Assembly: GCF_963576675.1 (NCBI RefSeq)
Contig: NC_088910.1
Coordinates: 30,692,531-30,756,530 of the forward strand
Source: Euphorbia lathyris
Taxonomy: Eukaryota > Streptophyta > Magnoliopsida > Malpighiales > Euphorbiaceae
Length of the DNA stretch: 64,000 nucleotides
Direction of reading: 5' to 3'
In this document: positions 1-64,000 of the stretch, piece by piece
How positions within the stretch are numbered: the first letter of the stretch is position 1
Layout of the letters: every line of letters starts with the position of its first letter
Translations under genes and position numbers: made by a program
Notes under the pieces: model-generated
What the model saw: only the letters and a program-made list of their open reading frames with translations
Databases searched by the model: none
What the model was told of the DNA's origin: nothing

Positions 1-229
1 AGACCGTCGGGAGAGCAACAAAACTAATTATAGATGAAACTTAGGCAAACAAGATGTGATCCCACTAAGAATAACGAAAAGTGCGCGAGCATTCATTCAA
101 ATTTATCGATAGACAAATCACATGAGTCTAAATTTTGTCCAAGCATAAACCGAAGAAAAGTGAAATGGTGGCAAGTCATCGAGTCAGACAAGAGCATCAA
201 ACAAATAGGAATTATGGTTAGCAAGTCGG

Positions 230-1228
230 CAGGGGCGGAGCCAGAGGGGGCGGGGAGGGTCGGCCGACCCTCCGGCTCCGTTAGAAAACCCCCTAGAAGG
301 AGTTTTCCTCCCTGGTTCCGTTAGGAGCCGCCATGGTTGGAGCCCCTCCAACCATGGTGGCTGAAGAAAAAATGCAGAAGAAAGGCTTCCATGGAAGCAT
401 AGTAAGAATGGAGAAAAGAAAACTGGGGAAGAAAGAGTAAATTTTAACGAAGAAGAGCAAAAGGCACCACCAAAAAGTTGAAAAGAACAATTATTTGTCT
501 AGGAAAGCTTGAATAAAATGGTAGGTGATATTTTAGTGGCTCAGAACAAATTTGTAATTAATGCTTTACTATTTCCAATACTAATACAGGCTGCTAAAGT
601 TTTTTTATATATTATTTTAATGTCTTCAGATATATCACTAAATAAGAAATTATTGTTTACTAACTTTTTCATTTATTTCAATATCCAAAACTAATTTTTT
701 TAATTCCTTAATTTTTTAATTACTCAAAGCTACACATACCACAAAATCGTAAATTAATGCTACTAATTCATAAGGAATTTTAATTTTTCAACTGATACAT
801 TGAAAATTTTGATTAAGGTTGAAATTGAAAATATTAATTAAGTATTTATTTTCAACTTAATATTTTTTAACTAATTTTCTGAAATGTGTCATCTCGTACA
901 AAATGCAGTATATATTTTTTTCTCGTTTAATCATATGTTTGTGATTTGTTACCAATTAGTGATAAAATGACGTAAATGTAAACTGTAATTCATAACCGGA
1001 AAAGACAATTTGATGAATTATTTCTCAACTTGACTTAACTTGTCAAAATTAGAGGTAAAATTACACAATTTTAGACGTTAGGGGGTAAAATTGCTCCTAG
1101 CAGTAAATGTCAGAAGTATTTTTATACCTTATTCTCTCTTTTTTTTCTTAAGTAACTTATTTATTATTTTTTTTTTTTTTTGCATACAATGGAGCCCCTC
1201 CGAGCTTTTCCTCCTGGCTCCGCCACTG
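230..1228. mobile_element. Non-autonomous hAT-type element
   Basis: The ends are inverted: the left begins CAGGGGCGGAGCCAG and the right, read in reverse complement, begins CAGTGGCGGAGCCAG. The flanks carry a 7/8 match at the expected 8-bp duplication, CAAGTCGG at 222-229 and CAAGTCAG at 1229-1236. No transposase can be read inside. Just inside the left end there is a perfect-looking inverted repeat around 330-363 (AGCCGCCATGGTTGGAG and its complement). The rest is AT-rich. The terminal sequence is of the same type as the hAT element at 29620-33148. Superfamily is inferred from 8-bp duplication plus CAG termini. Confidence 0.7.
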
Positions 1229-2242
1229 CAAGTCAGTGAGCAAGGGTTTTAGCAAATTGTGGACATATCCAACCAAATAAGAGACATTCCACTAGTGAGC
1301 TAAAATGGGCTACAACAAAGAGTTCCTATTAAAACCCATGAAGGCAACGATTAGCAAAATAAGAGCATGATCAAAATTGAAGGAGATGGATTTTGAAACC
1401 ATCGATGGAAAACCACAGGGTTTTTAATGTACGGTTTCAACTTCAAACTCACTTTAAGGAAGAAAGGGAAGCAACCCAATGCAAAAAAATCGAGGCAGAA
1501 ATCAGAGACAAAAGGGAGGTAGGAAATCAAGCAAAGTTGGGAGCTTTAGTCGGACAAGTCCGAGCTTATCTTGTGTTTCATCCTTAACCTCTACGACGGA
1601 AAATTGAAGAGATCCAATAGTGTGAACACGAACAAGGGATTGTGAGCGGCAATAACTGGATGTTAAACAGCTGGTGTAGTGGAGTCTAGCTAGCAGAATT
1701 TTATCAACATCAAAATTTTAGTAAATCATAGTATTTAAATACTTGATCAAATAATATTTACAATATTATTTTCTTGATGTTTCATTTCCATTATGAATAT
1801 TGGTACGGTTATATTGGATGTATTCTTGGATACCAACATTCATATTTTTATATTATGGATATTGTTTTATTCCTTTTGTTTATTTTGCAAGGTGTAAATT
1901 TGAAAAGAGAAAATACATTGAGTGGAATCTCAAAGTTTGAACAAGGGTCAAAACATTAATTAGGAATGTAAACAAGTAAAAACTGGAGCAAATGTTAGGA
2001 AATCAGAATGCATAACTTTATTTTATGTAAAGAGAAAATACATTTTTAATGCCAAACTATTTTACTTTGTCTTTTCAATGCTTTCACCAAAATTAACACA
2101 ATTATTTTTAGAAAGGATAGAGTGTGAAACACGACATAACTTTTTTAAAACTTTTTTATTATTATTTTCACATATAAGACATATAGTTGATCAATTACTG
2201 GTCAATGATAACATCACTTACATGTAGAATGAAAATAACGAG
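1229..2242. other. AT-rich intergenic sequence, nothing recognised
   Basis: About 1 kb between two hAT-type elements. Short open frames here have no recognisable domain and no coding-like composition. I see no RNA gene or repeat boundary. Confidence 0.5.
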
Positions 2243-2505
2243 TAGACCTGCTCATGGGCTGGACCGTACTGGGTTCGAACCGGATCTAATCGGATTTGTC
2301 ATATATTTATATTGTCCAAACCCAACCCAGTCCGTATTATATTCGCATTGGGCTCAGACCGAGCTGGGTTGGATTAAAAAAAAGAATTCTCAAACCCAGC
2401 CCACCCGTTCAATTAATATATATTAAAAAAGTTAAAATTAAAAATTAATTATAATTCCAACAAATAAAATTGAAAGCAAAATTTAATTGATTAATCTGTA
2501 CTGAT

Positions 2506-2925
2506 CTTTTTTTTTGGTAGAAAAGGAAAAGAAAAACGAATAACAACAAACTACCCAGGAATTAGCCTAGGGAAGCTAACCCCAATCCTATCTTCTAAGA
2601 GAAGATGAGAGATGAAACTAGGGGAAACAAGAAGGGTAGTAACGCCTAACGTCCCTTCATGGCCCGCCGCCGCCAAGCGATCAGCAACACGATTCTGCTC
2701 TCTAAAAATGTGTCTGAACTCTACGAACTCAAAGGAGGAGCAAAGCCTTATAATAGCTTTGATGAGGTTGCGACTGTTAAGACCCATAGAATGATTCTCA
2801 GAAATCATTTTGATTGCTTCCAAATTATCAGACTCCACAGAGAGCCTCTTAACACTCAGCCTTTTAGCAAGATTGATTCCAGTAAGAATAGCCCAGAGCT
2901 CCGCAGAAAAGGAAGAATCTAATAT
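2506..2925 (-). mobile_element. 5'-truncated L1-type LINE, RNase H end
   Basis: The minus strand encodes the C-terminal part of a plant LINE RNase H-like domain at 2838-2551 (ESDNLEAIKMI, then IFREQNRVADRLAA, ending SFPRLIPG). The same ending, SFPRLIPG, and the same 3' untranslated tail (GGCTAATCC/TCC words, then CTACC plus an A run) occur in LINE 2 of this window, so the two belong to one family. The poly(A) reads as the T run near 2508 on the plus strand. No clear target duplication was found. A dead retrocopy. Confidence 0.8.
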
Positions 2926-3096
2926 GAAGTTATATTTATAATTCTTTTAATTTTAATAAAAAGTTATTTTGAAAGAAAAAAAACCAGTTATAATATACAT
3001 TCTATAACGATAAAATAAATTTTTTTTGTAAACTATTATGCATATATAATATGTGTATAGCATTAAATTTCAATTGATAAAAAAACAATCACATTG

Positions 3097-3834
3097 TTTT
3101 TTTTTTTTTGACAACCAATGAAGCATATATTAAGAATCAAGAAGAAGCATATTACAAATAAAATCAGGGGGTACAGAAAACCACTCACCCCGATTTAAAG
3201 GTAAAATACTACTTCTAGCTAACAAATGAGCAACCGAGTTTGCAGAACGACAGACAAAACGAATAGAGCAATTAAATGACTCGTTCAATAAAAAATGACA
3301 ATCATTGGCTAAGGCGTTAAAAGGAGATGAAACCTCTAACGGGCGGGCCATAGACTGTACCACAATTAAAGAATCTGATTCAATGATTATATCCTTCCAT
3401 CCGCGGTCTTTGATCCAACTGAGAGCTTCATGGACCGATAGCGCTTCAATGAACGATGCATCTTGATAATTCTGCAAGGTTCCATTTTTAGCTGCAACAA
3501 ACCGGCCTAACTCGTCCCGAACAATACACCCAAATCCAGCCACATTCTCGTCTGCAAAAGACGCACCATCCACATTCAGTTTTAGGAAGCCTGTTGGAGG
3601 ACTCTGCCACACCGTCGGGCTTGGCACAACCGGACTGCCTGAAGGAGAAACCGGTGCCTGCGCTTTCTTCCAGGCCTGTAGAAAGGAACCGGCCGAATGG
3701 TACAGTATCGAGGCTTGTGAATCCTTCCGATTCCACACAATGTCATTTCTATAGCACCAAATAATCCACCATAAAACCGCTACAAGCTCAACAAGCTCCA
3801 TCGGTTTAGAAAAAATCCAGCTCCAATAATCAAA
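3097..3834 (-). mobile_element. 5'-truncated LINE, RVT_3/RNase H end
   Basis: The minus-strand frame 3801-3130 (223 codons) encodes the end of a plant non-LTR ORF2: a zf-RVT tail (WWIIWCYRNDIVW), then an RNase H-like domain with LNVDGASF, IVRDELGRFVAA and IIESDSLIVV. The poly(A) is the T run at 3097-3109. A target duplication of about 12 bp, AATCACATTGTT, lies at 3087-3098 and 3836-3847. Its ending differs from the SFPRLIPG family, so it is a second LINE lineage. The frame is open, but the copy lacks endonuclease and reverse transcriptase and cannot move on its own. Confidence 0.85.
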
Positions 3835-3864
3835 TAATCACATTGTTATTTCTACAATAAAAAA

Positions 3865-3867
<3 letters not shown>

Positions 3868-3909
<42 letters not shown>
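3868..3909. repeat. (AT)n microsatellite
   Basis: About 20 uninterrupted AT/TA dinucleotides. Confidence 0.95.
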
Positions 3910-3911
<2 letters not shown>

Positions 3912-4095
3912 GTATGAAGGTGGAGCGAGCCAACTTGGGTTTTTAAAATAAATTCCAAGCCTAATCCATTTTATATGTGGACTTGCACGGGTTTGGATCG
4001 GGGTGGGTCAAATGATGAATATACATGTCCAAGTCTAACCCATAATGGACGGGTTTGAACGGGCCAACTGGTCTATGAATATGTCTAATAACGAG

Positions 4096-4691
4096 ATCCA
4101 CAAACGTGTAGAGCACTCAATTCCACTGATAACATCGTTTACTCACCCAAGAGTATTTAACCTTGTAAGATGGTCCTTGCTACATGTAGAATGGAAATAA
4201 CAAAATTCACAAATGAATAGCTAGCATTCCATTAATAATAATCGAAAATTAACCCAAATTTCAAATGTTAAAAATAAAATTAGCTAATTTACAAACATTA
4301 AAGATATGATTATGTTATTTACCTTATCCTTTTTCGATTTGTTTTATAAATCAATATAACTGAATTTGGCATTTAATAATATTTAATTGATTTTGAAATT
4401 CAGATATATTGATTTCCTAAGAAGACTGAAAATCTTCCAAGAAAATAATCCAAAATTTGAATTTTGGAATATGTATAAACCGTTGTTGCATTATTTCCAC
4501 GATATAAGATTTTCAACGTATCCTCATTACTTTCTTCCATTTCACTAATTTACCCTCCACAGAATTAACTTTTCAACCAATAATCTTTTAAACACCCTTT
4601 CCACCAGAGGGTAAAACGGGAAACCAAAAATACGAATCCCACCTCCACTCAACAAGGAACTCCTCAACCCACGTCTCCTTTTTAAAACCCC
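4096..4691 (+). promoter_or_regulatory. Upstream region of the unknown gene at 4692
   Basis: The stretch is AT-rich. A TATAAA word is at about 4474 (in ATGTATAAACCG), and CCAAT occurs near 4576. Near 4126-4215 the sequence repeats words also found left of the hAT element at about 2190-2240 (TGATAACATC, CATGTAGAATG), suggesting an older local duplication. The promoter role is inferred only from position and these words. Confidence 0.35.
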
Positions 4692-5471
4692 ATGTATATG
4701 TTTCCATCTCTATTTCTGCTATTTCAGTTTCTTCTCCACTTTGATTTCCTGAAACTCAATTTTCAATTTCTTACGATGCAAAACCCTAATCACCACAGCA
4801 AAGTGAAGCAGCAGAAGAAGAGGAAATGGGGCAAATTCGGATGGGTTTTCTTCAGTATCTTCACCAGAAAAAATGGCTCTACTGATCACCAATTGAAAAG
4901 GGTTGAATCCGATTGGATAAAAAACGAATCTTCTTCTCCAATTCCACCAGATTCACCATTGTACAAATCTTATTCTTTTCTGAAACTTCTGCAGATTGAA
5001 GATGAACAAAAGCAGAAGAAAAAAGCAAAGCCAAATAAAGCAGATAAAACCCTAAAAATGCTATCTTTTTCAAGTTTTATCCACAAAAAACTATTCATCA
5101 AAACCAAATCCAGCAATATAACAGAGAATAGCAGCAACAATGTCGGCCGAATCGCGGAGATAGTGATTGGGAGACAAGCAAGTAGGAGTTCTGGTGTGTG
5201 TAGAGTGGCATCAATTGGTAGAGCTCAATCAAGAATTGTGTCTCCGAGTCGGAGCCAGAGGTTGAAGATGACTCGGACTCTACCGAAGATGAGTAGCAGA
5301 GGGAGGTCGGCGAGGCGAGACGGATGTGATGAGCTTTTGAAAATGGTTGAAAGAGATGGTGAAGAGCTGTGCAAGAAGAGGATATTAATGGGAGGAAAGT
5401 GTAAACCTTTAATGGGGGGTGTTCTTCAGTATGATAGAGATGGAGTTCTCAAACCGGATCTTTGGGTTTAA
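4692..5471 (+). CDS. Small basic plant protein of unknown function
   Basis: Single-exon frame of 259 codons ending TAA. I do not recognise a named family. The C-terminal 42 residues (about 218-259: MVERDGEELCKKR, ILMGGKCKPL, GVLQYDRDGVLKPD) look like the conserved tail of a group of uncharacterised plant proteins. The middle is low-complexity, rich in Lys, Ser and Arg, with SPSRSQRLK and SSRGRSARR suggesting phosphorylation or nuclear targeting. Residues 1-27 are strongly hydrophobic (PSLFLLFQFLLHF) and could be a signal anchor. Equally, translation may start at the second in-frame ATG at 4776 (MQNPNHHSK), giving a soluble basic protein of 231 residues. I lean to the downstream start but cannot decide. 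Composition, lack of internal stops and a proper 3' end argue for a real gene; function unknown. Confidence 0.7.
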   Translation: MYMFPSLFLLFQFLLHFDFLKLNFQFLTMQNPNHHSKVKQQKKRKWGKFGWVFFSIFTRKNGSTDHQLKRVESDWIKNESSSPIPPDSPLYKSYSFLKLLQIEDEQKQKKKAKPNKADKTLKMLSFSSFIHKKLFIKTKSSNITENSSNNVGRIAEIVIGRQASRSSGVCRVASIGRAQSRIVSPSRSQRLKMTRTLPKMSSRGRSARRDGCDELLKMVERDGEELCKKRILMGGKCKPLMGGVLQYDRDGVLKPDLWV

Positions 5472-7057
5472 TATGTTTCTGTTTATTTTATTTTTTAGGT
5501 TGCAATCTCCGTTTTCATGCTAGAAATACAATTTCATTATTGTTATCAAAATCTTTGATTGTGTATTTAGGTCATCCATCCTCCAAAATTTTCACCAAAA
5601 TTACAACCCACACATAGTATAAATAAAGGCGTTTTGATCACATGGACCTCAATCACCAAGTAGTGAATGACCAAATTCATTTTGTCATTAAGGTCCATGT
5701 GAATATTCCCGAAAGGTCGGATTAGCTTGTCATTAAAGAAAATTAGCATCTAAACTTGTAATTTCAAATGAGTTGAATCAAGTTGTCACAAATCTGAAGT
5801 AATTCGACCCTCTGAAATCAGATTAGGGGTGTTTGGTCGCTCCTTTTCATACTCATGATTGTCTTTTTCATTCAAAATTGGAGAGTTTAGGTGTTTGGTT
5901 AGAAAACTCAAGTTTGTCTTTTATATCTAAAAAACATGAAAACCAAAATCATAGTTGTTAAATGCGTGCATAACAAGACTAGGTCGAGCCCTCCTTAGCA
6001 CCCCAAAGAAGGGCGTTTAGGGCGACCCATAGAAATACATCCGTTTTCTTACTCGCAAAGGAACTTTTTCTTGAAAACTTTGACAACTTAATCTTCTATA
6101 TTTTGCATCTCTGGCATCTTACGTGGTAAAATCTCATCTTATGTTGGCCGAAGTTACAATAATCACATTAACTTGTTCTTAATATACACTATATATGCAT
6201 CCCAAATCAACATCGTCTTCGAAATTAAGTCGCTCAATTCTTGTCAATTGTTCGCTGTTGCTTGCGTCACGTGTCTACTAATTGTTTAATCCAATTTGCC
6301 CAACTCCAAGGAACACTTGGACTAGCCTCAAATTGACTCCTCAGAGCATAATTAAGGAAATCATTTGACGGATCATATGAGTTATGACATATACCATCAA
6401 CGTTTGGTGGACCCTAACCATCCCAAGTAGAAGTCATCACATGATTATCATCAATAATTGTGTTCGTCATGATGACCCTTACTCCGTCATTATTTCCAAT
6501 GTGAACCTCTTAAACTCAACATATATCTCAACATTGTGATAACCTTGAATATAACTCAAATTATCATAATTGAGTCCAAGATTATCGTCATCACATGTGA
6601 AAAAAAATATGAAAATGTCATTGATGATCCTCCGCACATAGGAAACTTATAGACAATTCACGTCAAATTTTCATCTTCGCCCAATCCTATTGCTTTGCAT
6701 ATTCGAGACATTAGTACAACATATGATGACCTATTACTAAATTATAAATGTTTGTTCTTTATCATATTACGTGAAACATCATATTCAAAACCGGAAGAAG
6801 AAATATTTAACTTTCCACCATAATGAATGATGTACGAGATATAATCAGACATTATATAGTACTTATATATATATCAATAATAAATATTTAACTATACAAG
6901 AAAAAATATCTAACTCATACAAATAATTAAGTTGAATTTCAGTTTCACAGTTAAAATATCTACTTCATATCAATATTAAACTAAAATCACTTTCTAATTC
7001 TAATATCTACTTCATAAGAATAATAAATTTAAAAACACTTTCTACATATACAAGCAA
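5472..7057. other. AT-rich intergenic sequence with faint repeat traces
   Basis: No gene is supported. A 12-bp inverted repeat (TCACATGGACCT at 5638 and its complement ending 5702) may mark a small MITE. From 5954, the words GTTGTTAAATGCGTGC and GGTCGAGCCC resemble the left end of the hAT-type element at 46859, but no right end is found. Confidence 0.4.
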
Positions 7058-7809
7058 ACTATATACCGCAATATTTTTTCCACCTACCGCACTTTTTTGA
7101 CAATTTTGCCCTCCTCATAATTTAATCTCAAAAATTCAAAAATCTCAAATCCTCTCTAGCTTTTTGGTTTTTCAAAAAACCCGACCTAAAACAACATGCC
7201 GCCAAAGCCAGGAGCGGGTAAAGGCTTCATGAAATCTCCGTTAAGTTTTTTTTTTAAATTACTCAGAAATCACGGGTTCCGCCTCCGAATCAGAAGCGGA
7301 ACCCATATGAATATAAGGTAAACGGAATCGCCGTGCCGTTTCCACCACGGGTGGAACGGACGAACTGCCCCTTCCACCCGTGGTGGAAACGGCACGGTCG
7401 TTCGTTCCACTGTAGGTGGAACGAACGGCGCTCTCGTTCCACCGTACGGTGGAACGAAAGGCGCAATCGTTCCACCGTACGAACGAGAGCCATGCTCGTT
7501 CCGCCTTACGGCGGAACGAGCGGCGCATCCGTTCCACCGTACGGTGGAACGGTGCGCGCTGCCCTTTAGGGAAAAAAAAATTCGAAATTCAAAAAACGAA
7601 ATTTTAATTTAAATTTATATCGTAGGATTACCTCGTGTTCGAAATCATGGTCTTCGGGAATGCTCGGGTCCATTTTCGTCCAATTCGGGTTTTTAGGCTT
7701 GGGAGAAAAAGAGAGGAAAAAAAAGTTTTGGTTTTTGATAAAAAAATTATGACAAGGGCATAAATGTCAAAAGAGTGCGGTGGGTGGAAAAAAATATTAC
7801 GGTATATAG
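7058..7809. mobile_element. TIR DNA element, superfamily uncertain
   Basis: Long inverted ends of about 55 bp: the left starts CTATATACCGCAATATTTT and the right, read inward, starts CTATATACCGTAATATTTT; both continue through CCACCNACCGCAC and TTTTGACA. No convincing target duplication is visible (9-bp flanks match at only about half the positions), so Mutator is only a guess. There is no transposase. The centre is an island of GC-rich palindromes (separate entry) in otherwise AT-rich DNA. Confidence 0.65.
7331..7552. repeat. Array of GC-rich perfect palindromes
   Basis: Five perfect or near-perfect inverted repeats in a row, plus one half unit. 7331-7397: 26-bp arms around a 15-nt loop. 7400-7426: arms GTTCGTTCCAC. 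7434-7457: TCGTTCCACCGT and complement, no loop. 7466-7483: shortened unit. 7494-7521: arms GCTCGTTCCGCC. 7529-7552: CCGTTCCACCGT and complement. The shared word is GTTCCACC-GTAC-GGTGGAAC; the linkers are short and GC-rich (GGCGC-like). Open frames across it on both strands are a by-product of the repeat. Confidence 0.9.
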
Positions 7810-8258
7810 CAATACCCAATATAAAGTGTTTCAGGGGTATGATTGGAAAAATTTTGGATCAAAATGGCAATTTATATTGGTCGCTTATTTCTCTTTTATA
7901 TGTATTGATTTTATATAATGTTAATGTTCATAAATATACATAGGAAATGTTAATTTCTTTTGTAGATAATGTTTTTTTAGGAATTTTTATAGATAATGTT
8001 AATGATAAAAATATCAAATTATTATATTTATTTTAGGGATAAAATGTAAAAATAATCTTAACATTTATAACTAGAAGCAATTTTACCTCCAACATTTGAA
8101 ATGGTACAATTTATCAGTTTATACAAATAACTAACCTAATTAGTATTGGAATTTAAAATATTTAACGTTAGTAACTAAAAGAATACATTCAATTCACCTA
8201 ACTTAAACTTATAACTATTTAACAAAAAAAATGACAGCACACATCATTTTTTTTAATT
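7810..8258. other. AT-rich spacer, nothing recognised
   Basis: No coding, RNA or repeat signal that I can support. Confidence 0.5.
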
Positions 8259-8275
8259 ATAACATACACTTATAA

Positions 8276-8476
8276 AGGGGGCGAGCCTTGGCGCAACGGT
8301 AAAACGTTGTTGTCGTGTGACCAGAGGTCACGGGTTCGAGTCTTAGGAGCGGCCTCTTGCCAATTAAATTGACAAGGGAAGGCTTGCCCCCAATACACCC
8401 TTGTGGTGGGACCCCTCCCCGGACCCTCGCTCAGCGGGGACACGTAATGCGACCGGGCCGCCCTTTTTTTTTTTTT
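8276..8476 (+). mobile_element. tRNA-derived SINE of the plant Au type
   Basis: A 201-bp element with an A-box region (GGCGCAACGGTAAAACG) and a perfect B box (GGGTTCGAGTC at about 8331), then the GCCTCTTGCC, CCCTTGTGGTGGG and CCTCCCCGGACCCTCGC blocks known from Au SINEs, ending in a T run. It is flanked by a perfect 17-bp target duplication (ATAACATACACTTATAA at 8259-8275 and 8477-8493). It is transcribed by RNA polymerase III in its family and mobilised by LINE machinery; activity here is unknown. Confidence 0.9.
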
Positions 8477-9212
8477 ATAACATACACTTATAACTATGTG
8501 TATACATAAATTACCTTAAAACCAATGGGACATCACAATCAAGATTTTTCGCCATTCCATCTTCAGAGGACAAAAACATGGAAGAACATCAATGGCGTCT
8601 AGAATTTCTTTGGGTATGTACTAATTTTTATTTTTTGTTTTTTCCCCCCTTTTTTTTATTGTCGCGCCTTTTGGATTCTGGAGTATTTGAGGAGTATTTC
8701 TCTCTCTACTAGTTTTAAAGAGAGAAATGGTCATGGAGATACAGGAGAAAAAGAATAAGGGTAAAATGAGTATTTTAGGTTTTAAAAAATTGGCAAGGGA
8801 AGGCTTGCCCCCAATACACCCTTGTGGTGGGACCCCTCCCCGGACCCTCGCTCAGCGGGGACACGTAATGCGACCGGGCCGCCCTTTTTTTTTTTTTTAT
8901 AACATACACTTATAACTATGTGTATACATAAATTACCTTAAAACCAATGGGACATCACAATCAAGATTTTTCGCCATTCCATCTTCAGAGGACAAAAACA
9001 TGGAAGAACATCAATGGCGTCTAGAATTTCTTTGGGTATGTACTAATTTTTATTTTTTGTTTTTCCCCCCTTTTTTTTATTGTCGCGCCTTTTGGATTCT
9101 GGAGTATTTGAGGAGTATTTCTCTCTCTACTAGTTTTAAAGAGAGAAATGGTCATGGAGATACAGGAGAAAAAGAATAAGGGTAAAATGAGTATTTTAGG
9201 TTTTAAAAGGGA
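8371..9212 (+). repeat. Two-copy tandem duplication of about 421 bp
   Basis: Copy 1 is about 8371-8791 and copy 2 about 8792-9212, nearly identical by eye apart from homopolymer lengths. The unit starts inside the SINE (GACAAGGGAAGG), runs through the SINE 3' end, the right-hand target duplication and about 300 bp of flank. The second copy therefore holds only the 3' half of the SINE. The duplication is later than the SINE insertion and recent. The junction shows only a few bases of shared A/G sequence. Confidence 0.9.
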
Positions 9213-9613
9213 AAGATGTGAGAGAGAGCCGGTCATAATGGAGATCAACGGTGGAAAATTTATGGTCAATGGTGACAATGGCTACCGGTGTAATAAAGTA
9301 TAAAGTTCGATAGCCATACCGGAAAAAAATTTAGTTCAGTGACATAATATGAAAATAGGTATAATTTAGTGGCCATAGGTGTAATTTACCCTAAAAAAAT
9401 ATGAAAACTCTAAAATATCAACCATAAATTTTTAGAACTATTTTTTGAGAAAAGAACTATTTTTAGTGTAAACAAAAATTGATTTTATATAGTACTTAGA
9501 TTATAAAATAATTCTAATTAGATTAATTTACTTTTTTTTTTTTTTTGTAGAACAAGAAAGATAAAAAACATTAATTTACTTCTAATATATAAAAATAATT
9601 TCATTTTTTTTTT
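9213..9613. other. AT-rich spacer before LINE 1
   Basis: Contains poly(A)/poly(T) runs and no recognisable feature. Confidence 0.4.
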
Positions 9614-9796
9614 GTAAAAAGTCTGTGCCCTTCCAGTGGCCTTTTCTCTCTCTTTCCCTTCTAGGTTGAGCCCAACAGTGTGAAAGGTTTTTGCCGATCT
9701 GGTCATCCCCATCATCTACCTTGTTTTTTCCTGTGTCTTCCCATCACTCTTCTCTGTATAGATTTGCTCACCTAATACAGGTTTACCCCCAAGGGT

Positions 9797-10295
9797 ATGG
9801 CCGACCACATAGAGGACCAGCTAGCTAAGATTAAGCTAACAGACTCGGAAGAGGTCATTACAGAACTGGCTAGCAAACCACGAGGGGAGACCGAAATTCA
9901 GGTAAAGTCTTGCCTCATTGGAAAAGTTATGACCCATAAACCTCTCAATCTCAAGGGTATGGCTCAGGCTTTTCAAGTCGGGTGGAGAACGCAGAGCTTT
10001 CAATTAAAAGACCTGGGTAATAATTTGTTCCAGTGCGAGTTTGAAATAAGCAGAGACAAGGAAAAGGTCCTAAATGAAGGACCATGGCACTTTGAGCGTC
10101 AGCTGGTCATATTTCGCGAAGTTAAGGGGGATGAGCAGCTAACTGATCTTAACATGCACCAATGCGAATTCTGGGTACGGATCATCAATCTACCGCTTAA
10201 CTATCGCGATGAGACATCGATTACTACAGTAGCTGAGAGGATTGGAGAAGTTAGAAAACTTGACAATGCTAGCATAGGATCCTGGGACAGCTATG
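9797..10295 (+). pseudogene. LINE 1 ORF1, first part (DUF4283)
   Basis: The ATG follows a leader at 9614-9796. Residues 1-166 contain the DUF4283 fold typical of plant LINE ORF1 proteins (LIGKVMTHKPLNLKGMAQAF, WRTQSFQLKDLGNNLFQCEF, GPWHFERQLVIFREV), the presumed RNA-binding part. The frame runs into the LTR element at codon Tyr-166 (GAC AGC TAT, then the insertion), and reading beyond 10295 is LTR sequence. It continues at 19373. Confidence 0.85.
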
Positions 10296-12073
10296 TGATG
10301 TGCGTGGCGGCTATGGGTAGTGCTTACGAAATATATATTATAATAAGTGCGTTACGACTATGGATGTGATCTTCCTAAATGCTCTATCTCTACTAGACGC
10401 TACTACTTAGGGGCAAGTGTACCCCGTCGTATCAAGTAATAATCCGGTTAAGACCGGGTATCGAATCCACGGGATTTATAACTACAAGTATTAAACGACT
10501 CGGTTTTATACGTTATCTAAGCGATGAATACTTTGAGTTGATTCGGGAGAACAACTACAAACTACTCCTAACTACGGGTGAGACAAATTTATATAACAAA
10601 AACTCTACGAAATGATATGGATGGCAATAAGTTATAAATATGACAAACAATGACTTCCAATATATATACGGTTAATGATTTGCTCTTGCAATGACGACTA
10701 CGTGTAGTGTGACCGACCCGTGAGGTACTTAGACTACGTGGTTCCTAGTCAAGGCGTGTCTAATGCTTGGGATCAGAAATTAGGGCCCGTAAGTTCCGTG
10801 GCTTATCAATTCCTACGGTTTCCGGAGCGTCACTTTCGGTAAGGCAACACCTATATGAATCCCTAAAGATAGCCCGAATGGCGTCGGAAATCGCGTTCCC
10901 CTACACAATAATCAATTACGAATATCAAAACAAGCAACAAACATCAACACACATATAGAAAAAGAGATTATGAATCATAAATTATAAATATGGAGAATGT
11001 AAATATGGAATACAACCAAGCCTAGTACATAGGAAGAGTGCAAGCTAATTAGCAAGTGAAAAGGGAAGAATCCACCCTCGGAACTAGCTAACCGGACTCA
11101 AGGCCGTCTCTTAGGACTTGGAGGTGGAGCTTTCGAGCTTGGTGAACGGAGATGGAATGGAACTTTAACGGAATGCTGGAATCAACGAACAAGCTCTCAA
11201 GGTGATAGAGTTTTGCTATGTAAAATAAAATCTAAAACTAAGTAGCAAGAGCTTAATCTATAACAAGAGTTGTATGTCAAAAGCTATCTAAATGAGTGCT
11301 AGGCACTCTTATTTATACACATCAAGCTAGGGGTAAAATTGTAAGTTTACAAGGTGCAAGCATGGAGGAACAGGATTTTCTGCAGATTTCCCATGACACG
11401 CCTCGCGTATGGTGGAGTGCGCCCCGCGTATTGACCCATTCCGTCAGAAATCTCCTGCATGTGGACCAAATTCAGATCTTGTTGTCTCAACCACGCCCCG
11501 CGTAAACTGGGGTACGCTCCGCGTGGTTGAGCTTCTGAGATTTAATGGCCTGAAATGAGTCTTTTACGCCTCGTGTGGCCTGGAAGACGCCTCGCGTATA
11601 TGAGTCCCTGGAGTTTTAGATTGAAGAACTTCCCATATACGCCCCGCGTGTAGGTTGGGACGCCCCGCGTGACAGTAGTTGACTTGGAAGACCATGCAGT
11701 CTGACATTTATGATTGAGCTTATCATTGCTCATACGCCCCGCGTGTAAGGTAGGACGCCCCGCGTGTCAGTGGGTAGATCCCACGTGGTGCCTGCAGATT
11801 GAGCAATCATTTCTGACTTGATGTTCCACGCCCTGCGTATGTCGGTGGATCTTTGCTCCTTACTCGTACCTGAAATACAATTCTCGAGAGCCGAGTTAGC
11901 TTGACGTTTTATTTTCTAAATTAATCAAAAATAAGGAAAATTAACCGAAAGTAAGAAATTTATTTTTATTTCATTATTTTATTAAAACATTCTATTTTTG
12001 CAATTAAACTTATTTATTTAATCCAAAATTAACCGTAAATCACGCTAAAAGATAGGGACGAAATGCCTTATCA
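10296..12073 (-). repeat. Left LTR (3' LTR in element orientation)
   Basis: 1778 bp, bounded by TGATG on the left and TTATCA on the right, the inverted form of TGATAA...CATCA. It is nearly identical to the right LTR apart from scattered substitutions, and it keeps a segment of about 183 bp (about 11810-11990) that the right LTR has lost. It holds eleven ACGC-N3-GCGT dyads (separate entry). Confidence 0.9.
11397..11839. repeat. Phased ACGC-N3-GCGT dyad array, left LTR
   Basis: Eleven 13-bp sites (for example TACGCCCCGCGTG) start at 11397, 11418, 11492, 11513, 11565, 11586, 11638, 11659, 11733, 11754 and 11827. The arms ACGC/GCGT are kept while the 3-bp centre varies (CCC, CTC, TCC, CCT). The first ten form five pairs, each exactly 21 bp apart; the pairs are 95, 73, 73 and 95 bp apart and the last single site is 94 bp on. 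The 8 bases between paired sites are G-rich but differ from pair to pair. Confidence 0.95.
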
Positions 12074-12085
12074 AACCTCCTCGGA
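12074..12085 (-). other. Probable polypurine tract
   Basis: On the minus strand, CCGAGGAGGTT stands directly before the LTR start TGATAAGG. About 25 bases further upstream is CTTGAGGACAAG, a word I associate with the region before the polypurine tract of Athila/Tat elements. It would prime plus-strand DNA synthesis. Confidence 0.65.
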
Positions 12086-13927
12086 CTTTAAAGTTTTACT
12101 TGTCCTCAAGTAAAAGAAATCGAAAGACAAAGGATTGAGATTATTAAGAAACAAACCGTCGGTTGGTTTTACCAAGTGCGTGATCCCAAAGCTAAAATTT
12201 TATGCAAAGTTTTCGGCAAGTACCTACGCAAACAAATGAGTGACCAAAACTTGTTTGAAACCTCCATGATCAAATTTAATAGGCAATATTAACGGGGTCG
12301 ATTATCTTTTGAGAACCTGAAAGTACCTCACTAAGGGATTTCACTCTTACGATCAAATTTTGGTGGGTCGGTGTTTTTGCACTCTCCTTTGCACTTACTC
12401 GAAGTCACTTTGAGTTTGCATTTTCATCCGGGTTTTTCCTCATATGTTATGGTCTAGGCAATATTAAAAATGAACCCGGATGGGGGTTGTAATGTGGGTG
12501 GCTTTTTAGTGGTTAATTTTTAGAAACTCGGGTTCAAACACCATTTTGATGATCGCACTGTGTTTTTATTTTGGCCTTAGCAAGTTCGTAAAATATAACT
12601 CGAAATTGCTCGGGTGGAGTTTGAGAATGCCTTTTGCTCTCTTTTATGTTTTTCTTTTTCTTTTTGTTTTGAGAGCGGCACAAAAACGATTTCGAAAGCT
12701 TATGGTGCTTACTTATCAAGGCCTTGGCTTATTTCGGGTAGTTTTGGTGCGATTTGATTTTGTTGGTATTTAAACAAGAGGAAAAAGGGTTAAATGTTAA
12801 AAGGGTATTAACAAAAAAGTCGGTTAATAGGCTCGAGGGGGTTTCCTAGAGGTTAATGAAAAAGAGAAAAATAAGTTAAGAAAAGAATTAGCCTAAGTGG
12901 GTTCATTTTATCGTCTATTGCCATTTTTACCAAAATAAGTGTACTTAACCCGGTATTAGGTGCAAACTCTATGAGTCGAGTGAAGTCAAAGCTCTCGAAA
13001 AATTATGAAAGAAATAGAGTTCTCGTACGAACTCTTTTAGGCTCAAAAATACCTCACAAAATTTCGGGTTAAATTGTGTACGTTCAAGTTCTCGTCAAAT
13101 TTTCAACTATCCCGTCTCTATTGCCTTTTTAAATTTCATTATGGAGATGACCTGTGGGTTAGGACTCAAAGTTTTTGTTTAGTACGAACATAGGCTTTGC
13201 ATAAATTCTATAACTTTAGAATCAAGACTAAAATTTCTTAATCAAACTGATCCTTTGTGTTAACGTTTTTTCATTTAAGAACAAATAGCGGAACTTTTAA
13301 TTAATTTCCGAGGGAGGTAGTGTGTCGGAAAAAATTTAAGAATCAATAAATTAGTTTAATTATTTTGTTGTTTATTTGATTTTTATTTTTGTTTTTGTTA
13401 GTGCAAAACAAACGGTAAGTGCGGGATTGCACGGCCCTCCGCGTTATTAAAATGACGTCTATTCCAAGGATGTCGCAAAAGAAAGGAAAAACAAAAACAA
13501 AAATAAAGATGGAATTTAAAAAGGGACCTTGAAGGTTAGGTCCTACGCGTGGCGTGCCCAGGGGGGCGCCCCGCGTAGGAGGTGCGTTTTAAGTTTATTT
13601 TAGCTAGAGACTCAGATACGCGGGGCGCACTAAGAGGGGCGCCCCGCGTGTTCCGAGCTCTGGACTAGTTAGAAGGGGAAAAAGCGAGGCACGCGGGGGC
13701 GTAGAATGGGATACGCCCCGCGCGTCCATTATTACCCATGCATAAACAGAAAACGAACATACGAAACAAAAACAAACACAAAGAGAAATTATAAGAAGGA
13801 AAAAAAGATAGATATATTAATTAAAGGAGAACGAAAGTACAAGAAAACATAAAAAAATAACATAAAAGCATGAACATGAAAAGGAAAAACATAAAACAAA
13901 GGAAAACATAAAACAAAGAAAGGGAAA
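12086..13927. other. Non-coding internal region of the LTR element
   Basis: About 1.8 kb between the ATHILA-type ORF and the polypurine tract. No frame with a domain is seen. It includes the dyad cluster at 13544-13725 and a long stretch without features. Confidence 0.6.
13544..13725. repeat. Dyad cluster, internal region (3 pairs)
   Basis: Sites start at 13544 and 13565, 13617 and 13638, and 13690 and 13712. The pair offsets are 21, 21 and 22 bp (the last has one extra G in the first site), and the pair-to-pair step is 73 bp twice. In the second and third pairs the first site has a GGG centre and the second a CCC centre, so each pair is an inverted repeat, unlike the direct pairs in the LTR. 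Confidence 0.9.
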
Positions 13928-15188
13928 CTAGGGTGGAGGCGGAGGAGGATTGCCGTGGATGTTGAAGTAGGAGGAGAAGGTGTTGGTGAGGGCGTCGAAG
14001 TGAGCATCGAGATGGGCCCGATCCTCACGCCTTTGGGCCTCAATGGAGTTGAAGCGAGTGATGAAAGTGGAATGGTCCATGAGGCGATTAGCCTCAAGGG
14101 TGTCAAAACGGGTGTTGAGATTGGCGAATTGGGAGTCGAAATGGGCGCGATCGGCACGTTGGTGACCCTCCAAGGCGTCCAACCGAGCATATATAGAGTT
14201 GAAGTCATGGTTGGGCGGTGGACTAAAGTTTAGGCCCATGTCCGAGTCCTCGTCCTCGTCCTCGTCCTCTTGGGGTTGGGCTGACCCCGAACTTTCACCC
14301 GGGCCGGAGGTGGGGCGCTTGAGTGATTTGAAGGCGTTTTTGTCCAAGGGCCGCGGCTCCAAGCTGGGAAGGCGGTCAAGGGCAGCTTCGCCAAGAGCGG
14401 AGGTGGTGAAGATGGTGATGAGATGGCCCAACCCGAGTTTGCCACGTTTCCGGGTAGGCATGTGGTGGAGTTGGATGGCCACGAGGTAGGAGAGGTCGTA
14501 AGTGAGTCCATTTGCACAACAATAGAGGGCCAAAAGCTCATGCTTATTGACCTTAGTGGACTCGGACTTCCCCGAGAAGTAGAAGGAGATGAAGCATGGA
14601 GAAGTTGGAGGGTTGGATCGCGGATGCAGGCCGGGCGGAGGTTGGAGACGTCATAATCATCGGACCCGGTGATGGAGGTCCAAAAATCATGAGGGGAGAC
14701 ACCCTCAGGCCAATGTGCTATGTCGTCCTCCGCTTGACGGGTCAAATGGTTGCGGAGCCATTGTGTGTCGATGGAGAAAGGATGGTTGTGAAGGCGGAAG
14801 TTGAAGAGGGCGGCTCCGGGAACCCATTAGATTCGAGGGTGGTGTAGAACTCCACAACCAACGAAGGATAAATGTGTTGGCATGCACGATAGTGATCAAG
14901 CCAATTAAGAGTGCGGAGGCGGTCTTCGAAAGCACCTCCGAGGTTGTAGCGATCGAGAGTGCTACGGTTGATGTATAAGAGCTCCATGATGTGGGCAGCA
15001 GAGAGTGTTTGGTAGGATTGGGCTTCTTCTTCGGTGAGAAGATGGAAAGGAGCCCGATATTGGCGGGTGAGTGGCGGTGTTCCTTCTCGTTCGGGGGGTG
15101 GTGGTGATTGATGTTGTTGGGAACGAGAGGAGCGGGCCCGAGTGGACCGCGGGGGGCGCATGTCGGCTGCATGCTTGCGTCTTGCCAT
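13928..15188 (-). pseudogene. ATHILA-type ORF (second ORF of the LTR element), frameshifted
   Basis: The minus-strand start at 15188 (MARRKHAADMRPP) follows a TATA-less leader. The frame carries a basic/proline-rich N-terminus, then a conserved region (LLYINRSTLDRYNL, EDRLRTLNWLDHY, YPSLVVEFYTTLES) resembling the ATHILA ORF-1 family. It shifts frame near 14820 and again near 14590. The remainder (ALYCCANGLTYDLSYLVA, TRKRGKLGLGHLITIF) is followed by an acidic DEDEDEDE run and a segment with periodic RADRAHFDSQF / REDRAHLDAHF repeats that looks coiled-coil. Athila elements carry such an ORF downstream of pol, sometimes called env-like; its function is not established. Two frameshifts make it non-functional here. 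Family assignment is by motif memory, not search. Confidence 0.6.
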
Positions 15189-15329
15189 GGTGGTAGTGAA
15201 GGATTGAGAAAGATTGTAGGAAGAGTGTGGGGAGTAAGAGTGAGTTGTGGGGGAGAAGAAGGAAAAAATGGAGGAGTATATATAGGGGAGGAGTGGGGAA
15301 TCCAAGTAAAACTCAGATTCCCAGAGGGG

Positions 15330-15436
15330 TACGCGAGGCGTGAAAGGGCCACGCCACGCGTATCCCACCTCCTGATCTTTATTTGACATAAAAACGGAAC
15401 GGCGCGCGGGGCGTGTGGGGAAGCACGCCTCACGTA
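15330..15436. repeat. Dyad cluster upstream of the ATHILA-type ORF
   Basis: Sites start at 15330, 15350, 15403 and 15424: pair offsets of 20 and 21 bp and a 73-bp step. Centres are GAG, CAC, GGG and CTC. The last site has ACGT instead of GCGT in its right arm. Confidence 0.85.
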
Positions 15437-15715
15437 TCGCAACTCCTGGCCATAAATTGGTGGGAGATATGGGTTTTGATTGCTGATTTAATGTTTTTAT
15501 TATTTTTTAAAGAGTAATTAATAGGGTGGTTAAAACAAAAATAATAAAGAGGGAAGTTTAAGAAGTTTGAATTTGAAAAGGTGAAGGGTGATTGGAGGGA
15601 AGAAGAGGTGGAGTGGATAAGTAGGAAAGACTTTTGGGGAAGAGGAGAGAGTGGTGGGAAAGGTGGAAGAGGAAAAGGCTGCCATGGGGAGTTGCAATTC
15701 GCAACTCCCCTAGGA

Positions 15716-15863
15716 TACGCGGGGCGTTTATTTGGGAGAGAGCTAACTGCCGAAGGTTACGCGGGGCGTGGTAGGAGGGACGCCCCGCGTAACACGTCTT
15801 TTATTTCGAAAATGGGACAGACACGCAGCTGCGCGGGGCGTACTGGTGTGTACGCTCCGCGTG
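15716..15863. repeat. Dyad cluster between gag and the ATHILA-type ORF
   Basis: Sites start at 15716, 15758, 15779, 15830 and 15851. Steps are 42 (twice 21, with the middle site missing), 21, 51 and 21. The pairs 15758/15779 and 15830/15851 are inverted (GGG centre then CCC or TCC centre). Confidence 0.85.
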
Positions 15864-16093
15864 GCTTATTTTTTTGGATTAAAAATGGGATTTGTTTTTC
15901 TTTTGATTTATGAGACGGGAGAAAATAAAAATAACTAAAAAGAGAAAACTAAAAATAACATAAAAGAGAGAAATATAAAAATAAATAAAAATAAGGTGAA
16001 AAACGATTATGATACATATAAACAAGGGGTTTGAGAAATTCAAACCGATGCTATGTTTAGAGTCGGAGAGGCTCGACTCTCTCATGCGGCGGC

Positions 16094-17530
16094 TTACTGC
16101 AGGCTGTCCGAGTTGGAACTCGACGGGTCCGAACTTCTACTATTTAGGAGAGTTATCGCCTGTCCGGACTCTCTATTTTTGCCCCGCGGGTTTTGCTCGG
16201 TGTTTGCCGGGAGGGTTCCTAATGGCCTCTCCTGTTGCTGACGATTCAAGTGGGCTACTTGGCGGCTAAGGTCCCTGCAAAACACCTCACTATCGGCAAG
16301 ACGGGTTAAGATATCCTTTAACAAGGACGTTACCGACTGGCCATGCACGTTGTCGGGAGGCTGAGTATTCCGACCACCGGGCACGGTTTGTGATTGTCCT
16401 AGCCCGTTTTCCCGATATTCTTGATTAAAGTCGGGTGGGGGCCTCAATACATTATTATTATTGCCATACGACAAGTTAGGGTGTTGGTACCGAGGCCTTC
16501 ATCCGCTGTTATTATTATTGTGGTGGTGTGAGTAGGAGTTCGGGTTAGGGTTGTACCTTTGATTGCCTCCTATGTAACTTACATTTTCGGTGTCGCCGGC
16601 GAAAGGGCTACCGGCTTGGCAATTAAGTCCGTCATGATCTCCACCATAATGATTGCACATCAGGACCTGTGCAACTTTGTTAAGGCTCAACTGGGCTATC
16701 AAAGCGTCAAGTTTTTTATTCATTTCCGCCATGGAACTTTTCGGAGCCTCTTTCTCCACGGCGAACGTTTGATGTCGCGAGGGTCCGGCAAGCCGATCTT
16801 CTTGCCACTGTACGCTTTTCCTTGCGAGCTCGTGGATGAGCTCATATGCTTCACTGGCCGACTTCCTAAACAGGTCCCCACCTGCTGCAGAATCCACGGT
16901 GGCACGATTAGTAGGTGTTAATCCGTGATAAAAATTACTTACCAAATCGTGCTTGGGGATATCGTGGTGTGGGCAGCTTCGAAGCAACTTCCAGAATCTT
17001 GCCCAAGCCACATGAAGGGCTTCGTGTTCGAGCTGCCGAAAGGTAGTGATGTCGTTCCTCAACTTAACTATTTTGGAAGGTGGGAAGTAGTAGGAAAGGA
17101 ACTCCTTCTCAAGCTCCTCCCATGATGTAATCGAACCCGCCTCCAACGAGTGCAACCACTCCAATGCTTGTCCTGTCAAAGAGAAAGGAAACAACTTTAG
17201 TCGGACGGCCTCAACCGGAACACCGTTTTACCGAGAAGTTTCGGCACACATAAGAAATTTATCGAGATGTTCGTTAGGGTTTTCATGGGGTTCCCCTCCG
17301 AACTGGCCAAGTTGTTGGATGAGTTGGATCATGCTAGTCTTGATTTCATATGTGTTGGCTGGAATGGTGGGGGCAACGGTTCCGTTGCGGTTTTGAGGGC
17401 GATGCGGAGCAAGAATCTCCATCATTGAGCGCATGTCATTGCCTCCACCATTGCAGTTGTTATTCACGGGTTGCACCGGTGGCCTTTGGTTCACCTCGGG
17501 TTGGTTAGCTTCATTGTTGAGGTTTGCCAT
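16094..17530 (-). pseudogene. Gypsy/Athila gag with two nonsense codons
   Basis: The minus-strand frame from ATG at 17530 (MANLNNEANQPEV) stays in one frame to 16094, broken by two single stop codons: TAA at 17228-17230 and TGA near 16499. It matches a Retrotrans_gag capsid region: IQQLGQFGGEPHENPNEHL, then FPFSLTGQALEWLHSL, LRNDITTFRQLEHEAL and ANRATVD/AAGG-like words, the hallmarks of Athila gag. The region after it is Asn/His-rich with no clear zinc knuckle. It would form the virus-like particle. The gag start lies about 220 bases downstream of the primer-binding site. Both stops are explained by single substitutions, so decay is recent. Confidence 0.85.
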
Positions 17531-17748
17531 TTTCTCTCTCCGAATCCTACAAAGAGTACGTTAAATTTCAAGATCAATAGGAACGAGAATATCACTCCGA
17601 GATCGGGTGTGCATAAAATAAATAAATGGAAAGAATTATAAACAAAGAAGAATATTGTTAGTAACAAGTATATATAAACAATTTATACAAAGATAATGCT
17701 TAGACTAACAATAAAACGTTTTTGTCTAATATTGCAAGAAATTATAAA

Positions 17749-17766
17749 TCCCCGGCAACGGCGCCA
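17749..17766 (-). other. Primer-binding site for tRNA-Asp
   Basis: The plus strand reads TCCCCGGCAACGGCGCCA, the 3' end of plant tRNA-Asp including CCA, so the element's minus strand is an 18-base complement. It lies six bases inside the 5' LTR. Use of tRNA-Asp is typical of Athila elements. Confidence 0.9.
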
Positions 17767-17772
17767 AAAACT

Positions 17773-19367
17773 TGATGTGCGTGGCGGCTATGGGTAGTGC
17801 TTACGAAATATATATTATGATAAGTGTGTTACGACTATGGATGTGATCTTCCTAAATGCTCTATCTCTACTAGACGCTACTACTTAGGGGCAAGTGTACC
17901 TCGTCGTATCAAGTAATAATCCGGTTAAGACCGGGTATCGAATCCACGGGATTTATAACTACAAGTATTAAACGATTCGGTTTTATACGTTATCTAAGCG
18001 GTGAATACTTTGAGTTGATTCGGGGAACAACTACAAACTACTCCTAACTACGGGTGAGACAAATTTATATAACAAAAACTCTACGAAATGATATGGATGG
18101 CGATAAGTTATAAATATGAAAAACAATGACTACTAATATATATACGGTTAATGATTTGCTCTTGCAATGACGACTACGTGTAGTGTGACCGACCCGTGAG
18201 GTACTTAGACTACGTGGTTCCTAGTCAAGGCGTGTCTAATGCTTGGGATCAGAAATTAGGGCCCGTAAGTTCCGTGGTTTGTCAATTCCTACGGTTTCCG
18301 GAGCGTCACTTTCGGTAAGGCAACACCTATATGAATCCCTAAAGATAGCCCGAATGGCGTCGGAAATCACGTTCCCCAACACAATAATCAATTACGAATA
18401 TCAAAACAAGTAATAAACATCAACACATATATAGAAAAAGAGATTATGAATCATAAATTATAAATATGGAGAATGTAAATATGGAATACAACCAAGCCTA
18501 GTACATAGGAAGAGTGCAAGCTAATTAGCAAGTGAAAAGGGAAGAATCCACCCTCGGAACTAGCTAACCGGACTCAAGGCCGTCTCTTAGGACTTGAAGG
18601 TGGAGCTTTCGAGCTTGGTGAACGGAGATGGAACGAAACTTTAACGGAATGCCGGAATCAACGAACAAGCTCTCAAGGTGATAGAGTTTTGCTATGTAAA
18701 ATAAAATCTAAAACTAAGTAGCAAGAGCTTAATCTATAACAAGAGTTGTATGTCAAAAGCTATCTAAATAAGTGCTAGTCACTCTTATTTATACACATCA
18801 AGCTAGGGGTAAAATTGTAAGTTTACAAGGTGCAAGCATGGAGGAACATGATTTTCTGCAGATTTCCCATGACACGCCTCGCGTATGGTGGAGTGCGCCC
18901 CGCGTATTGACCCATTCCATCAGAAATCTCCTGCATGTGGACCAAATTCAGATCTTGTTGTCTCAACCACGCCCCGCGTAAACTGGGGTACGCTCCGCGT
19001 GGTTGAGCTTCTGAGATTTAATGGTCTGAAATGAGTCTTTTACGCCTCGCGTGGCCTGGCAGACGCCTCGCGTATATGAGTGCCTGGAGTTTTAGATTGA
19101 AGAACTTCCCATATACGCCCCGCGTGTAGGTTAGGACGCCCCGCGTGACAGTAGTTGACTTGGAAGACCATGCAGTCTGACATTTATGATTGAGCTTATC
19201 ATTGCTCATACGCCCCGCGTGTAAGGTAGGATGTCCCGCGTGTCAGTGGGTAGATCCCACGTGGTGCCTGCGGATTGAAACATTCTATTTTTGCAATTAA
19301 ACTTATTTATTTAATCCAAAATTAACCGTAAATCACGCTAAAAGATAGGGACGAAATGCCCCAATCA
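17773..19367 (-). repeat. Right LTR (5' LTR in element orientation)
   Basis: 1595 bp, about 183 bp shorter than the left LTR because of one deletion near 19275, between GATTGA and AACATTC. The outer end reads CCCCAATCA where the left LTR has CCTTATCA, a small later change. Otherwise the two LTRs align throughout with few substitutions by eye. Confidence 0.9.
18873..19242. repeat. Phased dyad array, right LTR
   Basis: Ten sites start at 18873, 18894, 18968, 18989, 19041, 19062, 19114, 19135, 19209 and 19230, reproducing the left LTR spacing exactly. The eleventh site is lost in the deletion. Site five keeps GCGT where the left LTR has GTGT; site ten has decayed to GATGTCCCGCGTG, a C-to-T change at a CpG. 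Confidence 0.95.
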
Positions 19368-19372
19368 CTATG

Positions 19373-20427
19373 TTCGAGTGAGAGTTCTTGTGGATGTGTC
19401 CAAACCTCTCATAAGGGGGGCAAAGATCAAAACTGACAAAGGTGTTGTAGTATGGGTTCCATTCAAATATGAGAAACTCCCAGGGTTCTTTTACTGGTGC
19501 GGGAAGATAGGGCATAATCATTCTGATTGCAGTGAAGTACCCGAAGATTTTCAAGGGGAAGACTGGCCGTATGAACAATCCCTACGTGCAACACCGATCA
19601 AACTTCGAATGGTAAAATTCGACTCAAAGTCGCAAAAAGTGGTTGAAGCTTTCTCCAATAAACAAAGTCTTGTCCGGCGGAAATTAGCAACTGATATAAC
19701 GACTGACAGAACAAGCTGTGAGAAAGGGGCGACAGGGAACGAGCACCATGACGATTGCACAGCCATGGAGATTGTGGAGGACCTCCCTCTAAACAGTCAG
19801 GGGCAGAAAAGTCTTTTTGTGGGAGAATCACATGTAGGAACAGACCATATGGCTCCAATAGGCTCAAGGTTTCACGACTGTCAAAGGTTAATCTCCCCAA
19901 AAAATAACTTGGAAGTGGACATGATTGGTGATGATATGCAAACAGATTCAGCCAATGAAGAAATTCACCTACCCCAAAACTTTTTTTCTGAAGTGAACAA
20001 CGGGACAAAGCTTTTAAAAGGTTACCAGGACAACAAACCAATTAACCCACCTGACGTCCTATTCCCACGACCCAAAACCCATGAAGAACCCCCAAACCTT
20101 ACAAACACTAAACCCCTGATCCTGAACACCATACCCCAATCCCTTAGCTTCCTACTACCTCCAACCATTGAGCTCAGGGGTCCCACCATTAATAAGCAAA
20201 AATTAAAGAAATTGGCCAGAGAAAAGAAGGAAAATACTATGGAGGAATCTATTGTAGAAAGTCCAGGGCAGCTGGGAAACGTTATCAAAAAACGGAAAGG
20301 AATAGAAAGGGAGCATGATACTGAAACTAAACAAGCAGGAGAGGGTAAAAGAATCAGAGGTACTAAAGAGGGGATGGCAACTAATGAAAGGGCAGAGGCT
20401 GCGAGTCAGCCCCACCCTCAGCAATGA
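19373..20427 (+). pseudogene. LINE 1 ORF1, second part (zinc-knuckle region)
   Basis: It continues ORF1 in frame after the LTR element: VRVRVLVDVSKPLIRGAKIK, then the zf-CCHC_4 region (LPGFFYWCGKIGHNHSDC). The usual first Cys of the knuckle is Phe here (FYWC where CYXC is normal), so zinc binding is probably lost. The C-terminal 270 residues are polar and low in motifs, ending in a basic Lys/Glu-rich tail at 20427. The stop TGA overlaps the ORF2 start by four bases (ATGA-type overlap at 20424-20427). Confidence 0.8.
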
Positions 20428-23400
20428 GGATGATCAGTTGTAACGTTCGAGGTTTGGGTAACCCTCGGACGGTCCGAGCGCTCTCTCATCTGATGAGAAA
20501 CAATTACCCAGCTTTGGTCTTTTTAATGGAGACGAAGCTACGAAAGGAGGAAATAAAAAGTGTAAGCAACAGATTTCAGGGTTATGCAGCTTTTGGGATG
20601 CACTGTGTAGGAAGGTCAGGAGGTTTGTTGTTAATGTGGAAGCAGGACTTGGGCATTCAGATACTAGGGTTCACGCAACATTGTATCCACTTTGGGCTTG
20701 AAGATGAGAAAGGACAGTTGGTATGGAGGGGTACTGGGATATATGGGTGGCCGGAGGCGCGGAATATACACCTAACTTGGTGCTTAATGTCGGCCCTACA
20801 TCGGTGGGAAACACAACCCTGGATGTGTATATGGGACTTCAATGAAATCATGTATTCAAAGGAAAAAGAGGGGGGCAATGAGCCAGACTATAAGAGCATG
20901 GAAGAGTTTAGAAACTGCCTAGACAAGTGTGACCTATTCGACGTAAAATTTGTGGGTGCTCCTCATACGTGGTCAAATGGAAGAAGAGGAGCCGCAGTAG
21001 TCCGGGAGAGACTAGATAGAGCAGTATGCCAAGTTCAATGGGAGATCCTCTTCCCCAATACAGTGGTAACACATTTAGCTCGAACGGCTTCTAATCACTG
21101 TCCCTTATTACTTGACACAGAAGGCACCATTAGGAAAAAATCAAGACCTTTCCGATTTGAAAATATGTGGGTGCGTGAGCCTACATGCCGAGAAGTAATC
21201 ACAAGTGCATGGAATGATACTATGATAACGGGAGAAAATAACGTTTGTGAGAAGTTTGGTCACTGTAGTAAAAAACTGAGTCAATGGAACAGGGAGAAAT
21301 TTGGTCACGTTGGAAAAACTTTGAAATCCCTATACAAGCAGCTCATGTCGGCTGAGAACCTTCCTATGTGCGACAAAAGAGATGAAGTGGTGAAGAACTT
21401 AAGGTGTCGGATTGAACAACTCCAAGAAGCCGAGGAGGTAATATGGAAACAACGAGCCCGGGTCAATTGGCTTCGGGAGGGAGACCGCAACACGAAGTAT
21501 TTCCACTCAAAAGCCAACTCCAGAAGGAAAACGAATCAGATTACAAGGCTTCAAGATAAGGATATGGTGTGGAACGAGAAAGATGAGGAGATCGAGAAAA
21601 CTATAGTTGATTACTTTCAGAAGCTCTTCTCAACGTCAAATCCAGTGAAACGTGTGGAGGTGTTAGAGGATGTAGATCGGACGCTCTCAGAGGAACAAAT
21701 TGAGTCTCTATCTCCACCGTTCGAAGCTAGTGAGGTTGAGATGGCTCTTCGGGGCACTGATAGCTCAAAATCCCCGGGTCCCGACGGGATGTCAGGTATG
21801 TTTTTCAAAACCTATTGGGATGTCATTGGCATGGAGGTTACAAAGTTTGTTCTGGATATTCTAAATGGGAACCAGCCTATCCCAGAAAAGATGAATCACA
21901 CTTACATTACCCTCATTCCGAAAGTCAAAAACCCGAGTAAACTGAAAGAGTAGCGCCCAATTAGCCTATGTAACGTGGTCTACAAGCTTGTGTCCAAGAC
22001 ATTAGCAAACCGGCTAAAACATTCTCTTCAGGCCATCATCCACCCTACTCAAAGTGCTTTTGTTCCAGGGCGGCTTATTACAGACAATGCGCTCATAGCC
22101 TTCGAACTTTTTCATTCCATGAAACATAGGATCATTGGAAAGAAGGGGTTTTGTGCTTTGAAACTTGACATGAGCAAAGCCTACGACCGGGTCGAATGGG
22201 GTTCCTAAGAGACATAATGGTGGCTATGAAATTTCCCGACAGATGATGTGCTCTCATTCAGCAATGCATTAGTTCAGTTGCCTTCTCTTTCCTTATAAAT
22301 GGGGTTCTAAAAGGCTTTGTGAAACCGACTAGGGGTCTGCGACAAGGGGATCCACTTTCACCCTATTTGTTTATTATCTGCGCTGAAGGGCTCTTAGTAC
22401 TGATAAGGAAAGCTGAACTAAACAGGCAAATTCATGGAATTCGGGTAAGCAAATCTAGCCCCTCAATCTCACATTTGTTTTTTGCAGATGATTCCTTGAT
22501 CTTTTTTAGGTCCATAGTGACAGAATGTACCAAAGTAAAGCAGATCTTGCATCTTTATGAAGCTATGTCTGGACAGAAAATAAATTTTGAGAAAACAGAA
22601 GCCACATTTAGTAGAGGGGTTAGCCATGAAAGCAAAGAAAGGCTTCTGTCAACACTTGCCATCTAAGAGGTGGCTCAATTATTAAAATATCTAGGCCTCA
22701 CAGCAATGATTGGGAAATCAAAGAAATCCCTGTTTAATTTTCTCAAAGAAAGGCTGGCGAAACGGATCGGAGGGTGGCAAGAGAAAAATCTCTCACGGGG
22801 AGGCAAGGAGGTTCTTATCAAGTCCATAGCCCAAGTGGTACCATTATATGTCATGAGCTGCTTCTTACTTCCAAAGACCTTTTGTGAGGAATTCCAGCAA
22901 CAAATTGCTCGATTTTGGTGGAGTAACGATCCAAACAACAAGAAAATACATTGGAGCAAGTGGGATAAATTATGTACTTCAAAACAGAATGGGGGCTTGG
23001 GGTTCAGGAACCTTTATGCTTTCAATATGGTACTCTTAGCAAAACAAGTATGGAGGCTCCTCGAAACCCTAAATTCCTTATGTGCCCAAGTTTTCAAACA
23101 CAAGTATTATCCCAGACAGGAGCTGCTAAATGCAAAGATCGGCTTTTGCTCGAGCCATGTCTGGCGCAGCATCATACAAGCACGATCCATTATCCTCGAA
23201 GGGTCCTCGTGGAGAATAGGGAATGGACACAGTGTGGATATCTTCGACCACAGGTGGATTGAAGGAGTTCCGTGTAACAGACCGCTTGTCCTCTTCCAAG
23301 ATACACTATCCAGGAAAGTCTCTTGCTTGATAAATTTCAATGAGTTTTTATGGAAGACGGAACTATTGGCCCAATGTTTTTCACCTGAGGTGGTGGCCGC

Positions 23401-24475
23401 AATACACCGACTCCCGTTAAGCCGTATAGCGGGGGCAGATAGACTCTATTGGAGGGAAACCAAAACTGGATAGTACTCGGTGAAGACCGGATACCGAATT
23501 GCGATCTCAAATCTGCCAATTTGGACTGAACGTGCCTCTTCCTCCACTGATAATCATAGTCTCTGGAAGAAACTTTGGAGTCTTAATTTGCCTTCAAAAA
23601 TTTTACATATGGTGTGGGGAGCCTGCAAAGAGTTTATTCCCTGTAATACCATCCTTGGCAAAAGGGGAATTCAGCTGAAGATAGATGTTGGCTCTGCGGG
23701 CTGTCGGGCGAATCAATCATTCATCTGTTAAAAAACTGTAAAGTTGCTCAGAGTTACTGGAAATTGTCCAATCTACCGATGAAAGTGTATAAGGTTGAAG
23801 GGGGAGGCGTTTATCGACTGACTTTGGAACATTGGCTCTGTCACAACAAAAACGAAAATTTGCCATTGTCTGCGGAATTGTGTGGTTGATTTTGCTGGAA
23901 CTCAACCGAGTGGCTCATCAGACACAACCTTTTGGGACTGTCCAGGGCACTTCCATGATTAAAGAAATTATCTCTGGCTTCACGGCATCCGAAAGGGCTA
24001 CTGAAATAATGCTGGTGCAGCACTGCGTGTAGGAGGAAGTTCAGCAGTAATCCACTAATAAGAGTGCATTTGGTTTTATTATCCGGGACTATCAGGGATT
24101 TGTTTTGATGTCGGGTGGTAGTCTGCTTGGATTTTCCATATCAGCTCTACACGCTGAAATTCAAGCAATCCTTGCTAGTTTGCAAATTGCTAGGGATGCA
24201 GGTTTCAATTCCCTTACTATAGCAACTGATTCCCTTGAAGCTGCAAATCTGCTACAGACAAAGTTTAAGGGACCAAATTGGCTAGACCTGCTCATTGAAG
24301 ATATCCTGGATTTTGGTAAATGTTCAGTTTTTGAGGGTTGTCCATGAACATAGATCAGCAAATGTTCCAGCTCATAAACTTGCCGCGTGGGGACTGACCC
24401 TATCTCACCTGAAAATTCTTTTAGAAGATTTCCCTTCTTTTCTCTCAACTTGTATTCAGTCTGATAGATGTACTG
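20424..24475 (+). pseudogene. LINE 1 ORF2 (endonuclease, reverse transcriptase, RNase H), decayed
   Basis: The order is typical of plant L1 ORF2. The EEP endonuclease starts at 20424 (SCNVRGLGN, LVFLMETKL, WDFNEIM). Its SDHCP motif reads SNHCP, losing the catalytic Asp. A TAG at 21951 ends the first open part just before [12 protein letters not shown]. The reverse transcriptase follows ([30 protein letters not shown], a frameshift at about 22205, then GLRQGDPLSPYLF and FFADDS with both catalytic Asp). A TAA at about 22664 and a TAG at 23471 precede the zf-RVT domain (23480-23720). RNase H-like sequence covers 24058-24475 (ALHAEIQAILASL, IATDSLEAANLL, EHRSANVPAHKLA) with another frameshift near 24325. 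Inactive. Confidence 0.85.
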
Positions 24476-24571
24476 CCTAAGTTTTTAATACAAGTTTTGC
24501 TTTCATAAAAAAAATCATTTTTTTGGCAGGAGAAAGAAAGAAAAGACAAGCAAAAACAACCCAAACAAAAC

Positions 24572-27500
24572 CTAACCCGGGATTAGCCTAGGAAAGCTAA
24601 CCCCCACCACATCATCCAAAAAGAGAGAAAACAGGAACTCGGGAGGTGAAGAGAATGTTGAGACTCCCAACATCCTCACATGGCCCTCAGCCGCAAGACG
24701 ATCCACCACCCGATTCTGCTCCCTGAAAATATGGCAGAAACTGATGGAATCAAAAGAAGAACAAACCCTTCTAATCCCTTTGACTAAATTCTGGTTGCTC
24801 AAACAAATAGCACTCTTCTCAGAGATCATTTTGACAGCTTCGAGGTTATCAAATTCCACAATCAGCTTCTTCAAGCCCAGATTCTTAGCAAGTCTGAGGC
24901 CAGAGAAGATCCCCCAAAGTTTCGCAGAAAAGGAAGAACCCATACCCAGATTCTGAGCGAACCCAGACACCCAAGCGCCACCAGCATCTCTCAAAACCCC
25001 TCCAGCAGCAATTGTACCATCCTTTAGACAAGAGTCGTCAGTATTTAATTTCACCACCCCTTCACTAGGCCTACTCCAGCCAACGAGATGAACAACCTTT
25101 TTCTGTATAGCCCTAGCTAAAGAATCCTCTTTGAAGCTAACTACAATGGTACAAATCTTTTTTTAGAAGAAATCAAATAAATTAGGCCTAACCACAGTTT
25201 CTCCTCCAAAAATCTCCTCATTCCTCCACTTCCAAATCTGGTGACAAACAACCACAAAAATGATAACACCATGTTCTAGATCGGCCAACAGCTTCCCACT
25301 AACACCATCTATAAACCAGTCAAGATCACAATGGGACAAGAAAGCAGACAGCAACTGGTTAGGGAGAACTTTCCTCCACACCTCATGCCCTCTGCATATA
25401 CTACACGCTCCAGATTCCACCAAATGACGTCTTTTTCTATCCATATTAGTAAGCAACCTATTTTTGACCCCAAGCCACAGGAAACTCCTAATGCGGTATG
25501 GGACTTTCAAGGCCCAAATATTTTTCCAAACTTCTGGGTGCGTAGTCTCCAAATTTTGATTGAAGGCCTCAAAAGCAGATTTACAAGAATAAGCCCCATT
25601 ATTAGTCAAGGACCAACAGTGACTATCCCTATCTTCCTCCTTGCTACTAATTTTAACTCCTCTAATTTCAGGAGTGTTTCCAGACTTAGATAAGAATCGA
25701 ACCTCGACCAAATCCACTCACCCTCAGAATCTACCACGTCAGCAATCCTCCAATTCCGACTGTCAAAAGGCGGCGGGGAGTTACAAACTTCTAATAAAGG
25801 CTTATTTCCAATCCAGATATCATTCCAAAAACTGATAGACTTACCATTACCCACCGCCCATCCAATCCCAGAGCAAAACTCTGAAAACACAGCAATAAGG
25901 CCTTTCCAAAGAAAGGAACAATTACTAACTCTCTCTCTTTAGGACCCCCAAAAATCCTATCCTTTATATATTTCCCACACAATAACCGAACCCAAAGAGA
26001 AGACGGAAGTTGCCACATCCTCCACAGAAGTTTCATTAATAACACTTTATTATTGTCCATGACTTGTCTTATCCTCAGGCCTCCCATACTTTTGGATTGA
26101 CAAACCTCTTTCCAAGGAACAAGGTGATTTTTCTTCCCCTTCTCAGAGTCCCCCCACAGGAAACGACGATTGATTTTATCAAGATCATTAAGAACAGGCT
26201 CAGGCAACCGACAAGCTTGCATAATATGATTAGGAACCGCACAATTGACAAACTGAATCAAAGTAAGACGGCCCGCAAGAGAAAGGGTTTTAGCTTTCCA
26301 AATGGCACATTTACTATTAGTTTTGTCGAAAGTCTCCTTAAAGGAAGCTTTAGAAACTCTATCACTATGGAGGGGAACCCCCAGATATTTACCCAAAGAA
26401 TTAATCAGAGGTATACCAGAAATTTCACTCAGCCTTTTGCAGACACCTTGACTCATGTTTTTAGAACACAACATCCGGGATTTTTGGATATTAAGCTTTT
26501 GACCAGAAGCAGAGAAAAACAGTTAAGGATATCCATAATCACACCAATTTGCTCCTCATTCCCTTCCACAAAGATCATAACATCGTCTGCAAAGAACAAA
26601 TGAGTAACCGGGGGACAAAATTTATTGATGGAAACCAGATGGAACTTCCCATTGCTAACAGCTTCTTGGATAAGGTGACTCAACCTTTCCACCGTAATAA
26701 CAAATAAGAAAGGGCTCATAGGGTCCCCTTGACGGATGCCCCGGGAAGGAGTAAACTCCTCAGATATATCCCCATTAATCAAAACTTGAAAAACAGGAGA
26801 AGAAATGCAGACCTTAATTAGTCTCTTCCAATTTTCCGGAATACTCGCTCTCTCTAGACTATCAAGAAGAAAACTCCAGTTGAGGCGGTCATAAGCTTTT
26901 TCCAGATCCAGCTTCAGAGCCACAATACCCCTTTTTCCCTTTTTAATTTTCATAGAGTGGACCATCTCCTGAGCTATAACCACATTATCCATCATCTGTC
27001 TCCCTGGAACAAAACTGCCTTGATTCTGGCTAATAATATCAGGGAGAATACACCGGAGTCTATTGGCCACAATTTTGGTAATAGCTTTGTAAAGCACATT
27101 ACAAAGACTAATAGGCCTCATCTGTAATAAAGAAGACGACTTCTCCACTTTAGGAATCAGAACCAGAAGAGTTTTGTTGACAAGCCTAATATCCTCGGAA
27201 CCATTAAAAACTCCTTTAATAAAACTATAAATACCTTTCTTCACAGTCTCCCAATGTTTATGATAAAAACCGGGAGGGAAACCATCAACCCTAGGAGCTT
27301 TAGTAGCCCCAATACTAAAGATCGTCTGATCAATCTCTTTCTGCTCAATAAGCTGGAAAGCTTCCAGAACCTTATCATCTCCCAATATGGGAAACGTAGT
27401 CCTAGAAAGAGCTTCATCCAGATCCATAAGGTCCTCTTTAAATAAATCTTTATAGAAATTAAGGGCCAAATGACGAATATCCTCATCCTCATAAACCCAA

Positions 27501-28627
27501 TCTCCATTCGGATCTTTGATAGCATCAATCCGATTCTTTTACCTTCTAATAACAGTAGAAAGGTGGAAATACCTGGTGTTGCGATCTCCGTCTTTAATCC
27601 AAGCTTTCCTAGATTTTTGGAACCAAGGTAACTCTTCGTGCCTTAGCACAGCTTCCAACTCCTTCTGGAGGGTTCTAAGAAGACCATCCAAACTATGATC
27701 AAATCTAATCTCCAACATACGGTGGATGCCTTCAATCCTGCTCAAAATTTTATTCTTTCTTCTGATAATATGGCCAAAGATATTTTTATTCCAACTTACC
27801 ACATTGCTTCTGAAACCCTCAACAGCTTGTAAAACATTAGAATGAGGCTTCCAATTATCCTGAACAAAGTTTTTAAACTCAGGGTGAGATTCCCAAGCCA
27901 CCTGGTACCTAAAAGGTCTATCCCCTCTAGGACGATGGCCTCTCACCAGCTTGACTAAGATAGGACAATGATCAGAGTGACAGAAAGGGAGATTTAACAC
28001 AGTCACTTCAGGAAATCTACTTTGAGCCGAAATGTTAGCATAAATTTTGTCTAATCTAACAAAGGTACTATTACGTTTCCAAGTATACTTATAACCAGCG
28101 GCACCCAAATCCGACAGCCCACACAAATCCATACTATGTTTATGATTGAGACACTGATTCATATAGTGATTACCACCCCCTCTTTGATCGCTCATAAGAG
28201 CAATATCATTAAAATATCAAGCCACAAACCAAGCATCCGCCATACTCATACTCATAGTATATAGAACCTCCCACAGCCGTTTATGATTGGCCAGGACAGG
28301 ATCAGCATACACAACAGTGATAAAGAAAGGTTTGTTATCAGGATAGATAACTTTACTGTGAATAAATTGTTTATCCATACTAACTATATCAAAATGGACA
28401 CGATCCGGCTTCCAAAAAAGCCAAATCCCTCCAGCCCGGCTAGTAGCCTCCGATCTGACACACTTCCAATTTCTAAACATTCTAACCACCTCATCAGCTT
28501 TAGGTCCACTGATCTTAGTTTCCAGTAAAGCAAAACAAGAAGGGTTAAACTGTTTAATTAAATCCTTAACATGGATACGGGTCGCCTTGCTAGCCGCTCC
28601 TCTAACAATCCAAACAAACAAATCCAT
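24572..28627 (-). pseudogene. LINE 2 ORF2 (endonuclease, reverse transcriptase, RNase H), decayed
   Basis: Reading leftwards from ATG at 28627: the EEP endonuclease begins VWIVRGAASKATR, where the usual WNVRG has lost its Asn. ETK is kept, but the GDFND motif near 28215 is replaced by a stop followed by YFND. The second half continues at 28195-27539 (HSDHCPILV intact). The reverse transcriptase (27469-26453) has [57 protein letters not shown] and LFFADDVMIF, all key residues present. Frameshifts follow near 26515, 25890 and 25620. zf-RVT is at about 25600-25300. A stop at 25163 precedes the RNase H-like domain at 25057-24572 (VKLNTDDSC, IVEFDNLEAVKMI, IFREQNRVVDRLAA). Inactive copy. Confidence 0.85.
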
Positions 28628-29805
28628 TAAAAAGGAAGACTACTGACCCCAGGCCCAACACCCTAAACCAGATACTTATTAGGGGGTTCCTAAGAGCCTA
28701 GAAGAGGTACCTGTAGGCCCCCTTTTCTCCAACAACTCTAAAGAGCTTTGGTTATTTTTATGATTACCCTTAGGTTTTTTCATATTCATCTTATTGACAC
28801 CCATAGCCTTTCCAATTCTAGGCTCAACAATGAATTTAGGGATACTAACCTCTTTGTACTTCTATTTCACTTGTGAGGCCTGAGCCTGGGAGCAACCTTG
28901 GACTTCTTCTTTGGTCTCAAAGAGAGGATTAACTACCTCCACATTATTACCCGCCGGCTCAGCAGATTCTACACCCAGCATGCTCAACTCAAGTTGCTCG
29001 TTGGAGTGATCAGAGTCTTGTTCATCCTCAATAGTTAGAGCCCCAAATTTAGATCCTGAGCTGATGACCGCAGCATCACTGGTACCTTCTTTCTCCTTCG
29101 GACATGGCCTCTCCTTATTTCCAGGAGCATTTTAAAACAAAACAGTATCCTTAATAATGTCAGGAGGATGATTCTGAATGACTGACGCACGTGTCCTTCT
29201 TCTCCCCGACCTCTTAGCAACCATCCAAGGGCCGAAATTCCTCCCATCCCCTTGAATCTCCTCTTCTCTAGCCTTAACAGCTTCAGCTACCTCTTCAACC
29301 ACCTTCTTCCTTTTAGAACAACCCTCATAAGTATGACCAAACATACCGCACTCATAACAAATGTTATGGATTCCTTCATACTCAATAAAATAAACTGTAT
29401 TTTGTAAATAGAAATTAGACAAAAGGGGTTTAGCAAGGTCAATATCGATACAAACTCTTGCAAACTTACCTCTAATTGCCCCAATGGTAGTTTTATCCAC
29501 ATGGTGAACTTTGCCAACAAGCCCACCTATCTTATTAAGAAAACTCTCATTATAATATTCAATTGGGAGGCCCGGGGATCTCACCCAAGTCAGAATTCTA
29601 TTCACCGAACAATCATGTGCAGTGGCGGAACCAGGACCCCGGATGACCCAGGGCTCAAACGTATCAGCAAAAAAATTCAAAACGTCAAAAAAAAAATTCG
29701 AAACGTCAAAAAAAAATTCGAGACGTCAGTAACTATTATTACATGTCTATTTTTGATAACTGAATCCTACGTTTGTACAATGTTTGATAACGTTGCAGAA
29801 TAGGT

Positions 29806-32204
29806 TCATTTTCTATGCTTGCAAACATATTCCTCTCGATGTATACCACCATTCAAATATTTATCTCCTATCTTGTTATGCAAATCAGTCTTGATAATGT
29901 TCATTGCTGAAAACACCCGCTCAACAGTAGCCGTCGCGACAGGTAATACCAAAGATAGCTCAATAAGTCGATAAACTGACGGATAAACCAATTGTCTATT
30001 CGTCGCAACCATCTTAATAGCAAGCTCCCTAATATCTTTAAGTTCAGATAAAATTTTATCATTTCTCACATCAAAGATAAAATTGTTCAATTGATTGATC
30101 AACAACTCTCGGTCCACTTCTGAGAAATCTTCCGGATAAAATTGAGCAAGGCGAAGAAGTTTTACTTGATCGAAGCTTGAAAATGCATTTCTCCGATCAA
30201 GACAACTCATGCATAGAAGTAACTCCGTATTTCCTTCTGTGAAACGGTCATCCATCTCTCTACCAATAATATCAATAACCTAATAAACGAAATAGAAGCA
30301 ACTTAATTAAGCCGAAAACAAAATAAGTATCCTAAATCTATTACATGAATTCCTTTGTTATAAAATAAATTCAATGCAACTTAATTCACATAAGACACTC
30401 AATCAATTTTAAAGTCAAACCGGTAAAAAAAAAAGAAAACTAACCTCATACAAGATTTCATGACGATATATGTGGAAATAAGTAACGCCTTGTCCTTCAT
30501 GCCTCGATTTACCACGTATTTTCAATGTGTCTTCCATATCGGGCACATGAATAGAGTTTTCAATACAAAATTTGGATACATCTTCTAAGAAATTATCCCA
30601 TTGATCATCTCTCATCGCTTGCAACTGTAGCTTTGTAGATCGAACTATTGTCATAGCGTTGACAATATTCTGAGTCTTTTGTTGTAAAGCTTGTGACAAG
30701 TCATTGGTAATTCCTAGAATACCTTTCATCAAATGCAATATAAACACAAATTCGAATGTCTCCATTTTTTCAAGCAATCCCTTGGCAATCCCTTTTTGCT
30801 CATGAATACTAGCATCTAGACGTATATTGTCAAGCACTTCAACAATTGACGACCACATATGAAAACAACGGACTAATGTTCGATAATGTGAACCCCACCG
30901 TGTATCTCCTAGACGTGTTAAGGAGGTTTCTTGATTCTTTCCTTTGCCAGAAGAAATTTCACCACTTTCCAAACCATCAACTAACTTTTCATGATGCTTT
31001 TGCAGAAGCATGTCTTTTCTTTTACATGAAGCTCCAACCATATTCACAATTCGAGATAAATGATCAAAAAAATCTCCCACATAAGATGACCATTTTGCTA
31101 TAGCAACCACTGCTAATTGGAGTTGATGAGCAAAACAATGAATATAATACGCAGATGGATGTTCTTTCAATATGATTGATTTGAGACCGTTGAATTCACC
31201 TCTCATGTTTGCTGCCCCATCATAACCTTGGCCCTGTAATCGGGATAGTGAAAATCCATGTCTAGAAAAGAGACTATCTATGGCAGTTTTCAGCGATTGA
31301 GATGAAGTATCAGCTACATGTTCTACCGAAATAAATCTTTCAACCACCTCACCATGCTTGTTCACATAAGTGAAAAAAAGTTATTCCCAAGCTCAGCAAA
31401 AATAGCTAATCTTGTCTCAGTTGCACACGCACTTACCAATTCCTTTTGTACTTTTGGGGAAGTAAGCTGATTGTTTTTAGGAGCATTACCAAGTGAAACT
31501 TTTGCAACTTCTTCATTTTTAGCACAATGAAATTCAAGTATCTCAAGAAAGTTCCCCTTGTTCGAAGAAGTACAAGACTCATCATGCCCGCAAAAAGCCA
31601 AACCTTGGTGTAAAATTAACCGTATAACATCTAACACTGCAGTCAAACGAGTCCGATAAGCAACCTCCAATTCATGTCCTTGTGCAGAAAATATGTGTGA
31701 TACACTTTGCCTCTGATTTTTTAATGCTTGACATTGTTTTTTAGCTTCATTGTGGGAGCTACCAAAAGCACCAACATGTTGTCTAAATATGTCTAATGCC
31801 TTCTTCCAATTGCTAAATCCTGTTGTTGTAAACACACCTCCAGAAGTATCCCCCCTATTCGGCCTAAAGAGATAACACCACAAACAATATGCTTCATCTT
31901 TAACAACACTGTATTCAAACCAATTAAATTCTGTGAACCAATGCTTTTGGAAACTTCGATTTATTTTGTTAATACACCTTTTTGGATAGGTAGTATCAGA
32001 GGGTTGATAAGGACCCTTAGCGAGATAGGCTCTCCGAACTTGATCTCTTATATTTGGATCGTAGTTGTCAATTGGATTTCGAAGCCCCGGATCTGAAATA
32101 AGATCTTCTGGATTGAACTCGATGGATACTGTCTCAACAACAGGCGTTTCTAAAAAAGTATCATTTGTCGATGTCCTTGGTCTTTTAGTTACGAATTTGT
32201 CCAT
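29806..32204 (-). pseudogene. hAT transposase (zinc finger MYM-type 1-like), defective
   Basis: Starts at MDKFVTKRPRTSTND (32204; an in-frame ATG at 32240 is also possible). The N-terminal TTF-type zinc-finger region has EAYCLWCYLFRPNRG and FRQHVGAFGSSHN. The middle, after a break at about 31365, has RLQGQGYDGAANMRGEFNG and YIHCFAHQLQLAVVA. An intron with GT-AG ends (donor at 30444, acceptor at 30280) leads to a last exon with the hAT dimerisation region (LIELSLVLPVATATVERVFS). At the break the protein jumps from ELGNNFFSL to YVNKHGEVVERF with a frame change. The LVDEA/S-type segment that normally stands there, holding the first catalytic Asp, is missing. A second frameshift near 29850 replaces the end of the protein (the adjacent frame reads VYIERNMFASIENE). 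Inactive. Confidence 0.85.
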
Positions 32205-32230
32205 TCTGAAAAGACCAATATGCAAGTGAC

Positions 32231-32414
32231 AGCAATTCAACTAACAACAATTCAACTAACAACAATTTCAATCCCAATTCAACTAAATACAAACAGTAAT
32301 TCAACTAACAACAATTCAACTAACAGCAATTTCAATCCCAATTCAACTAAATACAAACAGTAATTCAACTAACAGCAATTCAACTAACAGCAATTTCAAT
32401 CTCAATTCAACTAA
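32231..32414. repeat. 64-bp minisatellite in the hAT element
   Basis: Almost three copies of a 64-bp unit made of CAATTCAACTAACA words, starting at 32231, 32295 and 32359. To its right the phrase TTTGATATGCATATTAAAACA recurs near 32415, 32482 and 32655. Confidence 0.85.
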
Positions 32415-34376
32415 TTTGATATGCATATTAAAACATATTAAAACACATTTTTGGTGCCCTCGTCATATTTATGTTCTATCAATTTGATATGCATATTAAA
32501 ACATAAGATAATCAGGGGTTATGTGCTATTTTTATCTAGATTTTCTTATTTAGATGCATTTGTTTAAAAGGGTATATTTCATATGTTGATTATCTTATGT
32601 TCTATTATTTCATTTGTTTAAAAGGGCCATTTTTATGTTCTATTCTATCAATTTGATATGCATATTAAAACAGGGGTTATTGAAGGTAAATGAAGAAGGA
32701 AAAGTAGAGGTACTAACAGATGAAGCAAAGCAAAGGCAAAAACGAAAAACCAAGCAAGAGCAGCAAAAGAAAATCAAAAATCATTTTTCCCCTGACCTTG
32801 CGTTTTGCGTTTTGCGCAGCAGCCACTGAACTGAACGGTGACCGACGGCGGTGGAGACTGAGTTGCAAGCAGCGACTGACTGACTGGTGGCCAGCGGTGG
32901 ACTGACTTGTGCGATTCCCCCCTGAGTTGAGCCGGCGGTGTGCGAGTGCGTAGAAGAAAGAATCGTAACTCTCGCATTGCTCTCCTCTTCTCAAATTAGG
33001 GATTTAGGTCTTAATTAGGTGATGTTTCCTTTTAATTTGATTTATTTTCATTAAAATCAAAACGACGTCGTTTTGATATAAAATTTTTTTTCCCCCCGGC
33101 CGGCTGCCGGGGCTCGAGCCCCACTCAACCCCCCTGGTTCCGTCCCTAGATGTGGATTAAAGTTAGGGACCTATGACCTTAAGGCCAGAACATGATTAAA
33201 AATAATATATGGGCCCCAATTAATCACAGCATTATAGTCTTCAGCCCGGGTAAATTTAATTACATAATAGTCGTTTTCTAAGTCAGTGATACTGACTTTC
33301 CCTTTCTTGACCCACTGCGCCTAGATTCTCTGAGCAAAATAGTTGAAACTAATTCTTTTTCCAAGCACCATCACTATTAAAGATAATTTCCATTTAGCCC
33401 TAAGGGCACGTTTATCGGCCGAGGAAAGCCGAATCACAGGGCATAAGGGATCGTCCTTTTCCCCATCCTCCTCGTCTGAATCAGAATAAACCTCCTCCGA
33501 GTCACCATCTAAAAGTCCATCATTAACCAATGGCTCCTCCTCGACCACTCCCATGACCGTATCTTTCCACGAATTTTTCACATTCATCATATCTCCATCT
33601 TGCCTAGAGACTACATTCAAAACAGCATGGGCCTTGACGACCCCCGTATCCACCTTGTCCTGATCACCCCCAACAGCTAAAGGAAAAGTTGAATTCCCGC
33701 AGCCAGCCAGGACATTGCTGCTGCCTGCGCCAGCAGCTGCAGATCCCCCTACCACCGCAAACCCCCTGCACGCCTCCTGGCCTACCTCTTCGCCCCCCTG
33801 GCCTACCCCATCTCCCCCTGTCCTAGATCCACGCCCTCCGCCCTCGCCAAAAACACATGCCGCAGGGATCTCCCCCGCACCGTCCGCTCGCCCGCCCGCC
33901 CGCCAAGGTCCCTCCATTCGCCCCCTGCCAATCTGCGCGTCAGATCTCCCCATCACCACCCATACAGGATCTGCCGATCCCCCCCATCCTACCCCCGCCG
34001 ATTTCCTTCCTCCCCCCTCCTTCTCCCCATCCGGCCCCAAATCCCTACCGATGCCCTTCCCCGCTTCCAGATCCACCCGATCAGCCGCCAAACGAGCCAC
34101 TCCCCCGCCCAGCGCCGCCCTCTCCATTGATCTCTCCCTCACCCGCTCCTTCAATCTCTCTCTCTCCTTCATCGCCTATTTTTTTCTCACTTCAGCCGCT
34201 CTCATATCTCTGGAATTATTCATAAATCAAAACTAATTATATTAATATCACAAATATAATTATATTAATTTCATAAAAAAAACTAACTATATTAATTATT
34301 AATTATATATTAAAATTAATCTAAAGAAAATTAGCATATTAAATGAACAAATTAATATATTATTTAATTAAATAAT

Positions 34377-35377
34377 GGGTAAATTCTAAAAAAAATCCAT
34401 GTGGTTTGATGTTCTTCCAAAAAAACCCTTGTGCTTTATTAATACAAAAAAAAAGGGACTGTGGTTTGCGCCGTTACCCGAAAATGGATAATGGCTTAAC
34501 GATGTTAAAATGCTGACGTGGCACAGGGGTAAAGTTGGAAATTTGAATTTTTTTTTTATTTTTATTTTTTTATCCATCTCTCTCTCCTCTTCTTCTTCTC
34601 CTTCCTCCTTCTCCTTCTCCTCCTTCTTCTTCCTTCTTCTCTCCTCTCCCTTCTTCTTCTTCTCTCCTCTTCTTTCTTCTTCTTCCTTCTTCTTCTTCTT
34701 CTTATCTCCTCTTCTTTCTTCTTCCTTCTTCTTCTTCTTCTTCTCTCCTCCTCCTCATTCTTCTTCTTCCTTCTTCTTCTTCTTCTTCTTCTTCTTCCTT
34801 CTTCTTCTTCCTCCTTCTTCTTCTACCTTTTTTTTTTCTTTTCTTTTTTTAAGTTTCGGAAATTTTCAGATTTCTGGAAAATTTCTAGAAATCTAGAAAA
34901 TTCCAGATTTCTTCGGAAATCTGGAAATTTCCAGATTTATGGACCAGATTTCCGGAAATCTGGATTTCCAGATTTCCGAAGAAATCTGGAAATTTCCAAA
35001 ATCTGGATTTCCAGATTTCTTCGGAAATCGAAAATTAAAAAAAAAGAATAGAAGAAAAAAAAGAAGAAGAAGAAGGAAGAAGAGAAGAGAAGAGAGGAAG
35101 AAGAAGGAGAAGAAGAAGAAGAAGAAGAAAAAGAAGAAGAAGAAGAAGAAGTAGTAGGAGGAGGAAGAAGAAGGAGGAGGAGAGAGAGAGGAAAAAAAAT
35201 AAAAAAAATCGAATTTCCAACTTTACCCCTGTGCCACGTCAGCATTTTAACACCGTTAAGCCATTATCCGTTTTTCGGGTAACGACGCAAACCACAGTCC
35301 TTGTTTTTGTATTAACAAACCATAAGAGTTTTTTTGGAAGAACATCAAACCACATGGATTTTTTTTGGAATTTACCC
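34377..35377. mobile_element. Mutator-like foldback element with 9-bp target duplication
   Basis: 1001 bp. Perfect 9-bp duplication TTAAATAAT at 34368-34376 and 35378-35386. Termini GGGTAAATTC and GAATTTACCC; the inverted ends extend about 190 bp (AAATCCATGTGGTTTGATG, GCTGACGTGGCACAGGGG on both sides). Inside, a polypyrimidine arm (CTT/TCC repeats, about 34580-34840) mirrors a polypurine arm (GAA/AGG, about 35040-35195), and the centre is a run of CCAGATTTC/GAAATCTGG palindromes. The whole element is close to one giant hairpin. No transposase; non-autonomous. The 9-bp duplication and G-starting ends are Mutator features. Confidence 0.85.
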
Positions 35378-35386
35378 TTAAATAAT

Positions 35387-36446
35387 TTTATATCATTTAT
35401 GTAACTTAACAAATTAATTTAGAAAAACAAATGAACTTAACGAAACTAAAAAGAGTAAAATGCAAATATATTCTCTAATTAAATTATTAAGTTAAATTAT
35501 ATATTATCTAACTAAATTAAAAGAGTAAAATGCAAATATATTTCGCTAAATAAATTATTTTAGCATGTTGGTTGAGAGTTTACCTATGATCCTGGAGGTC
35601 ATGGGTTCGAATCACATGGATGAGGTGGGTTGAGTGTTTTTTTATCTTTAATGTAATTTTCTTTTATTTAATGTAAGTGCATTGCGCATAACTTTTTTTC
35701 TTTTAAAAAAATTTATTTTTACATCACTTATATAAAATTAACTAAACTAATAATTAATACAAAAAATTAACTTAAACATATCTTAGAAAGAAGGGGACAG
35801 GTTGCAAAATGCAATCCTTATCCTTTTAAAGTGAGAAGTATGCTCCATTCTCTCCCTTTTAGGAGAACACCATTACAGCGCCTGATGCACCGTAATGATG
35901 AGACTCTGTTTAAAGATTATCTTTGCGTAAAGTTTGCCACCATTACGATGCACTTAACGCTGTTATAGTGACAAACTTTAAGCCGGATTGAGAAACAACC
36001 CCTTTTGCAAAATTATTTCTCAATCCGACCCGTTTTATGTCAGTAAATTCAAATTTATCATAACTTATTTATCAATTTTTTTTTATCAAATTCTGTTTAT
36101 CACCTATATCAGTTGTCAATAAAAATGACAAAAAGAAATTAAAACTCAAATGCAGTCCTTTGGAGATAGCAATTCAGAAGGGACCCACATCTTTTTCTGT
36201 TTTTCATGGAAATGGGAAGACATAAGGCACAATAGCTGAGAATGAAGGCAACGCATTATCCATATCTACACACGCGACACACCTTGCTTCATGCCTTTCT
36301 GCCGCGCGTCGCCCTATGTTTCTTCCTTTCTCCTGAAGAGTCGCTGAATTCAACGATTCTCTCAAAGCCAAGACTTGCAAAGTTAGTTTTCTATCGGTTG
36401 AGAGTGACTGAAAAATCATAAATTGGTCCTCCAACCAAACAATATA
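35387..36446. other. AT-rich spacer with a possible SINE
   Basis: Apart from the SINE-like segment listed separately, nothing is recognised. A minus-strand frame at 36204-36434 (MEDQFMIFQSLSTDRKLTL) is less AT-rich than its surroundings and might be a gene scrap, but I cannot assign it. Confidence 0.35.
35563..35650 (+). mobile_element. Possible tRNA-derived SINE head
   Basis: A tRNA-like segment: TGTTGGTTGAGAG (A-box-like) followed about 35 bases later by a perfect B box GGTTCGAATC at 35604-35613, then a T-rich tail. It does not fold into a full tRNA that I can see, so a SINE head is more likely than a tRNA gene. No target duplication found. Confidence 0.4.
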
Positions 36447-37234
36447 CAGTAAAACTTCTATAAATTAATAATGTTGGGACCACGAAATTTTATTAATTTA
36501 TAGAGATATTAATTAATCGATAAATTAATAATTATTAATTTATAGAATGATTTTAAGTTTTTTTAAATTACTAATTGTTTCAATAGCAATTTGTTTCAAA
36601 CATTGCAAAATTCGTATAGAAGATGAATATGTGACAACAAATTTAGAGTAAGCAATCATTGAATAAGAAATTCATGAACTTGAGGGAATGATTGGTTAGC
36701 TTGGTTACTGCAATCAAATGAATGTTCAATCAAATACATATTGGATTATCCAGGTGAAAACAATGAATACTCACAAGTCCAAAGTTTAGAACAAATTGTG
36801 TCGAGCGTTATGCACTGGAACTTTTGAAACCAGCCACAAGAAAGGAAACAATTATAACATCATCCACTCTTTACAATTTTTTGTTACAATTTGACAAGGA
36901 TACACCGGAACTTTTGAATGCAGTGAGAATAGTTAGAGATGAAATTCAACTAGATTTAAATTTCAAGAAAAAACAAAATACTGTAGATTCATATGTTTGC
37001 TAAATTATCCTAAGTATGTATATCTATATATATTTCGCATATGTATTTGAGAAATTATTAATTTATAGAGGTAATAATACAATGTATTTATAAAGGGTTG
37101 TTCCAGACAATTATTATTTTATTAATTTATTAAAATTGACCATTTTTTGAACTGGCCCAAGTCGGGATCAGAAGAAATTATTATTTTAAAGAGTTTATTA
37201 ATTTATCGAGTATTAATTTATAGAGGTTTTACTG
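36447..37234. mobile_element. Mariner/pogo-like element remnant with TA duplication
   Basis: Inverted ends: left CAGTAAAACTTCTATAAATT, right read inward CAGTAAAACCTCTATAAATT, each flanked by TA (36445-36446 and 37235-37236). The interior (about 36640-37000) keeps degraded coding-like sequence on the plus strand, with many stops; a short stretch near 36900-36990 resembles the C-terminus of a plant Tigger/jerky-type transposase (DEIQLDLNFKK). Confidence 0.7.
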
Positions 37235-37424
37235 TAGATGTTTTGGCTTTTAAGAGCATCTCTAATGGAATGTTTGGGTGGGTGTTTGGAAGAGTGTCTT
37301 CCATTGAAATAATCAAAGTTAGTTTTTTTTATGGTAATGTTGCCATTTTTTGGCACTCCTTTAACATCCATACTTTACGATTAAAAAAAATGATTTTAGT
37401 TATCTACTATTAATATATTTTTAT

Positions 37425-37522
37425 TAATAGTAGATAACTAAAATCATTTTTTAGCTTCCCTAGGCTAATTCCTAGGTAGTTTGTTGTTATTCGTTTTTCT
37501 TTTCCTTTTCTACCAAAAAAAA
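37425..37522 (+). mobile_element. Minimal LINE tail with inverted target copy
   Basis: Positions 37453-37522 are only the last 70 bp of the LINE 2 family 3' end (AGCTTCCCTAGGCTAATTCC ... CTACC plus an A run). A perfect 16-bp target duplication, ATTAATATATTTTTAT, flanks the insert at 37409-37424 and 37523-37538. The first 28 bp of the insert (37425-37452) are not LINE: they are an inverted copy of the target flank at 37383-37410, giving a 30-bp-arm hairpin. Confidence 0.85.
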
Positions 37523-37751
37523 ATTAATATATTTTTATAACAATATTTATAATTAAAATAAATTATATATAAAATAATGATTTGTGAGATTATAATAATA
37601 ACTTTTAGAGTTATTTAACATTGAAGTATTTTTTAAATTTTTTGTCCTTTTTAAAATGATATGAATAAAAAAAATATTTTAAAATGATGCATTAAGTTTA
37701 CCATTTATTCCGATAATTTATCCTATTAAATAGATGAACCGTCTCGTCTAA

Positions 37752-38828
37752 GGTATTGTTTGGATGGAGGTTATTTAAAGTAAGGTAAGGTAAGTGTGTG
37801 GAGGTTATTTTGTTTGTTTTGAAGTGTAATTGAAAAGTAAGGTAAGTGAGGGTAAATGAAGGTGAATTTTCTTTTATTTTCCATACACCCCGATTTGGGC
37901 GTGAAGTAAGATGAAATAAAAAAAAATCCAAGAGTGCCTTCATCCCAACATAAGAGCCAACTAACTATTTTTTAGAGAATAAAAGGGTTTTCTTTCTATG
38001 CTTTTTTTTTATTCCACTTCTTTTTCTTGGTCCATCTACGCCAACTTGAATTGAAGATAATTTTATAATTTAGTTGACAACATTTGGTTCATAAAATGGC
38101 TGAAATTTTATAATTTTTTATAACATCAATTTTTTAAGCAAAATGAAGATAATTTTGTAATTTTTGTTAAATGGCTGAAACTATTCTCTATGGGGCAAGT
38201 AAGATGAATAATAGTGTGGATTTAGTTTTTCCATATTTAAGTAAAATTAGTATATAATAATTTAATTAACTTTAGAATTTATTGATTAGTTAATAGAGAA
38301 ATAGAAATAGAAATTATAATTAAGACTAAGGATATATGAGTAATTTTATATATAACCTTATCATACTTTACCTTCAAACCAAACACAATTACATTATTTA
38401 ACCATCATTTACCTTACCTTCCATCTAAACACAATAAGTTATTTTTTAAAGGGTGAAGTACATAAATATCATAATTAAATACAAAATTACAACTAAGTCA
38501 TATCACCAAATTTAATTCTTAATATGTTATTATTCTCTGTATATTATGATTTTACACTATGATTTAAAAATTCTAGACTCCAATTCATAAATCATAAACT
38601 CTACAAAATATATTATAGACTTATAATTTATAAATTCTAATCTTTAAAGTATATTAAAAGTATTGATTTTACTTCTTACCAAAAAAAAAGTATTGATTTT
38701 ACTAGTTTGATATAATCCAAAATTATGACTTGACATAGTTGTAAATAATTTTTAGAAGATGAATTTTATTGTAATTTTCCCTTTTTTAAACCTCACTTAC
38801 TTTAATTAACTCCAATCCAAACAAGCCC
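37752..38828. mobile_element. Harbinger/Tourist-like MITE
   Basis: 1077 bp between TAA duplications (37749-37751, 38829-38831). The ends are inverted: left GGTATTGTTTGGATGGAG, right read inward GGGCTTGTTTGGATTGGAG, both followed by TAAAGTAAG words. A second, internal inverted copy of the same end lies near 38340-38440, suggesting a nested or composite structure. No transposase. The 3-bp TAA duplication and GGG/GG(T) ends fit PIF/Harbinger. It ends 20 bp before the SMC2 promoter GGCCCA element. Confidence 0.7.
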
Positions 38829-38848
38829 TAAAGCGGAGGCCCCAAAAT

Positions 38849-38980
38849 GGCCCATTTTGATGGGCTACAATCATATCCATCCGATATCACCATTTGCTCT
38901 TTTAGTTTACAGCCTTTGGATCGACCAATCACAAATTAGGAATTTACTATTAATTTCGTTTCCGAAATCCATTTTCCCGC
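38849..38980 (+). promoter_or_regulatory. SMC2 promoter elements: GGCCCA/TGGGCT and E2F site
   Basis: GGCCCA at 38849-38854 and TGGGCT at 38861-38866 are site II/TCP-type words common in plant proliferation genes. TTTCCCGC at 38973-38980 is a perfect E2F consensus, about 395 bp before the SMC2 ATG. Together they fit S/G2-phase expression of a condensin subunit. Sites are seen; regulation is inferred. Confidence 0.55.
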
Positions 38981-39374
38981 TTCTTTAGTCTCGAGGGATT
39001 TTTGTCCCCAAAATTCAAATCAATGAAACCTCTCCGTTTCCAGAAACTTGTTCACATAGAAGCCATCCTCTTTCTTTAGGTTCCATTTTCAAATTTTTTA
39101 TCAACTCATCTGCCGATTCTTGGGTTTCTACACTCGGAAGCCCTTCATAACCTTGTTCATCTGTGACTCTTACTTTTTAGTATTCCATTGGATCCTGCTC
39201 CTGTTGTTTCCTTTACATTTTGTGCAATTATAGCCTTTCTAGTGTTCCTTGAGCTCCGGGAACTCTTGAAGTGTTAGTGAATTGAAAAGTTTCTTCGCCT
39301 ACATTTCAGACAATTAGACTTGCTAGGGTTTTAGAGTCGGTGCAGTTGATTTGTTCTTATCAATTTGGGGAAGA

Positions 39375-42300
39375 ATGCACATTAAGGAGATATGTCTTGA
39401 GGGGTTCAAATCATATGCGACTAGGACGGTGGTCCAGGGTTTCGATCCCTTCTTTAATGCCATCACAGGATTGAACGGATCAGGCAAATCAAACATTCTC
39501 GATTCCATTTGCTTTGTGCTGGGTATTACCAATTTGCAGCAGGTTCGTGCTGCGAATCTCCAGGAGCTAGTGTACAAGCAAGGGCAAGCTGGCATTACTA
39601 AGGCTACTGTGTCTGTCGTGTTTGATAACTCTGATAGGAGTAGGAGCCCCCTTGGTTATGAGGATCACCAGGAGATCACCGTAACAAGACAGGTTAGTTA
39701 AATTCTTAGTGGAATTGCTCAATTTTCCAAGCATGAAGTCCAATTGCTGTCCCTTTTTAGGAAAAGACCAGCCGCAAGGCTTAAACCTTGTGTATTTTAT
39801 TGCGTGTCACTTTATGTGTTAGAAACGTTGGAAATTTTAGTTTTGGTTCCAGTTTTGTCTTTTGTGTTGGTAGCTCTTTTATTTCTTAATTTTATGGAGT
39901 GTTAATATTGACAACCACTTTCTTCTGTTTATTTTCCTTTTTCCTCCCTCGCTTAGTAGATTTACCTCTCACCATCTGCTTCAATTACTACATTTAGTGA
40001 TTAGTTCAGGGCCTAATTGAAGTTGATTGGAGAAACGTGTATACTATGGACATAATCACTCAAGGCACTATTGTTTTAATTTTTTCAATTGGACTTGATG
40101 GTTTTGTGATTTTCATACTTTTATCAAACTATATGATGAAAAATTTCCTTATTAGCTTCATGCTTCTTTGAAGTTAATTCCAAGTTTAGCTATTTTTCTT
40201 ATGGGGAAACTGAATTTGTTAAAGTATACTTCTTTACTTTGCAGATTGTGGTTGGTGGAAGGAACAAGTATCTCATCAATGGAAAGCTCGCCCAGCCCAG
40301 TCAAGTCCAAAACCTTTTCCATTCTGTTCAGCTGAATGTTAATAACCCACACTTTCTCATTATGCAAGGACGCATCACAAAAGTCTTAAATATGAAGCCC
40401 CCTGAGATATTGTCCATGCTAGAAGAGGCTGCTGGGACTAGAATGTATGAGACAAAGAAAGATGCTGCACTGAAAACTCTTGAGAAGAAGCAGAGTAAGG
40501 TAGATGAGATTAATAAACTTCTTGACCACGAAATCCTTCCTGCCTTGGAGAAGTTGAGGAAGGAAAGAATGCAATATATGCAGTGGTCCAATGGCAATGC
40601 TGAACTAGATCGACTAAGAAGATTTTGCATTGCTTATGAATATGTTCAAGCAGAGAAGATTAGAGACACTGCAGTTGGTGAGGTGGATCAATTAAAGGCC
40701 AAAATTTCTGAGATGGATGATAATACAGAAAGGACACAGGTGAAGATACAGGAAATCGAAGCTAACGTATCAAAATTGACTGCTGAGAGAGAAGCTAAAA
40801 TGGACGGGGAAGTGAAAACTTTGTCAGATAAAGTACACGTGCTCTCTCAAGACCTTGTGCGTGAATTATCTGTCTTGAATAACAAGGAAGACACTTTAAG
40901 GAGTGAAAATGAGAATGCCGAAAAGGTGACTAGGAAATTCTTGTTAACATGACATTTCTTAATATTTGCTTTCTAATTTCATTTGGTTGCACAAATTTTT
41001 TACATCAAGTTTTATTCTCCTAAATCAGCCCGTTGCCTTTCTCTATTTTCCATGTCACTTTTGATATTACATTCAGGTTGCATGTTTTCACGTACAGATT
41101 GTCTATAGTATCGAAGACTTGAAGAAGTCTGTGGAAGAGAGGGCCGCAGCTGTTAAGAAGTCTGAAGAAGGAGCAGCGGATCTCAAGAAGAGAGCTGAGG
41201 AGCTCTCTAAGAATTTAGAAGAGCACGAGAAAGATTACCAAGTAAGAAGTGCATGCTGATTTTGTTCACTTTACTCTATAGACGTTGATGTGTTCTTGCA
41301 TCGATTTCTAAAGAAATAGTTAGTTACAACAAACAGGGTGTCTTAGCTGGAAAGAGCAGTGGAAATGAGGAAAAATGCCTAGAAGATCAATTAGCTGAAG
41401 CTAAAGTTGCTGTTGGGAAAGCAGAAACAGAATTGAAACAGTTAACAACAAAAATCAGCCATGGAGAAAAAGAACTGAAAGAGAAAAAACATCAGTTAAT
41501 GTCAAAGCGCGAGGAAGCTGTTTCTGTGGAGAATGAACTTAATGCTAGAAGTAAAGATGTTGAAAATGTTAAATCGGCATTGGAATCTCTTCCATACACA
41601 GAAGGCCAGATGGAAGCTCTGCAAAAGGTTTGCAATCTCCTCTTTTGTGGTGTTTTTCTCCTGCACCTGTGGAGGCTACCAATTCGTTTCTTTTTTAAAT
41701 GTTTATTCAAACCAAAATTTTGTTCAGGACCGTTCATCTGAAATGGAGTTGGTGCAGAAGTTGAAAGACAAAATACGGGATCTTACTGCACAGTTATCAA
41801 ATGTTCAGTTCAATTACCGTGATCCTGTGAAAAATTTTGACAGATCAAAAGTTAAAGGTGTGGTAGCTAAACTTATTAAAGTAAAGGATAGCTCTACAAT
41901 GACTGCATTAGAGGTCAGTAGTGCAAGCATAATCCACTTGGTCCAATAGCATTTTCATATTGGGGAGGGGAGGTTCTTATTCTATGTTAACTTACAGGTT
42001 ACTGCTGGTGGCAAGTTATATAATGTTGTGGTGGACACTGAAAGTACTGGAAAGCAGCTTCTTCAAAATGGTGATCTTCGAAGAAGAGTAACAATTATTC
42101 CTTTGAACAAAATCCAAACCCATTCTGTACCTCAACGAGTTCAGCAGGCTGCAAGTAGACTGGTCAGTCACTTTGACCTTGTTTCTTTAAGTTAATGTCA
42201 GGTAGCTCGTTTCCTCTTTGCTTGATTTTTGCAGTGTATTCCAGGTTGGCAAGGGGAATGCAGAATTGGCGCTTTCTTTAGTTGGTTATGCTGATGATAT

Positions 42301-45300
42301 AAGGGTAAGCTATCCCTTTTGTAAAAACAGAGAGCATTTTCTATCCCTAGGCATTCTGATTTATTCTTCACTGTGAGTGACTGAGTGGTGATATACAAAA
42401 TTCTTGGGGTCTTGGCCAGCCAAGTATACATTTTGGTAAACGTTTGGAGCAAAGTGTAAACTCAGGATTAGGTTCTTAAGAAAGGAAAATCATTGGTTTT
42501 ATCTCTTGTTATTTATCCACACTACCCAAGCACATGCATACTTTTCTTTAGTTGCAAGAATGTCTACAATTATCTCCCTTATTATGATACTGGTTGTACA
42601 CTTTTTTTAGTTCATTTGTTTGTCAGAATCTGATTATTTTTGCCATTTCTACTGCAGAGTGCTATGCAATATGTTTTCGGTTCAACTTTTGTTTGCAAAA
42701 CAACTGATGCTGCAAAGGAGGTAAGTCAATTTTGGCGTAGTATTCTTTCCTAGTGCTTTATTTGAATATCAAAGTCAATGAGGGAGCTCACTGATATTTA
42801 CAGTAACCAGCATTGTTCTATTTCTTTTCTTCTGGATCAGTTTCTCATATCTAATATCAATCGAGTTATACTATGTGCTTGTACGTAGTTACTAGGATAT
42901 ATTAACTTGCTGACAAGTATAAAATTGTTTTGTGCCTCAATGTGTGCTCTGAAAATTTTCTCTGTTGGCTGTCCAATAGATTGCTTTTAATCGTGAAATC
43001 CGGACTCCCAGTGTCACTCTTGAAGGTGATATATTTCAACCAAGTGGTCTATTGACTGGTGGAAGTCGCAAGTAAGCCTCTTGAATGGTCATGGATTCAT
43101 GTGACTTTATGTTTTTTTTTTTCCCTTGGTTAGTTTTGTTTACTGCTCAAATTTCAATTTTAAGTGCATTCCTTGCTCTTTCAAGTAAAAGTAAGCTTTG
43201 TAGTTTAAGCTTGCATGAAAAGCACTTTCAAATTTTGGAAGTAGATATGGTTTAAATTTTAAAATAACCTTTTTTTTCGTTTTTGGGTACAGAGGTGGTG
43301 GTGAGTTGTTAAGGCGACTTCATGAATTGTCGGATGCTGAATCTGACCTTTTACTGCATGGAAGAAGACTGTCTGAAATTGAAGCAAAGGTATGCCTTTA
43401 ACATGTTATTCTCTATCATTTATAAAGAGAGTAGTAGTCAATTTCTTGTGATTATCATGATATTTTCTAATTGACATCGTAATGACGAATTTTCAGTCTG
43501 TGGTTGCATATCTTGTTTGTTAGAAGCAAGCAGTCATATCATTGATATTAATCAAAGATGCATACTAGGCCTTTATTTTTTAATCAATGCCTTTTGTTTT
43601 TTCTGGTTTAAATATGATGAACAAACTTCACTGTTATATATAATTTTGTGAAGAATTTACACAGACATTGGTGCTAAGTATCCATCTGTGTTAAGAACCG
43701 AGTTCGGTGTTGTTAACTGAAAAGAAAAAAAACTGGGTGGTTGGATTTTTACTGAATAGTCTACCTCTTATTTATTACCATAGGTGAAATTGGACAGGTA
43801 ATTTTTTTTTGTTGGCTCATTGTCCATGGTTCATGTCATAAGATGTGGCTAAGTTTTACGCTGGCCGCCACAAACCTACCGCAACCCTCCTCCTTTGTCC
43901 GGGCTTGGGACCGGCTGTAAATGCCACCAAGTGACCCTCACAGGCGGAGTTAGGAGGACTGAAGAGTGGCAAAGGGATGTAGTGGTGAGGGGTAGGGGAA
44001 GACCTAAGCAAACTTGGAGGAGGGTGATCGAGAGTGATATGAGTTTATTGGGGATTGCGGAAAATATGGTAGTGGATAGGAAAGAGTGGAGGGAGAGAAT
44101 TTGTGTCGCTGACACGACTTGATTTCACGGTTTTATATGATGGTTCATGTTAGCCGACCCCGAATCATTTCGGGACTAAGGCTTTGTTGTTGTTGTTGTT
44201 GTTGGCTCATTGTCCATCAGTATCACAAGCTTTTCAATTTCTGTGTTCTCCTGCCTGGAAATCTGACAAAATATGAAATTCCAATTACTTGTTGTTCATA
44301 AAATTGTTAGGAAGAGATTTATTCTTTTTGTACTTTTATTTCTTAAGTGGTTACAATTAATTGAATATTGTTATGTGTTTCTTTTTCATTTTTTTAAATC
44401 TGTCTGCCTCTTGTCCTTTATTTCTTGGATGCCTTTCATCTCAGTTTAGGAGCTATTTTTATGTAAATACTAGTTACGGTTTCTAATGCTTTTAGGTGCA
44501 TATTGCAGTTACTATAGGCTTATGATGATCTCAATTATGGTTTGTTGTCTTCACATCTTGAAATTTCAGATTACTGAGCTTCTGCCTCTTCACAAGAAGT
44601 TCTTGGACCTTATGAAGCAGTTAGAACTGAAACAGTATGATCTGTCATTATTCCAGGGCAGGGCTCAGCAAAATGAGCATCATAAGGTTTCTGCCTATTT
44701 CCTTTTTTATGTTGCAGTTTTATCCTTCTAATTTGAAGAGATCAACTTTAATGCTTCTACCAATTTTCTTCCTTGATATCTTTCGTTTCTTTAATTTTGG
44801 TTGTGATAGCTTGGTGAATTGGTAAAGAAGATTGAGCTGGAGCTTGAAGAATCAAACTCTTCAATCAAAGAAAAGCAAATATTCTATGATGAATGTGTTA
44901 GTATGGTATCAACACTTGAGAAATCAATCAAAGACCAAGACAAGAATCGAGAAGGCAGGCTTAAAGACTTGGAGAAAAAAATTAAGGCCATAAAAGCTAA
45001 ACTGCAGTTAGCTTCAAAGGATCTGAAGGTATTTTTAGTATTTAAGCTGTCAGAGATGTTTTTGATATAGTCAGTAATTTCTTCAAGCGAAGTCCTACCA
45101 TAAAAAGTGCTAAGGAGTTCTAGCCTGGACTACGCATCAATCTGATATAGTATTTAATCTAGTCTCAATTTGATAAATGGGTTGCCTAGGACTCAAACAT
45201 GGAACTAATTGGATAAAGTGGAAAGTTTTCCTTGTTAAGAAATCAGAGAAAAATTTGTCTCCACGTTGTGCTTGCGCTTTTCTTCATTGCACATGGCTTT

Positions 45301-48300
45301 TACTTAACACTATAGAATTAAGGAATTTTTATCCCATTTTGCAAATCACTCATCTTTTAAATGAAGTTCGTTTGTCTCATCATCTTTGCCTTCCCTCAGC
45401 ATCACAAAGATTTATAAACATTTACTTTCAAAGATTAGAGGGTGAACTTAAATTGTTGCCACTATGTATCATCAAGAAGTTTCTTCCAACTATTCCTATT
45501 AATATCATAATATGGAAATTTAATAGTTGAAAACACAATGTTTCACAAACGGTTCTGCAAAATTCCTTAGTGACCCACGTTGGGGTTGCTTAACAATCTG
45601 GCATTATTAAGTGGATAAAAATAGTTGGCGCCTCTTATTTTTAAGAATGCTTCTGAGTAAAAAGCGCTAACCTTCTAGAGCAGCCCAAGAAAGGAAAGAG
45701 GAAAGGGCAACTAGATATCACTAGAACAACTTTCTCCAACTTCAACTTTAATCCTATATATGCTGTCTTTGTTAATTATATGATTGATTTCCTAATTAGA
45801 TCTTTAATCCCTTATTCCATTCTTTTTTTTCTGTTTCAAAATATAGGGGCATGAAAATGAAAGAGAAAGACTTATTATGGAGCAGGAAGCTGTCACGAAA
45901 GAACAAGCTTCTTTGGAAAGTCAATTAGTTTCCGTGAAAAAGCAAATCGACCATCTCAGTCTGGAATTAGAAAAACAAAAGACGAAGGTAACCTTTGATA
46001 AAAAAACAGTTTAGGCAATATCGTTAATAAAGAAGTTATCTAAAATGTGTCCCTTGTTCAGATTGCTACTGTACGCAATAATCATGATCAAGCTCAATCT
46101 GATCTCAATTTGCTTCGTCAAAAGATGAAGGAGTGTGATTCTCAAATTAGTAGCATTTTGAAGGAACAGAAGAAACTTCAACATGAAGTTAGTGAGACCA
46201 AACTTGCGAGGAAGAAGTTAGAAAATGAGGTAATTGTGCTTGTGGTTTTATATGCATATTGTCCAACTTGAGACATTAAAACATGCAGTTCTATTGCTTG
46301 AATAGGTAAAAAGAATGGAAATGGAACAGAAAGATTGCTCTATGAAGGTGGACAAGTTGCTTGAAAAGCATGCTTGGATTGCTACTGAGAAGCAGCTATT
46401 TGGAAGAGGCGGAACAGATTATGATTTTATGTCCCGTGATCCTCTTAAAGCAAGGGAAGAGCTTGAGAAATTGCAAGCTGACCAATCAGGGTATGTGGTG
46501 ATGAAAACTTTTTTAAGTATTCTAATTGTTGTTATTTTACCTGCTATCAACATGTTTAGTTTATCCACAATTTTGCTTCTTAAACTGAAATTGTTATTAA
46601 ACATTCAATTTTGTTCTTCTTTCTAACTATTATTTCAGTCCTGACACCCGGGCCTTTTTTTCATTTTTTCCTGCGGTATTCTTTTACTTACGTGAAGCCT
46701 TGAGAAAAGGGTGAACAAGAAGGTTATGGCAATGTTTGAGAAAGCAGAAGATGAATACAATGATCTAATGTCCAAGAAAAACATTATTGAGGTAATTTTC
46801 CATGGTTATGCATGGAATATTGTACCTTAGCTTCTTTATACTTAGTCCTAATTATTTGGTTGTTAAAGGCGTGTCTAAGGCTCCAGGGTGCACAAGGCAC
46901 TAGGCCGAGCGCCTTAACATCACCCAAAGCCGCTCGCTGTTGTCAAGATGCGCCTTTGTGTGCCTGACCATGGTTAGAAGAGGCGCACCTATATGTTACA
47001 TGGGCTTTTTTAAGGTTTTTGTTAAGGATTTTTTTAGGGTTTTAATCTCCACTATTGGATTAGACACATTAGTGTCCAAAATAAACAACAAAAAATGAAA
47101 GACTTTGAAGAGATGCAGATACACAACTGGAATTTGTAGATGAGGATCAGGTCCTTGAAGAAGATTTTGATGACGTTGGAGATGAGGAGAGTGATGAATT
47201 TGGAGACTTTTGATGAGAAGTTGCTATTAGTCAACCTATGATTTACTATTTAGTTGAAGACTTGAAGTTTAAACTATAGGATTTACTACATGTTAGAATT
47301 TATGATTAAGAGTATTTTTATGATTTAGTATTTATCGCATTTTGATTTTAAAATTTATCATTTCTTGTATTTTAAATATTATCATTTATGGTTTTATATA
47401 TTTTATTCTTGTAGTGCGTTTTGTGTCATTAAGGCGTGCGCCTGAGCCTTACGCCTTAGTGCGCATGTGTCTTTAATAATTACGATTATTTGTTTAACCA
47501 GAATGACAAGTCGAAAATTAAGAAAGTGATTGAAGAGCTTGATGAGAAAAAGAAGGAAACGCTCAAAGTTACATGGGTGAAAGTTAACAGGTCCTTTTCT
47601 TTCTTTCTTGACATATGCTGGATTTTTGCTGCTCTACTTTATGTTTTTGAAATAATAATTAATATTCTTCATGCTCATGATGGATATTCTGATTATCCAC
47701 AAATCTTGAGTGAAATTACCCTTATATAGAAATTCATCTCTGCAGTGACTTTGGATCCATCTTTTCTACTCTATTGCCTGGAACCATGGCAAAGCTAGAT
47801 CCTCCAGAAGGATGCAGTTTCCTGGATGGTCTGGAAGTTCGTGTTGCATTCGGAGGTGTTTGGAAACAGTCTCTATCAGAACTGAGTGGAGGTCAACGAT
47901 CTCTGCTTGCCCTCTCTCTAATATTGGCTTTACTTCTTTTCAAGCCTGCACCGCTCTATATCCTTGATGAGGTATTTTCACACAAAGAAATAGGAAAATA
48001 TAGTTTATTGACGATCTTTCTCCAGCAAAGAAAACAGTGAGAAACTAAAATCAATATACCTTCAGATGGATTTGTATATGATCTAATTCTCGTGATGCTT
48101 GACAGGTTGATGCTGCCCTTGATTTAAGTCACACGCAAAACATTGGGAGGATGATCAAAGCTCACTTCCCCCATTCCCAGGTCTAGTGATTTCCTTTTTA
48201 GTGCATTAAATGATAGGGGAAATGAATGAAAAATAATATATGAATACTGAAGTGAATTAATTTGAGTGATGATGTGAGATAGCACAAATCCATTCTTGAA

Positions 48301-48492
48301 GTTTTGTTTATACTTTGGCAATAATATACCTTGATATTTGTCTTATACTTGTTTCTTTTGGATTTTGCCTTATAGTTTATTGTGGTTTCACTGAAAGAAG
48401 GCATGTTCAACAATGCAAACGTTCTTTTCCGGACCAAATTTGTGGACGGCGTTTCAACTGTTCTGAGGACTGTTGCCAAACAGAATAAATGA
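39375..48492 (+). CDS. SMC2: SMC2, condensin ATPase subunit (CAP-E)
   Basis: Core ATPase of condensin I and II; pairs with SMC4 to compact mitotic chromosomes. I read 20 exons, all GT-AG and in frame: 39375-39692, 40245-40925, 41098-41241, 41337-41627, 41728-41913, 41998-42162, 42245-42304, 42658-42720, 42980-43071, 43293-43389, 44570-44686, 44810-45028, 45847-45987, 46062-46229, 46306-46490, 46698-46791, 47502-47590, 47746-47971, 48106-48180, 48376-48492. They give 1175 residues, the usual SMC2 length. Walker [10 protein letters not shown] is at 32-40, the coiled coil at about 160-505, the hinge at about 515-665 (VKGVVAKLI ... [11 protein letters not shown]), the second coil at about 680-1030, the signature LSGGQ at 1083-1087, Walker B LYILDE at 1107-1112 and the D-loop VDAALD after it. 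All key residues are present. The start at [14 protein letters not shown] is the family start; an upstream in-frame ATG at 39351 is unlikely. Introns 10 and 16 carry transposons. SMC2 rather than SMC4 by the [14 protein letters not shown]-terminus. Confidence 0.97.
43828..44200 (+). mobile_element. RTE-type LINE 3' end in SMC2 intron 10
   Basis: A 17-bp perfect target duplication, GTTGGCTCATTGTCCAT (43811-43827 and 44201-44217), flanks the insert. It encodes the last residues of a plant RTE reverse transcriptase protein ([20 protein letters not shown], then [13 protein letters not shown]), the typical 3' segment CCGACCCCGAATCATTTCGG and a (TTG)n tail. 5'-truncated and in the sense orientation of SMC2. 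Confidence 0.9.
46859..47484 (+). mobile_element. hAT-type element in SMC2 intron 16
   Basis: Perfect 8-bp duplication ATTATTTG at 46851-46858 and 47485-47492. The ends are rich in AAGGCG/CGCCTT words and weakly inverted (GTTGTTAAAGGCG versus TTATTAAAGACAC read inward). Inside, about 47100-47215 keeps an acidic coding-like tail ([18 protein letters not shown]) as in the C-terminus of plant hAT transposases. Its right end lies only 17 bp before exon 17. Confidence 0.7.
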
Positions 48493-50400
48493 TAGCTGTT
48501 ATATCATCACGTCTACTGATTTTGGTTTTGTTGGTAAGTTTTCATTTTCATTCGTATTTCTGATGCAGTTATAATAGTAGTTACTAATCTCTGAAGGGCT
48601 CTCTGCTGCCTAGTTTTTCTTTTTATAGTTATTAGTATACAACTGGTTTCTTGTTTCTTAAATCCATAATTTTAATAAAGTAGTTAGTTTTTTCAATTCA
48701 ATATTCTCCGGCAATTTTTCCGATTTATAGGCTACACAGCGAGAAGCTAAGTAACTCATGCATGAATCGCACGTTTCCATTTCTAATCACTTGAAATATG
48801 GTTTTGCAGATTATTTATTGTACATATTATCAACTGAAAGACTTGGGATTTCTACACTGAAGCAAAAGCTGAGATTCAGAAGTTATTTGTTCTGGTGTAT
48901 CAAGTATTAATCGTGTTATATTAATGTGTAAATGCATGTTAATCTGCAGAAATTTCACAAACCATGTGAATGTGACAGATGCATGAAGACATGAAACTCT
49001 GGACAGTCAAGTTAGTTTATTCTATATGATGAATAATGATGAGTTTGTGACAAATTTGGTGGATTCAGGCAAGTTGAATCCGAAAAGGCATGCGACGTCT
49101 GTAGGTTTATTTCATTCATCATATGCTCTTATTAGATTAATATAAAGACTGTTATTTAGCCTCATGTATCAAAATGGTTACTTAAGAAGATCTATAATAT
49201 TGCAATATTATGCATTTGGGTATTTTTGTGAGAGCTAGACTCTTGAATTTGGGTATTAACAATTAAGAGCTCTTAATTTAAGAGCTGTACCAATTTTCTA
49301 TTATTCTTAACCAATTAGTAACATATAAAAAAAAAAACACATGTTCACATGTGAAATTTTAACCTATGTATGCACGTATCTCTGATATGTTATTGCAGAG
49401 TGGCAATATGACGCTTAAGTGAAGTGGAAATAATTTCATGACCGTGTAAAATATAATTTTAGTTATGGGTAAATTTATCCAATTTGCAAACATTAAGAGT
49501 GTAATTGTACCATTTATGATGTTAGCACTAAATGATTTGGATATAGTATTGATGTTAAGGGTAAACTTTAACATTCAGGTATTTTTGCACCTTATCTATA
49601 TACTTAACATAATATGATTTTTAGGAATTGAAATTAGATATGGTATGGTTTAAACAAGCTTGAAATGCAGGAAATGAAGTATCATATGATCTCAAACACA
49701 ATATTTACGACAGTTCGACTAATTATACCTATATCCATAGAAGATGAGCAATATTTATTTGAACGACCAAAACCAATTAAGAGAATTTATGAAACTCACA
49801 CTCAACAACTTAAAAAAAAAATTATTCGCTACATCTCTCACCGCGAACTTCCAAAATCAAATCCACATCTATTTAAAGATGAAGAGACGAAACAGTAAAA
49901 TTGGCAACTTTAGTCCAAAATTTCCAATTAAATCCCTCTTTCCTCTAATTTCTTTCAATTTATATTGTCCTGCCATGTCTTTTCTCCATGTATTTAAATG
50001 TCCATTTACAGTTGGCCCCAAAACGATGTCGCATAGTAAGGCTAGTTTAGAGTTTTCTCACCCCAGTATATCTCTCCATTCCTGCGTAGGAACCACGTCT
50101 TTCATATTTCCTTCTTCTCCTAATCTCTCTCTTCATTTTTCTCTTGAGGAAATTAGATGTAAAATCAGTTTTGGATTTTTTATTATCCTTTTATTTTTGG
50201 ATTTGAAAAAGAGAAGTTAAAAAACAATTTCACGTTAAAACCAAGCCTTTTTTTTGTTTTTAAATATGCTAAACCACTTTTAATTTTCAAATATTTGAGA
50301 TTTTAAGAATTTTTTTTATAAATATGAGATAGTGGTAAATACTTAAACTAATTATGACTAATATGTAACTTACCCTTTTCTCAACACCTCTCTTTTCATT
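48493..50400. other. SMC2 3' flank and AT-rich intergenic DNA
   Basis: The SMC2 3' untranslated region probably occupies the first few hundred bases. Beyond it I see no domain or repeat boundary. A 158-codon frame at 49744-50220 has no recognisable feature and looks like chance. Confidence 0.4.
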
Positions 50401-51136
50401 TCTCTCCCTCAAATCATGTAATCCTAGCTTGAAAACTTTGGCATCGGTCTGGCATCGTCAGTCAAATGCTTCCTAACTTATTCCAGCTTCGAAGAAATTA
50501 GGTTTTTATTCTGGCATGGATTTCCAGGTATATCCTGTTGTTTATGATTTTCCTTCTCTAATGTGGATATGGATAAGCTTTTTGTCCTCTCTTTCTAAAG
50601 GTATAGCTACACTATGAAACATATGTGTGAGTTTTCCGGATCCTCCATTTCTTATGGTTTGATTTTGATTTGGGTTTTTTTGAAGACCTCATTCTAATTT
50701 TTTCTTTTTTTCTCTAATGAACTTTGAAGTTGACTTCTATAAGAAGTAGTTTAAAATTCAAAAGGAAGATTAGAGGATTGATAGTTGAGAAGCACTCACA
50801 TCTCATCGTTCTTAGCTTAGTGTATATCTCACATTCTCTCTGACTCCACCTTTTATGTTTCTTTTTCCAATTCTGACAGTGATTTTCTTTATTTGTTTAT
50901 ATGTTAATTTCTAGGGGTGGACAAAAAACTCGGACAAATCGATAAATTGAACTGGAAAATGTGGTTAACCGAACCGGCGGTTTTGTTATAGGGTTGAAAA
51001 ATATGCTGGGTTCGGTTTCGATTTCGGTTTCAGTTTAAAGTGTATAAAAACCACGGTTAACGGTTAACTGAATCGTTTAATATATATATTTAAAAAATAT
51101 ATAATATATTTAATTACTTTATAAGTACATACAAAA
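50401..51136 (+). other. Possible 5' leader of the RF298-like locus, then repeat DNA
   Basis: Pyrimidine-rich sequence around 50385-50530 followed by GGATTTCCAG/GTATAT (a good splice donor at 50528) looks like a 5' untranslated exon. It may belong to the RF298-like pseudogene 4 kb downstream, which I cannot prove. A 98-bp block at 50814-50912 recurs at 53800-53897. From 50915 the CGGTTAACCGAACCGG-like words are ordinary plant dispersed repeat. Confidence 0.35.
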
Positions 51137-51742
51137 TCTATATATAATATAAAACAGTAACGATGGAGCTGAGGTGTCACTCCCTCCTTTTTTACTGATA
51201 AAAAATATAATATAAAATATAATATATTAATTTGAGTTATATTATTATATTTATTTATAAAAAGATTATTTTATCTGTACTATATCTAAGAGTTCTACAG
51301 AATTTAAATTAATCCCTAAAATCTCTCTAATTCTCTGCATATCTATATCTAAAAGTTCTACATAATTTAAATTAATCCCTAAAATCTCTCTAATTTTCTG
51401 TATATCTATATCTAAAAGTTCTGCATAATTTAAATTAATCCCTAAAATCCCTCTAATTCTCTGCGTATTTATATTCTATATATAATATAAAACAGTAACG
51501 ATGGAGCTGAGGTGTCACTTCCTCATTTTTTACTAATAAAAATTATAATAAAAAATATAATATATTAACTTTAGTTATATTATTATATTTATTTATAAAA
51601 AGATTATTTTATCCGTACTATATCTAAGAGTTCTACAGAATTTAAATTAATCTCTAAAATCTCTCTAATTCTCTGCATATCTATATCTAAAAGTTCTACA
51701 TAATTTAAATTAGTCCCTAAAATCTCTCTATTTCTTTGCATA
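51137..51742 (+). repeat. Two Helitron 5' ends with a 63-bp minisatellite
   Basis: Blocks starting at 51137 and 51475 share a Helitron-like 5' end (TCTATATATAATATAAAACA, then ACGATGGAGCTGAGGTG). Each continues into tandem copies of a unit of about 63 bp containing TCTAAAAGTTCTACATAATT and CCCTAAAATCTCTCTAATT: three units in the first block (51281-51470), two in the second (51620-51742). Neither block has its own Helitron 3' end; the next one is at 51885. Confidence 0.75.
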
Positions 51743-52047
51743 TCTATATATAATATAAAACAGTAACGATGGAGCTGAGGTGTTACTTCCTCCTTTTTTA
51801 TATCATTAATTGTAATTATTAATTATATTTTTGTTAAGATTTATATATTAAGATGAATCCGTGCATCGCACGGGTATAAAACTAGTACATATATAAAATA
51901 GAAATCTATATATAATATAAAACAGTAACGATGAAGCTGAGGTGTTACTTCCTCCTTTTTTATATCATTAATTGTAATTATTAATTATATTTTTGTTAAG
52001 ATTTATATATTAAGATGAATCCGTGCATCGCACGGGTATAAAACTAG
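51743..52047 (+). mobile_element. Tandem pair of 143-bp mini-Helitrons
   Basis: Copies at 51743-51885 and 51905-52047. Each starts TC (preceded by A) with the TCTATATATAATATAAAACA end. Each finishes with a hairpin CCGTGCATCGCACGG, 9-12 bases, then CTAG followed by T: the full set of Helitron terminal features, including A/T insertion context. No Rep/helicase; non-autonomous. The 19 bases after the first CTAG (TACATATATAAAATAGAAA) are repeated after the second, so the tandem unit is 162 bp. Confidence 0.85.
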
Positions 52048-52099
52048 TACATATATAAAATAGAAAATATATAGTTTGTAAATACTAATATTAAATACT

Positions 52100-53380
52100 T
52101 ATCTATTGTTTTCTGTTTGTGTAATCAAAACTAACCTAAAATCTAAAAATTAAAATAAGCAGCACAAAATTAAAAACCCTTTCTCTCATCAGCAGCACAA
52201 AATTAAAAAGCATCGTTTTCTTTTCTCTTCAGCAGCACCGCCGCGGTACACAGCACCTTCATCTTTTCTTTGTAGCAGCACCGCGGAACGCAGCAGCTTC
52301 CGTTCTCGCATCGTGGGACGCAGCAGCTTCTGATCTCCTCACACCGTCGTTACTCATTCCGTCTCGCACCGCCGTCGTCCCTATCTCGCACCACCATCTT
52401 CTCGCACGCTGTCGTTTCCATCTCCTCACACCGTCGTTACTCATTCCGTCTCGCACCGCCGTCGTTCCGATCTCTCACCGCGGTCGTTGATTAAGGTAAG
52501 TTGTTGATGTATGGGTTTTCTATCATTCTTTGTCTTTTCGTTAAATATCTGGTTTGAAGAGTTTGCAGAGTTTGAGGAACCCGTTTAATTCAACAATGAA
52601 AATTATTAAGTACTTCCTTTTTAACATAGCAGACTGTGTAAAATGAAATTTTTTGCATTGTAGAAAATGCTAACATATAAACTGATGGGAAATGGGTTGA
52701 AATATATTAGAGGGGAAAACTTGGAAACTGTAGACTGTATTTTCATGAGTTGTGGACTTTAGACTTAATATGTTAAACAAGATAATCATTAGATACTTGT
52801 GGATTTTAGATTTAATATGTTAATTTTGTGGTTCATTTATATTAATTTAAGAACAATCCAATGAGGAACTAAACCTTCCTGACATGTGAAGAACACATTT
52901 AATTATGTGCTTTGTGGTTGTCATATCTTTAATCATATTCCAGCATGTAATCTATGGTTATTTTTAATTAAATTCCTAAATTTTCAAGTTGAGTTTGTTG
53001 AATCAGAAGCTAGCCAATTGATATGGCTTAACATGCCATATGTTGCTTATATTATGTTCCAGCAGTTGTGCTTTGAAATTGGGTTTAGATTTTGTTAGGC
53101 AATGCTGTATTGCAGTAATCAGTATGTTGTTTTCGTTTATTAGTCTCATTATCTGGAAGTTTGGCCGAATTTTGTGGCATATTTGTGAACTTCATTACCT
53201 AATGTCTTCAAATGAACAATATTTGTTCCCTGATTTCCAATTGTTTTTCAGCATACTAAGTCAATGTCTTTTCTCTGTTTAGTCTACTTTTGCTCAATGT
53301 CTTTTTTACGTTTAGTCTACTGATCCAAAAATTTTTCTACATCTAGCACGGAACAATGATGAAACTAAAACAGATGGTAC
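52100..53380 (+). other. GC-rich putative untranslated exon and flank
   Basis: 52235-52495 is a CGCACCGCCGTCGT-rich island in AT-rich DNA. It holds an 89-bp-offset direct repeat (ATCTCCTCACACCGTCG... at 52333 and 52422) and ends in a strong splice donor, TTAAG/GTAAGT, at 52495/52496. This looks like a plant 5' untranslated exon, perhaps of the downstream pseudogene. The rest, to 53380, shows nothing I recognise. Confidence 0.35.
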
Positions 53381-53560
53381 TCCAAGCACTCCTTTAAACA
53401 TGGGAAGTCTTGAGAGAACTATTCTGCAAGAAAATTTATTAGAATTATACAACACACAGCCATGGCTTCTTTTTTGTAAGAAGATTTATGATTAGATTCA
53501 ATTGGAATGAGTTGTTGAGTTGGTTTTTCTTCAATCTGTATTGTTTCACTTTTTTTTTTT

Positions 53561-54170
53561 TTATCCCCCTTTCAATTGAAAGATAATTGTTGGCATACTA
53601 GAAACAAACTTCGGTTGGAAACAAAAAGTTTTGGCCTAATTATTTTTTTATCATACTACAATTGTTGGTTTTAGATTAGTTTTTGCTTCTTTTTTCCTCT
53701 CTTTTCAATTCAAAGATTGTTAGAGTTATGCTATGTTAATTTCCATGTCGTTAACTACTGATTATTGAGTTGTTAGTTTAATTACTGATGTATTCTCTGG
53801 CTTAGTGTATATCTCTCATTCTCTCTGACTCCATCTCTTATGTTTCTTTTTTCAATTCTGACAGTGATTTTCTTCATTTGTTTATATGTTAATTTCTGCA
53901 AGAATTTATCCCCTCTTTCAATTGAAAGATAATTGTTGACATACAGTGTATTGTTAATTAGTCATTAGTAGAAACAAACTTTGGTTGGAAACAAAAAGTT
54001 TTGACCTAATTGTTTTTTATACTACAATTGTTGGTTTTAGATTAGTTTTTGCTTTTTTTTTTCCTCTCTTTTTAATTCAAAGATTGTTATTGAGTTATGG
54101 TATGTTAATTTCCATGTCGTTAATTACTAATTATTGAGTTGTTAGTTTAATTACTGATATATTCTCTGAA
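53561..54170 (+). repeat. Diverged tandem duplication
   Basis: Copy 1 (53561-53800) and copy 2 (53906-54170) share TTCAATTGAAAGATAATTGT, GGTTGGAAACAAAAAGTTTT and ATTTCCATGTCGTTAA blocks, with several indels. The segment between them is the 98-bp block also present at 50814-50912. Confidence 0.8.
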
Positions 54171-54554
54171 GCTCAGTAAATTGTATCTTTGCAGATTTTG
54201 AATGAAATCAACTCGTGATTTGACATCATCTGGAATGCTAATCTTGAAAATTAGCAGACATATATAAAGCTATACTTGGTGTATTACCTTGTGTCAAAGC
54301 TTTTGCTGTGTGAACTAATTTACTTGGAAAAACTCTACAGGTTCATATTTATTTATTTACTTACAATTAACTGAAGATTGTTAACTAAAAGTGTCATATT
54401 GTTGTTTTGGAATTTAGAAGTAGAAAGACTTTGTAGATATAATCAGCTCCCTTCAATCCAAATGTTTTTAACAAATAATGTTTATTTTTTAATTTATGAA
54501 TTATAAAACCGATGCTAATATATTATTATTTATTTAAAAAAATTGATTTTAAAT

Positions 54555-54674
54555 TTACTGATGGAATTTTCCGTCAAAATAAGTATCCTGACGGGTACAT
54601 TTTCGTGTAAAGTAACGGCAACAATTTTGACGGTTCTAATGTCAAATAAAATGTCAGAATGTTTTCTTGTAGTG
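54555..54674 (-). mobile_element. CACTA (En/Spm) terminal fragment
   Basis: Read on the minus strand from 54674: CACTACAAGAAAACATTCTG, the canonical plant CACTA terminus, followed by short subterminal repeats (CCGTCAAAATTGTTG, CCGTCAGGATAC). The other end is not in the vicinity, so this is a truncated remnant. Confidence 0.7.
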
Positions 54675-54869
54675 GTATATGTATAATTCAATACATAAGG
54701 AATGATTTATTTTTATATATTGACAGGAGAATAAAGAATTGTTAAACATCAGTGAGTGTCCTTTGAGTGTAGTTCAACTCTTAGACGCTTCTTCTAAGGT
54801 AAACTTTATTATTTAGTTATTTTATTTTATTTATGAAAAAATAGCTGTATTCGATTTCTCTGTCTGAGG

Positions 54870-55716
54870 TAAGACTAATGTTGGTGATTTTTCTGTTGAA
54901 AAGAATAAGAAGTCTAAAGGTAAAATGGAAGCTCCTGTTCCTGCAGTAAGTAGAGTCAATGTTTCAGGCAACCTTTCAGATTACTGTGTTGGAATTCCAT
55001 ATGATAAGTCTTCAGGAAGCTATGTACCACAAGATGAAAAAGACAAAATGATCCTGAACCTATGTGATCGAGTGGACACACTGCAAAATGAAAAGCAAAG
55101 TTGGATTGATTGGGCCAATCGAAAAGTTATGGAGGCTGTAACTAGGCTCAACAAAGACAAGAATGAGCTTAAAGCATTAAGGCAGGAGAATTAAGAGGCA
55201 GAGCCATTACAAAGAGAGAAGGATAATGCCATGAAAAGGCTATATGTGGAGTGGACATCCGAAAAAATCTTGTTGGAGGAGGAGCTAATGACTCAGAATC
55301 AGAAGATAGTTGAACTGCAACAAGAATTGTCAAAAGCAAAAAAGGTTTAAAACCAAATTCAGGTATTTTTCTTTTCTTAAAATGAATGGCCTAATCCTAA
55401 TCCTAGAAAGAAGTATTACTAGTTTAATGTTCATTATGATTTATGTTGGAATATGCCGGCCAAACTGAAAGAGGAGATAGCCGAGAAGGAAGAATTGCTT
55501 AAACAAGTAGCCTCCTTGAACGATGAACGACAACAGCTTGAAGCCGCGTTAACAGCCAGAGGATGAAATGATGAAAGAAAAAGCAGAAGATGATGTGAAA
55601 AAATATGAGGAGATCATCAAAGTGTTGGACAAAGAAGTATCCTTACTGAAGTTGAAGTCAAAGGGTTCAAGAATAGCTGATCTTAAAAGAGTCATGGATG
55701 GAGTTATGGAGTGATA
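54870..55716 (+). pseudogene. RF298/RF4-like E3 ubiquitin ligase fragment without RING
   Basis: The plus strand has YCVGIPYDKSSGSYVPQDEK, then KMILNLCDRVDTLQNEKQSW and DWANRKVMEAVTRLNKDKNE, which I recognise as the conserved middle of plant RF298/RF4-type RING E3 ligases (MND1-interacting protein 1-like). A stop at 55192 (ALRQEN then TAA) interrupts. The coiled-coil part continues at 55194-55350 (WTSEKILLEEELMTQNQKIV). After an intron-like gap it resumes at 55455-55560 (KEELLKQVASLNDERQQLEA) and, one frame over, at 55563-55716 (SLLKLKSKGSRIADLKRVMD), ending in TGA. The family continues to a C-terminal RING that is absent here. Internal stops and a frameshift indicate a pseudogene; the missing N-terminal half could lie in unread upstream exons. 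Confidence 0.75.
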
Positions 55717-55769
55717 GGAAGCCAAAATGCAAAGAAAAGAAAAATGATATACAAGTTTCATTTGTATTT

Positions 55770-56229
55770 ATAGACTCGTAGATCCAATCTTTAAATTTGC
55801 AATTTGATGTAAATTTTTTTGGATTTGGCTAGCAAGCCTGCAAGTTTTTCCTTCCACCTAATTTATAGATTTAATTTTAACATGATTACTATCTGATAAC
55901 CTAGATTTAATCAGTTTAACCATAAAATCATTAAACCACGCGCATTAAGTCTCATATTTTTTAAGGCTCCAAATTTTATAAATCAAAATAGATTTAGAAT
56001 TCATTAAAAAAAACCTAACACATAAATAACTCAATATAATAACTTATTATTTTACAAATATGTTAAAATTTATCTAGTTACTATAAATTATTTAGCACTT
56101 TAACTTTCTAGAATTTTTATAATAATTATTACCATTTATTAAAAGTTATGGACATGACATGATTTATCAGCCTCTTTATTTTCTCTTTCATATCCGTTTA
56201 TAACAATATTAGCATTTTCATGTTTTTAC
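55770..56229. other. AT-rich spacer
   Basis: Nothing recognised. Confidence 0.4.
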
Positions 56230-56737
56230 TATATAATATATAATAGTGTATACGTATATATTATAATAATAATTAAAACTTATCTTTCTAAAAAAACAAA
56301 ATCTACTACCATTCAATAATATTACAATTGTTTCAAAGAAAGATATAATCCAAATATTATTATTAAAAAATAATAAGAAAAATTATAAAAATAATATAAT
56401 ATTTCCAATTATCAATCATAAAATCAATAAATAATGTTATACATCATGCAAAATGTGCGGGTCTTCTACTAGTTTATATATATAATAAAAACACGGTCAT
56501 AAGTACTACACGTATTTTTACTATATACTAGACATGATTATATACATATATATATCATAATAATTAAAAATTATCTATTACAATTAAATAATATCACGAT
56601 AAGCAATGATCCAAATATTATTGTTAAGAATAATAAAAAAATTATAAAAATAATATAATATTTCAAATTAGCAATCGTAAAATTAATAAATAATATTATA
56701 CATCGCGCACATATTTTCTACTAGTAAATAATATTTT
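56230..56737 (+). repeat. Two degraded Helitron-like copies in tandem
   Basis: Two blocks of about 250 bp (56230-56473 and 56478-56733) align through TATAATAATAATTAAAA, GATCCAAATATTATTNTTAA and ATAATATAATATTTC words. Both end like a Helitron 3' terminus (ATACATCNNGC... then TCTACTAG followed by T). The terminal hairpins have decayed and the 5' ends are unclear. Confidence 0.5.
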
Positions 56738-57463
56738 AAGTAATTTTAATTTTTAAACTTTTGATTTTTATGTCATTTAAATGTGATGTATGGATGTTTA
56801 AAAAGAGAAAATTATAAAAATGATGGTTTAGGAAATGAAAATATAATAATGATACATTTTGAGTAGAGGTGGAAAATTCGAGTATTGTGCGTATTATCTC
56901 ATATATATGTTCAATATGGTCATATATGATATAAATTCAAGAAAAACGAATTTTGTGTCAATCGTGTCGTGTAAATCGGGTTGTCTCTATAAATCGTGTT
57001 TTAGTGTCAAAAATTGTCACCTCTAATTTTGAGGATTTCAATCTATTTACTATTTACTTTTTATGTTAGTAAATAATAAAATTAAATGATTTTTATGTCA
57101 AATTTTAAAAGTTAAGTGGCTGTAATTTTAGTAAGAAAAAAATTAAGTAAGCATGCTTGTAATTTATGCAACAAAATATATGCAATTACTTTTTTTTTTT
57201 TCAATTACGCTTATATTAAATGAGAAAGAAACTCTTACCCCGTTTCCTTTCATAAGTAGAATTTTAACCACTAAATCAACAACTTCATGTAAAAAAAGAC
57301 ATTTATCATTTGAAGAAAAACAAATATAAGGTTTTAATGGACAAGAATACTAATTAATTGTATTATAATAAATAAAAAAATAGAACTAAATAAAAAAAAT
57401 AACATATAAAGTTAATAGGAAAAGAATATAATATGGTTAATTTACTTGTGACGTTTATTTGTA
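56738..57463. other. AT-rich spacer
   Basis: Nothing recognised beyond poly(A)/poly(T) runs. Confidence 0.4.
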
Positions 57464-57650
57464 AACGTTAAACCTATATTGGTGCTATTTTGTATGTGGG
57501 GCCTAAATTGATACTATATTGTAAACGTTAAGCCTAAATTGATATTATATTGTAAACGTTAAGCTTATATTGGTGTTATTTTGAACGTTGAGCCTAAATC
57601 GGTACTTTTTCAAAAACCTTAAGTCTATTTTGGTACCTTATCCCCTATTT
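57464..57650 (+). repeat. Short tandem repeat, unit about 36 bp
   Basis: Four to five diverged copies of a unit containing TGTAAACGTTAAGCCTAAAT followed by TTGATANTATAT, at about 57464, 57515, 57550, 57583 and 57615. Confidence 0.8.
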
Positions 57651-58299
57651 TAATAACAGCTAATCAATCAGGGTAGAAGTAATATAAATAATATGTTAAG
57701 TAATTTTATTTTAAACGTGATGTAGTTAGAAGAGAAAATTAATGCTTTTAAAATGATGAAATTTTAAAATTGATGATTTGGAAAATAAAAATATAATAAT
57801 GATAAATTTCGGAAAAATTTACAAAACTAGGTGCTTGGACAGGTTTATATTATCTAAAATACTCTTAGATTTTTCAACTTTTTATTTCTCAAACTTTCTA
57901 AATCATTAAATACGACCTTCACTTCCCAATTTAAATTGGACTTCTTTCCCAACAGAAAGACTTAACTTCCTCTCTACGTGAATCGTTGTTATTTGAGGAA
58001 TTACCAAATTGTAAACTTCTTCGCTTATGATAATCGAATAAGAGAAAAAGACAATATATGTGATAAATCAACAGAGAGAAGTGCAAAACTTATTCATTTC
58101 CTAATTTACTCGTCACACTTGCCATTGCCATGTGGACAATTTGAGAGAGGAGAAATGCTAACCTTACAGAAATCAAAATCCATTTTTACTCTTTTCTTTT
58201 CATAATATCAGTTTCTTCACTTTTTTTCATACATAATTTGTTCGTAAATTATCATTTAGCTTTGGAAATCACCAAATGTGAACGTAATTTATATGTGAT
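57651..58299. other. AT-rich spacer
   Basis: Nothing recognised; a 75-codon frame at 57978-58205 has no domain. Confidence 0.4.
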
Positions 58300-58455
58300 A
58301 TAGCTTCACAAATCATAAAATACGAAACAAAATCATAAAATGAGAAACAAATATAGCTTCGGAAATCATAAAATGTGAAACAAAATTATAAAATGAGAAA
58401 AAAATATAGCTTCGCAAATCATAAAATGAGAAGCAAAATCGTAAATTGCGAAGTA
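58300..58455 (+). repeat. Short tandem repeat, unit about 57 bp
   Basis: About two and a half copies of ATAGCTTCGCAAATCATAAA followed by ATGAGAAACAAAATTATAAA. Confidence 0.8.
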
Positions 58456-58556
58456 TCGCAGATTAACTCAGAACTAATTACTTTGATTTCTAAACCAATA
58501 AATCACACAAATACAATCCAAATGAGTTTGGAAATCATCATTATATCTATTAATAT

Positions 58557-59097
58557 AAGGCTTAATACATTGCCATCTCCCTGAACTTGTCTAAAATAGT
58601 AGATTGGCTTCCTGAACTTTGCAAGTGTCTCACTAATTCCCTAAACTTGCTTATTTCGTACCACCGGCTTCCTAAACTTGTCCATGAAAGTAGATTAGCT
58701 CCCTAAACTTGCTTATTCTGTAACAACTAAATACAAAAACTTATATAACCTAAATTGTAAAAATACGTCTTCATCTATTCAAGAGGTAATTTTTTCAATT
58801 CTCCTACCTTTCAACCTATTATAAGAGTTAGTGTTGCAGGTTTAAGACATTGAATGGATTAGGATCGAGAGTTAGTATTATGGTTTTTGTATTTAGTTGT
58901 TACAAAATAAGCAAGTTTGGGGAGTTGGTGAGACACTTACAAAGTTCAGGGAGCTAATCTATTTTTATGGACAAGTTTAGGGAGCTGGTGATACAAAATA
59001 AGCAAGTTTAAGGAGCTAGTGAGACACTTGCAAAGTTTAGGGAGTCAATCTACTATTTTGGACAAGTTCAGAGAGCTAGTGATGTATTAGGCCTTAA
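58557..59097. mobile_element. Long-TIR element of unknown superfamily
   Basis: Inverted arms of about 190 bp (58557-58745 and 58884-59097) built of internally repeated words: CTCCCTGAACTTG, TTGCAAGTGTCTCACTA, CTTGCTTATTCTGTA, and their complements on the right. The extreme ends read AAGGCTTAATACAT and, inward from the right, AAGGCCTAATACAT. The middle of about 140 bp is unrelated. No target duplication was recognised. Non-autonomous. Confidence 0.7.
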
Positions 59098-60097
59098 CAT
59101 AACACTAACCTAATACAAAACATTCAATTCATGCTAAATCATACAATTAAATAACAATGAGAAAGTGAGGGATTTGTGCGAATCAAGGTATTTTGAGAGA
59201 CAGTCTAGTTTGGTAGTATATATTTAAATGAATGTAAAAATATAAATGAGCATCTATCTTGAGCCATTTTTGTAAATTTCTCTAAATTTTGAGGTTTTCA
59301 ATCTATTTACTATTTGTTTTCAAAAGAAGTCATGATTTTCATGTGAGATTTAGAAGTTGAGTGGCTGAAATGTTAGTACAAGAACAAAATTAAGTGACCA
59401 TGCTTGTAATTTACCCAACAAAATATACACAGTTAAATCCGTCGCTGCTCTCTCCTCCACAACCGTCAACCGGTACTGACTCACCTCCTTCCGACGTGAC
59501 CCTCCCCTCCCCTCCTCTCCGACGCCCTCTTCCTTTTTCTCCTCTCCCTCTCTTTCCCCTCCTTCTCCGTCACCGCCTCTCTCTCTCCCTCTCTCTCACT
59601 GCTCAAGTCCGGCATCGTCCACCATGGGCGTGCTGTTGCGGCACCAATGTCGTCCACCAAGGTTGGGTTTATTTAAGCAATTTCATTCAATTCCATCTTT
59701 GGGTCTTAATTTCAGCTTATTATAATTAAATGAGCATACTTTTTTGGGTTGCTTGTAGTTGATTCTTAGCAATTGTTAATTGGTTATAAACTGGTTCTGG
59801 TTGATTTGGTAGTTATATTGTGTTCTGCAGAACTTCAGAGTCTTTTATCCTTGTTTGTGAGTGATATGCTTATTATGTTTATAGGTTTTCTAAATGTAAT
59901 GCTCATGTGTGTTGTTGTGTGTCTTGTCTAGTTTTATGTAATTTCTCTTAATTTAGGCGTCTGAACCAGGAAGCTAAAAGAATTGCTTGAGAGATAATCA
60001 TGGACATCTTATCTAGCTTCTTTTCAGGTGCATAAAATTACCTTAGGATATGAAGTTGAACTCTATTTTGCGAGATGCCTAAAATTCATCCAGATTG
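59098..60097 (+). promoter_or_regulatory. PPR gene 5' region with CT-rich leader
   Basis: 59440-59600 is strongly pyrimidine-rich (CTCTCTCTCCCTCTC), typical of a plant 5' untranslated leader. An untranslated intron may lie between CACCAAG/GTTGGG (59661) and TTCTGCAG/AACTTC (59829). Upstream ATGs at 60000 and 60051 precede the PPR start and would have to be bypassed. A 111-codon frame across the leader is not considered a gene. Confidence 0.4.
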
Positions 60098-62287
60098 ATG
60101 GCAATAGTCTTCCTATGCACTAATGCTAAAAGGAGCAGAATTTACAGCTCAATTGGGAAAAATGCTGAAGTCTTTGCCCAGACCCCCTGTCGCCCTTTTT
60201 CATCAATGTTCCTCAGAAATTATAGTATTATCAATGTGAAAGACGATGGATCAAAATTTGAGACTGAATGGGAAAAATTACTCAAACCATTTGATCTCAA
60301 AGAGCTTCGAAATTCTTTTAATCGAATTACCCCATTTCAACTTTGTAAATTGCTTGAATTGCCACTTGATGTATCCACATCAATGGAGATATTCCAATGG
60401 GCTGGTTCCCAGAAAGGATATTGTCATACATATGAGGCATACTATCTGTTAATGGATAAGCTTGGGGCAGCCAAAGAGTTCAAAGTTATAGATAAATTGT
60501 TATTGCAGATGAAAGAGGAAGATATTGTTTTTAGAGAGTCCCTCTTCATATGTATTATGAAGTACTATGGGAAAGCTAATTTGCCTGGCCAAGCCACTAG
60601 GTTGTTATTGGATATGAAAGGGGAGTTTTCATGTGAACCAACGTTTAAGTCGTATAATGCTGCGTTGGATATATTAGTCACTGGCAATTGTCCTAGTGTT
60701 GCATCCAATATTTTCTATGACATGTTGAGTAGGGGTGTTTCACCTGATGTTTACACATTTGGACTTGTGATGAAGGCACTTTGCATGGTTAATGAAGTTG
60801 ATAATGCTTGCTCGCTGCTTAGAGACATGACCAAATATGGATGTGTGCCAAATTCGGTGGTTTACCAAACTCTTATACATGCACTTTCTAAGCGGGAAAG
60901 GGTAACTGATGCAATGAAACTTTTGGAAGAAATGTTTCTGATGGGTTGCATGCCTGATGTAGATACCTTCAATGATGTTGTCCATGGGTTGTGCAGGCTC
61001 AACCGGATTCACGAGGGGGCAAAATTGGTTGACCGAATGCTTCTCCGGGGTTTAACCCCTAACGATATGACTTATGGAGTTCTAATGCATGGGTTGTGTA
61101 AAATGGGACAAGTTGATGAAGCTCGGGCACTGTTGGACAAAATCCCCGTTCCTAATACTGTGCACTTCAATATCATGATTAATGGGCTTGTAAAGAGTGG
61201 ACGTCTTGATGAAGCCAAGACTTTTCTGTATAATATTATGTCAAATTATGGATGTAAGCCTGATATTTTCACATTTAGCACACTGATACACGGGCTCTGC
61301 AAGAAAGGGCAAATGGGTTCGGCTTTTGAATTGATTAACGAGATGTCTGCCAATGGTTGTGAGCCGAATGTAACAACATTTACTGTTTTGCTTGATGGGT
61401 TCTGCAAGAAGGGTCAATTAGAGGAAGCTGGTTGGGTTTTAGATGAAATGTCAGCCAAGGGACTCGTGCTCAATATTGTCGGATACAATTCCCTGATATG
61501 TGCTTTATGCAAGGCGGAGATGATTCATGAAGCTCTGAACATGCTTCGTGAAATGGCAAGCAAAGGATGTAAGCCGGACATTTTTACTTTTAATACTCTA
61601 ATATTCGGTATGTGCAACGTAGATAATATCGACAGTGCCTTGAGATTGTACCGAGATATGTTATTAGATGGTGTTATTGCCAACACCGTAACTTACAACA
61701 CACTAATTCAGGCTTTTCTCAGGAGAGGTGAGATACCAGAAGCACTTAAACTCGTAAACGATATGGTGTTTAGAGGATGCCCTCTTGATGAAATCACTTA
61801 CAATGCCCTAATAAAAGCATTCTGCAAATCCGGGGCCATTGAGAAAGCACTGGGATTGTTTGAAGAAATGATGAGGAAGGATCTAGTACCGAGTAATATC
61901 TCATGTAATATAATTATCAATGGCTTGTGTAAAGTTGGGAAAGTACATAGTGGAATTGAGCTTCTGAGGGATATGATTCACCGAGGTTTGGCGCCTGACA
62001 TTGTCACATACAACAGCCTCATTAATGGTTTGTGCAAGACAGGACAGCGCCGAGAGGCTCTCAATCTCTTCGAAAAACTGCAGGTTGAAGGGATAAAACC
62101 TGATGTGATTACTTATAATACTTTAATTTGTTGCAGTTGCAGAGAGGGAATGCTTGATGATGCTTGTTTACTGCTGCATAGAGGTATCCAAAATGATTTT
62201 GTGCCGAATGAGGTGACGTGGCGAGTCTTGGTTAGAAACTTTGTTAAAGAATTTAGCAATAACAATCAAAACGTTGTTCTCTTCTGA
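60098..62287 (+). CDS. P-class pentatricopeptide repeat protein, mitochondrial-type
   Basis: Intronless frame of 729 codons. The ATG at 60098 (MAIVFLCTNAKRSRIYSSI) is the first in frame; the codon before it is TTG. The N-terminus, rich in Arg, Ser and Ala with few acidic residues, suggests organelle import, probably mitochondrial. Two weak repeats (about 111-182) precede fifteen clear P-type PPRs at 183-704 (35 residues each, one of 31 and one of 36), then a short tail; no E, DYW or SMR domain. PPRs bind single-stranded RNA one base per repeat, and P-class members act in organelle RNA stability, splicing or translation. Length, architecture and sequence remind me of Arabidopsis At5g64320 (MTL1, needed for nad7 translation and intron splicing), but orthology was not tested. 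No break is seen. It stands alone, with hundreds of bases of non-coding DNA on both sides. Confidence 0.93.
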   Translation: MAIVFLCTNAKRSRIYSSIGKNAEVFAQTPCRPFSSMFLRNYSIINVKDDGSKFETEWEKLLKPFDLKELRNSFNRITPFQLCKLLELPLDVSTSMEIFQWAGSQKGYCHTYEAYYLLMDKLGAAKEFKVIDKLLLQMKEEDIVFRESLFICIMKYYGKANLPGQATRLLLDMKGEFSCEPTFKSYNAALDILVTGNCPSVASNIFYDMLSRGVSPDVYTFGLVMKALCMVNEVDNACSLLRDMTKYGCVPNSVVYQTLIHALSKRERVTDAMKLLEEMFLMGCMPDVDTFNDVVHGLCRLNRIHEGAKLVDRMLLRGLTPNDMTYGVLMHGLCKMGQVDEARALLDKIPVPNTVHFNIMINGLVKSGRLDEAKTFLYNIMSNYGCKPDIFTFSTLIHGLCKKGQMGSAFELINEMSANGCEPNVTTFTVLLDGFCKKGQLEEAGWVLDEMSAKGLVLNIVGYNSLICALCKAEMIHEALNMLREMASKGCKPDIFTFNTLIFGMCNVDNIDSALRLYRDMLLDGVIANTVTYNTLIQAFLRRGEIPEALKLVNDMVFRGCPLDEITYNALIKAFCKSGAIEKALGLFEEMMRKDLVPSNISCNIIINGLCKVGKVHSGIELLRDMIHRGLAPDIVTYNSLINGLCKTGQRREALNLFEKLQVEGIKPDVITYNTLICCSCREGMLDDACLLLHRGIQNDFVPNEVTWRVLVRNFVKEFSNNNQNVVLF

Positions 62288-63169
62288 CTGGAAACCGACG
62301 GTAATCATCTACTTGGTGCCCGCATTTTTCGCTCATGTTATTGTTGTTCATCATTGTCTTAGTTTTCTCAGTGTATAGAGAGAAAGCAGCAATTACTGCT
62401 GCCACATACTGGAACAGCTTAGGTGCGGACACGGTGCTTTCTGGGGGCGGAGACAAATATGTAAGATTGTTGTAGCTATATAGGTTGAAGCGGATAGGAA
62501 TTTTTATACTTTCAAATAGTTGAATATAAGAGTTTGATTTCAATGTTAATACAACTACGGGGCATGCATGAACTTGTTTAAATTGAAAGAAAGAAAGAAA
62601 GAAAGAAAGATGGTCTAATAAAAGCAGACCAAAATCTGTGAACATAAATACCAAATCCATTAAATCTGTAGTGGCGGATCTAGGGTAGCGGTGAGTTTTC
62701 CTTAGTCTGATGAGGTGGCTTAGTCCAGAGATAGCTTGTACTAGGATGTTTGTTTTTGCGTTTCAGAGTAGCTTTTAGTTTTTTACTCAAATCATAAACC
62801 TTTTGCTTTATGAGGCACCAGTTCCCAACTTTTTCTTTATATAATTTTTTTTATAGGTATATTTACTGTTTGTAACTAAAAGAAGTAACAAACTATACTT
62901 AATAACATACTTCATAGTGGTTGATTATAAACAAATTTGCTAGATAACAAAGAAGTTAGCTCCATTAGATTTTTAGCGAAATAAAAATTATGTGTGTTAA
63001 CTAGGGTAAACATTAAATTATAATCTTGATTAGTTTTTTTAATTATTATTTTTATCTTGCCACGTGTTAAACATGTTCGCCACATGGAATTTTTTTCTTA
63101 TGTAAGAGACAACTGGCATAGAGTTTATTGGTCCTATCTCCATGTCATCGTTTCGATTTCATTTGAGGC
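62288..63169. other. PPR 3' flank and spacer
   Basis: Probably the PPR 3' untranslated region in the first 300 bases. At 62586-62610 there is an (AAAG)n microsatellite. At about 62667 the words GTAGTGGCGGATCTAGG resemble a plant hAT terminus, but no partner end is found. Confidence 0.45.
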
Positions 63170-63520
63170 TTGTGTGAGGAAATAGTGGCATATTATGGAG
63201 TAGTAAGAGACTTATGTAGCATTGTGCAACATGAAAGCGAATGTATATTTCATACTCTTCTACAGTTCAAGATAGATAGTATGATTGAACAAATTCATGA
63301 ATCATCTAAACATGCTATCTCAAATACTCCTATAGCAATAAACAGTGATAGTCAATCAGCTATTGCTTTTACTAAAACTCATCGATTTCATAGCAAATCA
63401 AAGTACACAAATCACGAAAAAAAATCAGTATGAAGTATTTATCTACTTATAACATAATAGCATATCCTTTTACTAAACCTGTCACGATCTCAAGATTTGT
63501 GTTGGATCTAAACATAGTTC
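63170..63520 (+). pseudogene. Ty1/Copia RNase H remnant
   Basis: The plus strand encodes AINSDSQSAIAFTKTHRFHS, resembling the Copia RNase H motif around its catalytic Asp (DSQSA). The adjacent frame continues KYLSTYNIIAYPFTKPVT, like the Copia C-terminal end. The frame breaks at about 63430 and no LTR is recognised before the window end. A degraded fragment. Confidence 0.7.
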
Positions 63521-64000
63521 TATTTCAATACACGAGTGTGAATGTTACTTTTTTGATATTTATTGTTATATTATCATGCATGTCGAATAGAGAAATCAAC
63601 AACTCACACGGTTGTTTATCCTTGTTTTGTCACATGGTGACAAAGATACGGATGAAACTGTTTTTGAAAAATCATGAGCTTGTTCAATAAATAGAAGTTG
63701 CCTTGTCTAAACTATGAAGATATTTTTTATTAAAGTGCAATATGATCATATATATGCAAAACAAAGTCTGTGTATAATAGATTATATGTAATCTAAATGA
63801 CAAGTTAAAATATAATCTAATATGGCTATCTTGGAAGGAGATTCCGAAGGGTCATGAATAATTCGGCATGTAACGGATGACCAAACAACGAAGTTAGATT
63901 GTGACGGAAGAAACATAGTAAGAGAGAAAGATATCTTTGTATTCACATCTTAGAGTGTTTATATTTCACTGCATACTACAGAGGATGTGATGCAGAATCT
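63521..64000. other. AT-rich end of window
   Basis: Nothing further recognised; it could contain a decayed Copia LTR that continues outside the window. Confidence 0.3.

Follow-up and report, generated by a model that had tools for sequence, protein, structure and literature searches.

A small number of enhancers and bacterial promoters are known to use a helically phased operator grammar. In a 64-kb stretch of Euphorbia lathyris DNA (hereafter the window), the long terminal repeats (LTRs) of a retroelement carry many copies of an 11-bp dyad, ACGC-N3-GCGT, whose spacing places them along a single face of the double helix. The locus raises the question of what keeps such an arrangement in a mobile element, and which protein, if any, it serves.

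The element and its dyad sites

The dyads belong to an ATHILA-type Ty3/gypsy retroelement on the reverse strand (Table 1), which is flanked by a 5-bp target duplication, CTATG (10291-10295 and 19368-19372). Alignment of its two LTRs over 1588 bases shows 32 differences (K2P 0.0205). The gag region is of the Ty3/gypsy type (PF03732, 83.1 bits with a cut-off of 24.1), and a domain search recognised no pol in this copy (10296..19367). Pieces of the broken ATHILA-type ORF give a weak Transposase_32 match at most. The intact ORFs of all three relatives score 22.6-30.7 bits with the Pfam family ATHILA ORF-1 (PF03078, cut-off 20.2), which upholds the description of the element as Athila-like in a first-pass annotation of this DNA. 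The sequence after the 5' LTR contains TGGCGCCGTTGCCGGGGA, a candidate primer site, possibly of the Asp-tRNA type.

The surroundings of the element hold other repeats and ORFs. A LINE-like ORF with DUF4283 and a zf-CCHC_4 zinc knuckle is split by the element (window positions 9776-10369 and 19342-20427) and is followed by a long ORF at 20388-21953. At 8366-9208 a 421-bp unit is present in two head-to-tail copies with 99% matches.

Table 1. Features of the dyad-bearing element in the window.
Feature	Position	Strand	Remarks
ATHILA-type Ty3/gypsy retroelement	10296..19367	-	LTR ends TG...CA; LTR alignment and sequence reading
3' LTR (TG...CA)	10296..12073	-	LTR alignment and sequence reading
TATAAATA, predicted TATA box of LTR promoter	11310..11317	-	
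3' LTR phased dyad array, eleven dyads	11398..11838	-	motif search and sequence
3' LTR dyad starts	11398, 11419 (one mismatch), 11493, 11514, 11566 (one mismatch), 11587, 11639, 11660, 11734, 11755, 11828		
Internal dyad cluster D	13545..13723	-	between ATHILA ORF and 3' LTR
ATHILA-type extra ORF	13928..15188	-	frame broken in window copy; intact in other copies
TATATATA, TATA box of predicted internal promoter	15277..15284	-	
Internal dyad cluster C	15331..15435	-	two inverted pairs in window; immediately upstream of internal TATA box
Internal dyad cluster B	15717..15862	-	
gag region (Retrotrans_gag)	16094..17560	-	broken into pieces in window copy
5' LTR	17773..19367	-	without counterpart of 11803-11980
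5' LTR phased dyad array	18874..19241	-	eight exact dyads and degenerate ones

Exact dyads number 24 in the window, where dinucleotide shuffles lead one to expect 0.07; nine lie in the 3' LTR, eight in the 5' LTR and seven in the three internal clusters. The first-pass annotation had listed eleven ACGC-N3-GCGT sites in the 3' LTR. Nine of these are exact and two carry one mismatch each (GCGCCCCGCGT at 11419 and ACGCCTCGTGT at 11566). Every start had been placed one base low (11398 is correct, not 11397), and the offsets of 0, 21, 95, 116, 168, 189, 241, 262, 336, 357 and 430 bp proved exact on recheck. Tandem Repeats Finder did not call the 3' LTR block as a tandem repeat, and a search of a plasmid collection with the array gave no match. 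Each dyad contains two or three CpGs. Because the centre of the dyads in the window LTRs is pyrimidine on the + strand each time (CCC, CTC, TCC, CCT), the site has a direction.

Pair spacing and helical lattice across the genome

Pairs of exact dyads were counted throughout the assembly (1.02 Gb, 33 contigs), with the patterns read backwards as the control. At a start spacing of 21 bp there are 19,187 pairs and at 20 bp there are 3,763, whereas spacings of 11-19 bp together hold 127; the backwards pattern gave 0 in all three classes. Spacings of 22-51 bp together hold 3,113 pairs (backwards pattern 10), a count that takes in the shoulder of the 52-bp class and triple arrays.

Within the sampled arrays, 20-bp pairs tend to occupy the same slots within a family, not random ones. 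Two loci about 2.7 kb apart (L060 and L061, at C1:4965300 and C1:4968100) have at least three dyads in a row at 21 bp.

The members of a pair are also ordered. Among 21-bp pairs genome-wide with all-purine and all-pyrimidine centres, 2,069 run purine-then-pyrimidine and 1 runs pyrimidine-then-purine. The 3-bp centre, which the first-pass annotation had called variable, is thus oriented. Either the dyad has to be read as more than a symmetric object or the inverted pairs descend from few founders.

Longer spacings were measured in 53 sources, which yielded 418 neighbour intervals of 12-200 bp between exact sites. Seven of the loci sampled (L085-L091) were picked by ORF similarity; most of the sampled loci, all on contig 1, were selected for holding pairs, so that the 21-bp class in the sample is partly chosen (176 of the 418 intervals measure 19-22 bp, 146 of them 21 bp). 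Of the remaining 242 intervals, 218 deviate by no more than 2 bp from a multiple of 10.43 bp (116 expected), and the other 24 are off the lattice (for example, 57 bp in L090 and 48 bp in L083). With one modal length for each of 48 groups of similar spacers, R was 0.64 at 10.5 bp, and the 28 distinct modal lengths alone gave R 0.45 (p 0.0025). When dyads were masked, 91 arrays fell into nine groups without detectable similarity (E 1e-3), and one representative from each of the nine gave 32 intervals with R 0.81. Nine array groups are not nine families, because two of them at least, an 18-array group and L019_8566, occupy the place of internal clusters in ATHILA-type copies. The dissimilar groups may also descend from a remote common ancestor. 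Of the 32 intervals, most measure 50-53 bp, and in most groups successive pairs are simply 51-53 bp apart. The lattice therefore rests on few lengths, and the strongest statement is that of a 21/52 grammar with further steps of 30, 40, 70-74 and 84 bp.

The helical phasing proposed from a single LTR is accordingly not the chance of one copy, as seen both in the genome-wide spacing counts and in the intervals from 53 sources. In a periodicity test against jittered sets, the observed R was reached in 0 of 5,000 cases for the 48 spacer groups and in 0 of 10,000 for the nine dissimilar groups.

Arms and spacing between divergent copies

The arms and their spacing had been described as conserved, and the centre and spacers as variable. 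Close copies do not bear this out, for in 36 rows the arms are not more conserved than the spacers, and arm changes are mostly of the kind produced by CpG decay. Similarity to the array had been the criterion for choosing these copies, and the comparison was judged to measure decay after insertion; divergent copies were therefore compared too. There the arms and the spacing are kept. In nine divergent LTR arrays (median identity 0.72), identity is 0.909 in the arms, 0.749 in the centre, 0.685 between pairs and 0.550 inside pairs (p 1.6e-16 by columns). The 10-bp spacer inside pairs is the most variable DNA of these LTRs, and its length is nearly fixed. Conserved arms together with a variable spacer of fixed length point, at the level of sequence, to selection on arms and phasing. 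The difference between arms and in-pair DNA is also at odds with a uniformly conserved 73-bp satellite, an outcome that the first-pass annotation had named as damaging to its proposal. Cluster C, upstream of the ATHILA ORF, behaves similarly in 15 rows, with identities of 0.880 in the arms, 0.731 inside pairs and 0.675 between pairs (p 3.5e-7 by columns), and the DNA from its last dyad to the TATA box is also well kept (0.842).

Insertions and deletions were compared between ten LTRs, the pairs compared being non-independent. Their total frequency is similar in the array and downstream (8.7 vs 8.0 per kb, at identities of 0.77 vs 0.87), and 1-bp events make up 118 of 177 in the array and 156 of 243 downstream. 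Indels of at least 3 bp fall on the lattice, as whole turns, in 41 of 52 cases in the array vs 14 of 68 in the downstream LTR. Since overall frequencies are alike and 118 of the 177 array indels are 1 bp long, only the larger shifts appear to be filtered. Indels that freely break the phasing had been named as a second damaging outcome; this was not found for indels of at least 3 bp, although those of 1 bp occur in the array no less often than outside it. Among the 41 on-lattice array indels, 25 measure 20-21 bp and can be unit losses. Compared with the window, 19 of 35 close copies contain an additional 21-bp unit at 11827, and 2 of the 35 have one such unit fewer near 11400. Spacing lengths also shift by one or three turns (84 to 74, 72 to 41).

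Placement of the arrays ahead of TATA boxes

In the sense of the element, the last dyad of the 3' LTR precedes the predicted TATA box of the LTR promoter by 91 bp, start to start, and the array ends 80 bp before it. The survey covered 49 arrays, each with purine-rich centres on the strand read in 80% or more of its dyads. A TATA motif occurs within about 200 bp downstream on the same strand in 40 of them, at 89-91 bp from the last dyad start in 32 and at other distances in 8; in the remaining 9 none was found within about 200 bp downstream. The purine-rich strand is the sense strand of the element in the window. In the L063 family, a gag-like ORF lies on the strand opposite to that with the purine-rich centres.

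A second TATA box stands 57 bp after the last dyad of cluster C and 96 bp before the ATG of the ATHILA ORF (15188). Most relatives have three inverted pairs in cluster C vs two in the window, and in most copies the successive steps measure 21, 51-53, 21, 52-53 and 20 bp. The distance from the start of the last dyad to TATATA is 56-57 bp in 14 of 15 copies and 52 bp in L024; the ATG, where seen, follows the internal TATA box by about 95 bp. Cluster C and TATATA are thus predicted to form an internal promoter ahead of the ATHILA ORF. The resulting layout of two predicted promoters with shared sites, one in the LTR and one for an accessory gene, is read from dyads and TATA boxes in the sequences of 14 of 15 copies.

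Arrays in other element lineages

Dyad arrays are also present outside elements of the window type. L014 and L015 have in common a 752-bp block (94.8%) with TG...CA ends, and both contain a dyad array, that of L014 consisting of two exact and four one-mismatch dyads. In L014 the block lies downstream of an ORF that matches SH3_Tf2-1 (52.0 bits, cut-off 30) and falls slightly short of the cut-off for rve (31.3 against 32.6); on these matches we take it as a chromovirus-like integrase. In L015 the block is followed by a candidate primer site, presumably of the initiator-Met type, and then by a gag that barely aligns to the window gag. A further case is L098, which combines the L063 array with an array 4.7 kb away, the two being taken as one element; in the L063/L098 interior no ATHILA ORF was found, and a long ORF there gave a sub-threshold protease match only. 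The gag of L007 is 31% identical to the window gag over 134 residues. As L014/L015 and L063/L098 use the same grammar, it is not private to one clade. This favours a shared, probably host, factor; its chief competitor is a trans-acting factor encoded by ATHILA elements.

The FISH oligonucleotide Oligo-ls350, in the excerpted text of a chicory/Asteraceae study (PMC11598091), contains TACGCGGGGCGTG followed a few bases on by CACGTG. On this partial account, the dyad motif may occur in repeats of other plants.

The ATHILA ORF and loci without room for pol

We scored 106 ATHILA ORF candidates out of 8,167 in the genome, many of them without stops. Ten open copies, one of them partial, gave a median dN/dS of 0.20 over 45 pairs (median dS 0.61), and the ORF is under purifying selection. 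Dyads are present in all seven copies picked by ORF similarity. Six copies from other PF03078 lineages, each read over 1.4-2.0 kb outside the LTRs, contained no dyads even with one mismatch allowed; four of these six start alike and look like one lineage. Among ATHILA ORF copies, then, the dyads track one clade, as would be expected of an element-encoded binder. No homologues of the ORF protein were found at E 1e-3 among 7,996 candidates scored, or at E 1 among PDB sequences, and the Pfam and PDB sequence searches found no DNA-binding domain in it. The AlphaFold model, at a mean pLDDT of 39.5, is useless as a structure; it shows long C-terminal helices.

Gag and an internal cluster are both visible in 11 loci. 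In nine of them (L008, L011, L012, L016, L021, L022, L023, L024 and the window) the intervening DNA leaves no room for pol, and L018 and L019 have long ORFs there. The short-gap loci keep gag and, mostly, the ATHILA ORF and its predicted promoter, as though the element needed these in cis.

Discussion

The first-pass annotation knew of no comparable LTR architecture. One exists in Sireviruses, which are Ty1/copia elements, and it is the closest known kind in the portions of the literature consulted. The account in PMC2829016 (2010) describes repeated motifs that are palindromes of 10-20 bp with dyad symmetry, number 8-32 per element in LTRs and linkers, form CpG islands and are called Sirevirus-specific; one cluster of them precedes a conserved TATA box in the LTR, and another precedes the gene in the env position. 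That layout, many palindromic motifs before the LTR TATA box and before an env-position gene, is found here. The differences are that the host is a Ty3/gypsy element with gag and an ATHILA ORF, that the core is ACGC/GCGT rather than CGG-CCG, and that pair spacing, helical phasing and one-way orientation do not appear in the excerpted Sirevirus account. What is new, as far as that account extends, is therefore the superfamily, the motif, the phasing and the orientation rule.

Two other systems resemble parts of this one. The anti-silencing VANC proteins of VANDAL DNA transposons have as targets a 9-base motif arrayed in one orientation (PMC5735166, in the portion available), and there too a short motif is dense in the non-coding DNA of a plant transposon that encodes an accessory protein. 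Those targets are reported to grow by tandem repeat formation, VANC6 provides a precedent for a motif common to an unrelated element, and the same partial account, unlike our data, contains no helical lattice. In foamy viruses, according to the excerpt of PMC8670036, Tas acts on two promoters, that of the LTR and an internal one serving a gene in the 3' part, much as one site module here lies upstream of both predicted promoters. The present host is a plant element and not a retrovirus, so that the likeness is one of layout and implies no homology. Among the matches listed, as judged by titles and the starts of abstracts of open papers, there were no such dyads in ATHILA and no helical phasing in an LTR.

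Known plant factors were compared with the dyad. CAMTA proteins have CGCG as their core, whose absence from dyads with AGG or CCT centres speaks against them as the binder. VOZ transcription factors bind as dimers to GCGT-N7-ACGC, according to the section of PMC6321167 available, and share the letters of the half-sites. The VOZ site does not fit, because its half-sites stand in the opposite order and with other spacing (here ACGC-N3-GCGT within a dyad, and GCGT-N10-ACGC between pair members).

The arms, the 21-bp pair spacing and a lattice of roughly 10.4 bp are kept while the intervening DNA changes; the same dyad module stands before a second TATA-box sequence ahead of the ATHILA ORF; and LTR families dissimilar in sequence use the same grammar. 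We lean, by a little, towards reading the array as a promoter-proximal enhancer, along which a dimeric, probably host-encoded, DNA-binding protein would occupy neighbouring sites. This putative protein would bind the dyads, contact its neighbours along one face of the helix as a dimer and activate transcription of the element. It would be encoded by the host rather than by the element, and, with one activator in common, genomic RNA and ORF transcript would be produced in concert. The strict orientation of the dyads counts against this reading, as a symmetric dimer does not explain it.

The binder might instead be the product of the element's own ATHILA ORF, either in a self-activating two-promoter circuit comparable with Tas or in anti-silencing comparable with VANC. 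We consider this unlikely, though deserving of real weight. The dyads stand 56-57 bp before the ORF's own TATA box in 14 of 15 copies, they occur in seven of seven ORF-similar copies and in none of six other PF03078 copies outside the LTRs, the ORF is under purifying selection (median dN/dS 0.20), nine of 11 loci are short of pol while keeping gag and, in most cases, the ORF, and the poor structural model suggests long C-terminal helices. Against it, the same dyads occur in chromovirus-like L014/L015 and in L063/L098 without such an ORF, which activation in trans could explain, and the protein gave no DNA-binding domain and a model confidence of 39.5. That the array acts as a rotational nucleosome-positioning or bent-DNA element in which GC-rich dyads alternate with AT-rich steps every half turn, seems to us improbable. 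In several families, for example at window 11398-11838 and L086 32-210, AA/TT/TA/AT steps in the spacers are indeed most frequent about half a turn away from the dyads, with antiphase R values of 0.19 (nine LTR rows), 0.47 (five rows of cluster C) and 0.18 (12 other loci pooled), and the period peaks at 10.5-11 in two of three sets. These rows are related, however, L064 and L072 alone show nothing, the strongest AT-step period in the LTR family is about 20 bp, and the signal is weaker than the dyad lattice and may accompany binding. Bending would call for steps rich in GC; it would not require that a single 8-letter sequence stay at 91% between LTRs that are 72% identical, or that the centre keep a fixed orientation.

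The dyads could be a target of host silencing, by a repressor or by guided methylation, kept only by spreading with the elements; their two or three CpGs and their decay by C-to-T and G-to-A changes fit such a role, but a silencing target should vanish in active lineages and the dyads are the best kept part of divergent promoters, which makes this quite improbable. Neutral tandem duplication, in which 73-bp units were amplified and the spacing was inherited, draws on the sum 21 + 52 = 73, on copies that differ by 21-bp units, with 25 of 41 on-lattice indels at 20-21 bp, and on the growth of VANC targets in that way as reported in the excerpt of PMC5735166. Yet spacers are no longer similar while arms are, Tandem Repeats Finder made no call, and lengths also change by one or three turns, so that neutral duplication is already largely contradicted and, in our estimate, very improbable. 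Each dyad could also form a hairpin in RNA or single-stranded DNA, with a 4-bp stem and a 3-base loop. Among 129 degenerate partners, however, nine pair columns had changed on both sides (six of them still paired) vs 14.2 expected by independence; there is thus no excess of compensatory changes, helical phasing would be meaningless for hairpins, and we give this idea hardly any credence.

If the enhancer reading is extended, several plant Ty3/gypsy branches may have settled on one enhancer grammar, in which oriented 11-bp dyads are paired at exactly two helical turns, pairs lie 3, 4, 5, 7 or 8 turns apart on one face, and only one order of inverted pairs is allowed. Within the ATHILA clade, the module would also drive the internal ORF promoter in a two-promoter circuit, and the regulator, perhaps the ORF product itself, would represent a new class of DNA-binding protein that controls retrotransposons. 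We put this broader proposal forward tentatively, as a possibility on the doubtful side. A natural, replicated test of a phased operator grammar, carried out over thousands of mobile copies in more than one lineage, would be unusual, and the effects of half-turn versus whole-turn shifts could be read from natural variants. The role of the ATHILA ORF becomes testable through its own predicted promoter with shared sites, and the array offers a concrete bait for the protein that would switch on many of the retrotransposons of this plant.
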